A stretch of 64,000 nucleotides of DNA from Streptomyces sp. NBC_00536 (GTDB taxonomy: Bacteria; Actinomycetota; Actinomycetes; Streptomycetales; Streptomycetaceae), in assembly GCF_036346295.1 (NCBI RefSeq), contig NZ_CP107819.1, forward strand, positions 124,001 through 188,000. Direction: 5' to 3'. The first letter of the stretch is position 1. Each line of letters opens with the position of its first letter. The position numbers and the translations under genes were made by a program. The notes under the pieces were generated by a model that saw nothing but the letters and a program-made list of their open reading frames with translations, was not told the origin of the DNA and did not search any database. Of this stretch, positions 1 through 64,000 are shown in pieces.

Positions 1-56
1 CTGCACAGGAACGGTTCCGGGTGGATGCAATGGACAAGCACGGCAGAGGTACCCAG

Positions 57-392
57 GTGAGCACACCGCTGTACCAGCTCAAGGCGGAGTTCTTCAAAAC
101 GCTGGGGCACCCGGTCCGCATCCGTGTCCTGGAACTCCTGTCCGTACGCGAGTACGCGGTCGCCGAGATGCTTCCGGAGGTCGGGGTGGAGGCCGCGAGC
201 CTCTCCCAGCAGCTGGCCGTCCTGCGCAAGGCCAACCTGGTGGTCACCCGCCGCGAAGGCTCCACCGTGTACTACAAGCTCACCCACCCCCAGATCGCCG
301 AACTCCTGAGGGTCGCCCGCGGCATCCTCTCCGGCGTCCTGGAAGGCCAGGCCGAACTCCTGGCCGACCTCCGCGCCACCAGCCACAGCTAG
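57..392 (+). CDS. ArsR-family winged-helix regulator
   Basis: A 111-residue one-component DNA-binding regulator. The whole protein is one ArsR winged helix: a dimer/helix region (AEFFKTLGHPVRIRVLELL), a recognition helix around SLSQQLAVLRKANLV, and a wing (TRREGSTVYYKL). I see no Cys pair of the classic metal site, so the ligand is unknown. An upstream in-frame GTG at 21 would add 12 residues, but AGAGG lies about 7 nt before the GTG at 57 and the protein then begins with STPLYQLKAEFF, which is the usual start in this family. The gene stands alone at the left edge; its target is probably outside the window. Confidence 0.85.
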   Translation: MSTPLYQLKAEFFKTLGHPVRIRVLELLSVREYAVAEMLPEVGVEAASLSQQLAVLRKANLVVTRREGSTVYYKLTHPQIAELLRVARGILSGVLEGQAELLADLRATSHS

Positions 393-489
393 GGGCCTGT
401 GAGGGCCTCGCCCCCGCTCCCCCCATACGGCGGCCGTCTTCCGTTAGTGCGGGTTCAACGCGCTTCTGACACCGGAAGGCGGCCGCTTC

Positions 490-648
490 TCACTTCTGGG
501 CATGGCGGCCCAGGTAGAACAGCAGCCAGATGAACCCGGCGAACAGGTGCGTGCCGAAGATGTAGAAGAAGGCGCGCAGGGCGACGCCCTTCTCCTTCCA
601 CTTCTCCCGGTCCGCCGCCGTGCCCTTCTGGGGCGGGATGTCCGTCAT
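490..648 (-). CDS. Small membrane protein, DUF6126-like
   Basis: A 52-residue protein. It has a charged N-terminus (about residues 1-24, rich in Lys/Glu/Asp) and one hydrophobic aromatic membrane helix at about 25-46 (FFYIFGTHLFAGFIWLLFYL), ending in GRHAQK. The pattern of a charged segment followed by F-x-Y-I-x-G-T-H-x-x-A-G-F matches the DUF6126 family of actinobacteria, whose function is unknown. The start ATG overlaps the stop of the preceding gene by ATGA, so the two are translationally coupled. A role as a small membrane partner of the upstream protein is inference. Confidence 0.75.
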   Translation of the reverse strand: MTDIPPQKGTAADREKWKEKGVALRAFFYIFGTHLFAGFIWLLFYLGRHAQK

Positions 649-899
649 GACGCGTCTTCCTTCCCGTGTTCCTCGTGCGGGCGGGTGCAGGGGCGGACCC
701 GGACCCGCATGCCGTGCTCCCCGGCGTACTGGATGACGGCCGCGACCTCGGCGGCCTCAACCGTACGGACCTCCGCCCCGGAACCGGTACCGAGGCGGGT
801 GATCTCGTAAAGCCGGACGGTCCGGGGCTCACTCCCGGCCACGCCATGGCCCCGCGCCATACGGACCCGTTCCAGCGCCGCTTCCTCGAACCCGGCCAC
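645..899 (-). CDS. Hypothetical protein coupled to the DUF6126 gene
   Basis: An 84-residue protein of unknown family. I chose the GTG at 899 because GGAAGGGGG lies about 7 nt upstream; longer in-frame versions read through the promoter region. The sequence is mixed alpha/beta: RTVRLYEITRL, then EVRTVEAAEVAAVIQYAGEHGMRVRVRP, then a charged tail. No catalytic motif is visible. It overlaps the small membrane gene by 4 nt, and a palindrome (937-952) sits about 40 nt upstream, which suggests a two-gene regulated transcript. Confidence 0.6.
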   Translation of the reverse strand: MAGFEEAALERVRMARGHGVAGSEPRTVRLYEITRLGTGSGAEVRTVEAAEVAAVIQYAGEHGMRVRVRPCTRPHEEHGKEDAS

Positions 900-936
900 A
901 GCGCGACCCCCTTCCACCGAATCAGCAACTAGCAAA

Positions 937-952
937 TTGCATAACTCTGCAA
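937..952. promoter_or_regulatory. Palindromic operator candidate
   Basis: TTGCA-6 nt-TGCAA is a perfect inverted repeat upstream of the coupled small genes. It is AT-rich in an otherwise GC-rich region, so it may overlap a promoter. The cognate regulator is unknown. Confidence 0.45.
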
Positions 953-1056
953 GTCTACAGGGTGGCGTACCAGCCGATCCGAACCCTCGGGCCTGCCCCT
1001 GAGCGGCGTACATCCGCGAGGCGGACAGCGCCAGGCCCGGGCATCCGGCTGTTCGG

Positions 1057-1902
1057 TCAGCCGACCGCGTCGCCCAGGCCGCCCAGGTCGCCCAGGTCGC
1101 CCAGGTCCAGGCGGTCGGCCAGCCCGGCGTTGGCGAAAGCGGCCACCAATTCGTCACGGCCCTCGGTGAAGTGGGCCCAGCTGTCGTAGTGGACGGGCAC
1201 CACCCGGCGGGCGCCGAGAATCGTGGCGGCTTCGGCGGCCTGGGCGCTGTCGAGGACGATGGTCGCGCCGTCGAAGAGGACGGGGAAGCGGGGAGCTCCG
1301 GCGAAGAGGATGGCGGTGTCCACCGGGCCGAAGCGTTCGGCTATCTCCCGGACCAGGTCGAGTGAGGCGTTGTCTCCGCTGACGTAGACCGTGGGCAGGC
1401 CCTGGCCGGTCAGGACGAAACCGACGACCTGGCCGGTGAACGGTTCGACGTCCTCACGGGCGCCGGGGCCGTGGATGGCGGGCACGCCCGTCACGGTGAT
1501 CGTGCCGCCGCCGGGGCGTTCGAGGTCGATCGACTCCCAGTCGGCCAGTCCCTTGGCCCTGCCTCCCAGACGCTCCCCGCCGCCGGGGGTGGTGAGGGTG
1601 AGCGGGACGTCGGCGAGCAGTGCCCGGCCGGAGTGGTCGAGGTTGTCGGGGTGCTCGTCGTGGGAGAGCAGGACCACGTCGATGCGGCCGAGGTCGGCCG
1701 GTGCGGCGGAGGAGGGTGCCGTCTTGGTCAGCCGGGCGCCCGGCACCGGGTAGTCGCCGGGAGCGTCGAAGGTCGGGTCGGTCAGGAATCGCAGGCCACC
1801 GTAGGCGAAGAGGGCGGTCGGGCCGCCGAAGACGCGGACGGGGATCTGTTCACCGGTGGTCGTGTCGCCGGTCGTGTGGCTGGTCGTGCTGGTACTGGCC
1901 AT
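1057..1902 (-). CDS. Metallo-beta-lactamase-fold hydrolase (UlaG-like)
   Basis: A 281-residue MBL-fold metal-dependent hydrolase. The metal motif is at about 80-90 as SHDEHPDNLD (the HxHxDH-type loop, here H-x-x-H-P-D-N). Further metal-ligand regions are IHGPG near 143, VSGDNAS near 176 and VPVHYDSW near 240. This matches the beta-lactamase superfamily 2 / UlaG-like group; the substrate cannot be predicted. The C-terminus is a short Leu-Gly-Asp repeat (LGDLGDLGGLGD), encoded by the 9-bp GGTCGCCCA-type repeat near 1075-1105. The gene is divergent from the CGNR regulator across a 78-87 nt gap containing an inverted repeat, so it is the likely regulated target. Confidence 0.8.
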   Translation of the reverse strand: MASTSTTSHTTGDTTTGEQIPVRVFGGPTALFAYGGLRFLTDPTFDAPGDYPVPGARLTKTAPSSAAPADLGRIDVVLLSHDEHPDNLDHSGRALLADVPLTLTTPGGGERLGGRAKGLADWESIDLERPGGGTITVTGVPAIHGPGAREDVEPFTGQVVGFVLTGQGLPTVYVSGDNASLDLVREIAERFGPVDTAILFAGAPRFPVLFDGATIVLDSAQAAEAATILGARRVVPVHYDSWAHFTEGRDELVAAFANAGLADRLDLGDLGDLGGLGDAVG

Positions 1903-1911
1903 CCAGGCACC

Positions 1912-1939
1912 TCACGGATGAGTAGCGGGTTATCCGTGA
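1912..1939. promoter_or_regulatory. Inverted repeat in MBL/CGNR divergent promoter
   Basis: TCACGGAT at 1912-1919 and ATCCGTGA at 1932-1939 form a perfect 8-bp inverted repeat with a 12-nt spacer, midway between the two divergent start codons. The position suits an operator used by the CGNR protein. This is inferred from symmetry and position only. Confidence 0.45.
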
Positions 1940-1989
1940 TGCACGGTAGCGGTGTCTCACGGACGGACGCAAGCCGTACCATGAGAGTC

Positions 1990-2589
1990 ATGAGCGAGAC
2001 CCCGACCGCCGAGTCCGTGTTGCCGGCCGCGCCGGGGGCGGAGGACTACCTCGCCCTCGACTTCGTCAACAGCGCCACCGCGCTGCCCGGAGGGCAGTTC
2101 ATCGATCTCCTCGGCACCCCAGGGGCGACGAACCACTGGCTCACCGCACACGGTCTCGCTCCGGCCGACGCCGGGGTGCAGGAGACGTGCGCGACGCAGC
2201 TGCGCTCGCTGCGCGAACACCTCAGGGCACTGTTCGCCGCCCGAGTTGCCGGGCTGCCCGCCCTGCCCGCGGATCTGTCCGCCGTCAATGCCGCGCTGGG
2301 CAGGGCCCCCACGGCCGCCCTGCTCTACTGGGACGAGAGGAACGGCCCCTACCGAGCGGCGCCGTGCCCCACCCACGAGATCCTCGACCGCGCCCTCGCG
2401 ACCCTCGCGGCCAACGCGGCCGACCTCCTCACCGGCCCCGACGCCGACCGCCTCACCGCGTGCGGTTCCGCCCCCTGCAACCGCTACCTGCTGCGCCACG
2501 GCCGCCGCCACTGGTGTTCCATTCGCTGCGGCGACCGCGCCCGCGCCGCCCGCGCCTACGCCCGACGCACCCAGCCGAACGCGGACTGA
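1990..2589 (+). CDS. CGNR zinc-finger regulator (ABATE-type N-domain)
   Basis: A 199-residue stress-type transcription factor. The N-terminal about 130 residues (YLALDFVNSATALPGG...) match the ABATE domain. The C-terminus is the CGNR treble-clef zinc finger: C-G-S-A-P-C-N-R-Y, then W-C-S-I-R-C-G-D-R-A-R-A, with the four Cys intact. An in-frame ATG at 1981 would add three residues; the ATG at 1990 gives the common MSETP-type start. It is divergent from the MBL-fold hydrolase, which it probably regulates. Confidence 0.85.
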   Translation: MSETPTAESVLPAAPGAEDYLALDFVNSATALPGGQFIDLLGTPGATNHWLTAHGLAPADAGVQETCATQLRSLREHLRALFAARVAGLPALPADLSAVNAALGRAPTAALLYWDERNGPYRAAPCPTHEILDRALATLAANAADLLTGPDADRLTACGSAPCNRYLLRHGRRHWCSIRCGDRARAARAYARRTQPNAD

Positions 2590-2726
2590 CGAACGCCGGC
2601 TGACGAAACCGGACCGGCGCCGGCTCAGCGGGCCATCCGGGCGGGATACCCGGCCCGTTCGGAATGGCACCCGGGGCCGCGGCGCCCCGCCGGGGATGTT
2701 GGTGTCCCCCTCGGCAGGAGAGGTAC

Positions 2727-3317
2727 GTGAGCGATCCCAGCCCCCGAGTGACCCCGCGGCCCACTTCCGCCGGAGCGGACGAGGACATTCCCGCTCCGGG
2801 TGTCATCGGCATCGGACTCGCCGCGGTGCTGACATTCGCGCTGGCCCAGGGCTCGTGGCAGTGGTTCGCCACGTTCATCGGGGTGACGCTGCTCGCGGTG
2901 ATGCTCGCCTTCCAGCGACGGGCGCGGTGGACGCCCCGTATCCGCTCGGCGTACATGCGCGGCTTGATCGCCTACTCGCTGGTCATCGGGCTGTGCGTGG
3001 CCATCGCGTTCGCCCCCCTCCTGCAGCGCCAGTCCTGGCTGTTCCCCATGCCGGGGACGCGGAGCCAGTGCGAGCTGCTGGGCAGGTACCAGACCCTCCA
3101 GGCAGAGGCCGCGCTGGGACACCTGGCCGCCAGAGACACCGCTGCCCTCGAGTTCACACAGCGGGTCCAGGCCCAAAAGGCCGTCGCCGAGTGCCTGTCC
3201 GCCACGACGACCTTGTGGCTGCCGCTGTACGGGGTCGGAGTCGCTTTGCTCGTGGGGACAGGTGCGTGGTTCCGCGACCGGGCCCGGGCCGGACGCCCGA
3301 CCAGCCCCGTCGGCTGA
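2727..3317 (+). CDS. Four-helix membrane protein, unknown function
   Basis: A 196-residue protein starting at GTG with CAGGAGAGG a few nt upstream. Hydrophobic helices are visible at about 25-42 (VIGIGLAAVLTFALA), 47-62 (FATFIGVTLLAVML), 80-98 (YSLVIGLCVAIAFAPLL) and 165-180 (LPLYGVGVALLVG). Between helices 3 and 4 lies a roughly 60-residue soluble loop with two Cys (CELLG and ECLSA). No family recognised. It is convergent with the MerR-methyltransferase gene. Confidence 0.7.
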   Translation: MSDPSPRVTPRPTSAGADEDIPAPGVIGIGLAAVLTFALAQGSWQWFATFIGVTLLAVMLAFQRRARWTPRIRSAYMRGLIAYSLVIGLCVAIAFAPLLQRQSWLFPMPGTRSQCELLGRYQTLQAEAALGHLAARDTAALEFTQRVQAQKAVAECLSATTTLWLPLYGVGVALLVGTGAWFRDRARAGRPTSPVG

Positions 3318-3383
3318 AGGACCTTCCCCGGGCAGGGTGCTGCGGGCTCGGTCGGTGTGAGTCGGGGATCTCCCCGCGCCCGT

Positions 3384-4499
3384 TCACGCCACGAGCAGGC
3401 GGAGGCCCAGATCCGCGGCGTCCAGGTCGGCGAGGGTGCTGTTGCGCTCGGCCCACCGGCCGGAGTCGAGGTCGTCGCCGAGGCTTCGTACCGCCCGCTG
3501 CTCGGCCTCCGGTCCGACCCTCGTCCACACCGACATCGCACGGCGCACGTGATCCTCCAGGTACGCGCCCGGTCGGCGCCAGTACGCCTCGAACAGGCCG
3601 TCGGCGCAGTCCCACGGGATGGGCACCGGCTCGGCGCGGGCGCCGATCGCGTCGGCCATCCCGGCAAGCGAGGGGAATGCGGCGAGGACGCCGGCGAACT
3701 CGGGCAGGTAGTCGCGGGTGAGCCAGAACCGGTCCTGCCATCCGGGCTCGTCGGTGTCGAAGGTGAGCACCACCACGCGGCGGGCCACGCGCCGCATTTC
3801 GCGCAGCCCCGCCATCGGGTCCCCCCAGTGGTGAACGGTCGAAACGGCCATCGCGACATCGAAGGAGCGGTCCTCGAACGGCAGGCTCTCCGCGGCGGCG
3901 GCCACGCACGGCGCCGAGCCGGCGGGCCGCTGCCCCCGCATGACCGCCGATGGCTCCACCGCGGTGACGTCGCGGTCAGTGGGCTCGTAGGAGCCTGTGC
4001 CGGCCCCGACGTTCAGCACGGTCCGCGCGTCCGCGAGCGCGTCCCAGATCTGCGCGGCGATCCGCGGCTCGGTGCGCCGTGTCGCGGTGTAGGCACCACC
4101 GATCGCGTCGTACAGCCGTGCGCCGAGCATCTCCAGTTGCTCCTCCGGTGTCACCTTCAGTCCCTTCGCCCGCGCCTCCAGTTCCCTGTCGATGGACGCC
4201 ACCATGGCGTCAGCGCGATCACGCCGCTCCAGCAACAGGCCGCGCAGTCGGCGCAGGTGCGCGACCGCGTCGGTGGACGGGTCGCCGACCAGGTCCGCGA
4301 CCTCCCGCAGCCCGAAGCCCAGCCGCCTGTAGGCCAGTACCTCCCTGAGTCGCTCCACGTCGCCCGCCGAATAGGCCCGGTACCCGGCCGGGGTCCGCGC
4401 CGAAGGCCGAACGAGCCCGATGTCGTCATAGTGATGCAGCGTGCGGACGCTCACTCCGGCCAACTCGGCCACGCGTCCCACGGTCCAGTGATCTTCCAC
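3384..4499 (-). CDS. MerR regulator fused to a SAM methyltransferase
   Basis: A 371-residue fusion. Residues about 5-75 form a MerR winged helix (WTVGRVAELAGVSVRTLHHYD, then RAYSAGDVERLREVLAYRRLGF) followed by a dimerisation coiled coil to about 115 and a TipA-like segment (KVTPEEQLEMLG). From about 120 the protein becomes a class I methyltransferase: motif I is VLNVGAGTGSYEP, motif II TAVEPS, and a later SFDVAMAVSTVHHW matches Methyltransf_11. The GTG at 4499 is preferred over 4526 because the MerR-type promoter (4507-4537) lies between them, giving a leaderless transcript. The effector domain may sense or methylate a small molecule; neither is shown. It could be a natural domain fusion or the product of an ancient in-frame deletion. 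Confidence 0.85.
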   Translation of the reverse strand: MEDHWTVGRVAELAGVSVRTLHHYDDIGLVRPSARTPAGYRAYSAGDVERLREVLAYRRLGFGLREVADLVGDPSTDAVAHLRRLRGLLLERRDRADAMVASIDRELEARAKGLKVTPEEQLEMLGARLYDAIGGAYTATRRTEPRIAAQIWDALADARTVLNVGAGTGSYEPTDRDVTAVEPSAVMRGQRPAGSAPCVAAAAESLPFEDRSFDVAMAVSTVHHWGDPMAGLREMRRVARRVVVLTFDTDEPGWQDRFWLTRDYLPEFAGVLAAFPSLAGMADAIGARAEPVPIPWDCADGLFEAYWRRPGAYLEDHVRRAMSVWTRVGPEAEQRAVRSLGDDLDSGRWAERNSTLADLDAADLGLRLLVA

Positions 4500-4506
4500 G
4501 GCACCG

Positions 4507-4537
4507 ACTATGCGGCCTGACGCCACGTGAGGGTCAA
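4507..4537 (-). promoter_or_regulatory. MerR-type promoter with 19-bp spacer
   Basis: On the minus strand, -35 TTGACC (4537-4532) and -10 CATAGT (4512-4507) are separated by 19 bp. The spacer holds the dyad CCTCACG-TGG-CGTCAGG (4516-4532, one mismatch). An over-long spacer with a central dyad is the hallmark of MerR-activated promoters, so the fusion gene is probably autoregulated. Confidence 0.7.
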
Positions 4538-4593
4538 GAGCCGGGGTTGATTCCGGGCGGGGACACCCCTGTCAGTCCGTCAGCCAACAGCCG

Positions 4594-5058
4594 TCATCCG
4601 TCAGCCATGCCGCTCGCGCGGGCGATGCCCTCCACCACCTGCTCGTCCTGCTTGCGCTGGTGCTGCTGGCGGTCGAGCTTGTCCCGCATCGCGCGCAGCT
4701 TGGCCGGGTCGTCCGCGACGTCCGGGGGCACCAGCGACATCACCTCCTTGGCGTGCTCGCCGTCACCGAGGCGGGCGACGACGTGGTCGGCCCGGTCCTC
4801 GTGGCCGGGTTCCATCGCACCGATCAGACCGAGGAGGTTGAGCAGCTCCTGCTGCACCTCCGCGGTGAACAGCGCCCTCTCCGCTGGTTCCAGGTCGAGC
4901 CGGAACCGTCCGCCTCCGGCCTTCACGTACTCGCGGATGACCTCCATCAGGAGGCGGAACTGCTCCTGGGGCATCCGGGCCCGGAGCGTCTCCACGTAGA
5001 GCGCGTACCGCGCCCGTACGATCGCGGCCGGGTCCTCGGGTACCTCTGCGTCGGCCAT
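4594..5058 (-). CDS. Hypothetical helical protein
   Basis: A 154-residue, highly charged, apparently all-helical protein with no Cys, signal peptide or membrane helix. Recognisable stretches are RARYALYVETLRARMPQEQF and a C-terminal basic/Gln-rich helix (KLDRQQHQRKQDEQVVEG). I do not recognise the family. It lies 36 nt downstream of the Fic-like toxin on the same strand, so it may be the third gene of that transcript. Confidence 0.65.
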   Translation of the reverse strand: MADAEVPEDPAAIVRARYALYVETLRARMPQEQFRLLMEVIREYVKAGGGRFRLDLEPAERALFTAEVQQELLNLLGLIGAMEPGHEDRADHVVARLGDGEHAKEVMSLVPPDVADDPAKLRAMRDKLDRQQHQRKQDEQVVEGIARASGMADG

Positions 5059-5094
5059 GTCGGACTCCCCCTCCAGTGGTTCGGGCCAGGCTGG

Positions 5095-5466
5095 TCAGAT
5101 CCGCCAGGAGCGGATGCGGTCGGCGGCGTCGTACGCGTCGGCCCGACCGGCGTCGATGTCGCGGGCCAGGTCGATCAGCGCACTGTCCGGCGCGTCGATG
5201 CCTTCGCCGACGGCGTTGAGGTACGCCACGGCGGTGCCCGCGGCGAACAGCGCGTTGCGGGCCGGGAGCGGGCGCAGCCGGATGATCGAGTGCATCAGGG
5301 CGGCCGCGCGCCACGCGTTGTCGACAAGGGCGCCGACCTTCGGAGTGCTGACGCGGTGGCGGCCGACCGCCGCCACGAGAGCGCTGAAGTCGTGGATGAC
5401 CGGCGCCTTGGGGAGGACTTCCGCCTGGCGCTCCAGGAGCCAGCGGATGTCGATGTGGAGCTCCAC
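5095..5466 (-). CDS. Fic/Doc-like toxin component with degenerate active site
   Basis: A 123-residue protein with the Fic/Doc helical layout (LHIDIRWLLERQ..., HDFSALVAAVGRHR, ALVDNAWRAAALMHSIIRLRPLPARNALFAAGTAVAYLNA). The classic motif H-P-F-x-D/N-G-N-K-R is here RPLPARNALFA: the catalytic His and the Gly/Lys/Arg of the phosphate loop are gone, so AMPylation or phosphorylation by the usual mechanism is doubtful. The start is GTG at 5466, 2 nt after the antitoxin stop. The genetic pairing with a ribbon-helix-helix protein supports a toxin-antitoxin module. Confidence 0.75.
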   Translation of the reverse strand: MELHIDIRWLLERQAEVLPKAPVIHDFSALVAAVGRHRVSTPKVGALVDNAWRAAALMHSIIRLRPLPARNALFAAGTAVAYLNAVGEGIDAPDSALIDLARDIDAGRADAYDAADRIRSWRI

Positions 5467-5468
5467 GG

Positions 5469-5720
5469 TCAGGCGGCCCGTCCCGCGGCGTCCACCCGGT
5501 CGGGCGCGTCGTCGGGGAACGCCCGGTCGAACGCGGCGGCGTTGTCCGCGACGAACGCGCGGAACACCTCGGCGGCTCCTTCGAGGCGGGGGTCGCGCAC
5601 CGCGTTGGACGCGGCCTCGGTGATCAGCGCGGTCACCGTGGTTCCCTCGGCCTCGGCGCGCTCCTGAAGCTGCGCGTGGAGTTCCTCGGGGACTCGGATC
5701 GTGACGGGTTTCGAAGCCAT
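5469..5720 (-). CDS. Ribbon-helix-helix antitoxin
   Basis: An 83-residue protein. Residues 3-45 are a ribbon-helix-helix DNA-binding domain (KPVTIRVPEELHAQLQERAEAEGTT... with the beta strand VTIRVPEEL). The C-terminal tail (VFRAFVADNAAAFDRAFPDD) is the likely toxin-binding part. It lies immediately upstream of the Fic-like gene (2-nt gap). Such antitoxins normally autorepress the operon together with the toxin. The alternative upstream ATG at 5843 would add about 40 residues without homology, so 5720 is chosen. Confidence 0.8.
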   Translation of the reverse strand: MASKPVTIRVPEELHAQLQERAEAEGTTVTALITEAASNAVRDPRLEGAAEVFRAFVADNAAAFDRAFPDDAPDRVDAAGRAA

Positions 5721-5917
5721 GCCGCGAACGTACAGCAGGCCGTACAGCACGCGGGCGGATTCGCTGGAATCCACCCAGCCGCTCCTCGGACCTCGGACGA
5801 CCGGGCGGCGAACTGCGCCTGTCCGGGGTCCGGTTCCGGCCAAGCCTCAACTCGGGATCGTCGCGTTGCGTACGCTGCCTGAATCCGCAGGGGTGAGAGC
5901 GAGCCGGGGAGCGGCGC

Positions 5918-7178
5918 ATGGCCGAGGCGAGACGTCCGGGTGAGGTGATCGGGGGCCGCTACCGGCTCGAACACCGGCTGGGCGGAGACGGATCGGGGCG
6001 GACCTGGCTGGCGTACGACGAAGCTTGGAACCGCGAGGTCGCGGTCAAGGAGTTACTGCCGCCCCCTGGGCTGACCGGCCGGGAGCGGGAAGTGTGGCTG
6101 GGGCGGACCGCACGCTGGGTACGTGTCTTCGGACGGCTCGACGGCCATCCGAACGTCGCCGGCGGCATCGACCTGATGAGGGCAGGCGAGACGATGTGGA
6201 CCGTCATGCGCCTGGTCAACGGGGAGTCGCTGGCGGACCGTCTCCTGGCCCGGGGGCCCCTTCCCCCGGCGGACAGCATCAGGATCCTCTCTGACGTGCT
6301 GTCCGCGCTGGAGGTGATTCACAACGCGGGAATCGTGCACGGCGGTGTCCGGCCGACCGGGGTGATCCTGACCCCTGGCGGTCGGGTGGTCCTGCTCGGC
6401 GATCCGGAGGGGGCTGCCCAGCAGGAAGCCAGCGCCCGGGTCTCATGGAGGGCGTCCCCGGCCCGGGCACCGTACACCTCACCGCAACTGGCCCAGGGAG
6501 ACACGGCCATGCCCGCGGACGATCTGTTCGCCCTGGGAGTGACCCTTTACGAGATGGTCGAGGGGCACCCGCCGTTCCGCGGCGGCGAGCTGGGGCCAGC
6601 GATGCGAAGGGCAGGGCCTCTGGCGGAACTGATCGAGGGTTTGTTGCGGACGGACCCCGAGGAACGCCTCACGCTTCCCGAAGTGCGGCGGTTCGTCCTT
6701 GACTTCGTGCGGGTGCACGGCGCGGCGCTGCTGGAGCGCGCGGCGGCGACACGGCCAATAGGCGCTGCGCCATCGGCGGCCGGGCCACCGCCGTACGTCG
6801 TCCACGTGCCGCGAGCTCGATTCCGGCAGGTTGCACTGCTGCTGGCCTTGGCGGTGGTGTGCCTCGTCCTGGCCGGACCGGTGCTGGCGTATGTCACCTC
6901 GCCGCAGGCGGCCGCGCACCTCATGACCGTCCTGCCCTGGACGGCGTTCCTGCTCGCGCTGGCCGTACTCGCCCACCAGGTGCGTATCGCGGTACGCAAG
7001 AACGGTCCACCGGCTTCATCGGGGTTGGGCCTGTCCCTGAGCCCGCCCACACCGTGGTCGCCGCAAGAACGCGCGGCACGCCGAGCCGCGGCCGAGCGGG
7101 CCGTCGACGCGGCACTGCTGCGGATCGACCAGAAACTGGCCGCCGCCTCACCGCGCTCACCTCGGAACGGGGCCCTCG

Positions 7179-7186
<8 letters not shown>
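5918..7186 (+). CDS. Membrane-anchored Ser/Thr pseudokinase, TTA-containing
   Basis: A 422-residue protein. Residues about 14-270 have the Hanks-type kinase fold. A glycine-loop equivalent (GGDGSGRTW) and ATP-site Lys44 (VAVKE) are present, but the catalytic loop is HGGVRPTG at 141-148 instead of HRDLKPxN, and DFG is replaced by DPE at 162-164. Catalytic Asp and Mg-binding Asn are therefore absent: a pseudokinase. Two membrane helices follow (about 305-328 and 336-356), then a charged cytosolic tail. Codon 46 is TTA (6053-6055), very rare in this DNA, implying dependence on the bldA tRNA and late expression. The next gene overlaps its end by 8 nt. Confidence 0.85.
6053..6055 (+). other. Rare TTA leucine codon (bldA target)
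   Basis: In-frame TTA codon 46 of the pseudokinase gene. In streptomycetes TTA is read only by the developmentally controlled bldA tRNA, so translation of this gene and its coupled neighbour is probably growth-phase dependent. Confidence 0.8.
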
Positions 7187-8205
<1,019 letters not shown>

Positions 8206-8218
8206 GGTGCTCGCTACG

Positions 8219-8926
8219 TCATCCAGGTCGGCCGGGTGTGTGGAGCCCGATGAAGTACGGCTCGCGGCGGAGGGTGAATCCCATCGACAGGTAGAGGCCC
8301 ACGGCCCCGGTGTTCTGGGCCGCCGCGTGGAGGAACGGGTTGTCGCCGCGGTCCTCCACGGTCGCCACGACCGCGCGGATCAGCCGTCCGGCGAGCCCCG
8401 CGCCCCGGTGGTCGGGGTGGGTGCACACCGCGCTGATCTCCGACCAGCCCGTCGGCCGCATCCGCTCGCCCGCCATCGCGACGAGACGGCCCTCGCGCCG
8501 GATCCCGAGGTACGTGCCCAGCTCGACGGTGCGCTCACCGAACGGGCCGGGCCGGGTCAGCCCGGCCAGCTCCAGCATCTCCGGCACATCAGAGGGCCCC
8601 AGGATCACCGCCTCCGGATCCTCCTTGCCCCGGACCGCGCGGCCGTCCAGCTGCACGCCCGGCAGTGACATCAGGGTTTCCCAGCCGGCGGGCGGGGTCA
8701 GCAGCCCGGTCACCCAGAGCTCTTGAGCGGGACCGGCCAGCGCGGCCAGATCCGCCCAGGCGTGCGGGTCCTCGGGATCGGCGAGCGCGGCGAAGGGCGA
8801 CACGGCCGCGGGGTACCGGGCGGCGAGCCCGGCGGGCCCGGTCTCGGCGAGGCCGCGGTGCGGGCCGTCGAGCGCCGCCCAGACCGGATTGTCGAGGACG
8901 GCGCCGGGCCGGGACTCACGGGACAT
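8219..8926 (-). CDS. GNAT-family N-acetyltransferase
   Basis: A 235-residue acetyl-CoA-dependent acyltransferase. The C-terminal half is the GNAT domain (about 105-230). The acetyl-CoA pyrophosphate loop is visible as VCTHPDHRGAGLAGRLI and the final strand/helix as GLYLSMGFTLRREPYF. The N-terminal about 100 residues match the partner half seen in FR47-type double-GNAT proteins. It follows the kinase-MFS gene by 88 nt on the same strand and may be the last gene of that run. The substrate is unknown. Confidence 0.8.
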   Translation of the reverse strand: MSRESRPGAVLDNPVWAALDGPHRGLAETGPAGLAARYPAAVSPFAALADPEDPHAWADLAALAGPAQELWVTGLLTPPAGWETLMSLPGVQLDGRAVRGKEDPEAVILGPSDVPEMLELAGLTRPGPFGERTVELGTYLGIRREGRLVAMAGERMRPTGWSEISAVCTHPDHRGAGLAGRLIRAVVATVEDRGDNPFLHAAAQNTGAVGLYLSMGFTLRREPYFIGLHTPGRPG

Positions 8927-9014
8927 GGGCAGGGCTTCCTTCCGAACGGTGCAGGAGACCGCCTTGAACGGCCTTCACGGACATTGTCGGTGAGCCGCCT
9001 CCCGATTTCGGCAC

Positions 9015-11360
9015 TCACCCGTTTCGTTGCCTCACCATCCTGGCGGCGGTCAGGCCGGCGAGGAGCAGGCAGACGATGTCCCACCAGGGTGGCGCGTGGA
9101 TGGTGCTGACCAGTGCCGTGCCGATCCCTTTCCCCACGAGCTGCGCCGCGATGACGGCGGCCGCGGCCGCGCCCGCGTGCTGGGGCAGGATGGCGGTGGT
9201 CGCGGCGGAGACGACCGGCATGAGGACCAGGCCGATGCCGAGGCCCGCGAGGATCATGCACGGGAGCATGGCCGGGTACCCGGCTTCGGCCTCGATGGTG
9301 ACGACGGTCAGCACGCTTCCGATCGGCGTGATCACCAGGCCCGTCACGATGAGCATGCCTGGTGTCATGCCCCGGCGCAGCAGGCGGAGGGAGATCTGGG
9401 TGGCGCCGATGGCGATCGCGGCGATCAGGGGGAGTACCGCCAGCCAGGCTTTGACCGTGGAGTAGCCGTGGCTCAGCACGATCCCGCGGGCCATGACGGG
9501 TGTGAGGGAGAGGATGCCGGCCCCGGCGAGGAACATGGTGAGGAACCCGCCGAGCCTTGCCCGGTCCTGGAGGACGTACCGCGGAAGGAGCGGGTTCGAC
9601 GCGCTGCGCTGCCACCGCAGGAAGGCCAGGAGCAGGATGACGCCACCCGCGATCGGGAGCACGATCAGGGGGCCGCGCCACTTCTCCGCGGCGGATCCGT
9701 CGGGGCTCGCCGACGCTTCGAGAGGGCCGTAGACCAGGCCGGCGATCCCGAGGACGCTGAGCAGGGCGCCGGGCAGGTCGAAGCGGGTGTCGGTACGGTC
9801 GGGGCGGTCGGGGCGGTCGGGTGGGAGGGCGCGTGTACCGGCCAGGGCGGTCAGGGCGAGGAGCGCGGAGATGGCCAGGGGCAGCCCCCAGCCCAGGTCT
9901 CGGGCCAGGAGCAGCCCCAGTATCGGTCCACCGACGCTGACCGTGGCGTAGATCCCGAAGGCCCTGACCCGTTCCTTCGGTTCGGGAAGACCGGTGGTCA
10001 CCAGGGCCAGCGCCGCCGTGGTCACCAGCGCGCCGAAACCGCCCTGCAGGGTGCGGGCCAGGAACAGCGGCCAGGAGTGCAGACCGCCGAACGCGCTGCC
10101 GAGCGCACAGGCCGCCGCGAGTCCCGCCAAGCCCGTGACCAGCGTCCGTTTGCTCCCCACGCGGTCGACGATGTGTCCGCCGAGCAGCAGCAGCGCCGCG
10201 AAGGGGACCGTGAAGAAGATGACGAAGTCCGAGCTCACCATGCTGGCGCGGAAGGACTCTTGATACGTCGCTCCGAGCAGCACCGCCAGTTGCGCGAGGG
10301 CGATCACGGCCAGGTGCCACCGGCGCCGGGGCACCGGGGCGGGGGTGCCGCGGTCCGGAGCGGTCGGGGTGTAGCCGGGGGCCGGGGTGCGCGCGGGGGC
10401 CGACTCCGTCACCGGGGTGGCGATGGCAGCTTCGGGCCGCGCCGCCGGAACATAGTCCAGCAACTGGGCCGCGTGCCGCCCCAGTTGAACCAGGACCTCG
10501 CCCGGGAGCCAGACCCCTCCCCCGTCCCCGCCGGTGTGTTCGGCGGTGTGTTCGGCGATCTGGGCGGGGGTGGGCCGTTGGGCCGGGTTCTTGGCCAGGC
10601 AGGCGCGTACGAGTGGGAGGAGGGAGTCCGGTACGCCGGTGAGGTCGGGGTCTTCTTCGGCGATGCGGAAGAGGTGGGCGTTGAGGCCGGTGTCGGTGGC
10701 GCCGAAGAGGAGGCGTCCGGTGGCGGCGTAGACGAGGACGGCGCCGAGGCAGAACACGTCGCTGGCCGGGGTGAGGGGGAGGCCGCGGACCTGTTCCGGT
10801 GACATGAAGCCCGGCGAGCCGATCAGCATGCCGGTGCGGGTGTGCAGGCTGTCGCCGCCGAGGCTGTCCATCGCTCGTGCGATGCCGAAGTCGATGACGC
10901 GGGGGCCGTCCACCGTGACCAGGACGTTGGACGGTTTGAGGTCGCGGTGGATCAGGCCCGCCGCGTGCACGGCTTCGAGTGCGAGGGCCAGGCGGCTGGC
11001 GAGGACGCGGACCGAGTGCTCGGGCAGCGGGCCGAAGTCCCGGGCGACGACCGTGGTCAGGTCGGGGCCCGCGATGTACTGCGTGGCCACCCACGGCACC
11101 GCCACCCCGGCGTCGGTGTTCGCGTCCAGGACGTCCGCCGTCCAACTGCCGCCCACCCGCCGGGCCGCCGCCACCTCGCGGGCGAACCGTTTACGGAACT
11201 CGGGATGGGCGGCGTACTCGGCCTGCACGACCTTGACGGCGACCGTACGGCCGACCTCGTCGCGGCCGAGATAGACCAGGCCCATGCCGCCCGCGCCCAG
11301 CCGGGCGATCAGGCGGTAAGGGCCTATGTACGTCGGATCTTCGACGGTGAGCGAGTCCAC
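9015..11360 (-). CDS. Ser/Thr protein kinase fused to an MFS transporter
   Basis: A 781-residue two-part protein. Residues 12-275 form a complete Hanks kinase: glycine loop LGAGGMGLVY (21-30), Lys43, HRDLKPSN with Asp140 and Asn145, DFG at 157-159, and SPEQ in the P+1 region; it should be active. A Pro/Ala-rich linker (about 285-345) leads to a transporter of the DHA2/EmrB-like MFS group (about 348-775). That part shows the signature GGHIVDRVGSKR, LARTLQGGFGALV and about 12-14 hydrophobic helices; the region from helix 1 to helix 2 is shorter than usual. A kinase tethered to its own exporter suggests transport gated by phosphorylation. The start is GTG at 11360. Dense Gly/Pro codons give long antisense open frames that are not genes. 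Confidence 0.9.
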   Translation of the reverse strand: MDSLTVEDPTYIGPYRLIARLGAGGMGLVYLGRDEVGRTVAVKVVQAEYAAHPEFRKRFAREVAAARRVGGSWTADVLDANTDAGVAVPWVATQYIAGPDLTTVVARDFGPLPEHSVRVLASRLALALEAVHAAGLIHRDLKPSNVLVTVDGPRVIDFGIARAMDSLGGDSLHTRTGMLIGSPGFMSPEQVRGLPLTPASDVFCLGAVLVYAATGRLLFGATDTGLNAHLFRIAEEDPDLTGVPDSLLPLVRACLAKNPAQRPTPAQIAEHTAEHTGGDGGGVWLPGEVLVQLGRHAAQLLDYVPAARPEAAIATPVTESAPARTPAPGYTPTAPDRGTPAPVPRRRWHLAVIALAQLAVLLGATYQESFRASMVSSDFVIFFTVPFAALLLLGGHIVDRVGSKRTLVTGLAGLAAACALGSAFGGLHSWPLFLARTLQGGFGALVTTAALALVTTGLPEPKERVRAFGIYATVSVGGPILGLLLARDLGWGLPLAISALLALTALAGTRALPPDRPDRPDRTDTRFDLPGALLSVLGIAGLVYGPLEASASPDGSAAEKWRGPLIVLPIAGGVILLLAFLRWQRSASNPLLPRYVLQDRARLGGFLTMFLAGAGILSLTPVMARGIVLSHGYSTVKAWLAVLPLIAAIAIGATQISLRLLRRGMTPGMLIVTGLVITPIGSVLTVVTIEAEAGYPAMLPCMILAGLGIGLVLMPVVSAATTAILPQHAGAAAAAVIAAQLVGKGIGTALVSTIHAPPWWDIVCLLLAGLTAARMVRQRNG

Positions 11361-11419
11361 GGCAGGAATCTAGCCGAGGCCTCCGGCACAAACCGAGGAA
11401 CCGAACGACAGCGTCGGCA

Positions 11420-11917
11420 TCACGACGGCGGCTGGATGCGGCCGAGGAAGCGCGTCAGCGCGGCGATCGGGCCGAGCGGGTCGGCGTAGTCGACCGTCTC
11501 CTGCTCCTCGAACGAGCCGTCCCTGCGGCGGATGGTGGTGCGCCGGCTACGCTTGATGCCGCCGGTGCGCAGGAGGTAGAGGCCGTACATGGCGGCGACG
11601 CTGATGATCCCGATCTCGATGACGGGGAGCTTGGCCTTGGCGTCGGCGGCGATCTGGAGGATCCGTTCGGCCTGGTCCGGCTCGTCCCACGCGCCCGACA
11701 GGACGAGGAGTGCGGCGTTCTCCAGGAGCAGCGGGTCGGCGGCGAGCCGGTCCAGGTCGGCCGCGAAGTCCGGGCCCCAGCCCTCGGTGAGTTCGGCGCG
11801 CATCTCCTCCGTGGTCGGGTCGTCCAGCCGTTCGCTGAGGTAGTAGCGCAGGGTGTGGTGGACGGTGTCGGGGTCCACCTCCCGCTCCGTGAGTGCCGAC
11901 GTCAGGGTCCGAGTCAT
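11420..11917 (-). CDS. Small membrane protein paired with CHAT gene
   Basis: A 165-residue protein of no family I can name with confidence. Residues 1-90 are acidic and helical (VHHTLRYYLSERLDDPTTEEMRAEL, then LLLENAALLVLSGAW). One hydrophobic helix lies at about 98-115 (LPVIEIGIISVAAMYGLYLL), followed by a basic segment (GGIKRSRRTTIRRRDG). The gene starts 23 nt after the CHAT gene ends, so the two are almost certainly one transcript. It could be the membrane effector or adaptor released or activated by the CHAT protease, resembling the small associated proteins of CATRA-type conflict systems; that link is inference. Confidence 0.7.
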   Translation of the reverse strand: MTRTLTSALTEREVDPDTVHHTLRYYLSERLDDPTTEEMRAELTEGWGPDFAADLDRLAADPLLLENAALLVLSGAWDEPDQAERILQIAADAKAKLPVIEIGIISVAAMYGLYLLRTGGIKRSRRTTIRRRDGSFEEQETVDYADPLGPIAALTRFLGRIQPPS

Positions 11918-11940
11918 CGGCCAGTCCCTTCCAGGGTCAT

Positions 11941-14900
11941 CTACCAGTCACCTTCCAGAGCCATCGACCAGGCGATCCATCCGGGTACGCCGGACTGTTC
12001 CGCTTCCAGACAGGACGAACGCAGGGCAACGCCCGGCGGGCTGCCGGACAGTACGAGGGCGCGGCAGCGGTTGAGGACCGGCAGCACCTGCTCGGCGAGG
12101 ATGTCCCAGCGCGGCGCGACCAGGGTGCGCAGGCCACGGTGGCGCAGGGCGCTGAACAGGCCGACCTGCTGGCCGCCGCGGGGGTGGTTGAGGCCGCTCG
12201 AACACGCCGCGGAGAAGATCGCGGACGGGGACCGGGAGACGGCCGTCGCGGACCGCCAGTCGAACCGGTGGGCGGCGAGGCCGGAACGGGCGGCGGCCAG
12301 GGAGTCACCCGGAGGCCGCCGCCCCTCGGACGAGAGCAGGAGCGATACCGACGCGCTGCCGGTGTCGACCATGCCGTGGCAGAGCAGTGTGCAGAGGTCG
12401 GAGCTTTCGAGGATGCGGACGAGCGCGGCGGCGTCCGCGTGTTCCCGGTCCGCCGAGGCGAAGACCAGCTCGGCCGCGGCCGCTTCGGCCCGGCTCGCGG
12501 CCAGGGACGCCGTCAGGGCCGCTTCGACGGCCCGGGACTCGCCGAACCGCGGTGCGCACACCGCACCGACGGCCGGGCGCGCGACCGGGGCGTCCGGCCG
12601 CAGCATGAGCGATCCCCAGCTCGGCGCGTAGGAGCACGTCCAGGACGGGCCGAGTGCGAGGTGCCACGGCAGCCTGTACAGCTGGGGCGACTCGATGACG
12701 ACCACGTGGTCGTCGGCGCCGAGCCGCTGCGAGAGCACGGCATGGAGCGTGCTGGTGAAGGTCCGCCACTGCGGGACGTCCAGCGGGTCACCGGGGCGGC
12801 TCGGCGTCCAGTTGGCGATGCGGGTGCCGAGGCGGGCGGCGAGCGGGCCGAGGTTGTCCAGCGGCATGACGACTTCCGTGACGGGAGCATGCCCCGCCTC
12901 GATCAGCGTCAGCACCAGCGACCGCCGGTCGGGGCCGTGTTCGACCTGTTCGAGGACGGCGGTGCGGGCGAGGCCCGTCCGGTCACAGAAACCGGTGAGC
13001 GCCCGGTCGTCGGCGAATCCGCCGGGGGCGAGCATCCGCCGGGCCGGGTCCCGCCACAACTCCTCCACGGTCCGCTGCAGTTCACCGGTTCCCACGGGTC
13101 CCCCGGGTCCCGCGGCGGCCAGGAGGGCTCCCTGGATCTCCCGCAGGTCTCCCGGGTACGCCACCTCTACGCCGGCGGCCTGCTCGAAGTCGGAGAACCT
13201 CTCCATCGCCCGGCCGACGAGCCGGTCGGCCTTCCGTACCAGTGCCAGGGCGCTCTGGAGCGTGTCGGACGGGAACGCGGTGGCGGCCGGGTCCGCGGCG
13301 GCGGAGACGTCGACGGCCGAGACCGCACCCGCCGCGACCGCCGAGACCGCCGTGACCGCGGGGCGCAGGAAGCATTCGACCGGCGGATCGACTCCGTACC
13401 GTTCGGCGGCCAGCCGTTCGAGGCCCGCCCAGTCGGGGGTTCCGCCGCGGATCTCCTCGGCCAGGGCCTCGGCCCGGGCGGTCTGGAGGTGGACGAAGCA
13501 GTCTCCACGGGTGGCGGATTGCGCGCGCAGGCGCGGCAGATCATCGAGGGTGCCGGGTTCGGCCCCGGGGGCCCCGCGGCGCAGCACTTCCAGCCGGGCC
13601 ATGGCGGCGTAGAGGTCCGCGACCGGGTTGTACGGCATGGTGCCGGAGTCCGTGAATTGCCCCTGTTCGCTGATGTCCAGCGAGTGCAGCGCCAGGTCCC
13701 ACAGCTCCTCATCGGACTCCCCCTGATCGCGGAGGAGTGCGTATTGGAGCTGCGCCCGGACGACCGGGGTGATGAGCGAGGAGAATTCCACCGCGTGGGC
13801 CAGGGCCTGCCTCAGCAGCGTCACGGCGTCACCGAACCGGCCGGTGGTGAAGTACGCCGGCGCCAGCTCCACGGCGACGTACGGGCGCAGGCTCGGCCGC
13901 AACTTCGCCCATTGCTCCTCCAGCAGAGCCAGGGCCTGGTCGACCCGGCCGCACTCGCGGAGCACGACGGCGGTGGCGATCTCGTGCTTGTGCGGAAACG
14001 GGTGGAGCGCGGTGAGCCGGCGCTCGGTGGTGAACCAGGCGTCCTGGTCCCCGATTTCGGCGAGCGCCTCCTCGGTGCGGCCGGTGAGGGTCAGTGCGAG
14101 GGCCCGGACGTCGGACAGGTCCGACCGTCGGAAGTCTTCTGGCCTTTCGACGTCCCGCAGGCGTTCCAGCAGGCGCAGGGTGCCCGCCGCGTTTCTCGCG
14201 GTGATGAGCGCCTCGCCCAGCAGCGCGGTCGCGTTCACCGGCCCGATCTGCCGCACCAGGGCGTCGTGGACCAGGTCGAAGTCCGCGTCCGTGCCGTGGT
14301 GCGCGAGTCCCGCGTAGATCTGGGCGCGGATCACGCTGAGGGCGTTGACGCCGAGTTCGTCGATCATTTGGGCCAGGGTGGTGGCGAACTCGTTCCGGGG
14401 AATGCGGATGACGACCTGTTCGGCGAGCCGCACCGCGAGGTTCGGGTGGCCCGCCCGGACCGCCGCCTGGTGGATGCGCTCCTCCGTCTTGTTCCACCGC
14501 CTGGACACCCGGCGCGGCCGCTTGTCGAACGCGCTGATGCGGATCCCCTTTTCGACCTCGATGAGGCGGCCGAGTTCGAAGGCCGACACGGTGGGGCGTA
14601 CGTGGTGCCCGCCCAACCGGATCCGTTCGGTGATCGACGTGCCGATCCAGGACTTCTTCAGCCGCAGTTCCAGGCGCAGGTACTCCACCGCCCAGTCGAA
14701 GGCCGCCGGGTTCGGCAGGCCGGCCCGGTGGTGGAGGACGGCTTCGACGGCGCGGGCGCAGTAGAACCACTCGCGCTCGCCCTTGGCCCCCGTGCGCGAG
14801 ATGCGGGCCACGGCCGCGGAGAACCGGCTGAGCGCGTCGCCGATGGGCGGTGAGCTGTCGACGTACGTACGGAGGTCCTCCTCGAAGGTCCTCGGCAGCC

Positions 14901-15522
14901 CGCGCGCCCGTATCGCCCACGCCTCGCAGAGGTTCTGCCACGTCCGCACCTGACAGATGGCCAGGCCGGTGACGCCGTTACCGGGGTCGACGGCGACCTG
15001 CGGCAGCGCCCCGGCCGCGGCGACGCCCAGCGCGGAGTACACCGCCCCGGTCAGCTCCCGCCAGCGCGCGTCGAACTCCCCCTCGTCCGCCTCGGTGATC
15101 CACGGGAGCACCGCCTTGATCCGGAGCCGCAGGAGGGCGGCGACCAGGTCCCTGAAGTGGTCGGGCGAGTCGGCGAGGTAGCTCCCGCCCTCCCACTCCT
15201 CGCCCTCCTGCTGCTCGTCCTCCCGCTCCGCGCCGTCCCACCCCTGTGCCAGCCGCTCGCGCAGCAGCTCCCGCACTTCATCGGGCGTCCCGATCTCGGG
15301 CGACCCGGGAGAGAGGATCATGCTTCGCTCGGCGGACGCCCAGTAGAAGACCTTGGCGGGAATGGTGGTGGGGTCCCCCGCCGCGCAGCGCAGGAAGTCC
15401 AGCTCCCCGCGGAGCAGTTGGACCGTCTTCGCGACCTCGTGGTCCCGGATCAGCAGGAGGGATCCGGTGTCGATGTCCGCCCCGCAACGGCTGCATTGCA
15501 CGCGTTTACGGTACGTGCTCAC
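11941..15522 (-). CDS. CpXC-TPR-CHAT caspase-like protease
   Basis: A 1193-residue protein. The N-terminus carries a CpXC-like zinc module: C-S-R-C-G near residue 10 and a following Cys in LDFLRCAAGD. Residues about 380-700 are helical tandem repeats of TPR type (for example RALALTLTGRTEEALAEIG and VLRECGRVDQALALLEEQW). The C-terminal about 230 residues are a CHAT peptidase: catalytic His1049 in LLCHGMVD and Cys1107 in FSAACSSG, followed by GLFSALRHRGLRTLVAPRWDI. CHAT proteases act in bacterial conflict and cell-death systems, cleaving partners after TPR-mediated sensing. The GTG start lies 17 nt inside the end of the MFS gene. Confidence 0.85.
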   Translation of the reverse strand: MSTYRKRVQCSRCGADIDTGSLLLIRDHEVAKTVQLLRGELDFLRCAAGDPTTIPAKVFYWASAERSMILSPGSPEIGTPDEVRELLRERLAQGWDGAEREDEQQEGEEWEGGSYLADSPDHFRDLVAALLRLRIKAVLPWITEADEGEFDARWRELTGAVYSALGVAAAGALPQVAVDPGNGVTGLAICQVRTWQNLCEAWAIRARGLPRTFEEDLRTYVDSSPPIGDALSRFSAAVARISRTGAKGEREWFYCARAVEAVLHHRAGLPNPAAFDWAVEYLRLELRLKKSWIGTSITERIRLGGHHVRPTVSAFELGRLIEVEKGIRISAFDKRPRRVSRRWNKTEERIHQAAVRAGHPNLAVRLAEQVVIRIPRNEFATTLAQMIDELGVNALSVIRAQIYAGLAHHGTDADFDLVHDALVRQIGPVNATALLGEALITARNAAGTLRLLERLRDVERPEDFRRSDLSDVRALALTLTGRTEEALAEIGDQDAWFTTERRLTALHPFPHKHEIATAVVLRECGRVDQALALLEEQWAKLRPSLRPYVAVELAPAYFTTGRFGDAVTLLRQALAHAVEFSSLITPVVRAQLQYALLRDQGESDEELWDLALHSLDISEQGQFTDSGTMPYNPVADLYAAMARLEVLRRGAPGAEPGTLDDLPRLRAQSATRGDCFVHLQTARAEALAEEIRGGTPDWAGLERLAAERYGVDPPVECFLRPAVTAVSAVAAGAVSAVDVSAAADPAATAFPSDTLQSALALVRKADRLVGRAMERFSDFEQAAGVEVAYPGDLREIQGALLAAAGPGGPVGTGELQRTVEELWRDPARRMLAPGGFADDRALTGFCDRTGLARTAVLEQVEHGPDRRSLVLTLIEAGHAPVTEVVMPLDNLGPLAARLGTRIANWTPSRPGDPLDVPQWRTFTSTLHAVLSQRLGADDHVVVIESPQLYRLPWHLALGPSWTCSYAPSWGSLMLRPDAPVARPAVGAVCAPRFGESRAVEAALTASLAASRAEAAAAELVFASADREHADAAALVRILESSDLCTLLCHGMVDTGSASVSLLLSSEGRRPPGDSLAAARSGLAAHRFDWRSATAVSRSPSAIFSAACSSGLNHPRGGQQVGLFSALRHRGLRTLVAPRWDILAEQVLPVLNRCRALVLSGSPPGVALRSSCLEAEQSGVPGWIAWSMALEGDW

Positions 15523-16741
15523 TGACCGCGAGGGAAGGGTCGCGCCCGGTGATCCCGCCCCGGCCGACCACGGCGAGCAGGACGGCCGCGGCCAGGCCGA
15601 ACAGGCCGGCGGCGATGATCTGCACCCGGTAATCGAGGGCGGCCACCATGGCCGTGCCCAGAAGCAGCGCGAGCCCGGTGGGCGCGAACATCAAGGTGCC
15701 GGCGGTGGCCGCCACCCGGCCGAGCAGCTTGCCCGGGGTTTCCCGCTGGATGGCCGTCATCGCCGCGATGAGCGGGCAGGGCAGCCCCAGGCCGATCGCC
15801 AGACCGCCGCCGAGGACGACGGGCAGCCAGGGAGTGGCCCGTGCGAGCACGCCGAGGGCGAAGAGCGCCAACCCGGCCGCCGCGAGGGTCCGTTCGGGCA
15901 TCCGGCGCATCAGCGCCCCGGCCGCCAGCCCGCTGATGACCGATCCGAGCCCCTGGAGCGGAGTGAGTACGCCCGCGAAAGCCGGGGACCGGTGCAGCCC
16001 GGAGTCGAGCATCGCGAACGTGGCCGTGCTGCTCAGGCTGGAAAGCACCATGGCCGTTCCGCCTGCGACGACCAGCGAGCGCAGCAGCGGGTGCCGCCAC
16101 AGGTAGCGGGCGCCTTCGGCGCTCTCGGTGGTCCACGCCCGCTTGACACGGGCTCCAGGGGAGGCTTCCTGAACCCGGATCAGCCGGAAGGCCGCCGCGG
16201 CCAGGATGAAGCTGGCCGCGTCCAGGAGTGCCACCGCCGACCCGCCGAACGCGGTGAACAGGCCCGCGCCGGCCAGCGGTGCAAGCAGCTTCATGCTCTC
16301 GATGGCCGTGTGCACCAGGCCGTTGAAGTCGCCGCGCAGTTCGTCCGGCACGGCGGAGGCCACCAGGGCCGTCGCGGCCGCGTCGTTGAGCACCATGCCC
16401 ACTCCGACCAGGGTCAGCACCGCGAACAGCAGCCAGACATCCGCCTTCGAACTCACCGCGAGTGGCACGGTCATGACGGCGGCCAGGGTCAGGTTGGTGA
16501 CGACCAGGAGCGGTCGGCGGCGCACCCGGTCCGCCACGGTGCCGATCACGGGTCCCGCGAAGGTCGGCAGCCAGATGCAGAAGCCGACGAGCGCGGCGAG
16601 GCTGTCGGACCCGGTGAGCGTCTTCACCCAGATTCCGGCCGCCAGCAACATGGCCGTGTCGCCGAAACCGGAGACGATCACCCCGCCCAGATACAGACCC
16701 GCGTTGCGGTCCCGCAGGACCTTGAGCGCGTTCCAGCTCAT
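15506..16741 (-). CDS. MFS exporter (MdtH/enterobactin-exporter-like)
   Basis: A 411-residue transporter with 12 predicted membrane helices. The MFS loop motif is seen as GTVADRVRRRPLLVV (about 75-90). The charged central loop RVQEASPGARVKRAWTTESAEGARYLWRHPLLR is typical of the MFS_3 efflux group. The ATG at 16741 follows a good site (GGGGGAGAGAC). The gene is divergent from an ArsR-type regulator across a shared operator (16779-16808), so it is probably a regulated drug or metabolite exporter. Its end overlaps the CHAT gene start by 17 nt, linking the two in one transcript. Confidence 0.85.
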   Translation of the reverse strand: MSWNALKVLRDRNAGLYLGGVIVSGFGDTAMLLAAGIWVKTLTGSDSLAALVGFCIWLPTFAGPVIGTVADRVRRRPLLVVTNLTLAAVMTVPLAVSSKADVWLLFAVLTLVGVGMVLNDAAATALVASAVPDELRGDFNGLVHTAIESMKLLAPLAGAGLFTAFGGSAVALLDAASFILAAAAFRLIRVQEASPGARVKRAWTTESAEGARYLWRHPLLRSLVVAGGTAMVLSSLSSTATFAMLDSGLHRSPAFAGVLTPLQGLGSVISGLAAGALMRRMPERTLAAAGLALFALGVLARATPWLPVVLGGGLAIGLGLPCPLIAAMTAIQRETPGKLLGRVAATAGTLMFAPTGLALLLGTAMVAALDYRVQIIAAGLFGLAAAVLLAVVGRGGITGRDPSLAVSEHVP

Positions 16742-16778
16742 GTCTCTCCCCCTTCGATGATCTTGCATCGCACCGGAC

Positions 16779-16808
16779 CCTACCCCCAATTAATTGATTG
16801 GAGGTAGG
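16779..16808. promoter_or_regulatory. Operator between MFS and ArsR genes
   Basis: CCTACCCCCAAT (16779-16790) and ATTGGAGGTAGG (16797-16808) are 12-bp inverted half-sites with one mismatch and a 6-nt AT-rich centre. It lies 38 nt upstream of both divergent starts and is the best candidate site for the adjacent ArsR-type repressor. Confidence 0.7.
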
Positions 16809-16844
16809 GGTGCCGGGGGGCGGGTATGCGCTTTACTGGCTCAC

Positions 16845-17360
16845 GTGACCGATACCGACCCCGTACTGCGCGCGCTCGCCCACCCCCTGCGGCTCCGGAT
16901 GCTCAGCCTCATGTGGCCGGGGCCCATGTCGGCCGCGGAGCTCGCTCGCGAGCTGGACATCTCGCACGCGCTGTCCAGCCAGCATCTACGGCGCCTGGAC
17001 GCGGTCGGCCTGGTCGAACTGGCGGAGGAACGCATGCGCCGCGGCGGCAGGGAGCGCCGCTACCGGACGGTCCACGGCACGCCGCTGTCCGACCAGCACG
17101 AGGGAAGCGCGCTGCTGGCCGAGACCATGGCGCACGCCCTGCGGGAACGCGCCGGTCGCCGGATCGAGGCGAGCGAGGGCGTGACCGTCGACGCCGAACT
17201 GTGGGTGGACCCCCAGACCTGGGAGAGCGTCCGACAGCGACTCTCGGCGCTCGCCGTCGAGCTCCACGACGCCGCCCGGCCCCCGCACGCGCCGGGCACG
17301 GTCCCCGTGGGCGTCAGCGTGATGGCCTTCCCCCTGCGGGATGCGCCGCGTCCGGAGTGA
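16845..17360 (+). CDS. ArsR/winged-helix regulator of the MFS-CHAT run
   Basis: A 171-residue regulator. The winged helix is at residues about 5-80 (PVLRALAHPLRLRMLSLM, then AAELARELDISHALSSQHLRRLDAVGLVEL, then a basic wing RMRRGGRERRYR). The C-terminal about 85 residues (LRERAGRRIEASEG... and WVDPQTWESVRQRLSALAVELHDAA) are the sensing half seen in DUF5937/HTH_20-type proteins. The GTG at 16845 is preferred to the ATG at 16794, which would lie inside the operator. It is divergent from the MFS gene, its likely target. Confidence 0.8.
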   Translation: MTDTDPVLRALAHPLRLRMLSLMWPGPMSAAELARELDISHALSSQHLRRLDAVGLVELAEERMRRGGRERRYRTVHGTPLSDQHEGSALLAETMAHALRERAGRRIEASEGVTVDAELWVDPQTWESVRQRLSALAVELHDAARPPHAPGTVPVGVSVMAFPLRDAPRPE

Positions 17361-17398
17361 GGCCCGGTCAGGTTCGGTCCGGTCAGGTTCGGTCCCGG

Positions 17399-18661
17399 TC
17401 AGGCCGCCGGGACGGTCCACTTCTGCTGCGCGGCCCCGGTACAGGTCCACAGTTGCAGCCGCGTCCCGTTGGCGGAATTGCCGCCCGTGACATCGAGGCA
17501 CTTGTTCGCCTGCGGGTTCACGATGTCACGGGCCCCGGACACCGCCCAGCGCTGGGCGCCCGTCCCGTTGCAGTCGTAGAGCTGGATGGGGGTCCCGTCG
17601 GCGGTGCCGCCGCTCGCGACGTCGAGACACTTGCCGAGCGCCCGTACGGTCCCGTCGGAACCGAGGGTCCAGCGCTGGGCGCCGGTGCCGTTGCAGTCGT
17701 AGAGCTGGACGGGTGTGCCGTTGGCCGGGTTCGCGCCGGCCACGTCCACGCACTTGCCGGCGAGTCCGCTGATCTGGCCGGTCTGGCCGCCGGAACCGCC
17801 GTCGTACGAGGAGACGCGGACGTGGTCGACCACCAGTTGCTGAGGGAAGGCCGTGCTGCCGTCGGGGTCGCCCGGCCAGTAGCCGCCGACCGCGAGGTTG
17901 AGGATCAGGAAGAACGGCTTGTTGAAGGCCCAGCTGCGGCCGCCCAGGTCGGCGGGGGTGCGCCGCTGGTAGACGACACCGTCGACGGACCAGGCGACGG
18001 AATCGGGGGCCCAGTCGACCGCGAAGGTGTGGAAGGCGTCGGCGAAGGCCTGGCCGCCGGGGAGCGAGTACGCCGCCCCGATGCCGCCGGAGCCGGAGTA
18101 GCCGGGCCCGTGGAGGGTGCCGTGCACGGTCGACGGCTCGAAGCCGACGTTCTCCATCACGTCGATCTCACCGGAGTTCGGCCAGCCGACCTGGCCGATG
18201 TCGTTGCCGAGCATCCAGAAGGCCGGCCACATGCCCTGGCCCCGCGGCACCTTGGCCCTCGCCTCGACGTGCCCGTACGCCTGGGTGAAACGGCCCGCGG
18301 TGTTCAGGCGCGCCGAGGTGTACTGGCAGCGGCCGTACCAGCAGGCGTAGTCGGCCGGGTTCTCGCGGCGGGCGGTGATGACCAGGTGGCCCTGTCCGTC
18401 GAGGGCGGCGTTGCGGTTGCCCGCCGTGTAGTACTGCCGCTCGTGGTTGTTGACGTTGTCGCCGGTCTCGACCTGCCATTTACCCGGGTCGACGGCGGCT
18501 CCGGCGGGCCCGTCGAAGTCGTCCGAGAAGGTCACGGCCGCGGCGGACAGCGGCGCCGGATCCGGGGCACCGGTGGCCGGGGCGGCCAGACCGCTCCAGC
18601 AGACGAGGGCGAGGGCGCATAAGAGGGCGCGCCGGTGCCAGGTGGGGTGCATGGTCATCAC
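17399..18661 (-). CDS. Secreted GH16 beta-glucanase with ricin-type lectin domain
   Basis: A 420-residue extracellular enzyme. A signal peptide (about 1-32, HRRALLCALALVCWSGLAAPATGA) precedes a GH16 catalytic domain (about 45-295). The retaining-glycosidase motif GEIDVMEN gives nucleophile Glu165, Asp167 and acid/base Glu170; such enzymes hydrolyse beta-1,3(-1,4)-glucans or related polysaccharides. Residues about 300-418 are a ricin B beta-trefoil with three Q-x-W repeats (AQRWTL, AQRWAV, QQKWTV) for carbohydrate binding. It is probably Sec-secreted. Activity on laminarin-like glucan is inferred from family. Confidence 0.9.
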   Translation of the reverse strand: MMTMHPTWHRRALLCALALVCWSGLAAPATGAPDPAPLSAAAVTFSDDFDGPAGAAVDPGKWQVETGDNVNNHERQYYTAGNRNAALDGQGHLVITARRENPADYACWYGRCQYTSARLNTAGRFTQAYGHVEARAKVPRGQGMWPAFWMLGNDIGQVGWPNSGEIDVMENVGFEPSTVHGTLHGPGYSGSGGIGAAYSLPGGQAFADAFHTFAVDWAPDSVAWSVDGVVYQRRTPADLGGRSWAFNKPFFLILNLAVGGYWPGDPDGSTAFPQQLVVDHVRVSSYDGGSGGQTGQISGLAGKCVDVAGANPANGTPVQLYDCNGTGAQRWTLGSDGTVRALGKCLDVASGGTADGTPIQLYDCNGTGAQRWAVSGARDIVNPQANKCLDVTGGNSANGTRLQLWTCTGAAQQKWTVPAA

Positions 18662-18876
18662 TTCGCTTCCGTGTGGGGGGACATACGGAGACAGAGAGGA
18701 GAGCGGAGAGCGGGTGAGCGGAAGTCATGCCCATGACAGTCCATAGGGCGCGCCGCCGCCAGGGAGTGAACGCGGAATCGAGCCGTCCGGACCCCTTTGT
18801 TCACTACTTGATTCAAGGTGCAGGGTACGGCCGCGTCAAGATGCACGCACAGAGCGCGCCCATCCGGAAGGGCACT

Positions 18877-19317
18877 TCACTCAGCAGACGTCCCCCCTGC
18901 GCCCCGGCCGGAGACGTTGTCGGCCGGGATCTTCGGCACCTCGCCGGAGGCCCCCGCGGGCAGCACGGTGGCGAGGTAGGCGCTCAGGCTCTTCAGCGTG
19001 GGGTGTTTCCACAGCAGGGCAGGACCGCCGTCCAGCCCGAACCTCTCGCGCAAGTCAGCGTGGAAGCGGAGAGCGAGGAGCGAGTCCATGCCGCACTCGA
19101 CGAGCCGGGCCTCCGGGTCGATGCTCTCCACCGGGGCCCCCAGGAGGAACGCGACCCGGTCCAGCAGCCAGCGCAGGTGCCCGGCGGCTTCGACGGAGCC
19201 CGGCTGAGCGGCGATGCGGTCCTGCAGGCGGGCCAGCCTCTCCGCGGTGTCGACAGGATCGGTCCACAGCTCGTTCACCGTTTCCACGGTGCTTCGCAGC
19301 GCGTCGTCGATGTTCAT
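18877..19317 (-). CDS. Stand-alone acyl carrier protein
   Basis: A 146-residue protein. A phosphopantetheine carrier domain occupies about 45-118, with the attachment Ser in E-C-G-M-D-S-L-L-A-L-R followed by helix III (GGPALLWKHPTLKSLSAYLA). This is the type I PKS-like carrier form, with an N-terminal helical extension of about 40 residues and a disordered tail. Its ATG overlaps the stop of the membrane sigma-region-4 gene by 4 nt. No ketosynthase or adenylation gene is near, so the acyl group and partner enzyme are unknown. Confidence 0.8.
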   Translation of the reverse strand: MNIDDALRSTVETVNELWTDPVDTAERLARLQDRIAAQPGSVEAAGHLRWLLDRVAFLLGAPVESIDPEARLVECGMDSLLALRFHADLRERFGLDGGPALLWKHPTLKSLSAYLATVLPAGASGEVPKIPADNVSGRGAGGTSAE

Positions 19318-19772
19318 CGGACACCTCCGTCCGTGTCGGCCAGAAGCGTGTGCAACGTGGCCCGGGCATGGTGCAGGTGGGTCTTCACGCTGCCGGTGGA
19401 AATTCCCATGACCTGCGCGATCTCGCCGAGTGGGTAATCGAATTGGAGCCGCAGGGCCATGGCCGTCGCCTGCTGTCGGGGGAGCTTCCGGACGGCGTCC
19501 AGGATGGCCAGCCGGTCCATTCTCTGAGCCAGCGCGTCTCGGTCGGCCTGCGTGTCCGGCAGCTCATGGGGATCGGTGCTCAGCCCCTGGCGCCTGCGCG
19601 CCTCGCACGCCCGGGTCGCCCGACGCTCCCGTTCAAGGCCGGCCCTGGACCGCCCCCGGGCCAGTTCGTGCAGCACGTCCCACAGGCCCGATCCCCCGGC
19701 ACGCGACCGGAGTGCCACGCCAACCAGCCCGATCAGGGCGGGGATCACGACCATCCACACCTCGGCGCTCAC
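19314..19772 (-). CDS. Membrane-anchored sigma-region-4 HTH protein
   Basis: A 152-residue protein. Residues about 6-23 form a membrane helix (WMVVIPALIGLVGVAL). A basic linker follows, and residues about 90-147 are a sigma-70 region 4 helix-turn-helix (ILDAVRKLPRQQATAMALRLQFDYPLGEIAQVMGIS...VKTHLHHARATLHTLL). Region 2, needed for -10 binding and core RNA polymerase contact, is absent, so it is not a normal ECF sigma factor. The GTG start is at 19772. It is coupled to the ACP gene. Confidence 0.75.
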   Translation of the reverse strand: MSAEVWMVVIPALIGLVGVALRSRAGGSGLWDVLHELARGRSRAGLERERRATRACEARRRQGLSTDPHELPDTQADRDALAQRMDRLAILDAVRKLPRQQATAMALRLQFDYPLGEIAQVMGISTGSVKTHLHHARATLHTLLADTDGGVR

Positions 19773-19955
19773 CAGTTGACTCCGTCCGTCCCGGGTCGTA
19801 CCGCGATCCTCGCCGCGGCCTCACCCACTACAGGCGCCGGGTGGACGGAAAGGTTGAACGCGCTTCGGAATCTCCCCGAAGACCTCGGGCGCTCAGGCCC
19901 GTCACACCTCCCCAGCAGGGGAGGGAAAGCCGTGCCGCGAGTCTGTTCAAGCCAC

Positions 19956-19994
19956 TTACCTACTGGTAACTTCCAACGCTATTACCACCAGTAA
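19956..19994 (+). promoter_or_regulatory. Tandem TTAC/GTAA palindromes upstream of lipase
   Basis: TTACC-TACT-GGTAA (19956-19969) and TTAC-CACCA-GTAA (19982-19994) are two related inverted repeats about 55-90 nt upstream of the lipase ATG. Paired sites like this suggest cooperative binding by a TetR-like or similar regulator; the regulator is unknown. Confidence 0.5.
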
Positions 19995-20047
19995 CACGCA
20001 CGTGTCCCGCGATCCACTAAACGAAACGAAACGAATACGAGGCAACC

Positions 20048-21409
20048 ATGCACCGCATCGCCATGGGGAAGCTGGCAACGGCAGTTGCCACCGCTCTCGC
20101 CGTCACCACTGTTTCAGCGGCCACGGCTGTGGCTGCCCCTTCCGCCCCCTCCACCACCTCCGCCTCGCCGTCAGCCGGTGCGGACGCTTCGTTCTACACC
20201 TACGACGGCAGCACGCCGCTGGCCTCGTACGCACCGGGCGCCGTGCTCAAGACCCGCACGCTCCAATACCACGTGCTCGGCATACCGACCCCGGTGCAGG
20301 CGGTGCAGTTGCTGTTCCGCACCGTCGATGCCCAGGGCCGCCCGTCCGCCGGGGTGACCTCGATCGTACGCAGTCCCAACGGGGACCACGGCAAGGCCGT
20401 GTCGTACCAGTCGTTCTACGATTCCCTCAATCCCGCGGACTCGCCGTCCCGGGCGATCGCGGGCGACGTCTCCCTCGGTGGCCTGATCGCGAACGGCGAG
20501 TCGCTCCTCCTGGCGCCGCTCCTGCTGTCGGGCTACAACGTCATCATCCCGGACAGCGAAGGGCAGAACGCCGACTTCGCGGCCGGGCCGGAATACGGAA
20601 CGAACACGCTGGACTCGATCCGGGCCGCGAGCCAGTCCCCCGCGACCGGTCTGAACGCCGACACCCGGATCGGCCTGGCCGGTTACTCCGGCGGAGCCAT
20701 CGCCACCCACTGGGCGGCCGTGCTCGCGCCGAGCTACGCGCCGGACGTCGACAAGAGACTCGTGGGCTATGCCGAGGGCGGGCTGCTCGTGGACCCCGCG
20801 CACAACCTCAAGTACGTGAGCGGCAGTTCCGTCTGGGCCGGGGTGGCGCCCATGGCCGTCCTCGGAGCCGCGCGTTCCTACGACATCGACTTCACGCCCT
20901 ACCTGAACGGCTACGGCCAGCAGGTGTTCAAGAAGCTCGAACACGGGTCGATCGTCAATGCCCTGGGCCAGTACCCGGGACTGACCTGGAAGCAGATGGT
21001 GAAGCCGGAGTACGCGAACCCCAATTCGGTGCCCGCCTTCGTCGAGGCCGTGAACAAGCTCAACCTCGGCTCGGCCGCCACCCCCAACGCCCCCGGGTTC
21101 ATCGTGCAGGGCAACGGAGGTGTCTTCGAGGGCACCTTCAGCAACCTCCCGGGCATCGGCCGGGGTGACGGGGTCATGGTCGCGGGGGATGTGCGCGCGC
21201 TGGTCCGGCAGTACTGCGACAAGGGCAACACCGCGGTCAAATACCAGCAGTACGAACTGCTCAGCCACGTCGGCGCCGCCGTTCCGTGGGCGCCCGCCGC
21301 TCTGGGCTGGCTGGGCGACAGGTTCGCGGGCAAGACGCCCCCGTCCGACTGCGGCCGGATCCCCGCGGGCAACTCGCTGGCGCCGGAGGTCCCGACCACA
21401 CGGCCGTGA
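20048..21409 (+). CDS. Secreted lipase (LIP family)
   Basis: A 453-residue alpha/beta hydrolase of the secretory lipase group. A Sec signal peptide (about 1-29, ends AVAAP) is followed by a Ser/Pro/Ala-rich spacer. The nucleophile elbow is G-Y-S-G-G in RIGLAGYSGGAIATHWA. An acid residue and His are expected later; a plausible His is in ELLSHVGAAVPWAP near 405. The C-terminal Cys pair (RQYCDKG and SDCGRI) could form a disulfide. Substrate is probably triacylglycerol or related esters. It sits downstream of two palindromes and converges with the S53 peptidase across a strong terminator. Confidence 0.85.
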   Translation: MHRIAMGKLATAVATALAVTTVSAATAVAAPSAPSTTSASPSAGADASFYTYDGSTPLASYAPGAVLKTRTLQYHVLGIPTPVQAVQLLFRTVDAQGRPSAGVTSIVRSPNGDHGKAVSYQSFYDSLNPADSPSRAIAGDVSLGGLIANGESLLLAPLLLSGYNVIIPDSEGQNADFAAGPEYGTNTLDSIRAASQSPATGLNADTRIGLAGYSGGAIATHWAAVLAPSYAPDVDKRLVGYAEGGLLVDPAHNLKYVSGSSVWAGVAPMAVLGAARSYDIDFTPYLNGYGQQVFKKLEHGSIVNALGQYPGLTWKQMVKPEYANPNSVPAFVEAVNKLNLGSAATPNAPGFIVQGNGGVFEGTFSNLPGIGRGDGVMVAGDVRALVRQYCDKGNTAVKYQQYELLSHVGAAVPWAPAALGWLGDRFAGKTPPSDCGRIPAGNSLAPEVPTTRP

Positions 21410-21449
21410 TGCCCGGAGGGCACACCACCTCCGCATCCGCACCGCGCGG

Positions 21450-21490
21450 GACGTCTGCCGCCCGGGCCTGGGGCCCGGGCGGCAGACGTC
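21450..21490. terminator. Bidirectional terminator, lipase/S53 peptidase
   Basis: A perfect 19-bp inverted repeat (21450-21468 and 21472-21490) with a 3-nt loop, between two convergent genes. The GC-rich stem without a T-run is usual in Streptomyces. Confidence 0.8.
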
Positions 21491-21507
21491 GGCGAGTCCT
21501 ACGAGAA

Positions 21508-23454
21508 TTACCTGCGGTACGAGGAGACGTAGCCCGAGGCCGGCGAACCGACGCCCGTCACCACGTCGTAGCCGCGGACGGCGGCCAGCGAACTGTCCTT
21601 GCCGAGGCTGCGGGCCGAGGTCAGCACCCCGCCCGAGGCATCGACGCGGTTCACGAAGTCGAGGCGGGCGACGGCCAGGTCACGGTCCTTGCCCAGCGGG
21701 TGGTCCGTGACGTCGTGGTAGAGCGGGGTTCCGAACCGGGAGTAGATCGCGGGGTTCGCGAAGCCGATCGGGAAGTGGCGGGCCTGCTGCGCCAGCGCCT
21801 GCACGCCGGCGATGACCGGGGCCGCGAGCGAGGTACCGCCGATGCGGTATTCGTCGTACGAGACCGATCCGTCGGGCCAGGTCTGCGTCTGCCCGACGAG
21901 GAAGCCCGTGTTGGGGTCCGCGATGGCCGCGATGTCCGGCACGGTGCGCATCCGCGCGGCGCCGTTCGCCTTGGCGAGTGCGTCCGGCACGACACCCCGC
22001 TGGTAGAAGGGCTGGGCGACGGTCCCGCTCGTGCCACCGCCCGCGCCGCTCGTGTAAGCGCCCGGGAAGCCCGTCCAGCTGGCGCCGTCGGCGCTCAGCG
22101 GGGCCTTGAAGGTGCCCCAACCCGTCTCGAACTGGTAGGTGTTGCCCTTGCCGACGGCCAGGGAGGTGCCGCCCACGGCGGTCACCCATGCCGAGTTGGC
22201 CGGGGTGTCGACCTGCTTCTTGCCCGTGTTGGCGACCTCGTCCCCGTTGTCGCCCGAGGAGAAGTAGAAGCCGATGCCCTCGATGGCTCCGAGTTTGAAC
22301 GTCTGGTCGTAGGCCGCCGCGATGTCCGGGGTCTCGTTGGCCTCGATGTCGCCCCAGGAGTTGGAGACGATGTCGGCCAGCCGGCTGTCCACGACCTTGT
22401 TCAGGGCGTCCAGCAGGTCGGGGTCGTTGCACGAGGCACCGGCGACGTACACGATGTCCGCGTCCGGTGCGACGGCGTGGACGGCCTCGACGTCGAGGGT
22501 CTCTTCGCCGTACCAGCCGGACGCGTCGCACGCCTCGGTCGCCGTGTAGTCGCCGGGCACGACCTGGCGGAGCTGATTCGCCTTGTAGGGCTTGTCACCG
22601 TTGCGCTGGGCGTAGTTCTGCGCGTCCTGGGCGATGGTCGGCGAAGCGTACGCGTCCGTGATGGCCACGGTCACGCCCTGGCCGGTGTACCCGCCCGCGC
22701 CGTAGGCCGCCCGCAGCTGCTGGCCCGTGTAGCCCCTGACCGCGTAGGGAATCTTCGTGCCGTTGGCGTCGGGCAGCGTCGTCGCGACGTTCGACCCGAA
22801 GTAGGTGGAGAAGGGGCCCGCGTTACGGAAGCCGGCGCCCGGGCCGGGCAGGGTGTCCTGGTGCGTGGACGTGTGCGGCGCGTTGTCCAGGCCGGTCACG
22901 GTGAGCACCGCGCCCGCCAGGTCCCCGGGGGCGGAGGCCGTCTTCGAGGGGGCCCGGTAGACCTTGTCGCCCTTGCGGTAGTCGTGCAGCTGGGTGGCGA
23001 AAGCCTTCTCCGCCGCCGCCACGTCTCCGGAGACGGATATGTAGTGCTGGTTCGAGCCGGTGACGGAGAGGCCGGCCTGCTGGAGCCAGTGGGTGACGGC
23101 CCCGATCTGGTCGGCGGTCGCCCCGAAGCGCTGCTGCGCCTCGGCGGGGCTCAGGTACTTCCCGTAGGTGGCGGAGTGCGGGTCCGAGACGGCCGCGGCG
23201 TACGCGCTGAGGCCCTTCGCGTCCCGACCGGCCAGGTACACCCGGGCGTTCACCTTGGTGGAGGGAGCGGATCCGCCCTGGTCGGCGGAGGCGGTGGCCC
23301 AGGAGGGCTGGGTTCCTTCCAGGGCCGCCCTCCCTCCGGGGACCGGCCCGGCTGCCTGCGCGGACGGTATCGCGAGGGCGAACGCGCCGGTGAGCAGCGG
23401 GAGTGTCGCTGCCATGGCGCCCAGGGTGCGGCGCCGCGTGCGGGTGCTTCTCAA
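21508..23454 (-). CDS. Secreted S53 (sedolisin) peptidase
   Basis: A 648-residue acid serine-carboxyl peptidase. A signal peptide (about 1-34) is followed by a pro-kumamolisin activation domain (about 45-190) and the catalytic domain (about 235-640). The catalytic Glu317 and Asp321 are in GEETLDVEAVHAVAPDADI, the oxyanion Asp402 in SSGDNGD, and Ser542 in GGTSLAAPV. A C-terminal calcium-site region is expected near DVTDHPLG and GVGSPASG. The protein is exported as a zymogen and self-processes at low pH. Start is TTG at 23454, with AGGGG 7 nt upstream. Confidence 0.9.
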   Translation of the reverse strand: MRSTRTRRRTLGAMAATLPLLTGAFALAIPSAQAAGPVPGGRAALEGTQPSWATASADQGGSAPSTKVNARVYLAGRDAKGLSAYAAAVSDPHSATYGKYLSPAEAQQRFGATADQIGAVTHWLQQAGLSVTGSNQHYISVSGDVAAAEKAFATQLHDYRKGDKVYRAPSKTASAPGDLAGAVLTVTGLDNAPHTSTHQDTLPGPGAGFRNAGPFSTYFGSNVATTLPDANGTKIPYAVRGYTGQQLRAAYGAGGYTGQGVTVAITDAYASPTIAQDAQNYAQRNGDKPYKANQLRQVVPGDYTATEACDASGWYGEETLDVEAVHAVAPDADIVYVAGASCNDPDLLDALNKVVDSRLADIVSNSWGDIEANETPDIAAAYDQTFKLGAIEGIGFYFSSGDNGDEVANTGKKQVDTPANSAWVTAVGGTSLAVGKGNTYQFETGWGTFKAPLSADGASWTGFPGAYTSGAGGGTSGTVAQPFYQRGVVPDALAKANGAARMRTVPDIAAIADPNTGFLVGQTQTWPDGSVSYDEYRIGGTSLAAPVIAGVQALAQQARHFPIGFANPAIYSRFGTPLYHDVTDHPLGKDRDLAVARLDFVNRVDASGGVLTSARSLGKDSSLAAVRGYDVVTGVGSPASGYVSSYRR

Positions 23455-23630
23455 TGTGATCCCCTGCGGTGAGGTGGAGTTGTCGCGAGCTGTACACGGA
23501 GGGGCACGATGTGCACCGTGTACCGCGCAACTCTTGCCAGGAACGGTTCATGCCGGGGACACGGGGTGATCAAGAAAGGTCAAAGACCTTCCAAACAAAC
23601 GGATTTGATGTTCCGTCAGATAGAGACGGT

Positions 23631-23662
23631 GATCCCGGCCGGTCCTTCGACCGGCCGGGATC
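23631..23662 (-). terminator. Terminator hairpin after chitinase gene
   Basis: A perfect 14-bp inverted repeat (23631-23644 and 23649-23662) with a CTTC loop, 36 nt beyond the chitinase stop codon. Confidence 0.75.
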
Positions 23663-23697
23663 CCGGGGCGACTCCCGGGGCAGCTCAGGAACTGTGC

Positions 23698-25329
23698 TCA
23701 GCGGCCCTGGAGGGACCTGACGTTGTCACCGAAGGTCCAGCCCTTCGAGCCGTCCCAGTTGACCGACCAGGTCATGAGCCCCTTCAGCGAACCGCCGAAG
23801 GCGTTCCACGACTGGCTGACCAGGCTCGGCGCCATGTAGCCGCCGCCCGCGCCCGGCTGGGCGGGCAGCCCGGGCACCTGCTTGTCGTAGGGGACCTTGA
23901 TGGTGGTGCCCTGGATGGTCAGGCCGTTGTTCAGGCAGGTGGTCTGCGCGGTGAATCCCTGGACCGTACCGGCCTGGTAGGAGTCACCGGAGCAGCCGTA
24001 CATGCTGCCGTTGTAGTACTGCATGTTCAGCCACCACAGCCGCCCGTTGTCGGCGTACTTCTTGATGATCGGCAGGTAGGACCCCCAGATGGACCCGTAG
24101 GTCACGCTTCCGCCGGTGACGTACGCGGTCTCGGGGGCCATCGTCAGGCCGAAGCCCGCGGGCATCTGGGCCAGTACGCCGTCGATGATGCGCATCAGGT
24201 TGGCCTGGGAAGCGGACAGGGTGTTGATGTTGCCGCTTCCGGACAGGCCGGTCTCGATGTCGATGTCGATCCCGTCGAAGTTGTACTTCTTCAGGATCGG
24301 GACGACGGTCGCGACGAACCGGTCGGCGACCGTACTGGAACTCAGGTCGATGCCCGCGGCGGCGCCGCCGATCGACATCAGGATCGTCGCCCCGGCCGCC
24401 TTGGCCTGGCACATCTCGGCGGGGGTCGAGACCTTGACGTTGGCGTCCATGCCGTCCTGCCACTGGACGGTGCCGTCCGAGAGGATCACCGGGAAGGCCG
24501 CGTTGATGACGTTGTATCCGTGGGCGGCGATCCGGCTGTCCGTGATGGGCACCCAGCCCATGCCGGGGTGGACGCCGTTGGAGGCGCCGTCCCAGTTCTC
24601 CCAGTACCCCTGCAGCACCTTGCCCGACGGCTTGGGCTTCGTGGGACAGCTGCCGCCGGGCGGGGTGGTGGTCGGGGGCGCGGTGGTGGGCGGTGCGGTG
24701 GTGGGGGGTGCCGTCGTCGGGGGCGCGGTGGTAGGCGGCGCGGTGGTCGGCGGGGTCGCGGTCGGCGTGGGGTTGCCGCCGCCGGGGCCGGTGAGCGAGA
24801 CGTCGTCCGCGTAGTACGCGGGCTGCCCGTACCAGCCGTGCAGGTAGACGGTCACCGAGGTGGTGCTCGGCCCGGTGGTGAAGGCGACGCTGAGTTGGCC
24901 GTACGACGGGCTGCTCGGCGTCCAGGTCGACGGGGTTCCGGTGATGCCGGTGCCGGTGGCGCCCAGGTAGACGTAGCTTCCCTGGACGTAAGCGCTCAGC
25001 GTGTACTGCGAGTTGGGCTGCACGCTGATGGTCTGGGTGCACTGCGCGTTGTCCTGGCCGGTCGGCGTGGCCTTGAGCGCCGCGGCGCCGGAGTGGACCG
25101 GACTGCCGACGGCCGCGCCGGAGCCGCCGGAGCAGGACCAGTCGGACAGTCCGTTCTCGAATCCGGAGTTGGCCACCAGGTTGGTGGTGACCGCCCCGGC
25201 CGTGACGGTCCCGGCCACGGCCATGCCCGCACCGATGACGGCGACCGCGCTCATCCCGGCGAGGGAACGCCGTAGGACGGTTGGTCCGCGCTGGGCGCGG
25301 TCGGTCGTGCGTGATCTCCGACGGAACAT
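23698..25329 (-). CDS. Secreted GH18 chitinase with N-terminal binding module
   Basis: A 543-residue extracellular chitinase. A signal peptide with twin-Arg character (RRSLAGMSAVAVIGAGMAVAG) is followed by a beta-sandwich carbohydrate-binding module (about 48-180, NLVANSGFENGLSDW, CBM16-like), a Pro-Thr linker of PPTTA repeats (about 190-225), and the GH18 barrel (about 236-540). The catalytic motif F-D-G-I-D-I-D-I-E gives acid Glu359 with Asp355 and Asp357; SIGG marks the substrate strand. It hydrolyses chitin endo- or processively. A DasR-like site (25460-25475) lies about 130 nt upstream, consistent with GlcNAc control. Confidence 0.92.
   Translation of the reverse strand: MFRRRSRTTDRAQRGPTVLRRSLAGMSAVAVIGAGMAVAGTVTAGAVTTNLVANSGFENGLSDWSCSGGSGAAVGSPVHSGAAALKATPTGQDNAQCTQTISVQPNSQYTLSAYVQGSYVYLGATGTGITGTPSTWTPSSPSYGQLSVAFTTGPSTTSVTVYLHGWYGQPAYYADDVSLTGPGGGNPTPTATPPTTAPPTTAPPTTAPPTTAPPTTAPPTTTPPGGSCPTKPKPSGKVLQGYWENWDGASNGVHPGMGWVPITDSRIAAHGYNVINAAFPVILSDGTVQWQDGMDANVKVSTPAEMCQAKAAGATILMSIGGAAAGIDLSSSTVADRFVATVVPILKKYNFDGIDIDIETGLSGSGNINTLSASQANLMRIIDGVLAQMPAGFGLTMAPETAYVTGGSVTYGSIWGSYLPIIKKYADNGRLWWLNMQYYNGSMYGCSGDSYQAGTVQGFTAQTTCLNNGLTIQGTTIKVPYDKQVPGLPAQPGAGGGYMAPSLVSQSWNAFGGSLKGLMTWSVNWDGSKGWTFGDNVRSLQGR
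24661..24755 (-). repeat. 15-bp tandem repeats encoding PPTTA linker
   Basis: Six imperfect 15-bp units encode the repeated Pro-Pro-Thr-Thr-Ala linker between the chitinase binding module and the catalytic domain. The copy number may vary between strains. Confidence 0.8.
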
Positions 25330-25459
25330 GGTGCGCTCCCTTCCGGCCTGGCGTCATGGACATGACCGACGCATGGGGGCGCGACGCCGGGCTGGGGTTG
25401 AGGGGGGACATGTGGGGCTGTGCCGAACCGGATCGTAGGAGGGTCACCACGGCTGGTCA

Positions 25460-25475
25460 ATAGGTCTGGACCAAT
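25460..25475 (-). promoter_or_regulatory. DasR-like (dre) site upstream of chitinase
   Basis: On the minus strand ATTGGTCCAGACCTAT matches the known dre consensus A-C-T-G-G-T-C-T-A-G-A-C-C-A-C-T at 12 of 16 positions and contains the 12-bp TGGTCCAGACCT repeat known from Streptomyces chitinase promoters. It predicts repression by DasR relieved by glucosamine-6-phosphate. Confidence 0.75.
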
Positions 25476-25533
25476 AGCAGCGAAGTATGTCTCACCGGCT
25501 CGCCCGCACAGACCTCAACGGCCGCAGGCGCCC

Positions 25534-25962
25534 TCAGGCCAGCTGTTCACGCACCCATGCGGGATCGGGGTTGGTGTGTGGCCGGCCCGCCACGACGACG
25601 GTCGGCACGGTCTCGTTGCCGTTGTTGGCCGCCCTCACCGCTGCGGCTGCTGCCGGGTCTCGCCAGATGTTGACCCAGTACAGCCGGCGGGCGTTGCGGC
25701 CCAGCCGGATACGCATTCGTATGCAGTACTTGCAGCCCGGCCGCCAGAAGACGACCGGTCGGCCATCGGCCGCGCTGCGGCGCTGAGCCTCCAGCGCACC
25801 CATCGATCTCGGGAAAACCAGAGGCGAGTTCACGCCTGCGAGCAGCACGAACACCGGCAGGAATGCTGCCGCTTCGCCGGGGCTCCCGCTGAAGAGCAGT
25901 CCGGTCGAAACGAGTGAGCCGCAGAGCACAAGCAGTATCGGCAAGATCCAAGTGCGCGTCAT
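25534..25962 (-). CDS. Membrane-anchored glutaredoxin-like protein
   Basis: A 142-residue protein. Two membrane helices (about 5-23, ILPILLVLCGSLVSTGLL, and 32-47, AAFLPVFVLLAGV) precede a glutaredoxin/mycoredoxin fold. The redox motif is W-R-P-G-C-K-Y-C, and the conserved cis-Pro loop is ETVPTVVVAG. The Trx-fold part ends with a typical helix (DPAWVREQLA). It would reduce disulfides or mycothiol mixed disulfides at the membrane. The ATG at 25962 is chosen because the upstream version (26016) reads into the preceding gene spacer. It lies 61 nt downstream of the RiPP-locus JmjC gene and may or may not belong to it. Confidence 0.75.
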   Translation of the reverse strand: MTRTWILPILLVLCGSLVSTGLLFSGSPGEAAAFLPVFVLLAGVNSPLVFPRSMGALEAQRRSAADGRPVVFWRPGCKYCIRMRIRLGRNARRLYWVNIWRDPAAAAAVRAANNGNETVPTVVVAGRPHTNPDPAWVREQLA

Positions 25963-26023
25963 GACGACACAGACTATCGATGGGTCGAAACGCTCCTCGA
26001 ACGACGAGTTGCACACCTTCCGC

Positions 26024-27304
26024 CTATGTACGGGTCAGGGCGCGGAAGGATTCCAGGGACTCCAGCAGGCGGCGGGCCTCTTCGTGGGCGGTGGGGGGCA
26101 GGGCGGCCAGCAGCTCGCGGACCGGGACCGGCTCCCGGTCGGCGAGCCGGCGCAGCAGCGGTTCCAGCTGGTGCCGTGTCAGGACGGTGCGCGCCACGTG
26201 CCCGTTGGCGGCGCACAGCAGCGCCCCGTCGGCCCGCTCGTGCAGGATCCGGGCGCGGGCTCGTACCGCCGTGCCGTCGTCCAGGGGCTGCGGCACCTCG
26301 GGCGGGGGTACGGGGCACAGGCCGGAGGCGCTCCAGTTGCGGAGCGAGACCGAGGCGACCCGGTCCCGCATCCGGTCGGGGTCGCGGTACTCCTGGAAGA
26401 CGCGCAGGGTCTGCTCCAGCGCTTCGGGCAGTGCGCCGTCCGCGGGCGGTTCGGGCACCGACAGCGGGGCTGTGGCGGCGGGCAGCCGCACCAGGCCGGC
26501 GTCCGGGTCGACCATCGCGTCCGGGGCCTTGCCCAGCAGCAGGTCGTCCACGTCGTAGACCGCGCGGTGCGCCTCGCGCGGCACGCCGACGTTGACGCTG
26601 GTCGCGGCCCCGCCGTCGACGCTCTCGCCGACGTGGTAGTAGTCCGCGGGCCAGTACAGCAGGTCGCCGGGCTCGGGCTCGGCGGTGAACGAGGAGGCCA
26701 GGTAGGGCTGGTAGTCGAGCACGGTGGTCACCGGCTCGGTCCAGGGGCGCTCCCGCCAGAACCGCATCCGCTTGCGGCCTTCGAGGGCGAACAGGAAGGT
26801 CGCGAAGCGGTCCTTGTGGACGCCGACCGGGGTGTGCTCGTAGTTGCCGTGGAAGAGCGTCGTGATCGCCCCCGACAGCGGCAGCCCGGCACGCTCCCAC
26901 AGCGGTTCGAAGAACGCCCGCTCGCGCTCCCACTGTCCGGCGTGGAAGGCGTGGAAGGCGTGCACGACCAGCGCGTACCGGGTCTCCTTCGAGAAGGCCG
27001 CCAGCTCGGTGTCCAGCCGCCGCCGGTAGCCGTCGAACGTGCCGTCACCCGTGCGCGGGAACCAGTCCGCGGGCTCGGTCTGCTGGAAGCGTCCGACGGC
27101 GAACTGCGCGTTCGGCGGCATCAGGTACGAGCTGGGCGGCCGGGTGGCGAGCGTGGTGGCGGCGAAGACCTCGCGCAGCTCGAAGGGTGCCGAGCGGACG
27201 GCCTTGATCAGCACCGGGCGCCGGTCCCAGTAGTGTGCGGTGAACTCGTCCCAGTCGAGGGGGCCTTGGACGACGGCCAGGTCACCCACGTGTGCTGTTG
27301 TCAT
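26024..27304 (-). CDS. JmjC-type Fe(II)/2-oxoglutarate oxygenase of the RiPP locus
   Basis: A 426-residue protein of the ribosomal-oxygenase (YcfD/NO66-like) JmjC group. The double-stranded beta-helix runs from about 90 to 260. The iron facial triad is intact: His163-x-Asp165 in GVHKDRFATF and His224 in YWPADYYHVGES. The C-terminal about 100 residues (VRTVLTRHQLEPLLRRLADREPVPVRELLAAL) look like the winged helix of this group. Such enzymes hydroxylate His, Arg or other side chains in proteins. The ATG overlaps the preceding gene stop by 4 nt, and the coupled LanM-like gene makes the precursor peptides at 30917-31361 the likely substrates. Confidence 0.8.
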   Translation of the reverse strand: MTTAHVGDLAVVQGPLDWDEFTAHYWDRRPVLIKAVRSAPFELREVFAATTLATRPPSSYLMPPNAQFAVGRFQQTEPADWFPRTGDGTFDGYRRRLDTELAAFSKETRYALVVHAFHAFHAGQWERERAFFEPLWERAGLPLSGAITTLFHGNYEHTPVGVHKDRFATFLFALEGRKRMRFWRERPWTEPVTTVLDYQPYLASSFTAEPEPGDLLYWPADYYHVGESVDGGAATSVNVGVPREAHRAVYDVDDLLLGKAPDAMVDPDAGLVRLPAATAPLSVPEPPADGALPEALEQTLRVFQEYRDPDRMRDRVASVSLRNWSASGLCPVPPPEVPQPLDDGTAVRARARILHERADGALLCAANGHVARTVLTRHQLEPLLRRLADREPVPVRELLAALPPTAHEEARRLLESLESFRALTRT

Positions 27305-28497
27305 CCGTCCGTCCTCTCGGCGTCGGCCAGTTCGATCCCGCGCAGCCGGTAGAGCTTGCGCAGCAGCGCGGTCACGACGCTGTTGTCCTCGTCCGTGCCC
27401 ACCGCCCGGCACAGCTCACCGACCGTCAGTTCGCTGCCGGGCCGCAGTTGTTGGGCGATCCGTTCCCCCGCCGCCCCGCCGATCGGGAAGGCGTGCCCGT
27501 TGACGGCCCAGATCCGGCGGCCGGGCCCGTCCGGCAGCCGGACGATCTCGCGCACCACGCGCAGCCGCTGCCCGGGGGTGAGCGGGACGTCGGCGCGCGG
27601 CTCGGGTGCGGGTTCCAGCCCGGCAGAGGAGCACCAGGCCGCCCACCGGGTGCGCAGCGCGGCGGGCAGCTCCGCGCCCCCGGCTGCCGCGCGGGCCGCC
27701 TCGCCGACGGCGATCATGGGGGCGGGCGGGGCGGCCGGTCCGCCGGTGGGTGGGGGGTAGGGCAGGCAGGGCACCGTGCCGTCGTACTCCAGGCGGTCCC
27801 GTACCTCCTCGGCCAGCAGGTTCTTGACCGCGCCGGTCGCCAGGCGCTGCGCACGGGGGACGGAGATACGCAGCGTCACGCAGCCGTCGAGGTGGTGTTC
27901 GCGCCAGCGGGAGCCCTCCGGCCAGTACAGCAGTTCGCCGGAGCCGGCCCGCAGTACGCGCGGCTCGCCGTCCGCCCCGTACAGTTCGGCCTCCAGTACG
28001 CCGTCGAGCACCCAGGTCAGCACCGCGTGCTCGGAGTCGATGGCCAGGCCCCGGACCCGGGTGAAGTCGTCCCCCTCGGTCAGCTCGGCCTCGACCGGCA
28101 GGCACGGCCAGCCCACCTGGCGCCACAGCTCGGTGAGGCGGTCGCGAACGGCGGACCACAACGGATAGTCGGTGTGCAGCGGCTGACGGACGCTCAGCAG
28201 GAATCCCGTGTCCGGCCCGCTGCCGGTCGGCTCGCTGCGCATCCGGTCCCGGTAGGCGGCCGGGCCCGGGTCGGCGGCGTCGGGCAGCAGCCGTCCCGGC
28301 GCGCCGAGCCAGCCGAGCGGGGTGTGGAAGCGGACCTGCGGGAAGGTCCGGAACACCGTTCCGGCGCGGAAGGACGCGCAGGCGGCGACGATGGTGCGGT
28401 GGACGTGCGCCGGGTCCGCCGGGGCCGCGGCCGGGAGTACGGCGGGCTCCTTGCCCCAGGCGCGGGCGAGGAGTTCGGTCCAGTCGGTCGCGATCAC
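27301..28497 (-). CDS. JmjC-like protein lacking metal ligands (putative partner subunit)
   Basis: A 398-residue protein of the same layout as its downstream neighbour: cupin core with GELLYWPEG matching GDLLYWPAD, and a C-terminal winged helix (VTALLRKLYRLRGIEL). Aligning AIDSEHAVLTWVLDG with VHKDRFATFLFALEG places Ile153 and Ser155 at the HxD ligands, and Trp198 at the distal His. It therefore appears unable to bind iron in the usual way. It may be a scaffold or leader-binding half of a heterodimer. The GTG start overlaps the LanM-like stop by 4 nt, and its own stop overlaps the next start by 4 nt. Confidence 0.7.
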   Translation of the reverse strand: MIATDWTELLARAWGKEPAVLPAAAPADPAHVHRTIVAACASFRAGTVFRTFPQVRFHTPLGWLGAPGRLLPDAADPGPAAYRDRMRSEPTGSGPDTGFLLSVRQPLHTDYPLWSAVRDRLTELWRQVGWPCLPVEAELTEGDDFTRVRGLAIDSEHAVLTWVLDGVLEAELYGADGEPRVLRAGSGELLYWPEGSRWREHHLDGCVTLRISVPRAQRLATGAVKNLLAEEVRDRLEYDGTVPCLPYPPPTGGPAAPPAPMIAVGEAARAAAGGAELPAALRTRWAAWCSSAGLEPAPEPRADVPLTPGQRLRVVREIVRLPDGPGRRIWAVNGHAFPIGGAAGERIAQQLRPGSELTVGELCRAVGTDEDNSVVTALLRKLYRLRGIELADAERTDG

Positions 28498-30827
28498 GCC
28501 TGTACCCCTTCAGTGTCGGGTGCCGGGTACTTCTCAGCCAGCAGGGCCGCGTAGTCGGCGAGCGGATCGAGGCCGACGGCCGCGCGGCGCTCGTCCACCC
28601 GCTCCTCGTCCTCGATCGGGCAAGGCCGCAGCGCGCCGCCCGCGACCCGCTCGAACTTCGTGCCGTACAACTGCGGGCGGCCCTCGGCCCGGCGCAGCGC
28701 GTCGGTGAGGTGGGCGACATCGCGCCGGAGCATGTCGCCGTCCTCGGCCGCGGTCTCGATCAGGGCCAGGCACTCGCGCTGGAACGCGAGGTCACCGGTG
28801 TGGTGCTGGAGCAGCGCGCTCGCCACCGTGGCGGCCTCCTCACCGACCAGGCTCCGGCCGGGCCAGCCGTGCTCGGCGACCACGCCCCGCAGCCAGGAGA
28901 TCCCGGCGCCGGTCAGCCGGTCGAGCCGCGCTTCCAGCTCGGTGTCGGTGAAGCCCCCGGCGGCCCAGGGAGCGCGCAGCGACGCGTCGATCCGGCCCAG
29001 GCGCAGCAGACGTTCGCGGATCTCGGCGGCCGTCCGCGCCGGCCCTGCCTCGTCGGTCAGGGAGTCGATGCGCAGCCGCAGCTTCGCCTCGTCCCACACA
29101 TAGGTGATGCGGCGGGCCGCCTCCGGCCAGTCGAAGGACACCTCGCCCTCGCGCGGGCCGCGCAGCCTGAGCCGTACCCCGTGCTCGGGGTCGTGCAGCT
29201 CGCTCCGCTCCGGGTCCAGATCGCCGTGTACGTGCTCGACCGCGTCGCGCAGCGCGATGCCGAGCCCGGCGAGGTCCAGCTTCCCGCCCTCGCGGACGGC
29301 GGCGACCGGTGGCCAGGGCCGGTCCTCGCCCCATCCGGGGGCGTCGGTCGGGTACGTCCGCAGCTCGCGGCCGGGCGGCATCCGCATCGCCAGCAGCGGA
29401 CCGCCGTCGGCCGCGCGGAAGAAGTACGGGACGTCGCCGCGGGCGAGCTGCTCCAACTCGCCGTCCGTGAACGGGATGTCGCTGCCGTGCGGGTATTCGG
29501 CGGTCGGGCGGGCGATCAACCGCACCACGTGCCCGGCGGCCCGCTCCCCGATGAACTCCGCGATCCGGGCGCGGCCCCGGCACATCAGCGTCCAGGCGTC
29601 GAACATGCCGCGCAGCAGCGCCGTCAGGTAGGGGCCGTATCCGGCGCGGCCCCCGGTGTCCCCGACCACCGTGCGGGTCTCGGTCCGGGTCAGGGACAGG
29701 GTCCGCCGTTCCAGTCGCAGCGAGCCGTCCGGCTGGGGGCGCCAGCAGGTCGCGGGGCCGTCCAGCTCACACCAGCGGGCGACGTTCTCCAGGCCGGTGT
29801 GGTGCTGCGCGGAGACCGCGGGGTCGTACAGCAGCCCGGTCTCGAACAGCCGGTCCAGACCGGCGAAGTACGCCTCCAGGTCGACCGGGAACAGCAGCGG
29901 CTCGCCGTCCCCCGGGCGCTGGCCGATCAGCACGTTGCCGCCGATCAGGTCGGCGATCCCGAACGCGAACGCGGCGGCGGCCAGCGATCCGGCGCGGTGC
30001 CAGTAGCGGGCCGCGGCCCCGGGGTCGAGGACGGCGCCGCGCAGGCTCAGCTCTCCGTCGGTACGCAGGACGCCCCAGGCGTCCGGCGGCTCGATCCACT
30101 CCTGCCAGGAGTAGCAGGCCCGGTCCGGGCCACTGCCCGTCCAGCACCTCATGATCGGCAGCCGGATCGGACCGGACGCCGGGGGCAGCCCGTTGAGCAG
30201 GGTGAACACCGAGTCCTCGGGGGCCAGGAAGAGGATCTCGCCGGTCGCCGGGCGCGGCTTGTAGGCGAGCCGGGCGCCGTCGGCGAACTCGACGCGCAGC
30301 ACCCGCTGTCCGCCGTTGTGCGTCTCCTCGCCGTTCGCCCACAGGCCGGTGACCCGGCGGTCGGAGGGCTGGTCGCGGGCCAGCCGCTCCAGGAAGAGGG
30401 TGAGGAACTCCAGGTACTGCTGGGCCCGTTGGGCGACGAAGGCGGCGGCGCGCTCGGGCGGTTCGTCCACACAGGCTTCCAGGGCCTCGGTGAGCAGCGG
30501 CCCGAACAGATCCGCGTTCTCCGGTCGTAGCACCTGCGGATCGAACCGCCGGGTGTCCGTGTCGGCCCGCGCGGACCAGGCGTCGATCCGCCGCAGCACC
30601 TCGTGCAGCGGGGCGAAGCGGGCGTCGGCCAGTGCGTGCGCCAGAGCCCGCGCGTCGGACGGGCCGCCCAATGGGCGTTCGATGACGAGCGTGCCGTCCG
30701 GCCCGGGGCGGACCACGGGCGGGAACGCCCCGCCCGCCCTGCCGTCGGCCAAGGCCGCCATCAACCTCCGCGTGGTGGGCGGAAGTTCGGGTGCGCCGAT
30801 GGCGCCGCCGGGATCGCGCAGTTCCAT
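28494..30827 (-). CDS. LanM-type dehydratase without cyclase, fused to DUF6624-like domain
   Basis: A 777-residue enzyme. Residues about 60-640 match the class II lanthipeptide dehydratase (DUF4135). Motifs seen: His170 in EETHNGG, Lys190 in LAYKPRP, DLIGGN (293-298; the second position His of the usual DxH is Ile), Asp316 in VDLEAY, and Arg436/Thr442 in VRLIARPTAEY with the spacing of the known phosphate-elimination pair. It should phosphorylate and eliminate Ser/Thr hydroxyls to dehydroamino acids. No LanC cyclase domain follows: there are no zinc ligands (CHG or similar). Instead about 680-770 resemble DUF6624 (QLYGTKFERVAGG...PIEDEERVDERRAAVGL). It is downstream of two precursor genes and a hairpin. 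Confidence 0.82.
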   Translation of the reverse strand: MELRDPGGAIGAPELPPTTRRLMAALADGRAGGAFPPVVRPGPDGTLVIERPLGGPSDARALAHALADARFAPLHEVLRRIDAWSARADTDTRRFDPQVLRPENADLFGPLLTEALEACVDEPPERAAAFVAQRAQQYLEFLTLFLERLARDQPSDRRVTGLWANGEETHNGGQRVLRVEFADGARLAYKPRPATGEILFLAPEDSVFTLLNGLPPASGPIRLPIMRCWTGSGPDRACYSWQEWIEPPDAWGVLRTDGELSLRGAVLDPGAAARYWHRAGSLAAAAFAFGIADLIGGNVLIGQRPGDGEPLLFPVDLEAYFAGLDRLFETGLLYDPAVSAQHHTGLENVARWCELDGPATCWRPQPDGSLRLERRTLSLTRTETRTVVGDTGGRAGYGPYLTALLRGMFDAWTLMCRGRARIAEFIGERAAGHVVRLIARPTAEYPHGSDIPFTDGELEQLARGDVPYFFRAADGGPLLAMRMPPGRELRTYPTDAPGWGEDRPWPPVAAVREGGKLDLAGLGIALRDAVEHVHGDLDPERSELHDPEHGVRLRLRGPREGEVSFDWPEAARRITYVWDEAKLRLRIDSLTDEAGPARTAAEIRERLLRLGRIDASLRAPWAAGGFTDTELEARLDRLTGAGISWLRGVVAEHGWPGRSLVGEEAATVASALLQHHTGDLAFQRECLALIETAAEDGDMLRRDVAHLTDALRRAEGRPQLYGTKFERVAGGALRPCPIEDEERVDERRAAVGLDPLADYAALLAEKYPAPDTEGVQA

Positions 30828-30859
30828 TCAGTCCCCAGCCAGGCGGTCGATTAAAACGG

Positions 30860-30896
30860 CCGCGCGGCGCGGCCGGTCGGGGCCGGCGCCGCGCGG
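30860..30896 (-). terminator. Attenuator hairpin between precursor and LanM gene
   Basis: In the 89-nt gap between precursor 1 and the dehydratase gene, 30860-30874 pairs with 30881-30896 (15 bp, one bulged G, 6-nt loop). The minus-strand transcript then runs into TTTT, so it is an intrinsic-terminator-like element. It would keep precursor mRNA in excess over enzyme mRNA, as is common in RiPP operons. Confidence 0.7.
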
Positions 30897-30916
30897 CGTC
30901 GTGATGTGCGCCGTAC

Positions 30917-31084
30917 TTAGAAGCAGCAGTAGACGCCCGCGCAGGACGACGAGTGCGGGAAGCTCATCATTCTGGTCTCCTGGTGGTCCGGGACGCCCTG
31001 CTCCAGGTCACCGATCACCAGGTCGAACGCCTCGTCCGCGGTGAGGGTGTCACCCGGTCGCGGCTGAACGGTCGAAGTCTCCAT
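30917..31084 (-). CDS. RiPP precursor peptide 1
   Basis: A 55-residue peptide. The leader (about 1-35) carries TVQPRPGDTLTADEAFDLVIGDLEQ, split here as TVQPRPGDTLTADEAF and DLVIGDLEQ. The C-terminal core is TRMMSFPHSSSCAGVYCCF, rich in Ser and Cys, with four Ser and three Cys available for dehydration and thioether formation. The start ATG follows AGGGG at the right spacing. It shares leader and the S-C-x-x-V-Y-C ending with precursor 2. The first gene downstream is the LanM-type dehydratase. No typical Gly-Gly cleavage site is visible. Confidence 0.8.
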   Translation of the reverse strand: METSTVQPRPGDTLTADEAFDLVIGDLEQGVPDHQETRMMSFPHSSSCAGVYCCF

Positions 31085-31138
31085 CGATATCCCCTGACGG
31101 TAGAAGTGGCACAGTTGGATGTGGCACAGCACGAGTCG

Positions 31139-31162
31139 GGTGCCGCCGAAACCGGCGGCACC
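31139..31162. other. Stem-loop between the two precursor genes
   Basis: A perfect 10-bp stem with a 4-nt loop (31139-31148 and 31153-31162) in the 130-nt gap between precursor 2 and precursor 1. It could stabilise or process the mRNA. Confidence 0.5.
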
Positions 31163-31185
31163 GCGACGTGGTTCGGGGTGGAGCC

Positions 31186-31209
31186 GTTCCCGGGGAAAGC
31201 TCCGGGAAC
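31186..31209. other. Second stem-loop between the precursor genes
   Basis: An 8-bp stem (31186-31193 with 31202-31209) immediately after the precursor 2 stop codon at 31215-31217. Together with the hairpin at 31139-31162 it makes a tandem structure in the intergenic mRNA. Confidence 0.45.
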
Positions 31210-31214
31210 TCTTG

Positions 31215-31361
31215 CTACAGCATGCAGTAGACGCGGTGACAGCTCCCGATGTCCCGGGTGCTTTCCGGAGCATCCTGCTCCAGCTCACCGATGACGAGGT
31301 CGAACTCCTCGTTGGTGATGCGAGTGTCGCCCAGCGGTGCTTGTACGGTAGGAGCTTCCAT
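31215..31361 (-). CDS. RiPP precursor peptide 2
   Basis: A 48-residue peptide, first in the operon. Leader: PTVQAPLGDTRITNEEF then DLVIGELEQ, nearly identical to precursor 1. Core: APESTRDIGSCHRVYCML, with Ser/Thr and two Cys, ending in the shared S-C-x-x-V-Y-C-x-hydrophobic pattern. It has an excellent ribosome site (AGGAGG about 7 nt upstream). Sequence similarity between the two short genes in leader and C-terminus, with divergence between, is the strongest evidence that both are expressed precursor peptides. Confidence 0.82.
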   Translation of the reverse strand: MEAPTVQAPLGDTRITNEEFDLVIGELEQDAPESTRDIGSCHRVYCML

Positions 31362-31473
31362 GGAGAGTCCTCCTGACAGAAGTGGCACCACAGGCCACCA
31401 CGACCTCTGGTGACCAGGTGTCGAGCGGCTTCACTGAATACGCAATGGTCGCTCGTGACGCGACCGCCAGTCA

Positions 31474-31495
31474 GTGTTGCCCAGCTGGACAACAC
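31474..31495. promoter_or_regulatory. Palindrome upstream of RiPP operon
   Basis: A 22-bp dyad (GTGTTGCCCAG then CTGGACAACAC, one mismatch) about 115 nt upstream of precursor 2. On the minus strand it directly follows TTGACG, a good -35, so it is likely an operator overlapping the RiPP promoter. Confidence 0.55.
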
Positions 31496-31549
31496 CGTCA
31501 ACAAAACTTCCGTACCGATAAGCGGACTTGAGATATCCGGTATCGAACA

Positions 31550-32455
31550 TCACGAGTCACTGCTCTCACGTCTGAAACCACCCGCGTGGTCGACGGCCCA
31601 CCTCGCGAAGGTACCGGCCGGTGTGCCGGTGAGCCGCTCGACGTGATCGGTGATGAGGTGTGACTCCGGTCGGCGCACCGAGGCGGCCAGCAGTGCTTCC
31701 ACCAGGCGCTCCGGACGGCCGTCCGCGAGCATGCGCGATCGAGCGAGATCAACGGGAAGCGGCCGGAAGCTCAGAGGGCGCCGGAGTGCGGCGCCGAGTC
31801 GAGCGACCTGGTCGCCGCGGTCGAGCACCTCGGGTCCAGTCAACAGGTAGGTTTTCGGGTCCAGTTGGGTGCGGTCCGGCGCGAGCAGTACGGTGACCGC
31901 CGCATCGGCGACATCGCGTTCGTCGACAACGGCCGTGCGCGCCATGTCCGGGCCCGCGATCAGGTCACCCACCCGCAACTGCGCGCCCCAACCACGGGCG
32001 TTGGAGGCCATCGTGTCGCTGCGCAGTACCACGGGCCGCAACCCCGCCTCACGCAGCAGGACTTCCATGTCGACGTGCACCTGGACGATGGGATCGCTCT
32101 GGCGGGCGGCGCCGTCATCGATGGCGGTCGAGGACACGTAGACGACACGGGGCGCGGCCGCGATGAGTTCCGCGACCACGTGGTGGGCGGGGTCGGTGTC
32201 GAGCAGCGGCCAGATGAGAAGGACGGCGTCGACGCCCTGGAGTGCGGCACGGAACACCGCGGGGTCCGTGAGGTCACCGACCACCGACTCGACCGCGGAG
32301 CGGGGGCCGGTGGTGGGACGGTGCACGAGGCGGCGTACGCGCGCGCCCTGTGCCAGGAGGCGGTCGACGACCTCACGGCCGAGATTGCCGGCCGCGCCGG
32401 TGACCAGGACCGATGGACCGTCATGGGTGCCCGTGGGGCGAGGGGTGTCAGGCAT
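31550..32455 (-). CDS. NAD(P)H-binding NmrA-like oxidoreductase
   Basis: A 301-residue atypical SDR. The Rossmann motif is VLVTGAAGNLGREVVDRLLAQGARVRRLVHRP (about 17-48 with G-x-x-G-x-x-G), followed by VVGDLTDP and VVYVSSTAIDD. The active-site Tyr-x-x-x-Lys is not obvious, as in NmrA/azoreductase-like members that act on quinones or sense redox state. It is divergent from a MerR regulator; the promoter (32463-32493) has the MerR 19-bp spacer and the transcript would be nearly leaderless. It ends near the RiPP promoter but is probably a separate unit. Confidence 0.85.
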   Translation of the reverse strand: MPDTPRPTGTHDGPSVLVTGAAGNLGREVVDRLLAQGARVRRLVHRPTTGPRSAVESVVGDLTDPAVFRAALQGVDAVLLIWPLLDTDPAHHVVAELIAAAPRVVYVSSTAIDDGAARQSDPIVQVHVDMEVLLREAGLRPVVLRSDTMASNARGWGAQLRVGDLIAGPDMARTAVVDERDVADAAVTVLLAPDRTQLDPKTYLLTGPEVLDRGDQVARLGAALRRPLSFRPLPVDLARSRMLADGRPERLVEALLAASVRRPESHLITDHVERLTGTPAGTFARWAVDHAGGFRRESSDS

Positions 32456-32462
32456 GATCGAG

Positions 32463-32493
32463 ACGCTAGGGGTTCAGGTCGACATGAAGGCAA
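32463..32493 (-). promoter_or_regulatory. MerR-type promoter of the SDR gene
   Basis: Minus strand: -35 TTGCCT (32493-32488), 19-bp spacer, -10 TAGCGT (32468-32463). The spacer contains the dyad TTCAGGTCGACATGAA (32473-32488, 14 of 16 symmetric). The -10 is 8 nt from the SDR ATG. Confidence 0.7.
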
Positions 32494-32496
32494 GGC

Positions 32497-32874
32497 ATGC
32501 GGATGCATACGGTCGGAGCGGCAGCCGCGGAACTCGGCGTCGAGGCTCATGTGCTGCGGCACTGGGAGGAGGTGGGGGCCCTCACCGTGCGCCGCGATGC
32601 CAACGGCTACCGCCTCTACGACGACAACGCCGTTGAGCAGGCACGCACCGTGCTGAAACTGCGGCGCGTCGGGCTCTCGTTGCCGGAGGTCATCGCTGCC
32701 ATGGCGCCGAAGAAGGAGGCGGCGCAGGCCGTTGTGCGGGCGAAGATCGCCGCGCTCGAAAGCGAGGTCGTCCGCACGCGACAGGCCATCGTCTTCCTGC
32801 AGCACACCCTTGAGTGCCGGCATCGGTACCTGGACGACTGCCCGGACTGCGCGCAGTTCGTCCGCGAGGCCTGA
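32497..32874 (+). CDS. MerR-family regulator
   Basis: A 125-residue activator. The winged helix is MHTVGAAAAELGVEAHVLRHWEEVGAL plus GYRLYDDNAVEQARTVLKLRRVGLSL. A dimerisation helix (KIAALESEVVRTRQAIVFLQ) leads to a C-terminal Cys/His cluster: E-C-R-H-R-Y-L-D-D-C-P-D-C, which could bind metal or sense redox state. It is divergent from, and overlaps the promoter region of, the NmrA-like SDR gene, its likely target. Confidence 0.85.
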   Translation: MRMHTVGAAAAELGVEAHVLRHWEEVGALTVRRDANGYRLYDDNAVEQARTVLKLRRVGLSLPEVIAAMAPKKEAAQAVVRAKIAALESEVVRTRQAIVFLQHTLECRHRYLDDCPDCAQFVREA

Positions 32875-32993
32875 GCCTCCCCACCTCCGCGGACCCCACC
32901 TCAGCGGGTCAACGGGTCCCTCACCCGCCCGGGGGAGGTGGATCGTTCCGGTGGCCGATGCCACCCGCCCGCGGTCGATGGGACGTTCGGGAC

Positions 32994-34007
32994 ATGACTT
33001 CTGTGGGACGGACGATCAATGTGCCCCGGAGCGCTCGGGGACAGCGGTGGCCGGGCTGGGTGGTCCGGGCAACGATGGTGTGGGCGGTGCTGTACGCCGG
33101 GTTCGGCCTGGCGTGCGAGCTGACCGGGGCCTCCTTGCGCTACCAAGGTGGCGGCACGGGGGCCTCCGGGCTGGGGTGGGCGGTCATGGCGGTGGGCTTG
33201 CTGGGGGCACTGGCCGGCGCTTCGGTGGTGCGCCACGGACTGTTGCCACCGCTGCGGGCGCTGCTCTGGGTGGTGTGCGGGCTGGCCGGGATCATGGCCT
33301 TCAGCCTGCTGATGGACGTGATCACGCTGTTGTTCGGTCAAGGTGTGGACAGCCGGGCCTCTGCCGCGAACAAGGCCCTGGCGGCGCTCGGCGCGATCCT
33401 GCTCGCGGCCACGGCCCGGTCCGACCGCGTGCCCGCCGGTGGTCCCGTACCCGCGCCGACCACCGCGCCGAAGCGCGTCCAGCTGGCCGCCTGGACGGGG
33501 ACGCTGGCCTTCGCCCCGTACGCGGCGATGAAGCTGATCTGGGCGTCGGGCGGCACGTTCGCGGGGATCACCGGTGAGGAGGCGCTCGCGACCTCGGAGC
33601 GGAACGGCGCCTCGGGCATCTTCCTCACCCTGGAGTCGTGGGGTCTGGACCCCACCGTGCTGCTGGCCTTGCTCGGCGTTTTCCTGCTCTGGGGGCTGGT
33701 CCGCCCGTGGGGGCAGGTCTACCCGCGCTGGACGCTGTTCCTGCGCGGCCGACGGGTGCCGCGCTGGCTCCCGCTCGTACCTGCTCTGCTCGGCGCCGCG
33801 ACGCTCGCCCCGTACGGCGTCCTGGGGGTCGGATACCTGGCCCTGGCCACGGCCGGCAGGGTGACGGTGCGGCTCGGAGACTTCCACACCTTGCGCGACG
33901 TGCTGCTCGTCGGCTGGATCGGCTTCCTCTCCTTCGCCGTCTACGGCATCGCCCTGACCATCGCGGCCCGCTCGTACTGGCTCCGCACGCGTCCCGACGC
34001 CGGGTGA
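32994..34007 (+). CDS. Polytopic membrane protein, unknown
   Basis: A 337-residue protein with about eight predicted membrane helices (for example MVWAVLYAGFGLACELTGA, WAVMAVGLLGALAGASVV, LWVVCGLAGIMAFSLLMDVI, LGVFLLWGLVRPWG, VLLVGWIGFLSFAVYGIAL). The loop W-G-L-V-R-P-W-G-Q...P-R-W and later R-R-V-P-R-W-L-P-L-V-P resemble the loop of the membrane protein at 46495-47109, so the two belong to one family. Function unknown. Confidence 0.75.
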   Translation: MTSVGRTINVPRSARGQRWPGWVVRATMVWAVLYAGFGLACELTGASLRYQGGGTGASGLGWAVMAVGLLGALAGASVVRHGLLPPLRALLWVVCGLAGIMAFSLLMDVITLLFGQGVDSRASAANKALAALGAILLAATARSDRVPAGGPVPAPTTAPKRVQLAAWTGTLAFAPYAAMKLIWASGGTFAGITGEEALATSERNGASGIFLTLESWGLDPTVLLALLGVFLLWGLVRPWGQVYPRWTLFLRGRRVPRWLPLVPALLGAATLAPYGVLGVGYLALATAGRVTVRLGDFHTLRDVLLVGWIGFLSFAVYGIALTIAARSYWLRTRPDAG

Positions 34008-34020
34008 ATCCCCACGCGGA

Positions 34021-34815
34021 TCACTGGTGCGGGATGTCGACCCCGGCGGCGCGCAGGTGCGCCTCGACCAGCGTGTTCAGCCGGGCGATGGACGGCGCCC
34101 GCTCTTCCCGGTGGTGGTTGACCAGTCCGTACCGGGCGGAGGCGTTGGACTGCCGGCGCGATCCGGTCGGCCCGGTCGGTCCGGTCGGCATCGTCGGCGG
34201 AGCGTCGTGGGACAGCAGTTTGGCGGCCAGCGCGGACGCCAGTTCCTCGATCCGCGGGTCGTCGGGTTCCCAGGACGCCGCGTCCAGGCCGCGCTGGGTC
34301 AGCGCGACGAACTCGGGGTCGCCGAGCCCGTGTTCAAGCCTGGCCAGGAAGGCCTCGTAGACCTCCGGAACCAGCGCCCGGGCCAGTACCAGGGCCTCCC
34401 GCTGCGTGGCCACGTAGTCCGGATCGAAGCCGAGCGCCACGAGTCTGTCGAGGACCGCGCAGGCGCGGTCGGGCAGCAGGGCCCGGTCACCCTGTGCCAG
34501 CCGGTGCAGGGTGTCGCGTCGCGCGGTCAGGTCCTCGATCTGTTCGGTGAGCCGACGACGGACGTCGTCCAGGGTGGCGGCGAACCGCTCCGGACCGGCG
34601 TCGAGCAGGTCCCCGATCCCCGCCAGCGGCACACCGGCTCCGGCGACGGTCCGGACCTGGACCAGCCGGAGGAGGTCGGCCGAACCGTAACGCCGGTAGC
34701 CGGAACCGTCACGTCCGGGCTCGGCGACCAGGCCGAGCCGGTGGTAGTGCCGAACGGTCTTGACCGTGACGCCGACGAACGCCGCCGCCTGACTGATCGT
34801 GAGCCCGTCTGCCAT
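34021..34815 (-). CDS. MerR-family regulator with long effector domain
   Basis: A 264-residue regulator. The N-terminus is a MerR helix-turn-helix (TISQAAAFVGVTVKTVRHYHRLGLV, GYRRYGSADLLRLVQVRTVAGAGVPL), followed by a coiled coil and an all-helical C-terminal domain of about 160 residues, with a Pro-Thr-Gly repeat (PTGPTGPTG) near 220. The ATG at 34815 is used because a GGGGAGGGG site precedes it; 34839 would add 8 residues. It faces the serine hydrolase gene across the MerR-type promoter at 34877-34907 and probably activates it. Confidence 0.82.
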   Translation of the reverse strand: MADGLTISQAAAFVGVTVKTVRHYHRLGLVAEPGRDGSGYRRYGSADLLRLVQVRTVAGAGVPLAGIGDLLDAGPERFAATLDDVRRRLTEQIEDLTARRDTLHRLAQGDRALLPDRACAVLDRLVALGFDPDYVATQREALVLARALVPEVYEAFLARLEHGLGDPEFVALTQRGLDAASWEPDDPRIEELASALAAKLLSHDAPPTMPTGPTGPTGSRRQSNASARYGLVNHHREERAPSIARLNTLVEAHLRAAGVDIPHQ

Positions 34816-34876
34816 CCGGTCAGCACCCCTCCCCATCACGGTCGATCACAGGAGCGAGGGTAACGCGCACTGAAGG

Positions 34877-34907
34877 TTGACCTTGACCTTGGGTCAGGGT
34901 GCACGCT
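34877..34907 (+). promoter_or_regulatory. MerR-type promoter for the serine hydrolase
   Basis: Plus strand: -35 TTGACC (34877-34882) with a 19-bp spacer containing the perfect dyad ACCTTGACC-TTG-GGTCAGGGT (34880-34900), and a weak -10 (34902-34907). This is a typical MerR-activated arrangement. Confidence 0.7.
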
Positions 34908-34979
34908 CCTCGTGTGGCAGCCCCGGACGGGGCTCGGTCCACCTCTTCCCACCTCTTCGATCCGGAATGGAGTTTCACG

Positions 34980-36209
34980 ATGGGTGCAAACAAGAGCGGC
35001 TTCTCCGAGGCCGGACTGCGCAGACTGCGCGAGGTACTGGCCCGGCACGTCGAGTCCAAGAGGATTCCCGGGCTGGTCGCCCTGGTCAGCCGTGACGGGC
35101 AGACGCACGTCGAAGCGATCGGGACGATGCGTCATGACGGCGGTACGCCGATGCGCCGGGACACGATCTTCCGGATGGCGTCCACCTCCAAGCCGGTGAC
35201 GACGGCGGCGGCGATGGTCCTGCTCGACGAGTGCAGGCTGCGCCTGGACGAGCCGGTGGACCCGTGGCTGCCCGAACTCGCCGACCGCCGGGTGCTCAAG
35301 CGGCCCGACGGCCCGCTGGAGGACACCGTGCCGGCCAGGCGGCCGATCACCGTACGGGACCTGATGACCTCCACCTTCGGGCTCGGAGTGGACTTCGATC
35401 TGATGGACTCCCCCATCAGGGCCGCGACCTTCGCGCGGACCGACTACAGCGTGGTGTCCGGGCCGGCGCCCGGGCCGGACGAGTGGATGCGCCGCCTCGG
35501 CGAGCTGCCTCTGTCGTACCAGCCCGGAGAACGGTGGCAGTACGACCTCAGCAACGAAGTGCTCGGCGTGCTGGTCGCCAGGGTCACGGGCCGGCCGTTG
35601 GAAACGTTCCTGCGCGAACGCGTCCTCGATCCGCTGGGGATGAAGGACACGGCCTTCCACGTGCCCGCCGACAAGATCGACCGGCTGCCGCCCCTGTACG
35701 GGCCCGACCCGCGGACCGGGGAGTTCCTCGTGTGGGACGAGGCGGAAGGCGGAAGGACCAGTCGGCCCCCGGAGTTCCAGGGCGCCGGCGGCGGTCTGGT
35801 CTCCACCGCCGACGACTACCACGCCTACTTCCGGATGCTGCTGAACCACGGCATGCACGGCGGCGAACGGATCCTGTCCCGGGCCGCAGTCGAGCTGATG
35901 ACCACCAACCGCCTCACGCCCGGGCTACAGGAAGCCCGGGACGCCATGTACCGGAACATCGCCCACCTCACGGTCGGCCAGGGGCAGCAGGGCGGCTGGG
36001 GTTTCGGCATGGCGGTACGGACCCGTCGTGGCGACCACGCGCCCATCGGCCAGTTCGGCTGGGACGGCGGCACCGGCACCACGGCCCACGCCGACCCGGG
36101 CAGCCGGATCACCGGAATCCTGCTCACCCAGGTCGGCATGTCCACCCCGGACTCGGCGCGGCTCATCCACGACTTCTGGACCACGCTCCACCAGGCCGCC
36201 GACCACTGA
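34980..36209 (+). CDS. Serine beta-lactamase-like hydrolase
   Basis: A 409-residue cytosolic member of the class C/esterase family. The active-site motif SxxK is Ser68-Thr-Ser-Lys71 (MASTSKPVTT). The second motif region is WQYDLSNEVLG; the third-box equivalent lies near FGWDGGTGTTAHADP. It lacks a signal peptide, which favours an esterase or D-aminopeptidase-like role over antibiotic resistance. The ATG at 34980 follows GGAATGGAG. It is probably controlled by the divergent MerR regulator. Confidence 0.85.
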   Translation: MGANKSGFSEAGLRRLREVLARHVESKRIPGLVALVSRDGQTHVEAIGTMRHDGGTPMRRDTIFRMASTSKPVTTAAAMVLLDECRLRLDEPVDPWLPELADRRVLKRPDGPLEDTVPARRPITVRDLMTSTFGLGVDFDLMDSPIRAATFARTDYSVVSGPAPGPDEWMRRLGELPLSYQPGERWQYDLSNEVLGVLVARVTGRPLETFLRERVLDPLGMKDTAFHVPADKIDRLPPLYGPDPRTGEFLVWDEAEGGRTSRPPEFQGAGGGLVSTADDYHAYFRMLLNHGMHGGERILSRAAVELMTTNRLTPGLQEARDAMYRNIAHLTVGQGQQGGWGFGMAVRTRRGDHAPIGQFGWDGGTGTTAHADPGSRITGILLTQVGMSTPDSARLIHDFWTTLHQAADH

Positions 36210-36262
36210 CGCCGGGCCCGGATCCCCGGCCCGACACTGCCGCGGTGCCTGCCAGGTGCCTT

Positions 36263-36820
36263 CTAGGCCTGGGCCTGCTTGATCGCGGAGATGTCGAATT
36301 CCAGGACGACCTTGTCACCGACCAGCACGCCGCCGCCCTCCAGCGCCGCGTTCCAGGTGACGCCGAACTCCTTGCGGGAGATGGCCACGGATCCTTCCAG
36401 GCCGACGCGCAGGTTGCCGTAGGGGTCGACGGCGTTGCCGGTGTACTCGAATTCGACGGTGACGGGGCGGGTGGTGTCCTTGATGGTCAGGTCGCCGGTG
36501 ACGCGGTATTCGGTGTCGGAGCGAGGCTCGACCGAAGTGGTGCGGAAGGTGATGTCGGGGAAGTTGGGAACGTCGAGGAAGTCGTTGGTGCGCAGGTGCT
36601 GGTCACGCTGTTCGACACCGGTGTTGATGCTCTCGGCCTTGATGACCACCTGGGCGGAGGACCGGGCCGGATCGGCGCCGTCCAGGTGGGCGGTGCCCTC
36701 GAACTGCTGGAACGCGCCGCGGACCTTCGTCACCATGGCGTGGCGGGCGACGAAACCGATCCGGGTGTGAGCGGGGTCGAGGACGTAGTCCCCGGTGAGC
36801 ACGGCGTTGTCAACGGTCAC
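36263..36820 (-). CDS. YceI-family lipid-binding protein
   Basis: A 185-residue lipocalin-like protein. The family hallmarks are DYVLDPAHTRIGFVARHAMVTKVRGAF at the N-terminus, VVIKAESINTGVEQRDQHLRTNDFLDVPNFPDITFRTT-type strands in the middle (seen here as INTGVEQRDQHLR and FLDVPNFP), and GDLTIKDTTRPVTVEF. Such beta-barrels bind isoprenoids. There is no signal peptide. GTG at 36820 is chosen: it begins VTVDNAVL and has GGAGA upstream. Confidence 0.85.
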   Translation of the reverse strand: MTVDNAVLTGDYVLDPAHTRIGFVARHAMVTKVRGAFQQFEGTAHLDGADPARSSAQVVIKAESINTGVEQRDQHLRTNDFLDVPNFPDITFRTTSVEPRSDTEYRVTGDLTIKDTTRPVTVEFEYTGNAVDPYGNLRVGLEGSVAISRKEFGVTWNAALEGGGVLVGDKVVLEFDISAIKQAQA

Positions 36821-37024
36821 GGTTCTGCGTCTCCGAAAGGCCGGGATCCTGGCGGCGGTGTGCCCGGATCGTTTCCGGCCCACGCTAGGAGGCGAGCGAT
36901 TCCCGTCCCGGCCGGACGCACGGGGCGGCGGCGAAGTCCACTCTGACCAGCGACCTCGGGCCGTCGGATGGCCGCTTCCGGCGAACGGCAGGCTTCCGCC
37001 GTCGAGCCCGGCGGCAAGCCGTCG

Positions 37025-37816
37025 TTACCGCTTGACGATCAGATCGAGGACCACGGCCAGATGCGCCTTGACCGCCTCGCGGTGGTGGAGGGCATCCGGT
37101 GCCGACGCGGCATCGGGCCGTACGCCTCGGTCCGCGAAGACGTACAGCATGCGCAGCGTGCGCAGGCAGTTGGTGAGGTGCGCGGGGACCGGGGTCGTCA
37201 GACGGTCGGCTCCGAAGCGGATGCCGATCGGGTCCAGCCATGCCGTCGCGTCGCGCTCGCTCATGTCGGACCGCGTGAGGATACGGGCGATCGCCCGCGC
37301 CAGACGGTCGTCCTCAAGCTGGTCGAACACGTGGTCGGTGGGCGCCGTCAGCCGGGCACCGGCAAGGTCCAGCATTCGCACCGGTGACACCTCGGGGAGG
37401 CACCCCAACCGGCCCAGCAGGTCCGCGCCGTGCGCCACCGCATGGATCCAGCCGAGCGTGTCGTCGTAGCCGCGCAGGTCCTGCTCCGTCGGGTACCACC
37501 GCTCGAAGGCGACCACCCAGTCATCCCGGAGGTCCCCCGCGCTCACGAGCATGTCGAGCACGAGAGGGGCGAACGTACGGGCCTGGACCTCCCGGTCGAG
37601 GAAGCGGGCGGCCATCTCGTCGCCCAGCGCCAGGCGTCGGGGCGCGTCGATCACCCCGCGGGCTATCCAGGTCGACAGGACTCCGTAGGCGGCACCGTCC
37701 CGGATCAGCGGATCGGGATCCGCCAGGGCTCGGGAGAGTCCTCTGACGAGTTCCTCCAGGGGGCGGTCGGCGGGCACGGCACAGTCGGCGTCCTCGATGT
37801 TCTGCCAGTTGATCAT
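37025..37816 (-). CDS. DUF2785-family protein
   Basis: A 263-residue all-helical protein with the DUF2785 pattern (IRDGAAYGVLSTWI, FLDREVQARTFAPLVLDMLV, GYDDTLGWIHAVAHGADLL, then LTRSDMSERDATAWLD). The family is soluble and of unknown function. The ATG at 37816 gives the compact form; the upstream stretch to 37960 is basic, proline-rich and unlikely to be coded. It stands alone. Confidence 0.75.
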   Translation of the reverse strand: MINWQNIEDADCAVPADRPLEELVRGLSRALADPDPLIRDGAAYGVLSTWIARGVIDAPRRLALGDEMAARFLDREVQARTFAPLVLDMLVSAGDLRDDWVVAFERWYPTEQDLRGYDDTLGWIHAVAHGADLLGRLGCLPEVSPVRMLDLAGARLTAPTDHVFDQLEDDRLARAIARILTRSDMSERDATAWLDPIGIRFGADRLTTPVPAHLTNCLRTLRMLYVFADRGVRPDAASAPDALHHREAVKAHLAVVLDLIVKR

Positions 37817-37898
37817 GGCGGGCACGATAGACCCCCACCGCCGTGCCACGCCGCGAATTAACGCCGGCCGCCGGGGCCGCCTCACCCCGCCGCCGGCC

Positions 37899-38513
37899 TT
37901 ACTCCTCCGCCGGTCCGGACGCGAGCGCGTCCAGGCGCTCCTGCGACCAGGCGAGCCCACCGGTCCGCAGATCTTCGACCACCGCGCGCACCCACTCCAG
38001 CTCCGCGACCGTCACGGCCCTCAGGTACTCGGTCTCCAGCCGGGTGATCCGCGGCAGCCCCTGCTCCGCCTCCTTGACCAGGGCCGATTCCAGCCCGTCG
38101 AGCTTTTCCGCGAGTGCGTCGGCCCGCCGGTCCAGTACGTCGGCCATGTCCTGCGGCGTGAGCAGCAGCAGGTTCGACAGCGCGGCCGGGAACTCCGGGA
38201 ACTCCTGCTTCGGTGCGGAGAGCATCTCCTCCAGCCAGGTGCGGGCGATCTCGCGCCCCGCGTCAGTGATCTCGTACACGGTCCGCTCCGGGTACTGCTG
38301 ATCACGCCCGGTCTCCCGGACGGCGATCAGCCCGGCGGCGCCCAGCCGCTCGATCGTGCGGTAGAGGCTCGCGCGCTGGCTGACGTTGACGACCTGCTCC
38401 TTGCCCCAGTCCTTGATCAGGCGCTGGACGCCGTAGGGGTGCAGCGGCTTGTAGTGCAGCAGAGCCAGGACGGTCAGGGCGAGCGGGGAGCTGCGGGGGG
38501 CAGATGAGGTCAC
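37899..38513 (-). CDS. PadR-family repressor
   Basis: A 204-residue regulator. The winged helix is LALTVLALLHYKPLHPYGVQRLIKDWG..., with SQRASLYRTIERLGAAGLI and the wing RDQQYPERTVYEITDAGRE. The C-terminal half is a long helical dimerisation region (DMADVLDRRADALAEKLDGLESALVKEAEQ). The GTG start lies at 38513. It is divergent from the FAD monooxygenase gene; the shared site at 38537-38560 is the probable operator. PadR proteins typically sense phenolic compounds or drugs. Confidence 0.85.
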   Translation of the reverse strand: MTSSAPRSSPLALTVLALLHYKPLHPYGVQRLIKDWGKEQVVNVSQRASLYRTIERLGAAGLIAVRETGRDQQYPERTVYEITDAGREIARTWLEEMLSAPKQEFPEFPAALSNLLLLTPQDMADVLDRRADALAEKLDGLESALVKEAEQGLPRITRLETEYLRAVTVAELEWVRAVVEDLRTGGLAWSQERLDALASGPAEE

Positions 38514-38536
38514 GGACCCGATTCTAGCGACAGCAG

Positions 38537-38560
38537 AACTAGTTGACTAGAAACTAGTTT
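38537..38560. promoter_or_regulatory. PadR operator candidate
   Basis: AACTAGTT (38537-38544) and AAACTAGTTT (38551-38560) are two palindromes with a 6-nt gap, forming a larger dyad in the divergent promoter between padR and the monooxygenase. The AT-rich centre probably overlaps the promoters. Confidence 0.65.
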
Positions 38561-38634
38561 CAGTGCAACTATCGAAGCGTCGGGGCAAGAGCACCGACGA
38601 TCGACGATCGACGACCCACGAGGGGGTACCAGTC

Positions 38635-39852
38635 ATGACCAGCACTGACACGGCCCGCACCGGCACAGCGCGCAGCGCGCTCGTCATCGGGGGCGGGATC
38701 GCAGGACCGGTCGCCGCGATGGCCCTGCGACAGGCGGGTATCGAGGCCACCGTCTACGAGTCCTACGCGTCCACGGCGGACGGGGTCGGCGGCGGCATGA
38801 CCATCGCCCCCAACGGTCAGGACGCCCTCGACGCAATCGGCGCGGGCCACCTCGTCCGCGCCATCGGCTCCCCGGTCACGTCCATGGCCCTGCGGAGCGG
38901 GACGGGCAGGGAGCTCGGACGGTTCGCCCCGCCTTCGCGCCTGCCCGTCCCGCAGTTCGTCTGGCGCGCCGACCTCTACCGGGAGATCCACGACGAGGCG
39001 GAGCGCCGCTCCGTACCCATCCACCACGGCAAGCGGCTGGTCAGCGCCACGGACACCGGCTCCGGCGTCACCGCGCGATTCGCGGACGGTACGCAGGCGA
39101 GCGCCGACATCCTGATCGGCGCCGACGGCATCCGGTCCACGGTGCGTTCCCTGATCGACCCGGCCGCACCACAGCCGCACTACGCCGGCCTGGTCTGCTT
39201 CGGGGCCCGGATGGACTCCTGCGCGCTGCCCTCCACCGACGGCGTCATGTACATGTGCTTCGGCAAGCGCGCCTTCTTCGGCTACCAGGTCTTCGACGAC
39301 TCCTCGGCGATGTGGTTCGTGAACCTTCCGCGCTCCGCCCCGATGACAGTCGCCGAGGCCCAGGCGATCGGCGTGGAGGAATGGATGCGCACCCTGCGCA
39401 CCGTCTTCGCCGACGACAGTGCCCCTGCCCTGGAGATGATCAGCGCCACCGACCCCGGCCGGCTGCTGATCACCGGCCCGATGGAGAACATGCCGAGCGT
39501 CCCGGCCTGGACCCACGGCCGCCTGGCCCTGATCGGCGACGCGGCGCACGCCGCGTCGTCCAGCTCGGGGCAGGGCGCCTCCATCGCCTCCGAAAGCGCC
39601 GTCGAACTGGCCCGCTGCCTGCGGGACTTGCCGTACGACCAGGCCTTCGCGGCGTACGAACGGCTGCGCCGCCCCCGCGTCGAACGCATCATCAAGCTCG
39701 GCGCCCGCACGAACAGCAACAAAGCACCGGGCCCGGTCGGCCGGGTGCTGCGCGACCTCCTGATGCCGGTGGGCATGAAGCTGATCAACCCGGAGAAGAC
39801 GGCCTGGCAGTTCGACCACCACATCGACTGGGACGCGAAGGTATCCCTCTGA
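38635..39852 (+). CDS. FAD-dependent monooxygenase (PHBH-type)
   Basis: A 405-residue group A flavin monooxygenase. The FAD dinucleotide motif is SALVIGGGIAGPVAAMALRQAG (about 14-35, with GxGxxG form), the D-G motif is LIGADGIRSTVR near 160, and the G-D motif is GRLALIGDAAHAASSSSGQGASIA (about 298-321). Such enzymes hydroxylate or cleave aromatic and tetracycline-like substrates; TetX-like activity is possible but unproven. The repressor PadR is divergent, consistent with induction by an aromatic compound or drug. Confidence 0.88.
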   Translation: MTSTDTARTGTARSALVIGGGIAGPVAAMALRQAGIEATVYESYASTADGVGGGMTIAPNGQDALDAIGAGHLVRAIGSPVTSMALRSGTGRELGRFAPPSRLPVPQFVWRADLYREIHDEAERRSVPIHHGKRLVSATDTGSGVTARFADGTQASADILIGADGIRSTVRSLIDPAAPQPHYAGLVCFGARMDSCALPSTDGVMYMCFGKRAFFGYQVFDDSSAMWFVNLPRSAPMTVAEAQAIGVEEWMRTLRTVFADDSAPALEMISATDPGRLLITGPMENMPSVPAWTHGRLALIGDAAHAASSSSGQGASIASESAVELARCLRDLPYDQAFAAYERLRRPRVERIIKLGARTNSNKAPGPVGRVLRDLLMPVGMKLINPEKTAWQFDHHIDWDAKVSL

Positions 39853-39995
39853 CCGTAGTGTGCCGCGACACGGAGGGCCGGATCCTGGTGCACCGGTGGC
39901 CGGACAACGACTCGCGGTTCCCGGGCCAGTACAACTGGCTGCTCGGCGGCGCGGCGAACCCGGGCGAGACCTACGAGGACGCCGCCGCGCAGTGA
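39849..39995 (+). pseudogene. 5' fragment of a NUDIX hydrolase gene
   Basis: About 48 codons of a NUDIX N-terminus: VVCRDTEGRILVHRWPDNDS, then GQYNWLLGGAANPGETYEDAAAQ and a stop. The NUDIX box starts (G-A-A-N-P-G-E-T) but the R-E-x-x-E-E half is missing, as the next residues would be the box core. The next gene ends 2 nt later on the other strand, so the rest has been deleted. It slightly overlaps the monooxygenase stop. Confidence 0.7.
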
Positions 39996-39996
39996 G

Positions 39997-40782
39997 TCAC
40001 GCCTCGATGTCGCGGCGGGTGGTCGAGAGGTAGGCGACCAGGGCGAGGATGACCAGGGTCCAGCCGAGGGTGACCGGGCCGAGGCCGAGGCCGAGGCCCC
40101 CGCGGGTGTGCGAGACGGCCATCCAGTCGGCGAAGGAGGCGCCCAGCGGCCGCGTGAGGACGTACGCCGACCAGAACGCCGCCACCGCGCCCAGGCCGAG
40201 CTTGGCGTGGGCGAGGGCCGGGAGGGCGATCAGCGCCGTGAAGACCAGGCCGGAGGCGAAGTAGCCGAGGCCGAAGTTGGTGGCGGTCAGGTCACCCGCG
40301 GCGGTGCCGAGCGCGAAGGTGGCGAGTACGGTCGCCCAGTAGAACGCCTCGCGGCGACGGGTGTTGACGGTGTGCACCGAGAGCGTCCGCTCGGTCGCGT
40401 ACCAGGCCCCGAAGATCACCGCGAGGACGAGCACGAAGACGGGCGTGGCCTCCGTGTACGGAACGCCCAGGCCGACGTGCAGCACGTCGGCCGCCATCGT
40501 GCCGAAGACGCTGACCATGACGACCGTGGTCCAGTAGACCCAGGCCACGTACCGGTCGAGCCGGAACTGCACGGCCAGGCATGTCACCAGGCCCACCGCG
40601 CCCAGTGCGACCGCGATCATCGGGTCCATCACGTGGGCGAGGAAGTCCGAGGCCGTCTCGCCCATGCCCGTGGTCAGCACCTTGATGACCCAGAACAGTG
40701 CCGTGACCTGCGGAACCTTGTTCATCATCGGCCGGGCGGGCACGGACGGGCCGCCGTGCTGGCGGAGTTGAGCTGTCGTCAT
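39997..40782 (-). CDS. COG4705-type membrane protein
   Basis: A 261-residue protein with about seven membrane helices, built as an internal duplication: KVPQVTALFWVIKVLTTGMGETASDFL resembles the later FYWATVLATFALGTAAGDL, each with the T-x-G-x-x-x-x-D-x-L pattern of this group. COG4705 proteins are inner-membrane proteins of unknown function. The ATG at 40782 is used; a perfect palindrome at 40811-40828 lies about 30 nt upstream and is a likely operator. Confidence 0.8.
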   Translation of the reverse strand: MTTAQLRQHGGPSVPARPMMNKVPQVTALFWVIKVLTTGMGETASDFLAHVMDPMIAVALGAVGLVTCLAVQFRLDRYVAWVYWTTVVMVSVFGTMAADVLHVGLGVPYTEATPVFVLVLAVIFGAWYATERTLSVHTVNTRRREAFYWATVLATFALGTAAGDLTATNFGLGYFASGLVFTALIALPALAHAKLGLGAVAAFWSAYVLTRPLGASFADWMAVSHTRGGLGLGLGPVTLGWTLVILALVAYLSTTRRDIEA

Positions 40783-40810
40783 GAGCGGCACCATGACACA
40801 ACGCCGCTAC

Positions 40811-40828
40811 GTCTACAAGTTTGTAGAC
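40811..40828. promoter_or_regulatory. Perfect palindrome upstream of COG4705 gene
   Basis: GTCTACAA-GT-TTGTAGAC is a perfect 8-bp inverted repeat with a 2-nt centre, 29 nt from the start codon. It resembles BlaI/CopY-type TACA/TGTA operators, but no such regulator is nearby. Confidence 0.6.
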
Positions 40829-41018
40829 ATGATCTTGTCGGGCCGCTAAGGTCTTCCCCGGGCCTCGGACGGCCGACGGCACTGTCGGCGATCCGTAGGA
40901 GGGGTGTCGGTGCCGTCGGAGAGGTGTCGGTGGCCGGTGGAACCGTGGGTGCCGAGCCGCCCAAGGGGGCGGCCGCGGCCGTCAGCAGCCGCCCGCACCA
41001 GCCGGGAGTTCGTTCGCC

Positions 41019-41969
41019 GTGTCTTCCTCATCCTCCACCCCGCCCTGGAACGTCCACCGGCTGCCCCGCGCCGATGGCCGTGTCTTCCTGGTCACCGGCG
41101 GCAACGCCGGGATCGGGTATTTCGTCGCGGAACAGTTGTCGGGGACCGGGGCCACCGTCGTGCTCGGCAGCCGGAATCCCGCCAAGGCTGAGGTCGCCTC
41201 GGCCTCGATCCGGGCCCGTCTCCGCGGGGCGCGGGTGCGGTCCGTACGCCTGGACCTGGCCGACCTCTCGTCGCTGGAAGCAACGGTGGAATCGCTGGGA
41301 GTGGAACGCCTCGACGCCGTGGTCCACAACGCAGGCGTCGCGCTCGACGACCCGCCGCGCGAGGAGACCGTGGACGGTCACGAGCTGATGTTCGGCACGA
41401 ACCACCTCGGGCACTTCGCCTTGACCCAGTGGCTGATGCCGCTGCTGTCGGCCGCGCCTGCCGCCCGCGTGGTGACCGTGGGCAGCTTCGCGGCGAAGTC
41501 CGAGCGGCTCGACCTGGAGGACCTGCAGAGCCGGAGGGACTACCAGCCGAAGCGCGCCTACGGACGCTCCAAGTTGGCCCAGATGCACTTCGGCCTCGAA
41601 CTCGACCGCCGCCTGCGCGCCGCCGGGAGCAGGGTGTCGAGCGTGGTGGTCCATCCCGGTGGCGCGCTGGACTCCCTCACCCCGTCACGGCCACCGCTGC
41701 ACGTGCGCACCACCGGCGCACGCCTGGGCGCCGCCCCCGCGGCCCTCCTCGTCCAGGGCAAGCACGCGGGCGCGTGGCCCGCGGTCCGAGCGGTGCTCGA
41801 CCCGGCCGTGTACGGGGGCCGGCTGTGGGGACCGCGCGTCTTCGGCCTGCGCGGCGAGCCCCGACCCGAACCGCTGTGGAACCACCTCGCCGACACGTCC
41901 GTCGCGTCGCGCCTGTGGGACGCGAGCCGCGATCTGGCCGACGCCGTCCCCGGCGCCATACCGGGATAG
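41019..41969 (+). CDS. Short-chain dehydrogenase/reductase
   Basis: A 316-residue SDR of the retinol-dehydrogenase-like group. The cofactor motif is VFLVTGGNAGIGYFVAEQL (T-G-x-x-x-G-I-G), followed by VRLDLADLSS and HNAG. Catalytic Tyr-Gly-Arg-Ser-Lys is in KRAYGRSKLAQ. The C-terminal about 70 residues are long for the family (RPPLHVRTTGARLGAAPAALLVQGKHAG...). The gene stands alone with a GTG start; substrate unknown. Confidence 0.88.
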   Translation: MSSSSSTPPWNVHRLPRADGRVFLVTGGNAGIGYFVAEQLSGTGATVVLGSRNPAKAEVASASIRARLRGARVRSVRLDLADLSSLEATVESLGVERLDAVVHNAGVALDDPPREETVDGHELMFGTNHLGHFALTQWLMPLLSAAPAARVVTVGSFAAKSERLDLEDLQSRRDYQPKRAYGRSKLAQMHFGLELDRRLRAAGSRVSSVVVHPGGALDSLTPSRPPLHVRTTGARLGAAPAALLVQGKHAGAWPAVRAVLDPAVYGGRLWGPRVFGLRGEPRPEPLWNHLADTSVASRLWDASRDLADAVPGAIPG

Positions 41970-42181
41970 TCCTCGGCAGCCACCGCGCCCGGCCCCGGTC
42001 GTCGACGCGACACGGGGATCGTGTGGAACAGGATGGCCCGCGTCCGGCGGGGGCGCCAGGTGGCCGGACCGGACGGCTGAGCCCCTGACTCGAACGAACC
42101 AAGGGCCGTTTCGCGAGCGGTCCGCACGGGGAACCGGTGTGTCCAGTCAACGGAACACCGATGCCACGGAGGACACGGAAC

Positions 42182-43486
42182 ATGACGCAGGAGCATGCGG
42201 CACCGACCGGCGGCCCGGCGCTGCAGGACATCGTGTCGGCCGTGTCCAGGGGGGCGCCGGAGTTCCGCGCATGCCCGTATCCGGCCTACGCCGCCTTGCG
42301 CGAGCAGGATCCGGTGTGCCGGCTGACGCCTCCGCACGGGGTCGAGACCTATCTGATCACCCGCTACGACGACGCCCGGGACGCCCTGTCGGACCGGCGC
42401 TTCAGCAAGAACATGCGCGGGGCCATCGACACCTACCACGCGGTGTTCGGCAGTTTCTTCGACGCGTTGGACGACAACGTCCTCTTCTCGGACCCGCCGC
42501 GCCACACCCGGCTCCGCCGCGTGCTCAGGAGTGCCTTCACCCCGCGGCGGGTGGAGGCCATGCGGCCGAGGATCACGGAGATCACCGAGGGGCTCCTGAG
42601 GGAATGCCGCAAGCGCAACGCGGTCGACCTGATGTCCTCCCTGGCGTTCCCGCTGCCCATCGCGGTGCTGTGCGAGCTGATGGGCATCGAGGAACCGGAC
42701 CGGCCCGCGATCCTGGAGCAGTTCGGGGTGGTGACACGGTCCAGGTTCAACCCCGCGTTGAAGGCGGAACTGAAGGCGGCCGAGGACTGGCTGCAGAAGC
42801 GCTTGGGGCAGCTCGTCGCCGACACGCGCGCCAACCCGTCGGACTGCTTCCTCAGCGACCTCATCACCGCGGAGGAAGCTCTTGACGACGCGGATCTGAT
42901 CGCGTCGATGTGGGTTCTGTTCTTCGCCGGGCACAAGACCACCGCGTTCCAGATCGGGAACTCCGTCCTGGGCCTCCTCCACCACCACGACCAGTTGGAG
43001 AAGCTCCGCAGGGATCCGGCGCTGATCCCGGGTGCGGTCGAGGAACTCGTACGGTTCGACGGATCGGTGGAGACGTCGACGTTCCGGTACGCGGCCGAGG
43101 AGGCCGACATCCGGGGAACCGTGATCCCCAAGGGCGCTCTCGTCCAGATCGCGCTGTCCTCCGCCAACCGGGACCACGAGAAGTTCGAGTCCCCCGACGT
43201 CCTGGACGTGACGCGCGAGGGCATCCAGGGGACGCACCTGGGCTTCGGGCACGGAACGCACTACTGCCTGGGAGCCCCGCTGGCCCGGCTCGAACTCGAA
43301 ATCGCGCTCGCGTGCCTGCTGCGGGAGTTCCCCGAGATGGAGCTGGCCGAGGAGGAGGAGAGCGGCGGCGCGTGGCTGAAGGGTCCCTTCGCGGCGTTCC
43401 GGGGGCTGGAGCGGCTCCGTGTCGTCCTGGAGCCTTCGCGGCCGGCCGGTGATCCGGCCCCGGCGCCGAAGGTCTCCGTCAAGTAG
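42182..43486 (+). CDS. Cytochrome P450
   Basis: A 434-residue bacterial class I P450. The heme loop is F-G-H-G-T-H-Y-C-L-G with Cys362; the K-helix motif is Glu288-Leu-Val-Arg291. The I-helix reads FFAGHKTTAF: the acidic residue of the usual A-G-x-D/E-T-T is Lys252, so proton delivery is unusual. A clear ribosome site (GGAGGACACGG) precedes the ATG. It is followed 26 nt later by an amidohydrolase gene, suggesting a two-step tailoring or degradation unit for an aromatic or decarboxylatable compound. Confidence 0.88.
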   Translation: MTQEHAAPTGGPALQDIVSAVSRGAPEFRACPYPAYAALREQDPVCRLTPPHGVETYLITRYDDARDALSDRRFSKNMRGAIDTYHAVFGSFFDALDDNVLFSDPPRHTRLRRVLRSAFTPRRVEAMRPRITEITEGLLRECRKRNAVDLMSSLAFPLPIAVLCELMGIEEPDRPAILEQFGVVTRSRFNPALKAELKAAEDWLQKRLGQLVADTRANPSDCFLSDLITAEEALDDADLIASMWVLFFAGHKTTAFQIGNSVLGLLHHHDQLEKLRRDPALIPGAVEELVRFDGSVETSTFRYAAEEADIRGTVIPKGALVQIALSSANRDHEKFESPDVLDVTREGIQGTHLGFGHGTHYCLGAPLARLELEIALACLLREFPEMELAEEEESGGAWLKGPFAAFRGLERLRVVLEPSRPAGDPAPAPKVSVK

Positions 43487-43512
43487 CCGAACCCGATGGG
43501 TGGTGGTGTGGC

Positions 43513-44613
43513 ATGCCGAATTCCGGGAGCGGGAGCACGTCCGGCCTGAACTTCGAGGAACGATCCGCGCGAGGGGTGGCGGCCCCCGCCGGGGGCGCGG
43601 GTGAACACGCGGGTGCGGAACGGGGCGACGCGACGGCCGACCCGCACCATGACCACGCGTCCCGGCCGAAGATCGACATGCACCACCACTTCTGCGCGCC
43701 GGAATGGCGCGAGTGGGCGGCGCAGCACGGCTTGATCGATCCGGCGCAGTTGCCCCGATGGGCGCACCGCCGCACCGAGGACGCGGTCCGGTTCATGGAT
43801 CACGCGGGGATCGAGACGGCCGTGCTGAAGCCGATGCTGCCGGCGCGCTACCGCTCGTCCGCGCAGTTGCGCGAGGCCATCAGCATCACCCTGCGTTCGA
43901 TGATGCACGTGGCGCAGGAGTATCCGGCGAGGTTCTCGTTCTACGTCCCGCTGTTCCTGGACGACCTCGAAGCATCCTCGTGGGCGGTCCGCCGCGGGCT
44001 CGGGCAGCTCGGCGCCGTCGGGGTGAACGTGACGGCGAACTACGGGGGCGTGTACCTCGGAGATCCCGTCTACGACCGGATCTTCGCCGAGCTGAACGAC
44101 CACGCGGCCGTGGTGGACACCCACCCGCACCATCTCCCGGGTGGCAGGCCCGGGGCGATGACGGTACCGGGCATCCCGAACTTCATGTGCGACTTCCTGC
44201 TCGACACCACTCGGGCCGCCGTCAACATGATCAGCCAGAGAACCCTGGACCGCTTCCCCGACATCTCCGTCATCCTGCCGCACGCCGGCGGGTTCCTGCC
44301 CTACATCGCCCCTCGCCTGGAGGCCCTCGGACGGTTCTGTGACCCGCCGGTGGATGCCGGCGCGGTCCGCAGCCACCTGCGGCGCTTCTTCTACGACACG
44401 GCGGGGCCCATGGCGCCCGCCGCGACGCTGCTCGCCCACGTGCCCGCCGACCACATCCTCTTCGGCACCGACTGGCCGGCCGCGCCCGCGGACACGGTCA
44501 TGGACCTGGCGCTCCCCGCTCTGGAGGCCGACCCGGCCTTCACTCCCGAGCAACTGGGAGGGATCTACCGCGAGAACGCCCTGCGGCTGATTCCGCAGTT
44601 GGCAACGGTCTGA
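43513..44613 (+). CDS. Amidohydrolase-family metal enzyme (ACMSD-like)
   Basis: A 366-residue TIM-barrel metalloenzyme. After a disordered Ala/Gly/His-rich N-terminus (about 1-52) the metal motif is KIDMHHHFCAPE (HxH at about 56-58). Further ligand regions are VVDTHPHHLPGG, ILPHAGGF and LFGTDWPAAP. The pattern matches amidohydrolase_2 decarboxylases/hydrolases such as ACMSD or the 2,3-dihydroxybenzoate family. It is downstream of the P450 and probably co-transcribed with it. The product is unknown. Confidence 0.85.
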   Translation: MPNSGSGSTSGLNFEERSARGVAAPAGGAGEHAGAERGDATADPHHDHASRPKIDMHHHFCAPEWREWAAQHGLIDPAQLPRWAHRRTEDAVRFMDHAGIETAVLKPMLPARYRSSAQLREAISITLRSMMHVAQEYPARFSFYVPLFLDDLEASSWAVRRGLGQLGAVGVNVTANYGGVYLGDPVYDRIFAELNDHAAVVDTHPHHLPGGRPGAMTVPGIPNFMCDFLLDTTRAAVNMISQRTLDRFPDISVILPHAGGFLPYIAPRLEALGRFCDPPVDAGAVRSHLRRFFYDTAGPMAPAATLLAHVPADHILFGTDWPAAPADTVMDLALPALEADPAFTPEQLGGIYRENALRLIPQLATV

Positions 44614-44657
44614 CCCGGACGACTTCGCGACCGGTCCCTCCCCCGGACCTCGGCCGA

Positions 44658-44740
44658 CCCCCGTACCCCCGTACCCCCGTACCCCCGTACCGCAGCCAGG
44701 TGCGGGGGTACGGCGTGTACGGCTCGTACGAGTACGGGGG
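44658..44740. repeat. CCCCCGTA tandem repeats and terminator region
   Basis: Four perfect copies of the 8-mer CCCCCGTA (44658-44689) are followed by complementary GGGGGTACGG-type sequence (44703-44714 and 44733-44740), so the region can fold into a long GC-rich hairpin between convergent genes. It is a likely bidirectional terminator with slippage-prone repeats. Confidence 0.6.
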
Positions 44741-44756
44741 CGGGGCTACGGGCCGG

Positions 44757-46226
44757 TCACTCCGCCCCGCCGGGCGTGGGGCCGGGGACCGCCGTGGCCG
44801 GGCGGCCGGGGAGGAGGAGGGAGCCGAGGGCCGCGCAGGCCGTGAAGACGGCGGCGCAGAGGAAGGCGTGGCCGTAGTCGGCGGTGAGCGCCTGCACCCC
44901 GGGGCTGAGGTGGCCGCGAGCCGTGTGGGCGGCGATGGCGGCGAGGATCGCGAGGCCGAGGGCGCCGCCGACCTGGCGGGAGGTGTTGACCAGCCCGGAG
45001 ACCAGTCCCGCTTCGCGCCGGTCGATGCCGGCGGTGGCCGCGGCGGTGACGGGCAGCATGGACATTCCCAGGCCCAGGGCGCAGAACACGAAGGGCGCGG
45101 CCACATCGGTGGTGAACACGCCGCCAGGGGCGATGCGCGAGAGCCACAGGAAACCGAAGGTGCTGATGGCCATGCCGGTGACCAGCAGGGGGCGCGGGCC
45201 GGTGCGGCGGAGAAGGTGGGTGGAGGTCCTCGTACCGATGATGACGGCGAGGCAGCCGGGCAGGAACCACATGCCCGTCTTCAGGGCGCTGAAGCCGAGG
45301 ACCTGCTGGACGTAGAGGGACAGCAGGAACCACATCGCGAACATGGCGGAGCCGAGGGCGATCATGACCAGGTTGGCGATGGCCAGGGTGCGGCGGCGCA
45401 GGACGGCGAGAGGGACCAGTGGGGCGGCGACCTTGGACTCGATCACGGCGAAGGCGGCCAGGAGCAGGATGCCGAGCGTGAGGGCGCCCCAGACCTTCGG
45501 GGAGGCCCAGGGAGAGCTCTCGGTGGAGATGATCCCGTAGACCAGGGCGGTCAGGCCGACGGTGACCGACAGCGCGCCGGGCAGGTCGAGGCGGCGCAGC
45601 CCGCCGTGGCCACGGTGCGCGCCGGACACGTAGAGGAGTGCGGCGGCGAGGATCGCGATCCCGATGGGAACGTTGACGATGAAGACCCAGCGCCAGCCGG
45701 CGTACTGGGTCAGGAGCCCGCCGATCACCGCGCCGGTCGCGCCGCCGACGGCATTGACCGAACTCCAGGCGCCCATCGCGCGGGTACGGGCGCGGGGTTC
45801 GGTGAAGGTGGTCATGATCAGCGTCAGGGTGGCGGGGGCGAGGATCGCTCCCCCGATGCCCTGGACCGCCCGGGCCGTGATCAGGGTCGCGCCGTCGGCG
45901 GCGAGGCCGCAGGCGAGCGAGGCGGCGGTGAAGAGGCCGAGGCCGACCAGGAAGGTCCGGCGGGCGCCGACCAGGTCGGCGGCCCGGCCGCCCAGGAGCA
46001 GCAGCCCGGCGAAGCCGAGGGTGTACGCGCTGACGATCCACTGCTGCCCGGCCGGGCTCAGGCCGAGGGAGGCCTTCATGTCCGGGAGGGCGACGTTCAC
46101 GATCGAGACGTCCAGCACGACCATGAACTGGGCGGCGCAGGCGATCAGCAGGATCATCGCCGTCCACCCGCCGCGGCGGGTGGACGGCGCGGGTTCGGTG
46201 CTGACGGCGGGCGGAGCACTTGACAT
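44757..46226 (-). CDS. DHA2-family (EmrB/QacA) MFS drug exporter
   Basis: A 489-residue transporter with about 14 membrane helices. The family signatures are VVLDVSIVNVALPDMKASLG in helix 1, LLLLGGRAADLVGARRTFLVG (loop 2-3), AVQGIGGAILAPATLTLI, and GWRWVFIVNVPIGI. It exports drugs or metabolites by proton antiport. The ATG at 46226 is chosen: upstream sequence is basic and lies in the divergent promoter region. A 19-bp perfect palindrome (46347-46388) lies upstream. The neighbouring P450-amidohydrolase pair may make its substrate. Confidence 0.9.
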   Translation of the reverse strand: MSSAPPAVSTEPAPSTRRGGWTAMILLIACAAQFMVVLDVSIVNVALPDMKASLGLSPAGQQWIVSAYTLGFAGLLLLGGRAADLVGARRTFLVGLGLFTAASLACGLAADGATLITARAVQGIGGAILAPATLTLIMTTFTEPRARTRAMGAWSSVNAVGGATGAVIGGLLTQYAGWRWVFIVNVPIGIAILAAALLYVSGAHRGHGGLRRLDLPGALSVTVGLTALVYGIISTESSPWASPKVWGALTLGILLLAAFAVIESKVAAPLVPLAVLRRRTLAIANLVMIALGSAMFAMWFLLSLYVQQVLGFSALKTGMWFLPGCLAVIIGTRTSTHLLRRTGPRPLLVTGMAISTFGFLWLSRIAPGGVFTTDVAAPFVFCALGLGMSMLPVTAAATAGIDRREAGLVSGLVNTSRQVGGALGLAILAAIAAHTARGHLSPGVQALTADYGHAFLCAAVFTACAALGSLLLPGRPATAVPGPTPGGAE

Positions 46227-46346
46227 GTGGTTCCTCAGGGGCAGGGGAACGGGCTCGGGTCGGGACAAAGCCCACCGCATGTCTGCCCCCGCACAGGTCC
46301 GCCGTCACAGCCGCGCGGCAACCGGGTGACCTGCGGGTCGGTCGCA

Positions 46347-46388
46347 GGTCGTGGCTCTCTCCCCCGGACGGGGGAGAGAGCCACGACC
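46347..46388. repeat. Perfect 19-bp palindrome in divergent promoter region
   Basis: 46347-46365 and 46370-46388 are perfectly complementary with a 4-nt GGAC centre. It lies 121 nt upstream of the MFS start and 107 nt upstream of the membrane gene on the other strand. Such a long perfect dyad between divergent starts suggests an operator or cruciform rather than a terminator. Confidence 0.75.
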
Positions 46389-46494
46389 CGAGGGCCGACG
46401 CCGAGTCACGGCCGGGCGCCCGAGGATGGAGACGTCAGCAACTCCCGGGCTCCTCCGGTTCCCCGGGTCTCCCCCGAGCGAACGGACGACCACG

Positions 46495-47109
46495 ATGAGC
46501 GTGAGCGAGACACGGCCCGAGGCGGGTGTCACGGCCGGTGCCCCGACCGGCGTGGACGCCGAAGTGCGCACGCCGCAGGTGTCACGGGCGGTCCTGTGGG
46601 CCGCGCACGCGGTTCCGCTCTGCGCCCTGCCGTCGGGGCTGTGGCGCATCGCTCTCGTCTCGGGATGGCCCGACTGGTACGGGGGCCACGCATGGCTTCC
46701 GGGCGAGCGCCCCTACGTCGTTTCGCTCTCGCTGATCTCGGAATGCCTCGCGCTGCTCACCCTCGGGCTGGTCAGGCCGTGGGGCGAGCGGCTCCCCGGC
46801 TGGGTCCCGCTCGTCGGCGGCCGCGCGCTGCCGGTCCGCGCCGTCGTCGTGCCCGCCTCGGTGGGCGCCTTCCTCGCCACGGCGCTGTCCGCCTACGGCA
46901 CCCTCAACTACTTCTTCCACTTCGTCCCGCCGCTGAACGACACCGGCGAGGCGTTCCCCACGAGTGGACCGGGCGCCTGGGCGCTGTGGGCCTGCTACAT
47001 CCCGGTCCTGGCGTGGGGTCCGCTGCTCGCCGTGGTCACCCGTGCCTACCACCTGCGCCGGACGCGCGGTGTCAGCGGCGTCAGCGGCGTCAGCGGTGTT
47101 ATTCGATGA
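46495..47109 (+). CDS. Four-helix membrane protein, same family as 32994-34007
   Basis: A 204-residue membrane protein (helices at about 35-53, 75-92, 112-133 and 160-185). The loop L-G-L-V-R-P-W-G-E-R-L-P-G-W-V-P-L-V-G-G echoes the loop in the 337-residue protein at 32994. The C-terminus is a Val-Ser-Gly repeat encoded by GTCAGCGGC repeats. Its stop overlaps the end of the convergent ohr gene by 11 nt. Function unknown. Confidence 0.7.
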   Translation: MSVSETRPEAGVTAGAPTGVDAEVRTPQVSRAVLWAAHAVPLCALPSGLWRIALVSGWPDWYGGHAWLPGERPYVVSLSLISECLALLTLGLVRPWGERLPGWVPLVGGRALPVRAVVVPASVGAFLATALSAYGTLNYFFHFVPPLNDTGEAFPTSGPGAWALWACYIPVLAWGPLLAVVTRAYHLRRTRGVSGVSGVSGVIR

Positions 47110-47509
47110 CGAGCTCGACGGGGATGTTGCCGCGGGTGGCCTTCGAGTACGGGCAGACCTCGTGGGCCTGCTTGACCAGCAGGGCGCCCGTCTCGCCCGC
47201 GAGGGCTTCCGGAAGCTCGATGCGCAGGGTCACGGCCAAGCCGAAGCCCGTGGCGTCCTGCCCGATGGACGTCTCGGCGGTGACCGACACGTCGCTGGTG
47301 TCGACCTTGGCCTGGCGGCCGACCAGTCCGAGCGCGCTGGCGAAGCAGGCGGCGTAACCGGCCGCGAAGAGCTGCTCGGGATTGGTGCCCTGGCCGTTGC
47401 CGCCCAGCGCCGGGGGCATGGCGAGCGCCAGGTCGATCTGACCGTCGGAGCTGACAGCGCGGCCCTCTCGGCCGTTGGCGGTGGCGACAGCGGTGTACAG
47501 CGCGTCCAT
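47099..47509 (-). CDS. ohr: Organic hydroperoxide resistance protein Ohr
   Basis: A 136-residue peroxidase of the OsmC/Ohr family. The two catalytic Cys are present: AAGYAACFASAL (about 52-63) and EVCPYSKATRGN near the C-terminus. The Arg/Glu network residues are consistent with Ohr rather than OsmC. It reduces organic hydroperoxides using lipoylated partners. Its start faces the OhrR-like MarR gene, with the operator at 47599-47612 between them. Confidence 0.92.
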   Translation of the reverse strand: MDALYTAVATANGREGRAVSSDGQIDLALAMPPALGGNGQGTNPEQLFAAGYAACFASALGLVGRQAKVDTSDVSVTAETSIGQDATGFGLAVTLRIELPEALAGETGALLVKQAHEVCPYSKATRGNIPVELVIE

Positions 47510-47598
47510 CGGGGGGTCCTCTCGGAGGGGTGAACCGTTGCGGCCGGTGCCCGGCCGCGCTCCATAAATAAAGCACACAGTTGAATGTGACGCAACTA

Positions 47599-47612
47599 AG
47601 TTGTGCACAACT
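47599..47612. promoter_or_regulatory. OhrR operator candidate
   Basis: AGTTGTGCACAACT is a perfect 14-bp palindrome in the divergent ohr/ohrR promoter, flanked by related CAACT and TTGAATGT half-sites. It fits the TTG-CAA-type boxes bound by OhrR. Confidence 0.75.
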
Positions 47613-47649
47613 CAATCGCTTGCAAGTCTCTCCGGGTACACTGGGCACC

Positions 47650-48156
47650 ATGACCGAGCAGCAGAGCGACCCCCTCCACGACCAGGACTTCCTCCGCCTG
47701 GACGGGCAGATCTGCTTCGCGCTCAACGCCGCGAGCCGCGCCTTCGGCGGCCTCTATCGCGTCGTCCTCAAGGACCTCGGCCTGACCTATCCCCAGTACC
47801 TGGTGATGCTGGTGCTCTGGGAGCACGGCGAGATGCCGGTCAAGCAGCTCGGTCAGCACCTGCGCCTCGACTCGGGCACCCTGTCACCGCTGCTCAAGCG
47901 GCTTGAGGCGGCCGGCCTGATCCGCCGCGAGCGCAGCACCGAGGACGAACGCTCGGTGCACGCCGTCCTGACCGGGGAGGGCGCCGCACTGCGCGCCCGC
48001 GCGGTGGAGGTGCCCCGCCGGATCGCGCGGGCGACGGGGTTCGAACTGGAGGAGATCCGCGACCTCCAGACCCGCCTGAGCCGCCTGACGGAAGCCCTCG
48101 ACGCGGCCGCCGTCGGCGAGAGCGCCGTGGGCGGCGCCGACGCTCAGCAGGCCTGA
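47650..48156 (+). CDS. ohrR: OhrR-type MarR regulator
   Basis: A 168-residue peroxide-sensing repressor. The N-terminal reactive Cys is in QICFALNAASR, positioned as in OhrR (about residue 21). The winged helix is PVKQLGQHLRLDSGTLSPLLKRLEAAGLI with wing RSTEDERSVHAVLT. It probably represses ohr and itself; oxidation of the Cys by organic hydroperoxides releases DNA. The tail (AAAVGESAVGGADAQQA) is disordered. Confidence 0.9.
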   Translation: MTEQQSDPLHDQDFLRLDGQICFALNAASRAFGGLYRVVLKDLGLTYPQYLVMLVLWEHGEMPVKQLGQHLRLDSGTLSPLLKRLEAAGLIRRERSTEDERSVHAVLTGEGAALRARAVEVPRRIARATGFELEEIRDLQTRLSRLTEALDAAAVGESAVGGADAQQA

Positions 48157-48290
48157 CCCACCTCGGCGGCGGCCTTCAGGTCGCTCAGCCACGCTTCGAT
48201 TCCCCGGCGGAGGATGGCGGTCGCGGCGGGACCGTCCGCGTCGACCTGGGGGCGCCCACCGGAGCCTCGCGGACGCCCTCCACGAGACAA
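48144..48290 (-). pseudogene. Remnant of a minus-strand gene, possible TetR-type C-terminus
   Basis: Read on the minus strand, VDADGPAATAILRRGIEAWLSDLKAAAEVGQAC ends in a stop at 48144, here split as VDADGPAATAILRRG and IEAWLSDLKAAAEVG. The segment upstream (GDMTRCLVEGVREA) is in a different frame. Composition looks like a TetR effector-domain end, but there is no start and no DNA-binding part. Weak call; the 48157-48456 gap otherwise holds only this, a hexamer repeat, and a ribosome site. Confidence 0.3.
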
Positions 48291-48407
48291 CGGGTCATGT
48301 CACCGATCTGCGACAGCGTTGTCCTGGAACGAAGACACCGATGTCCCCTCGGACGGCAGTCCCCCATAGTGATCATGCGGCGCCGGAGCCCGACCGCTCC
48401 GACGGCG

Positions 48408-48434
48408 ACCACGACCACGACCACGACCACGACG
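48408..48434 (+). repeat. GACCAC hexamer tandem repeat
   Basis: Four copies of GACCAC plus GAC, 22 nt upstream of the lipoprotein ATG. It is a simple repeat and could influence promoter spacing. Confidence 0.6.
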
Positions 48435-48456
48435 CGCACCCAAGGGGACCCATCTC

Positions 48457-49113
48457 ATGTCTGGCAACCGCCGCAAGGCCTTCCTCGTCACCGCGGCCCT
48501 CATGGGCGCAGGGATGCTGATGACGGCATGCCAGGACACGAGCGCGGCGCCGGGCGCCGGCGCCGCGCAGGGCTCTTCGCCCGCCGGTTCTGCCTCCGGT
48601 CCGGCCGCCGGTTCGGCCACCCCGTCCGGTTCGCCGAAGCCGACCGCCAAGGCCTCCGGCGGCACGGACAAGGGGACCAAGGACGGGACGGGCGCCGGCG
48701 ACGGCAAGCCGGTCGGACAGGTCTGCGGCGCCAATGACATCGCCTGGAGCACCCGGTCCGAGAGCCAGGCCGGTGGATACATCCTGGTCATCGCGAAGGC
48801 GAAGCCCGGGATCACCTGCGTCCTGCCGGCCGCGCTGCCCACCGTGGCTTTCGGTTCGGACGGCACGCAGGCAGGTCCCGCGGAGCAGGCCGTCGGCAAG
48901 CAGATCACGCTGACCGGGAACACCACCGCCTACGCCGGGGTGAACCCGAAGAGCACCAAGGCGAACGGGGGCAAGGAACTGGAGAGCATCATCGTCGCCG
49001 TCGGCGACAACGACCCCAACCCGGTCTCCCTGCCGGTCCCCGCCATCACCGTCGACAAGCCGGTCGTCACCAACTGGCACACCGCCCCGAAGGACGCCGT
49101 CCCCTTCAAGTAA
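48457..49113 (+). CDS. DUF4232 lipoprotein
   Basis: A 218-residue secreted lipoprotein. The lipobox is L-M-T-A-C with the lipidated Cys at residue 25. A disordered Ala/Gly/Ser/Pro/Lys stretch (about 28-85) precedes a beta-sandwich domain (about 88-218) with Cys at VCGANDIAWS and ITCVLPA, characteristic of DUF4232. Function is unknown; it sits on the outer face of the membrane. Ribosome site AAGGGGA precedes the ATG. Confidence 0.85.
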   Translation: MSGNRRKAFLVTAALMGAGMLMTACQDTSAAPGAGAAQGSSPAGSASGPAAGSATPSGSPKPTAKASGGTDKGTKDGTGAGDGKPVGQVCGANDIAWSTRSESQAGGYILVIAKAKPGITCVLPAALPTVAFGSDGTQAGPAEQAVGKQITLTGNTTAYAGVNPKSTKANGGKELESIIVAVGDNDPNPVSLPVPAITVDKPVVTNWHTAPKDAVPFK

Positions 49114-49518
49114 CGGGCCCGGGTGCCGCGTTGGTACCGTACGTTCCCGCTCCCCCGGCGAGCCGGACCTGCGCGAGAGCAACGGCCGGAGGGGGCGCTC
49201 CGGTGTGCGTCCCCCTCCTCCCGCGCGCCGCTGCGCCGGGGGGCGCGGGGCTGCGCCGTGCGCGGGGCGCGCCACGCCCCACCTGCGACGGGGCGCAATG
49301 CGGGGGCGTGAAATCACCGAGGTGTGAACTCCGCGCGCCGTGGCGCCCGCGAGTCCGCCGGAGCAACTCGGTCCATTGACTCGTGTCCGGCGGGCTGACG
49401 TGCGGCGCAGCAGGTGCCACGATGATCCGGGCTTCAACAGTCTGCGGGTCCGGACGCGATGAGAGCGGCGCCAGCGCGTCACGGAGAGCAGCCCTACCCC
49501 ACGAAAGGGCGGACACTC
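49114..49518. other. Intergenic region, 405 nt
   Basis: No convincing gene. It holds GC-rich imperfect hairpins just after the lipoprotein gene, a partial dyad TCACCGAGGTGTGA near 49314-49327, and a TTGACT hexamer at 49376 that may be the -35 of the terpene operon promoter. Confidence 0.5.
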
Positions 49519-50469
49519 ATGCGCGTCACACCACTCGCGTCGTCCTTAGCCGGCGACCAGGGCTCGGCCGCCGACGATCCGGTGCGGCTCTACTACAGCC
49601 GCAAGACCGACGAGATCCTGCAGAAGTACGGTCCGGGCCCGCGCGTCCACTTCCACGTGGGTCTGTACCCGGACGGGCCCCCGGCTCCCGCCACCCTCGC
49701 GCAGAGCACCCTGAAGCAGCGGCTCGTCGACGCACAGGAACGCATAGTCGGGCACGCGGCCCGCTCGTGGGGCGCGTACGATTCCCCGCCCCGCCGGGTC
49801 CTGGACATAGGCTGCGGCCTGGGCGGCACCTCGCTCTACTGGGCGCAGGAGCACCGGTCTTCGGTCACCGGTCTCACCATCGCGGCGGAACACGTCCCCC
49901 TCGTCCGGCGTTTCGCCCGTCAGGCCGGGGTCGGGGACCGGGTGAGGCCCCTGCTGGCGGACGTACACGACCTGGACGACGTCCGCGCGTACGACGCCGC
50001 CTACGCCAACGAGAGCAGCGGATACACCGACCGGGCCCGTCTCTTCGAGGTCGTCGCCAGGGCGCTGGAACCCGGCGGATGGTTCGGGATCCAGGAACAC
50101 TTCCTGTGCGATACGGCGTACTCCGACTTCCTCGACGGCTACTACCGGACCCGGCTGGCCACGCGGAAGGACTACCTGGTCGCGGCCGAGGCGGCCGGAT
50201 TCGAGCTGGTGCAGGACGAGGACGTGACGGACTCGGTGGCGGAGTTCTGGGTGCAGTCCATGGCATGGAACACCGCCGAACTCGACCGTCTCCGGACGGG
50301 CGGGGACGTAGGCGGGGGCGGGAGCGTAGGCGGGGGCGGGGCGCCGGGCGCCTGGAGCACGGAACGGCTGGAACAGTCGACGATCGCGCACAGCAGGCTC
50401 TTCCGGCTCTGGCGTGACCACGCGGTGGAGACCCGGTTGCTGCGCTTCCGGATCGGGGGCGGCCGATGA
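49519..50469 (+). CDS. SAM-dependent methyltransferase of the terpene operon
   Basis: A 316-residue class I methyltransferase. SAM motif I is R-V-L-D-I-G-C-G-L-G-G (about 93-103), motif II VTGLTIAAEHV, motif IV EPGGWFGIQEHF. The N-terminal YYSRKTDEILQKYGPGPRVHFHVGLYPDG resembles sterol/prenyl-diphosphate C-methyltransferases such as those that add carbon to farnesyl diphosphate. A Gly-rich stretch (about 260-275) is encoded by a repeat. It overlaps the terpene cyclase start by ATGA, so it likely methylates the cyclase substrate or product, giving a non-canonical terpene. Confidence 0.8.
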   Translation: MRVTPLASSLAGDQGSAADDPVRLYYSRKTDEILQKYGPGPRVHFHVGLYPDGPPAPATLAQSTLKQRLVDAQERIVGHAARSWGAYDSPPRRVLDIGCGLGGTSLYWAQEHRSSVTGLTIAAEHVPLVRRFARQAGVGDRVRPLLADVHDLDDVRAYDAAYANESSGYTDRARLFEVVARALEPGGWFGIQEHFLCDTAYSDFLDGYYRTRLATRKDYLVAAEAAGFELVQDEDVTDSVAEFWVQSMAWNTAELDRLRTGGDVGGGGSVGGGGAPGAWSTERLEQSTIAHSRLFRLWRDHAVETRLLRFRIGGGR

Positions 50470-51584
50470 CCGCGCACCCGCGCCCCGCCCCACCCGCCGT
50501 GCGTCCTTCCCTGCTCGGTCCGCGCCTGCCGGCCTTCTACTGCCCCCTGGAGCGCGACCTCGTCCACCCCGGCGCGAAGCGGGTGGAGGCCCGGGCGGTC
50601 GAGTGGCTGGACGCCTTCGGCCTGTACCCCGATCCGGTGGAGCGCGCATGGGGTCTCGCCACCCACAGCGCCGACTTCTCCTGCCGCATCGTGCCCGCCG
50701 GGAGCGAGGAGGCCGTGCTGCTGTTCACCGAGTGGAACCACTGGGCCAACGCCGTGGACGACTGGCAGGATTCGGGCTCCGACGAGGTGGGAACGGGCGC
50801 CGTCGTCGAGCACGGTGTCCGGCTCCTGCGGACCATCGAGGACCCCGGGGTGTCCCTCCTGCCCGCGGGCCCCATGACCCGTGCGCTGGTGGACCTGGTG
50901 CGGCGCACCCATGCCGTGCTCACCCCCTCCGAGCTGCGCCGGTTCACCGAGGGGACGCGGGACTGGCTGCTGGGGGCGGCCTGGCGGGCCGCGCAGGCCG
51001 AGACGGGGGCCATGCCGACGCTGAACGACTTCGTCGCGATGGGACCGTTGGCGAACGGCACGCGCTTCTCGTTGACGTGGTCCGACGCCGCCCGCGGGGA
51101 CCGGCTGCCGGCGGACCTGCTCCGCTCCTCCGCCCTGACGGCGCTGACGGATGCGGCGGGGTTCGTCGTCAGCGCGGACAACGACCTGTTCTCCTACGAC
51201 AAGGACGACCACCTGGAGCCGCGCGAGGTGAACCTCGTCAACGTCCTCGCCCACCAGGAGGGTTGCTCCCCCGCCGAGGCCGTTCCGCTCGCGGTGGCCC
51301 TGCGGGACCGGGTGATGGTCCTCTTCACCTCGTTGCGGGCGCGGCTGGAGCAGGGCGCGGACGAGGAACTGCGCCGCCACCTCGCGGCGTTGGGGCATTA
51401 CGTGGCCGGGTGCATCGCGTGGCAGAGCCGGGCCCCGCGGTACGCGAGCCCGCGCAACCGGTACGAACTCCCGCTCGCGGAGGCCCGGTTCGACATCCGG
51501 TACGCGGACGGGCCCAGTGACACCCGGACCGGGCCGCCGGACCTGCCGGCCCTCGCCTCCTGGTGGCGGCAGCTGCGCGACTGA
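50466..51584 (+). CDS. Class I terpene cyclase
   Basis: A 372-residue terpene synthase. The aspartate-rich metal motif is D-D-W-Q-D (98-102), the NSE/DTE triad is Asn239-x-x-x-Ser243-x-x-x-Asp247 (NDLFSYDKDD; Asp replaces the usual Glu), and the RY motif is RNRYELPL near the C-terminus. It ionises a prenyl diphosphate and cyclises it. Coupling to a methyltransferase suggests a methylated substrate, as in 2-methylisoborneol or sodorifen-type pathways, though the cNMP-binding gene of the MIB operon is absent. It converges with the conservon P450 across a terminator. Confidence 0.88.
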   Translation: MTAHPRPAPPAVRPSLLGPRLPAFYCPLERDLVHPGAKRVEARAVEWLDAFGLYPDPVERAWGLATHSADFSCRIVPAGSEEAVLLFTEWNHWANAVDDWQDSGSDEVGTGAVVEHGVRLLRTIEDPGVSLLPAGPMTRALVDLVRRTHAVLTPSELRRFTEGTRDWLLGAAWRAAQAETGAMPTLNDFVAMGPLANGTRFSLTWSDAARGDRLPADLLRSSALTALTDAAGFVVSADNDLFSYDKDDHLEPREVNLVNVLAHQEGCSPAEAVPLAVALRDRVMVLFTSLRARLEQGADEELRRHLAALGHYVAGCIAWQSRAPRYASPRNRYELPLAEARFDIRYADGPSDTRTGPPDLPALASWWRQLRD

Positions 51585-51595
51585 GCGGAGCGCCG

Positions 51596-51627
51596 CCGGT
51601 CCCGGCCGCGTGTGCGGCCGGGACCGG
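51596..51627. terminator. Bidirectional terminator, terpene cyclase/cvnE
   Basis: A perfect 14-bp inverted repeat (51596-51609 and 51614-51627) with a GTGT loop between the convergent cyclase and P450 genes. Confidence 0.8.
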
Positions 51628-51638
51628 GGGCGCACGGG

Positions 51639-53048
51639 TCAGGCGCGGCCGCGGCCGAACAGCCGGCGCCACCAGCTGACGCCGCGCCGCCGGGCGGAGA
51701 CCGCGGGTGCCCGCGTCGGCTGCGGGGGGATCAGCGCGTGCCGCGGCGGGTGTACGGGCTGCGCGGCCGCCTCCTCGGGCCCGGGCGGTGCTTCCTGCAC
51801 CGGGCGCGGGGCGAACCCCACCGGCAGCGACAGCAGATGGCGCGACATGAGGGTCCCCCGCCACTGGAGTTCGCTCACGTCGACCGCCAGCTCCAGGTCG
51901 GGCAGCCGGTCCAGCAGGACCTCGATGCCGGTGTCCGCGATGGCCCGACCGATGTCCTGGCCGGGGCATTCGTGCGGCCCGCTGCTGAAGGCCAGGTGGG
52001 AGCGGTTGCCGTGGACGGAGACGGCGCGGTCGGGCCGGATCTGCGGATCGACGTTGCCCGCGGCCAGGCCGAGCAGGAGCATGTCACCGGCCTTCACCTG
52101 CTGGTCGCCGAGCAGGGTGTCCCCGGTGGCCCAGCGCCCGATGATCGTGTTGATGGGCGGGTCGTCCCACAGGACCTGTTCCAGCGCGTCGGGCAGGGTC
52201 ATGTGGCCTCCGGAGAGGCTCGCCCGGAAGCGCGGGTCGGTCAGCACGGTCCGCAGCGAGTTGGCGATCAGGTTGGCGGTGGTCTCGTACGCCGCGATCA
52301 GCACCACGCGCAGGTGCATCAGCACTTCGGTGTCGCTCAGCTCCGCGGGGTGTTCGAGCAGCCAGGAGGCGAGGTCGCGGGCCGGGAGGATCTTGCGCTG
52401 CGCGACCAGGTGCTCCAGCGTGGCCGTGACGTAACGGTCGCTCTGGAGGGCCGTCGCGGTTCCCTGGAGCATGTCGCGGGCCGCGTTGACCAGCATGGGC
52501 CCGTGTTCGTCGGGCGCCCCGACGAGCTGCGTCATCACGAGCATGGGGAGCTGGTCGGAGAAGGAGGTCACCAGATCGGCGTACCCGTCGCCCGCGAACT
52601 GGTCGACGAGCTGGTTGGCGAAGCGGGTCACATAGCGGCGGATGCCGCGCTTGTCGAAGCGGTTCAGGGACTCCACCACCGCTCCGCGCAGCCGCTCGTG
52701 GGCGGTGCCGTCGGTGAAGTTGCAGACGGGCACCCAGGTGACCATGGGGCCGAGCGGGGTGTCGGGCGGTACCCGGCCCTCCTTCATGTCGCGCCAGCCG
52801 CGGGGATCGCGGGCGAACCGGGAGGGGGTGCGCGCGACCTCCAGGTTCTCCCGGTGGCCGAGGACCAGCCAGGCCGGGAGGTCGCCGTTGACCAGTACGG
52901 GGGCCACCGGCCCGTACTCGGCCCGCAGCTTCTCGTACAGGCCCAGGGGGTCGGTCTGGGCCTCCGGGCCGTGCAGGCGGTACAGGCCGTTCCCGGCTCC
53001 CGCCGCGTGGGCGGGGCACTCGGGCGGAGGGGTGGGGTGGGTGCTCAC
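51639..53048 (-). CDS. cvnE: Conservon cytochrome P450 (CYP157-like, no ExxR)
   Basis: A 469-residue P450. The heme loop is F-S-S-G-P-H-E-C-P-G with Cys361; the I-helix reads IAAYETTANL. The K-helix ExxR is absent: Glu290-Gln-Val-Leu293-Trp replaces it, the state known from the CYP157 family linked to conservons. Its C-terminus carries a Pro/Arg-rich extension (about 415-469). It is the fifth gene of the cvn operon (GTGA overlap with cvnD) and probably oxidises a small molecule or the neighbouring terpene, though that link is inference. Confidence 0.88.
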   Translation of the reverse strand: MSTHPTPPPECPAHAAGAGNGLYRLHGPEAQTDPLGLYEKLRAEYGPVAPVLVNGDLPAWLVLGHRENLEVARTPSRFARDPRGWRDMKEGRVPPDTPLGPMVTWVPVCNFTDGTAHERLRGAVVESLNRFDKRGIRRYVTRFANQLVDQFAGDGYADLVTSFSDQLPMLVMTQLVGAPDEHGPMLVNAARDMLQGTATALQSDRYVTATLEHLVAQRKILPARDLASWLLEHPAELSDTEVLMHLRVVLIAAYETTANLIANSLRTVLTDPRFRASLSGGHMTLPDALEQVLWDDPPINTIIGRWATGDTLLGDQQVKAGDMLLLGLAAGNVDPQIRPDRAVSVHGNRSHLAFSSGPHECPGQDIGRAIADTGIEVLLDRLPDLELAVDVSELQWRGTLMSRHLLSLPVGFAPRPVQEAPPGPEEAAAQPVHPPRHALIPPQPTRAPAVSARRRGVSWWRRLFGRGRA

Positions 53049-53665
53049 ATTGCCTCCTGGGTCGCTGCCTGCGAGTACAGGTAGCGCATGAGGGTCAGCA
53101 GGACGTCGCGGGACGAGTCCCGGCGCCTGGCGTCGCAGACGACGATGGGGACGGCGGGGGGCAGATCGAGAGCCTGGCGCAGGTCCTCCAGGGGGTGGTC
53201 GGGGGCGCCGGGGAAGGAGTTGACGGCGACGACGAAGGGCACGCCCCGCTCTTCGAGGCGTCCGATGACGTCGAAGCTGATCTCCAGCCGCCGGGTGTCG
53301 AGGAGGACGACCGCGCCGAGCGCGCCTTCGAAGAGCCCGCGCCAGAGGAACCAGAAGCGCTCCTGTCCCGGTGTGCCGAACAGGTACAGCACGAGTTCGT
53401 CGTTGACGCTGATGCGGCCGAAGTCCATGGCCACGGTGGTGGTGGTCTTGCGCGCCACGCCCCGGGTGTCGTCGACGCCGATGCCGGCCTGCGTCATCGT
53501 CTCCTCGGTGGTCAGCGGTTTGATCTCGCTGACCGCGCCGACCATCGTCGTCTTGCCGACGCCGAAGCCGCCGACGATGACGACTTTGACGGCGGCCACG
53601 GCCGTCTGCGGCAGTATGTCCGCGTCGCGCGGCCCGGCGGGCGCGTCAGAGTTTCTGAAGTCCAT
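53045..53665 (-). CDS. cvnD: Conservon small GTPase
   Basis: A 206-residue Ras-like GTPase. The P-loop is G-G-F-G-V-G-K-T-T (about 32-40), the G3 equivalent is YLFGTPGQERF, and a VNSF element stands for NKxD. It has no membrane anchor. In conservons the GTPase is thought to work with CvnB (roadblock GAP-like) and the CvnA sensor. Overlaps cvnC by 20 nt. Confidence 0.9.
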   Translation of the reverse strand: MDFRNSDAPAGPRDADILPQTAVAAVKVVIVGGFGVGKTTMVGAVSEIKPLTTEETMTQAGIGVDDTRGVARKTTTTVAMDFGRISVNDELVLYLFGTPGQERFWFLWRGLFEGALGAVVLLDTRRLEISFDVIGRLEERGVPFVVAVNSFPGAPDHPLEDLRQALDLPPAVPIVVCDARRRDSSRDVLLTLMRYLYSQAATQEAM

Positions 53666-54005
53666 CGATCACTGCCTCGATCAGAGCAAGGTCGGGGAGG
53701 TGCGCGGCGGGAACGGGCGGCCGGATCCGCACACGGCGAGCGGCCATCAGGTCCCCGACCAGCACGGTGACCGCGCTCACGGGCAGACCGGCGTACGCGG
53801 CGATCTCGGCCACTGACAGCGGTGCCTGGCACATCCGCAGGATGGCCGCCTGTTCGGGCTGCATCTCGGGCCGGGCGGGCTCCTTGGCCACCACCAGGGT
53901 CACGAGATCCAGCTCGGCGGCGGTGGAAGGTCCGCTGCGTCCCCCGGTGATGACGTAGAGCCGTTCGGGCTTCGCGTGGTCCCAGTGTGTGGGCGGTTCA
54001 CTCAC
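53646..54005 (-). CDS. cvnC: Conservon DUF742 protein
   Basis: A 119-residue protein with the DUF742 pattern (VITGGRSGPSTAAELDLVTLV, ILRMCQAPLSVAEIAAYAGLPVSAVTVLVGDLMAARRVRIRPP). It includes a winged-helix-like segment and probably bridges CvnA/B and the GTPase. The start codon is GTG at 54005, overlapping cvnB by 4 nt. Confidence 0.9.
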   Translation of the reverse strand: MSEPPTHWDHAKPERLYVITGGRSGPSTAAELDLVTLVVAKEPARPEMQPEQAAILRMCQAPLSVAEIAAYAGLPVSAVTVLVGDLMAARRVRIRPPVPAAHLPDLALIEAVIDGLQKL

Positions 54006-54415
54006 TCGGGTAGCCCGTCATGTCGCGGTGGGCTGCTCAGGTGCTCGCCCATCCGGGCCACCAGGCCGCGCATCTGTGCGCCCATCAGGCCCGCGTCGAC
54101 CCCCTCGTCGGCGAGGACCGCGAGGTACGAGCCGTCTCCGGCGGCCATCAGGTAGAAGAACCCGCCGTCCATCTCGATCACGACGAGGCGCATCCTGCCC
54201 CCGGAGCCGGACTGGGGCAGTTCGGCGGCGATCGCTCCGGCGAGGCTCTGCAGGCCCGCGCAGGCCGCCGCCAGGCGGTCGGCCGTGTCGGTCTCGGCCC
54301 CGTGCTGCGCGACGCAGAGCCCGTCGGCGGACAGTACGATCACGTGCCGCGTCTGCGGCACTCCGCTGGCCAGGTCCTTGAGCATCCAGTCCATGCTGGT
54401 TCGCTGAGTCATCAT
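54002..54415 (-). CDS. cvnB: Conservon roadblock/LC7 protein
   Basis: A 137-residue roadblock-fold protein (MDWMLKDLASGVPQTRHVIVLSADGL, then GGRMRLVVIEMDGGFFYLMAAGDGSYLAVLA). It is a predicted regulator of the CvnD GTPase, forming part of the membrane-associated complex. Three nt separate it from cvnA. Confidence 0.9.
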   Translation of the reverse strand: MMTQRTSMDWMLKDLASGVPQTRHVIVLSADGLCVAQHGAETDTADRLAAACAGLQSLAGAIAAELPQSGSGGRMRLVVIEMDGGFFYLMAAGDGSYLAVLADEGVDAGLMGAQMRGLVARMGEHLSSPPRHDGLPE

Positions 54416-54418
54416 CGT

Positions 54419-55963
54419 TTACGCCCCTCTGGTCGCTGAGCCCGACGCGTCCTGGGGGCCCTCGATGTCGTGTCCGGACTCGCCGTTCAGTCCGCTGTGG
54501 AACGCCTCCAGCCACATGCCGGGACCGGCGTCCTGCTTCGGCTGCGGCGGTGCGGACTGCCAGGTGTCGGAGATGGTGGCGCGGTCCTTGCGGCGCCGCT
54601 GCGGCAGGCCGCTGGCGGTGCGTTCGGCGGCCGGGCCGCCGACGACGGGCGCCGGCGTGGGGGCCGGGGCCGTGGCCGGGGTCTCGGTCGGCCAGGGCAT
54701 CGGCCCGTCGAACGAATGGCGGTCCGCGGACCGCCCGCGCCGTGCGGGGGTCAGGGCCCTGGGCCCCGAGGAGGAGCCGATGCCGTGGGCGAGCCCCGTC
54801 GCCGCGGACGCCATGGTGATCAGGTGCTGCGGCACGACGACCACGGCGCGGACGCCGCCGTACGCGGAGGAGCGCAGGGAGACCTGGAACCCGTACGCCT
54901 GGGCCAGTCGGCCGACGACCGCGAGGCCGAGCCTCGGTGTCTCGCCGATGTCGTTGAGGTCGATGCCGGCCTGTGCCTGCGCGAGGACCCTCTCGGCGCG
55001 CCTGCGGGCCTCGTCGCTCATGCCCAGGCCGCCGTCCTCGATCTCCACGGCGACGCCCGACTGCACCTCGACGGCGGTGAGGTGGACCCGGGTGTGCGGC
55101 GGCGAGTACCGGGTGGCGTTGTCCAGCAGCTCCGCGAGGATGTGGATCAGCGGTTCCACGATCGGGCCGACGACGGCGACCTCGGTGACCGAGTGGAGTT
55201 CCACCCGCTGGTAGTCGATGATCCTCGACATCCCGCCGCGCAGCACGCTGTACAGCGTGACGGCCCGGCTCCACTGGCGGCCGGGGCGCGATCCGCCGAG
55301 GACCGAGATGGAGTCGGCGAGCCGCCCGATCAGGGCGTTTCCGTGGTCGAGGCGCAGGAGGTCGCCGAAGACGTCGGGGTTGCGGCCGTGCCGGTCCTCC
55401 ATCTCCCGCATCTCGTGCGCCTGCTGGTGGACGATCGCCTGGACGCGGCGGGAGATGTTGACGAAGGCCCGCTGGGCCGAGTCGCGCAGGCTCTCCTCGT
55501 TGTCGACGGCGTCGATCACATGGGCCAGCACCGCCTGGAGGGCGGCCCTGAAGGTCGGGGTCAGGGCTCTGTCGTCACCCCACCGGGTGCCCTGTCCGCC
55601 GCGCCCGCCCAGGGAGGTCAGTACGTCTTCGGGCAGCTGACCCCTGCGCAGCCGCTCGATGGCCTCGGTGAGCACCACCTCGGACAGGCGCACGACCTCG
55701 GCTTCCTGCCGGGACAGGGTGTGCCGCAGGGCCGCGAGTTCGGCGTGCCGGGCGGTGAGCGCGCGGCTGCGCCGGAACGCCTCGACGAGGACCGCGGCGG
55801 TGCAGACGGCGCCCGCGGCGATCCAGCCGGTACGGACCGGTTCCGAGGAGGAAGCCAGCGCCCCGATCAGGCAGGCGGCCGTGACGGTCGCGAACACGGC
55901 GAGCATCGGGCTCGTGCCCGCCTCCGGGTGCACGGCTTCGGGGGGAATGTCTTTTTGCTCCAT
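54419..55963 (-). CDS. cvnA: Conservon sensor histidine-kinase-like protein
   Basis: A 514-residue protein. Two membrane helices lie near the N-terminus (about 19-35 and 42-60), then coiled coil (SRALTARHAELAALRHTLSRQEAEVVRL), a dimer region, and a HATPase_c domain with N-box ELLDNATRYSPP (about 270-281) and G1 EIEDGGLGM. The phospho-acceptor H-box is not typical, as in other CvnA proteins. The C-terminal about 130 residues are disordered Pro/Arg/Ala-rich. ATG at 55963 (GAGGA 6 nt upstream) is preferred to 56029. First gene of the operon. Confidence 0.88.
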   Translation of the reverse strand: MEQKDIPPEAVHPEAGTSPMLAVFATVTAACLIGALASSSEPVRTGWIAAGAVCTAAVLVEAFRRSRALTARHAELAALRHTLSRQEAEVVRLSEVVLTEAIERLRRGQLPEDVLTSLGGRGGQGTRWGDDRALTPTFRAALQAVLAHVIDAVDNEESLRDSAQRAFVNISRRVQAIVHQQAHEMREMEDRHGRNPDVFGDLLRLDHGNALIGRLADSISVLGGSRPGRQWSRAVTLYSVLRGGMSRIIDYQRVELHSVTEVAVVGPIVEPLIHILAELLDNATRYSPPHTRVHLTAVEVQSGVAVEIEDGGLGMSDEARRRAERVLAQAQAGIDLNDIGETPRLGLAVVGRLAQAYGFQVSLRSSAYGGVRAVVVVPQHLITMASAATGLAHGIGSSSGPRALTPARRGRSADRHSFDGPMPWPTETPATAPAPTPAPVVGGPAAERTASGLPQRRRKDRATISDTWQSAPPQPKQDAGPGMWLEAFHSGLNGESGHDIEGPQDASGSATRGA

Positions 55964-56366
55964 CGGCGTCCTCGAACCATCGGTATAAGCAATCTTCTGA
56001 CCGGTGGGCGGGAGCTTAACTACGCGCAACTATCCTCACGCGCACTTTCGTTGGAGTTCATCGGACCGGAGGACCCGCTATCCGCCATTGACGACTGCGC
56101 ATTTCCGTCCGGAGCGGGGTGCTCCCGTACCGGACGGCGGTGTCGTGGCAGGTCGACGGCCTGTCGACCCGTATGCGGAAGGAGAATTCGAACTGTCATT
56201 CCGTCAATTTTCGGCCGCATGCGCTTTGTTCGGAAGTGGCATCCCGGGCGCCCATACGATATGGGCGCGGCGGCGGTCGCTTCGGCCCACCGCGCGTGCG
56301 GGCGCGGCCGGTCCCGCCGCACGGGGTGTGACCAGCAGGGCGACGGATCCCCACTAATATTCGATC
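55964..56366. other. Divergent region between cvnA and lipoprotein gene
   Basis: 403 nt without a gene. It contains a perfect palindrome (56248-56268) and a TTGACG hexamer near 56089, a possible promoter element. I see no other structure. Confidence 0.5.
56248..56268. promoter_or_regulatory. Perfect palindrome, cvnA/lipoprotein region
   Basis: GCGCCCATA-CGA-TATGGGCGC: 9-bp perfect half-sites with a 3-nt spacer, 99 nt upstream of the lipoprotein start. Candidate operator; regulator unknown. Confidence 0.5.
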
Positions 56367-56984
56367 ATGCGTATGAACATCATCGGCATAGCGGGAGTCG
56401 TGAGCGTGGGCCTGCTGGCCACCGGGTGCGGGGGCACCGCCACGAAGACCGCCAAGCCCGAACCGTCCGTCAGCCGACTGCCGAACAGGCTGGACCGGCC
56501 GGCCCCGCGCCCGGAGGGCGAGCTGCAGCCGTCGCCCGCCGCCGACGCGCCGTTCGCGGCGAACCTGGAGTACGAGCTCCGCAAGAAGACCCTCGCCCTG
56601 GCGAACGCCACGGGGGAGGTCACCGCCAAGTGCCCCGAGGACGTGGCGTCGAAGAAGGGCACCACGGTCGTGTGCACCTCCCGCTACAAGGGAGCGGAGG
56701 TGGAGTGGGACGTCGCGATCGGCGAGTCACCCGCCTGGTCCAAGAACTACGTGACCTTCACCGCGACCGCCCGCAAGGGGATCATGTCCAAGGAAGGCGT
56801 CCAGCGGATCATCTTCGGCAACGGCGGCGACTCCGTGGACCACATCCTCTGCAACGACATACCCGAGGCCGTGACGGTGCCCATGGGTCCCACCACGTAC
56901 ACCTGCCAGCAGGTCATGAAGGACGGGCAGGTCTACTACCCGCAGCCGATGCGCGCCACCGAGGACGGCCCGCGCGCCTACTGA
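56367..56984 (+). CDS. DUF4333-like lipoprotein
   Basis: A 205-residue lipoprotein. Lipobox L-L-A-T-G-C, Cys at about residue 21. Residues about 65-130 match DUF4333 (ANLEYELRKKTLALANATGEV, KCPEDVASKKGTTVVCTSRYKG), with two Cys that may be a disulfide; a second Cys pair lies in ILCNDIPEA and YTCQQVM. Function unknown. It converges with the phospholipase C gene across a 15-bp terminator. Confidence 0.8.
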   Translation: MRMNIIGIAGVVSVGLLATGCGGTATKTAKPEPSVSRLPNRLDRPAPRPEGELQPSPAADAPFAANLEYELRKKTLALANATGEVTAKCPEDVASKKGTTVVCTSRYKGAEVEWDVAIGESPAWSKNYVTFTATARKGIMSKEGVQRIIFGNGGDSVDHILCNDIPEAVTVPMGPTTYTCQQVMKDGQVYYPQPMRATEDGPRAY

Positions 56985-57015
56985 CGGGATCCCACGGGCG
57001 CGCCGCACGCCTCCG

Positions 57016-57057
57016 CACGCCTCCGCGGGCAGGACCGGGAAGGCCCGCGGAGGCGTG
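57016..57057. terminator. Bidirectional terminator, lipoprotein/phospholipase
   Basis: A perfect 15-bp inverted repeat (57016-57030 and 57043-57057) between convergent genes. Confidence 0.8.
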
Positions 57058-57065
57058 GCGGTCGG

Positions 57066-59135
57066 TCAGGAGGACTGGCTGGTCAGGATGGCCGGGTCGG
57101 AGAGGCCTGCCGCGCCGGTCTCGACCTTGCCCGCGAAGCGGCGGGCGAAGTCCGCGGTCCCGGACGCGGTGACCGTCACGTCGTACCAGCGGCGGGTGTT
57201 CTTCAGCGGGACGCTGTAGGTCACGGTCGCCCCCTTGGCGACCGTGATCCGCTTCGGGCCGCCGCCGTAGGCGTTGGTGACCGTGAGGGTCGCGGTCGAG
57301 GCTCCCGCGTTGGTGAGGGTGAGGTCCAGGTTGCCGGTCTTGGCATTGTGGCGGGCCGTGGCCTCGGGGCCGGCGGTGGTGCCGGGGTTGCGGAAGCCGC
57401 GCAGGAAGCCGTTGGGGCCGTGCACGGTCAGGTCGGTGACACCGGCCGAGTAGGCGGTGTTCCAGGTGTCCGTGACCGACTTGCCCGCCTCGGTGGTGTA
57501 GGTCCAGGGGGCGTCGGTCCGGTTGCCGGAGGTGACGTAGAACTGCGCGCCCAGCTCCTGGCCACCGCTGAACGTCAGCCGGAACTTGCCCTCGCCGGTC
57601 AGTGCCGTGCCGTCGACGTACGGGGCGTACTTCAGCGGACGCGTCGGGCACACCCCCTTCTCCTGGCGCGGCATGGCCGCCACGGCGGGCGGGGTGGCCG
57701 GGAAGTCGGGGTGCCGGTCGCGGTCCTGCGGCTGCCAGCGGCCGGTGTCGGGCAGCGGCGCCGGAGCGGTGTCCTTGCGGGCGAAGTCGAAGGCGGAGGT
57801 CAGGTCACCGCAGACGGCGCGCCGCCAGGGAGAGATGTTGGGCTCGTGCACACCGAAGCGCTGCTCCATGAAGCGGATGACGGAGGTGTGGTCGAAGGTC
57901 TCGGAGCAGGAGTAGCCGCCCGTGCTCCAGGGTGAGACCACGAGCATCGGCACGCGCGGGCCGAGCCCGTACGGTCCGGCGACGTAGCCGGCCGTGCCCG
58001 GGAAGACGTCGAGTGCGGTGTCCACGGTCGACAGGCCCTGGCCGGCGTTCGCGGGGGCGTAGGGCGGCACGACGTGGTCGAAGAAGCCGTCGTTCTCGTC
58101 GTAGGTGATGAACAGGGCCGTACGGGCCCAGACGTCGGGGTTGGACGTGAGCGCGTCCAGCACCTGCGCGATGTACCAGGCGCCGTAGTTGGAGGGCCAG
58201 TTGGCGTGCTCGCTGAAGGCCTCGGGGGCGGCGATCCAGGAGATCTGGGGCAGGGTGCCCGCGGTGACGTCGGCGCGCAGCCGGTCGAAGTAGCCCTCCC
58301 CGGTCCGGGCGTCGGTGCCGGTGCGGGCCTTCTCGTGGAGCGGGTCACCGGGCTGGGCGCCGCGGTAGTTGTTGAAGTAGAGCAGCGAGTTGTCGCCGTA
58401 GTTGCCGCGGTAGGCATCGCTGATCCAGCCCCAGGAACCGGCGGCGTCGAGGCCGTTGCCGATGTCCTGGTAGACCTTCCAGGAGACCCCGGCCGCCTCC
58501 AGGCGCTCGGGGTACGTGGTCCAGCCGTACCCGGCCTCGGCGTTGTTGAGGACCGGCCCGCCGCCCTTGCCGTCGTTGCCGGTGTGGCCCGACCAGAGGT
58601 AGTAGCGGTTGGGGTCGGTCGAGCCGATGAACGAGCAGTGGTAGGCGTCGCAGAGGGTGAACGCGTCGGCGAGGGCGTAGTGGAACGGGATGTCGTCGCG
58701 CGTCAAGTGTGCCATGGTCGCGGGCGTCTTGGCGGGCACCCAGTTGTCGTACTTGCCCTTGTTGAAGGCGCTCTGGCCGCCCGCCCAGTCGTGGTTGAGG
58801 CCCTGGAGGAACTCCATGCCGAGGTCGTCGGACGGCGGGCGGAAGGGCAGCGTCTCCTTGCCCGCGTTGTCCGTCTGGTGCCATACGGACTTGCCGCTGG
58901 GCAGGGTCACCGGGCGCGGGTCGCCGAAGCCCCGAATGCCGCGCAGCGCGCCGAAGTAGTGGTCGAAGGACCGGTTCTCCTGCATCAGGACCACGATGTG
59001 CTCGACGTCGGCGATGCTGCCGGTCGTCCCCTGCGCGGGGATGGCGGCGGCGCGCGCGATGCTCTCGTTGAGCATGGTCAGGGCGGCGGCGCCGCCGGTG
59101 AGCTGGAGGAAACGACGGCGGTTCAGATCTGCCAT
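57066..59135 (-). CDS. Tat-secreted phospholipase C (phosphoesterase family)
   Basis: A 689-residue enzyme. The twin-arginine signal NRRRFLQLTGGAAALTML (about 5-22) directs Tat export. The catalytic domain (about 40-490) is the alkaline-phosphatase-like phospholipase C family: VLMQENRSFDHYFG has the catalytic Asn/Ser region, and FITYDENDGFFDHVVPP holds metal ligands. The C-terminal about 170 residues hold two beta-sandwich repeats typical of phosphocholine-preferring PLCs (DUF756). It hydrolyses phosphatidylcholine or sphingomyelin outside the cell. The ATG at 59135 is the last before the Tat motif. Confidence 0.9.
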   Translation of the reverse strand: MADLNRRRFLQLTGGAAALTMLNESIARAAAIPAQGTTGSIADVEHIVVLMQENRSFDHYFGALRGIRGFGDPRPVTLPSGKSVWHQTDNAGKETLPFRPPSDDLGMEFLQGLNHDWAGGQSAFNKGKYDNWVPAKTPATMAHLTRDDIPFHYALADAFTLCDAYHCSFIGSTDPNRYYLWSGHTGNDGKGGGPVLNNAEAGYGWTTYPERLEAAGVSWKVYQDIGNGLDAAGSWGWISDAYRGNYGDNSLLYFNNYRGAQPGDPLHEKARTGTDARTGEGYFDRLRADVTAGTLPQISWIAAPEAFSEHANWPSNYGAWYIAQVLDALTSNPDVWARTALFITYDENDGFFDHVVPPYAPANAGQGLSTVDTALDVFPGTAGYVAGPYGLGPRVPMLVVSPWSTGGYSCSETFDHTSVIRFMEQRFGVHEPNISPWRRAVCGDLTSAFDFARKDTAPAPLPDTGRWQPQDRDRHPDFPATPPAVAAMPRQEKGVCPTRPLKYAPYVDGTALTGEGKFRLTFSGGQELGAQFYVTSGNRTDAPWTYTTEAGKSVTDTWNTAYSAGVTDLTVHGPNGFLRGFRNPGTTAGPEATARHNAKTGNLDLTLTNAGASTATLTVTNAYGGGPKRITVAKGATVTYSVPLKNTRRWYDVTVTASGTADFARRFAGKVETGAAGLSDPAILTSQSS

Positions 59136-59470
59136 GGCGGGAGGGACCTCTGCTTCGATCGAGAAGTGGTGGAGCGCCCCCAGGACATCGTGCGCGGGGT
59201 ACCGGACAGGGAGCCTGACGTGACGTCGGCGGATACGCCAGGCGAACGTCAGTCGGATTTGGCGGAACTTCCGGCCATGTGGCGGCGCGGACGTGCTAGG
59301 TGGGCCCGGAGCGCCCCGGCCGCCCTGGCGTAGCCGTGCGGCGGCAAGGGCCTTCACGCAATCTGGCCAAAACTCTTCCCGAAGATGGCCACTTGTGCAA
59401 TTTTACATGTCACACATCAATGCGCCGCATCCCCAACACGCGGCCACAACGGCCCCGGAGGCCCCCACAG
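59136..59470. other. Divergent region between PLC and collagenase
   Basis: 335 nt without a gene. An inverted TGGCCA pair (59364-59369 and 59386-59391) and an AT-rich stretch near 59395-59420 mark the likely collagenase promoter. A possible upstream ATG at 59420 is weaker than 59471. Confidence 0.5.
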
Positions 59471-61819
59471 ATGCATCCGTTCCGGATATCGAAGGCCAAC
59501 GCGCGCAGACTTCCTGCACTCGGCGCGGCCGTCTTCATCACGCTCGGCCTGTTCGCGCCGCAGAGCCAGGCCGCCTCCGCCGGCGCCACAGCCCCTGCCG
59601 GTGCGCACGCACGGGGAGCCGCGGCCCCGGCGCCGCGGTCGATCCCGGTCCCCAAGTCGCCCGACGCGATGAGCAACGGCTCCCGCTTCCGGATCTCCTC
59701 GCAGGACAGCGCCACGTTGTCCACCCCGCCGCCCGCCCCGAGCATCCCGGCCGTCAAGCCCGACAAGGCCGCCAGGGCCGACAGCCTGTCCTCGGCCGCC
59801 GCCGGGAGCGAGTGCGGCGACCTCTCCGGCGTGATCAACGCCACGGGCGGCGCGCTGGTCCAGCAGCTCAAGGCACTCCCCCAGATCAGCTGTACCTACC
59901 CGCTGTTCAATCTCACCGGGGACAACGCCCAGAAGGCGTTCCGCGAGGCCCAGATGGTGACCGTCGCCAACGCCCTGCGCGACGCCTCCACCACCTACTC
60001 CGGCAACAACAGCGCCTCCGTGGGGCAGTTGGTGATGTTCCTGCGCGCCGGTTACTACGTGCAGGACAACCACGCGAACGACGTCGGCAGTTACGGCACC
60101 GCGCTGGACAGTGCGGCGAAGGGCGCGCTGGACGCGTTCTTCGCCGCCCCTCACAGCAAGGACGTCACCGACGCGAACGGCGAGATCTTCAACGAGGTCG
60201 TCACGCTGATCGACAGCACGCACGCGGCCGGCCGCTACGCGGGCGTCGTCAAGTGGATGCTCGGCACCTACGACGGCACCTGGCCCGGCCAGATGAACCT
60301 CGCGATGCAGCACGTCGAGTGGGTCGTCGAGAACGGCTTCAAGGCCAAGAACGACGACCGCGGCTGGCGGGCCGCCCTCAAGGCCGACCCCGCCATCCTC
60401 GACACCTGGGCCGGCTTCATCACGCGCAACAGCGACCAGCTGAACCGCCTGGACGTCGTCAGCAACGTCGGCCGCTTCCTCGGCTACGCCCTTGACGTCC
60501 CCGAGCTGAAGGACCGGCTCCGGCCGCTGCTGAAGGACCTGATCAACCGGTACCCGAACGTCGGCCCCACCGCGCCGATCACCATGAACCTGGGCTGGTA
60601 CACGCGCCAGTACGACAAGAACAACTGCGCGGCCTACGCCATCTGCGACCTGGGCGAGCGGGTGCTCCCGGCGATCCTGCCGATCCAGCAGACCTGCAAC
60701 CCCGCCCTGAAGATCCGCGCCCAGGACATGTCCCCCGGCCAGCTGGCCGCCACCTGCACCAGCCTGGTCGGCGAGGACGCCTACTTCCACCGGATCATCG
60801 GCGACAAGGGCTCGCTCCCCGGTGACGTGAACACCAACCTGGAGGTCGTCGTCTTCGACGACTACACCCAGTACTCGCTGTACGCCTGGGCCATCTACAA
60901 CATCGACGTCGACAACGGCGGCATGTACGAAGAGGGCAACCCGGCCGCCGCCGGCAACCAGGCCCGCTTCATCGCCCACGAGGCCAGCTGGCTGCGTCCG
61001 GACTTCCAGATCTGGAACCTCAACCACGAGTACACCCACTACCTCGACGGCCGCTACAACATGGCCGGCGACTTCGAGGCCGGCATGACCACGCCGACCA
61101 TCTGGTGGGTCGAGGGCATCGCCGAGAACATCTCCTTCGGCTACCGCAATGTGCGCAACACCGACGCGATCAACGAGGCCGCCAAGAAGACCTACAAGCT
61201 CAGCGACCTGTTCGACACCGTCTACAACCAGGCGGAAGACCCCGACGTCAACTCGAACCGGATCTACCGCTGGGGCTGGCTCGCGGTCCGCTACATGCTC
61301 CAGGCGCACCCCGCCGACATGCAGACCGTGCTCGACAAGTACCGCGCCGGTGACTGGAACGGTGCCCGCACCTTCCTGAAGCAGACCATCGGCACCAGCT
61401 ACGACGCCGGATTCGACACCTGGCTGACGACCACCTGCGCGACCAGCGACTGCGGCCCGCTGCCGGACGCCCCGGCCACGTCCGCCCCGCTCTGCACGAG
61501 CAGCGACCCGCGTCAGTTCGACAAGAACTGCCGCCGGGACAACCTCGCGGCCGCCGCCGGCAACTACAGCTACCACTTCGTGTACCTGCCGGCCGGCACC
61601 AAGCAGCTGACCATCACCAGTGCCGGTGGCACCGGCAACGCCGACCTGTACTACGACAGCCGCGGCTTCGCCACCACCACCAGCTACCAGGCGAAGTCCG
61701 CCAAGGCCGGCAACAGCGAGACCCTTACGATCGACAACCCGCCGTCCGGTTGGGTCTACTTCAGCCTCGCCGCCGCGCAGGACTTCAGCGGTGTGAGCGT
61801 CAGCACGCAGTCCAAGTAG
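59471..61819 (+). CDS. Secreted M9 collagenase
   Basis: A 782-residue metalloprotease. A signal peptide (about 1-33) precedes the activator domain (about 110-370), then the peptidase domain with the zinc motif N-H-E-Y-T-H-Y-L-D-G and the third ligand Glu in IWWVEGIAEN. A C-terminal prepeptidase (PPC) domain (about 690-782) with Gly/Tyr-rich strands (TSAGGTGNADLYYDS) aids collagen binding. It cleaves native collagen extracellularly. ATG at 59471 is used because GGAGG lies 9 nt upstream. Confidence 0.92.
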   Translation: MHPFRISKANARRLPALGAAVFITLGLFAPQSQAASAGATAPAGAHARGAAAPAPRSIPVPKSPDAMSNGSRFRISSQDSATLSTPPPAPSIPAVKPDKAARADSLSSAAAGSECGDLSGVINATGGALVQQLKALPQISCTYPLFNLTGDNAQKAFREAQMVTVANALRDASTTYSGNNSASVGQLVMFLRAGYYVQDNHANDVGSYGTALDSAAKGALDAFFAAPHSKDVTDANGEIFNEVVTLIDSTHAAGRYAGVVKWMLGTYDGTWPGQMNLAMQHVEWVVENGFKAKNDDRGWRAALKADPAILDTWAGFITRNSDQLNRLDVVSNVGRFLGYALDVPELKDRLRPLLKDLINRYPNVGPTAPITMNLGWYTRQYDKNNCAAYAICDLGERVLPAILPIQQTCNPALKIRAQDMSPGQLAATCTSLVGEDAYFHRIIGDKGSLPGDVNTNLEVVVFDDYTQYSLYAWAIYNIDVDNGGMYEEGNPAAAGNQARFIAHEASWLRPDFQIWNLNHEYTHYLDGRYNMAGDFEAGMTTPTIWWVEGIAENISFGYRNVRNTDAINEAAKKTYKLSDLFDTVYNQAEDPDVNSNRIYRWGWLAVRYMLQAHPADMQTVLDKYRAGDWNGARTFLKQTIGTSYDAGFDTWLTTTCATSDCGPLPDAPATSAPLCTSSDPRQFDKNCRRDNLAAAAGNYSYHFVYLPAGTKQLTITSAGGTGNADLYYDSRGFATTTSYQAKSAKAGNSETLTIDNPPSGWVYFSLAAAQDFSGVSVSTQSK

Positions 61820-61832
61820 TCCAAGTGAACCG

Positions 61833-61871
61833 CCGGAAGCCGCCGCCGCCCCCATCAGCGGCGGCTTCCGG
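61833..61871. terminator. Terminator between collagenase and regulator
   Basis: Perfect 14-bp inverted repeat (61833-61846 and 61858-61871) with an 11-nt loop, between convergent genes. Confidence 0.8.
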
Positions 61872-61885
61872 GCCCGGGCAGCCGG

Positions 61886-62890
61886 TCACTGCGGCTCCGG
61901 CGCCCCGACGAGGAGGCCGGTGGCCCGGTGGGTCTGCGCGTACAGGACCTGGCGGCGGGTGCGGGTGCGGGACACCAGGCCGGCGCGGTGCAGGATGCCC
62001 AGGTGGTAGGAGACGGTGCTGGACGCGAGGAAGTGGCGTTCGCCCAGTTCGGCGGTGCTCCGGGGGACGTGCAGGTCCGAGAGGAGCCGCGCGCGCGTGA
62101 CCCCGAGCAGTGCGTGCGAGGGCGGGGCGGCGGCCGGGCCGGTGTCCGTCGTGGGCCGGGCCGGGTAGGTGAGCATCGGCTGGCGGGGCAACGGGCCGGG
62201 GAAGGGGTCGATGGAGATCCGCAGGTCGACCTCGAACACCGTCGGCGTCAGCACGAGCCTGGTGGTCCCCGGGATGTGCCCCTCGAACGGGGTCAGCAGG
62301 CGTACATGGTCGTCGCTCCAGACGACCCGCGGGTGCAGGCCGGCGAGCGTGGCGGACAGGCCTTGGCGGGCGGTGGTCCGGGCCCGGTGGGCTATGTCCG
62401 CTTCCATCCGCCCGCGCATCGTCGCCCAGTGCGGCCCGACGACGGCCCGCCACAGCTGGTGCAGCTCGGCGGCGAACCGTTCGGCGACCGCGCTCTCGCC
62501 CCGCTCCAGGAGGTCCAGGAGGACCCGGGGGGCCGGGCGGCCCGAGAGGTGCCCGCTGGGATTGCCCTGGATCATGGACGCGATCTCCCAACGCAGCCGC
62601 TCGGCGCTGACGGTGGCCACCGCGTGCAGCTCGTCCTGGATGTGGCCTTCCTCGCGCTGGAGTTCGGGCTTGATGAGATCGGGCACGTAGTCCCACGACC
62701 CGGCGAACAGCGCTGCCAGCAGGGCGAGTTTGCGGTCACGGACCGTCTCCCGTACCAGGGCGCCCCAGCCGCCTCCGCCGGACCGTACGTCGGCGCGGAG
62801 CAGGCAGAGCGCGTCGACCGCGGTGTGCAGCGGCGAGATCGCGAACCGCGTGTTCGCCAGCGCCGACCCGTTCATGTCCAACCGCAGCAC
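61886..62890 (-). CDS. ArsR-type winged-helix regulator with large N-domain
   Basis: A 334-residue protein. The C-terminal about 85 residues are a winged helix (TRARLLSDLHVPRSTAELGERHFLASSTVSYHLGILHRAGLVSR, here split as ALLGVTRARLLSDL and STVSYHLGILHRAGL). The N-terminal about 230 residues are a DUF5937-type ligand-sensing region (FAISPLHTAVDALCLLRAD). The target genes are not obvious. A TCGAATCATTCGA palindrome (62951-62963) lies about 60 nt upstream and suggests autoregulation. Confidence 0.82.
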   Translation of the reverse strand: MLRLDMNGSALANTRFAISPLHTAVDALCLLRADVRSGGGGWGALVRETVRDRKLALLAALFAGSWDYVPDLIKPELQREEGHIQDELHAVATVSAERLRWEIASMIQGNPSGHLSGRPAPRVLLDLLERGESAVAERFAAELHQLWRAVVGPHWATMRGRMEADIAHRARTTARQGLSATLAGLHPRVVWSDDHVRLLTPFEGHIPGTTRLVLTPTVFEVDLRISIDPFPGPLPRQPMLTYPARPTTDTGPAAAPPSHALLGVTRARLLSDLHVPRSTAELGERHFLASSTVSYHLGILHRAGLVSRTRTRRQVLYAQTHRATGLLVGAPEPQ

Positions 62891-62950
62891 GTCAGCCCCC
62901 TGACCCCGGCCCCCGGCCCCTGGCCCCTGGCCCCTGGCCTTCGAACGTCA

Positions 62951-62963
62951 TCGAATCATTCGA
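62951..62963. promoter_or_regulatory. TTCGA-type operator of the ArsR-like gene
   Basis: TCGAA-TCA-TTCGA perfect dyad, with another TTCGAA 10 nt away at 62939-62944. It is placed upstream of the minus-strand regulator start. Confidence 0.55.
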
Positions 62964-63130
62964 CCGGGGAGGTGGCGCCCCGGTTCTCTGGTTCGGGCCG
63001 GAAGTCCCCCTCGCGCGGCCTGAAGGAGTGGGCCGCCCGCCCCGGAGGTCCGTCCGGCCGGAGCCACCCCTGCCCATGACCCGCATGTCGATGACCCGCG
63101 TTCGCGGGCCACGGATGAAGGAGACGCGTG

Positions 63131-63658
63131 ATGCGAACACCTCGAACCAGTTCCCGGACCGGCCGGGCGCGAGCCATCGCGGTCGCCGTCGGCGCCACGG
63201 CGGCGCTCGCCGCAGCCGTCGTCGCGGCACCCACCGCCAGCGCCGCCGCCCCGGCGCGGACCACCGGCACCCTCAGCTGCGGCTGGATCAACATCGGCCT
63301 TCCCGGCTCGTACTGGAGCTACAACAACGAGTACGCCGGCCAGGTCGAGCAGGAGTACAACACCTGCAACGGCAATGTCATGGCGCACTGGCAGTGGGCC
63401 TCCGGCTACCAGAGCAACCACCCCAACGCCAGCGTCTACATCACCGCCCAGGGCGCGGACGGCCACTACGTCAACGGCTCCGGCGGCACCCCTTCCAAGG
63501 ACGTCTTCACCTGGGCCCGGAACATCCACGACTCCAATCCGGACGAGTGGTACGCCACCGCGTACGTCAGTGACGGCTGTGGCCGCTACGCGTACGGCAC
63601 CGACCACAACTACGCTGACGGCGGCTCGCTCTGGGGCCCGTACGACGTGCACTGCTGA
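63131..63658 (+). CDS. Small secreted protein, unknown
   Basis: A 175-residue exported protein. The signal peptide (about 1-38) has an Arg-rich start and a long hydrophobic core (AIAVAVGATAALAAAVVAAP). The mature part is rich in Tyr/Trp/Asn/Gly with Cys at LSCGWIN, NTCNGN, SDGCGRY and the terminal HC, so two disulfides are likely. Signatures WQWASGYQSNHP and HDSNPDEWYATAYVSDG do not match a family I can name. AAGGAG precedes both the GTG at 63128 and the ATG at 63131. It probably acts extracellularly. Confidence 0.75.
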   Translation: MRTPRTSSRTGRARAIAVAVGATAALAAAVVAAPTASAAAPARTTGTLSCGWINIGLPGSYWSYNNEYAGQVEQEYNTCNGNVMAHWQWASGYQSNHPNASVYITAQGADGHYVNGSGGTPSKDVFTWARNIHDSNPDEWYATAYVSDGCGRYAYGTDHNYADGGSLWGPYDVHC

Positions 63659-63694
63659 CCGCACACGAGGACGACTCCCCGGTCCGCCGGAGGC

Positions 63695-64000
63695 TCAGGC
63701 GGGCCGGGTCGCGTAGCAGAAGAAGTGCTCCTCGGGTCCGGCGAGGGGGTCGGCGGGGACGAAGGACGAGGTGTGCTGGTGCAGCACCTCCAGGCCCGCC
63801 TCCGCCAGCCGCCGCAGGTGCTGCTCCGCGGACAGGCTGCTGACGGTCACCGGGTGGCCCATCCACTCGATGTCCAGCCCCCGGATGTCTCCCGGGACCG
63901 TGGCCAGCACGAGGTAACCGCCCGGCGCGACCCACGACGCCATCCGGTCGAGGGCGGCCTCGATGTCCGGCTGGTCCATCACCAGGAGCGGGAAGAAGGA
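63695..64000 (-). CDS. SAM methyltransferase, partial (cut by window end)
   Basis: The C-terminal about 100 residues of a class I methyltransferase; the 5' end lies beyond 64000. PGGYLVLATVPGDIRGLDIEWMGHPV and ALDRMASWVAPGG match the late motif region. The open frame continues upstream of the ATG at 63982 (SFFPLLVMDQP), so the true start is outside. Convergent with the small secreted protein gene. Confidence 0.7.
   Translation of the reverse strand, partial: SFFPLLVMDQPDIEAALDRMASWVAPGGYLVLATVPGDIRGLDIEWMGHPVTVSSLSAEQHLRRLAEAGLEVLHQHTSSFVPADPLAGPEEHFFCYATRPA

Follow-up and report, generated by a model that had tools for sequence, protein, structure and literature searches.

The cassette lies on the minus strand of the window (the whole 64,000-nucleotide stretch of Streptomyces sp. 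NBC_00536 DNA that was analysed). It spans positions 26024–31361 and comprises two precursor genes, a gene for a DUF4135 dehydratase and genes for two JmjC-family proteins, here called J1 and J2 (Table 1). A preliminary description of this DNA had placed the same gene set there, and all five genes were confirmed on that strand. The 4-nt overlaps it had reported hold for the dehydratase/J2 and J2/J1 junctions, but the two precursor genes are 130 nt apart and do not overlap. Precursors A and B are each preceded by a Shine-Dalgarno-like stretch of their own. The ATG at 30827 as the dehydratase start is supported by the MELRD N-terminus common to close relatives.

Table 1. Genes and domains of the cassette (window coordinates).
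Feature	Position	Strand	Residues or basis
J1: JmjC (PF08007, YcfD/NO66-like) oxygenase, 426 aa	26024..27304	-	H163, D165, H224
J2: JmjC/ROX-fold protein, H-x-D absent, probable pseudo-oxygenase partner, 398 aa	27301..28497	-	
Dehydratase: LanM-type DUF4135 with C-terminal DUF6624, 777 aa	28494..30827	-	
DUF4135 domain (dehydratase residues 129-445)	29493..30443	-	Pfam; CylM/LicM2 by profile and fold
DUF6624 domain (dehydratase residues 606-767)	28527..29012	-	Pfam; occupies the LanC place of LanM proteins
Precursor peptide B, 55 aa, leader ...EAFDLVIGDLEQ, C-terminus SSSCAGVYCCF	30917..31084	-	Similarity to A
Precursor peptide A, 48 aa, leader ...EEFDLVIGELEQ, C-terminus GSCHRVYCML	31215..31361	-	Homologues 5' of the dehydratase in every related locus

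On the precursor side the cassette is flanked by a gene for an NmrA/NAD-binding protein (31550-32455), found in no neighbour cluster common to at least three of 21 loci, and on the J1 side by a 155-aa frame (25547-26014) whose family search gave no match. Farther out, the window encodes a GH18 protein with a carbohydrate-binding domain (23698-25254), a beta-lactamase-family protein (34980-36209), an MFS transporter (44757-46280) and a phospholipase C-type phosphoesterase (57066-59357). A Pro-kumamolisin/subtilase-type protease is encoded 2.6 kb past J1 (21508-23454); it is probably not the leader protease, because it belongs to no gene cluster common to at least three of the 21 loci.

Distribution of the cassette

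The cassette, a gene set of soil actinobacteria, was found in 26 distinct loci, that of the window and those of 25 further genomes, with hosts that include Kitasatospora, Streptomyces, Catenulispora MAGs, Nonomuraea gerenzanensis and other genomes. The order precursor–dehydratase–J2–J1 is the same in all 26, to the extent of the contigs. The J2 gene follows the dehydratase gene in 26/26 (contig ends cut J2 in L021 and L121), and J1 follows J2 in all 24 loci whose contig reaches J1 (J1 is cut in L022 and broken in Kitasatospora cheerisanensis). Loci L118, L120, L121 and L122 were fetched after the pattern had been noted, and all four fit it as far as their contigs extend. On this sequence comparison, sharing of the cassette by 26 loci is far beyond chance. 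The preliminary description had proposed searching for related dehydratases accompanied by JmjC genes and a peptide with a conserved leader; each of the 25 further full-length fused dehydratases fetched does carry JmjC genes (as far as the contig extends) and a short peptide with a D-L-x-x-G-x-L-E leader.

The fusion of the dehydratase to DUF6624 occurs in 14 of 392 genus genomes (the window's own included), 15 of 391 order genomes and 3 of 394 class genomes, a fourth match in the class sample being a stand-alone DUF6624. Among 22 plasmid records a single one, an 11.85-Mb Nonomuraea gerenzanensis record filed as a plasmid, matches over most of the dehydratase; the other matches listed (19 of the 22) cover the DUF6624 region only. 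The relatives, genus, class, order and plasmid samples overlap and are not independent, and the distribution is that of the sampled genomes. No relative was present among 24 pattern matches on viral contigs. The GC3-based gene caller misses lower-GC genes, including most LanC-clade precursors and the J2 gene of L118, which was recovered by a six-frame search. In L027 (K. cheerisanensis) the dehydratase and J1 frames are broken in the assembly, through sequencing error or decay.

Clustering of neighbouring genes in 21 loci revealed nothing else common to the whole family beyond the precursors and, in part, a LanC gene. No transporter or leader protease gene is common to the family around the cassette, in agreement with what had first been noted for this locus. 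At most five LanC-clade loci have further flanking genes in common; those tested encode a 5'-nucleotidase, an apolipoprotein N-acyltransferase, a NUDIX protein, a racemase, a glycosyltransferase and a ceramidase, and neither a transporter nor a protease was among them.

The dehydratase, its DUF6624 domain and the JmjC pair

Pfam detects DUF4135 in the dehydratase (E 2.6e-19), and CylM and LicM2 are its best PDB matches by both profile and fold. Eight of nine CylM phosphorylation/elimination positions are kept or conservatively replaced in all 19 dehydratases compared, D364 being placed by motif only. R506 and T512, which are needed for elimination in CylM, are matched in 19/19. The position of CylM H349 is occupied by Ile (16) or Gly (3), so that kinase activity could be impaired, but CylM H349A retained some activity. 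The YKP motif was not found in the L118 dehydratase. The predicted dehydratase model is poor (mean pLDDT 64.3), and VIA-align rows on it cover at most residues 15-591. A phmmer match to a designed repeat protein was rejected as chance.

The dehydratase had been described from the outset as LanM-type without a LanC domain, and this stands: DUF4135 is present, and no C-terminal zinc LanC domain was detected in the same protein (no PF05147 by Pfam; TIGR03897 36.2 bits against a cut-off of 304). The zinc-independent LanC-like domain of dehydrazole LanMbC proteins is also absent by Pfam. The cassette resembles class II LanM systems (CylM, LicM2) in its lipid-kinase-like DUF4135 dehydratase and in most phosphorylation and elimination residues. 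However, DUF6624 stands in place of the fused LanC, LanC itself being separate and class I-like or absent, and the cassette has a JmjC pair and precursors without a Gly-Gly leader end. On domain content, membership of LanM is rejected because the LanC domain is missing. As described in PMC10676384, the dehydrazole enzyme CcaM, a LanMbC, is likewise a DUF4135 dehydratase without zinc LanC, and the dehydrazole has dehydro residues and no lanthionine rings, as would be expected of the window's product. Unlike the cassette, with its DUF6624 and putative oxygenases, CcaM carries a fused class III-type cyclase domain that is zinc-independent, and it depends on YcaO-made azoles.

The DUF6624 domain (Pfam E 4.4e-16), which the preliminary description lacked, forms part of the dehydratase whether or not the locus has LanC. 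The window's genome has no second copy. Within the genus the domain often stands alone: of the 149 genomes (out of 392) with a match at E<=1e-10, most have it in this form. Comparison of the window copy with 11 stand-alone ones showed G-W-P, Q-H, a D and Q-x-Y-G-T to be invariant. A profile search of the PDB with DUF6624 gave no convincing relative (best E 0.042). In 20 stand-alone neighbourhoods, out of about 135 genomes, no called gene matches the cassette dehydratase, J1, J2 or LanC; the gene caller missed the DUF6624 gene itself in six of the 20. DUF6624-like matches were also seen on Klebsiella, Sphingomonas and Spirosoma plasmid records, and the domain is therefore not actinobacterial only. 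At L082, a stand-alone match lies in the region of a 55-aa peptide, and the gene after the peptide is asparagine synthase-like (PF00733). The idea that the short peptide is a graspetide precursor was dropped in view of the adjoining gene; the arrangement is reminiscent of a lasso peptide cluster. DUF6624 is frequent in graspetide groups according to PMC13097080, which on that ground regards it as a possible class of biosynthetic enzyme still undiscovered. As in those groups, DUF6624 adjoins RiPP genes here, but there it accompanies ATP-grasp clusters whereas in the cassette it is fused to a LanM-type dehydratase.

J1 matches Pfam JmjC_2 (PF08007; E 9.3e-7; score 28.9 bits, cut-off 22) and has an intact H-x-D...H iron site (Table 1), which is retained in the LanC clade too. 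J2 has no Pfam match, and its predicted model has the YcfD fold. At the aligned iron site of J2 the first His is absent in 17/19 rows, L066 and L067 keeping it as H-x-P, and the distal His is kept in 12/19. The Asp is absent in 19/19; a reading of the JmjC pair of the preliminary description as two oxygenases is thus not supported, and J2 is probably a binding partner, a pseudo-oxygenase. H-x-D tripeptides occur outside the aligned site in many J2 rows, and some J2s might conceivably bind metal. The C-terminus of the J2 model has strands within 311-338 and helices at 341-350, 359-365 and 373-384 with a short strand between; this predicted winged helix is a candidate RRE.

The ribosomal oxygenases YcfD, NO66 and MINA53 are related to J1 by sequence and iron site and to J2 by fold. 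Unlike them, the cassette JmjC genes lie in an operon with short peptides, and J2 has no H-x-D. BipG of the biphenomycin pathway, in the account given by PMC12707348, is a JmjC Fe/2-oxoglutarate enzyme that hydroxylates a RiPP precursor, and J1 would act on a RiPP precursor as well. However, the BipG target is Orn, and its clusters are described there with MNIO and radical SAM enzymes and no dehydratase.

Precursor peptides and the LanC clade

The original proposal of a RiPP-like locus with two related precursors is supported. Precursors A and B are homologous (57% identity over 46 residues, E 1.4e-5). The leader consensus is [F/L]-D-L-x-x-G-[D/E/N]-L-E, and each of the 30 precursors found ends in a core with the motif [S/T]-C-x(3-5)-Y-C, whose invariant side chains are the Ser/Thr, the two Cys and the Tyr. 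These 30 comprise 25 collected by the leader motif alone, that of L104, and those of L118, L120, L121 and L122, for which either leader or core motif was accepted. The core motif in the 25, with a spacer of 3, 4 or 5 residues in 19, 5 and 1, is an independent observation because collection relied on the leader motif alone. In shuffled cores, [S/T]-C-x(2-5)-Y-C occurred at a rate of 0.0085 (29 precursors past the length filter). The pN/pS ratio is 0.23 in LanC-clade precursors (9 sequences) and 0.74 among 11 window-clade precursors; purifying selection on the latter is weakly indicated, partly because two precursor types are mixed.

The lack of a cyclase is not a family trait: 13 of the 26 loci (L057-L065, L081, L104, L120 and L122) carry a stand-alone LanC-like gene 3' of J1, overlapping J1 in most, and the window locus has none. 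PF05147 matches all five cassette LanCs run (E 5e-43, 2e-47, 2e-43, 7e-47 and 2e-46), the remainder being assigned by a profile of the first nine or by BLAST clustering. WCYG and CHG, which we take to be the LanC zinc-site motifs, are kept in 9/9 aligned cassette LanCs. The LanC of L081 is split over several frames, through sequencing error or decay. Since the cassette LanCs are 38-41% identical to full-length Kitasatospora LanCs, two of which adjoin LanB proteins (Pfam), they are considered class I-like. In ten loci no LanC lies nearby although the available sequence extends further; the contigs of L021, L022 and L121 end too soon.

LanC presence goes with the composition of the core. Precursors of LanC loci have four Cys (12/12 counted, plus L122), and LanC-less precursors have two (13/14) or three (1/14). 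The LanC-clade core is nearly invariant, SPTNSGSGT[AS]CG[TS]CA..YCC in L057-L065, L120 and L122, and slightly changed in L104. After the leader motif, His or Arg is found in 0/12 LanC-type precursors and in 14/14 LanC-less precursors counted. The hydroxylated His, Arg or Tyr first proposed must accordingly be narrowed: His/Arg is unlikely as a general target but may be the target in the LanC-less loci. As a universal J1 target His/Arg was rejected, the LanC-type precursors counted having none though their J1 iron site is kept. From these compositions, the J1 target would be either Tyr (or Cys, Ser/Thr) throughout, or different by clade.

In a tree with J1 and J2 rooting each other, from which L081, L104 and L118-L122 (found later) are excluded, the earliest branches are the LanC-less L066, L067 and L069. 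The LanC clade is nested, a pattern that calls for either one gain of LanC or two losses. Support is better for the J2 fork (97/93) than for the deep J1 fork, which is drawn open (84/83); L068 forms a long branch. The association of LanC with four Cys belongs to one clade and therefore counts as one evolutionary event.

Proposed pathway and alternative readings

From the cassette, its conservation, gene order, domain content and residues, all read from the sequences, we infer a lanthipeptide-related RiPP pathway of which the window holds the cyclase-less form, and we consider this reading rather probable. The DUF4135 domain would phosphorylate Ser/Thr, as a minimum the invariant residue that precedes the first motif Cys, and then eliminate phosphate to give Dha or Dhb. 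J1 would act as an Fe(II)/2-oxoglutarate oxygenase on a core residue, for which Tyr stands out because, of aromatic and basic targets, only Tyr is in every core. J2 would be an inactive paralogue of J1 that holds either the leader or J1 itself by means of its JmjC-like body and its C-terminal winged helix, and DUF6624 would be an accessory domain. The sister clade has a class I-like LanC in addition, and its cores contain two further Cys and a larger number of Ser/Thr; there the product would carry thioether rings. Leader removal and export would be carried out by unlinked enzymes. The window product is most likely a short peptide with Dha or Dhb at the invariant Ser/Thr and a J1 oxidation. 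It would be without LanC-made rings because no LanC is encoded near the window, its Cys being most likely free, disulfide-linked or in spontaneously formed thioethers; a linear dehydrated peptide is our best guess. By gene content, the family is lanthipeptide-like with an optional cyclase.

A more far-reaching proposal is possible but speculative. The cassette would define an undescribed lanthipeptide-type class, with a DUF4135-DUF6624 dehydratase and an oxygenase/pseudo-oxygenase pair. The product of its cyclase-free ancestor would have been a dehydrated and oxidised [S/T]C...YC peptide, in which J1 might have set an oxidative linkage at Tyr or Cys; class I LanC would have been recruited later as the core gained two Cys, and DUF6624 would be a RiPP domain of a new kind, either catalytic or handling the substrate.

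The product could instead be a true lanthipeptide whose ring closes spontaneously or in trans, by a LanC encoded elsewhere. The sister clade does have LanC within the cassette, and LanC-like matches, in part stand-alone, were obtained in seven of eight other LanC-less genomes searched (G908 not among them). LanC-like proteins are encoded elsewhere in Kitasatospora and Streptomyces TRM68416 genomes that have a LanC-less cassette. Of four Kitasatospora/Streptomyces genomes with named LanC-less loci, three (G778, G780 and G781) have small clusters that combine LanC with a short Cys-containing peptide and a ~1,030-aa gene (LanB by Pfam in the two tested), and G779 has a LanC-like gene in another cluster. 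However, in G262, a genome of 320 contigs estimated to be 100% complete, the cassette is present but a LanC-like match is lacking at E<=0.001, so that the pathway seems to run without a recognisable LanC at least there. In the window's genome PF05147 occurs only in fused frames of 878-1159 aa, and the cores of LanC-less loci contain two or three Cys where those of LanC loci contain four. A true lanthipeptide of this kind is unlikely. Conserved small clusters at L105, L106 and L107 have a ~50-aa peptide ending TRCP[VI]CC, a ~1,030-aa gene (LanB by Pfam in L105 and L106) and LanC; by this content they are class I lanthipeptide-like.

That DUF6624 itself replaces LanC as the modifying enzyme, for instance as a cyclase acting on Dha/Dhb and Cys, is quite unlikely. 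It occupies the exact LanC place of LanM, has the invariant residues given above, and is the possible enzyme class suggested in PMC13097080. Against this, its stand-alone neighbourhoods lack the cassette genes among those called and it has no convincing PDB relative; it is probably not a substitute cyclase because LanC-containing cassettes retain it. Very unlikely is a pathway in which DUF4135 only phosphorylates and J1 hydroxylates His, Arg or Tyr, yielding a phospho- or hydroxypeptide that acts inside the cell. Loss of the catalytic H349 position, the lack of a common exporter or protease gene and the His or Arg of the LanC-less cores would suit it, but the elimination residues are matched throughout and the coupled LanC of the sister clade implies Michael acceptors. 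Least credible is a decaying, non-functional locus that lost LanC: the broken K. cheerisanensis frames, the L081 LanC and the weak selection on window-clade precursors point that way, but genes and residues are intact in the other aligned LanC-less loci, and the mutual rooting needs two LanC losses or one gain.

No description of this gene set was found in the open-access PMC literature (titles, abstracts and passages, most subscription papers lying outside that scope), and the cassette may represent a branch of ribosomal peptide natural products that has not been described before. Its natural pairs of one pathway with and without a cyclase would provide a direct test of what LanC adds, and the cassette lets one ask whether DUF4135 dehydratases serve cyclase-free natural products. 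It would also offer a clear example of an oxygenase that pairs with an apparently inactive paralogue of itself, and DUF6624, a common unexplained domain, gains a testable biochemical setting.
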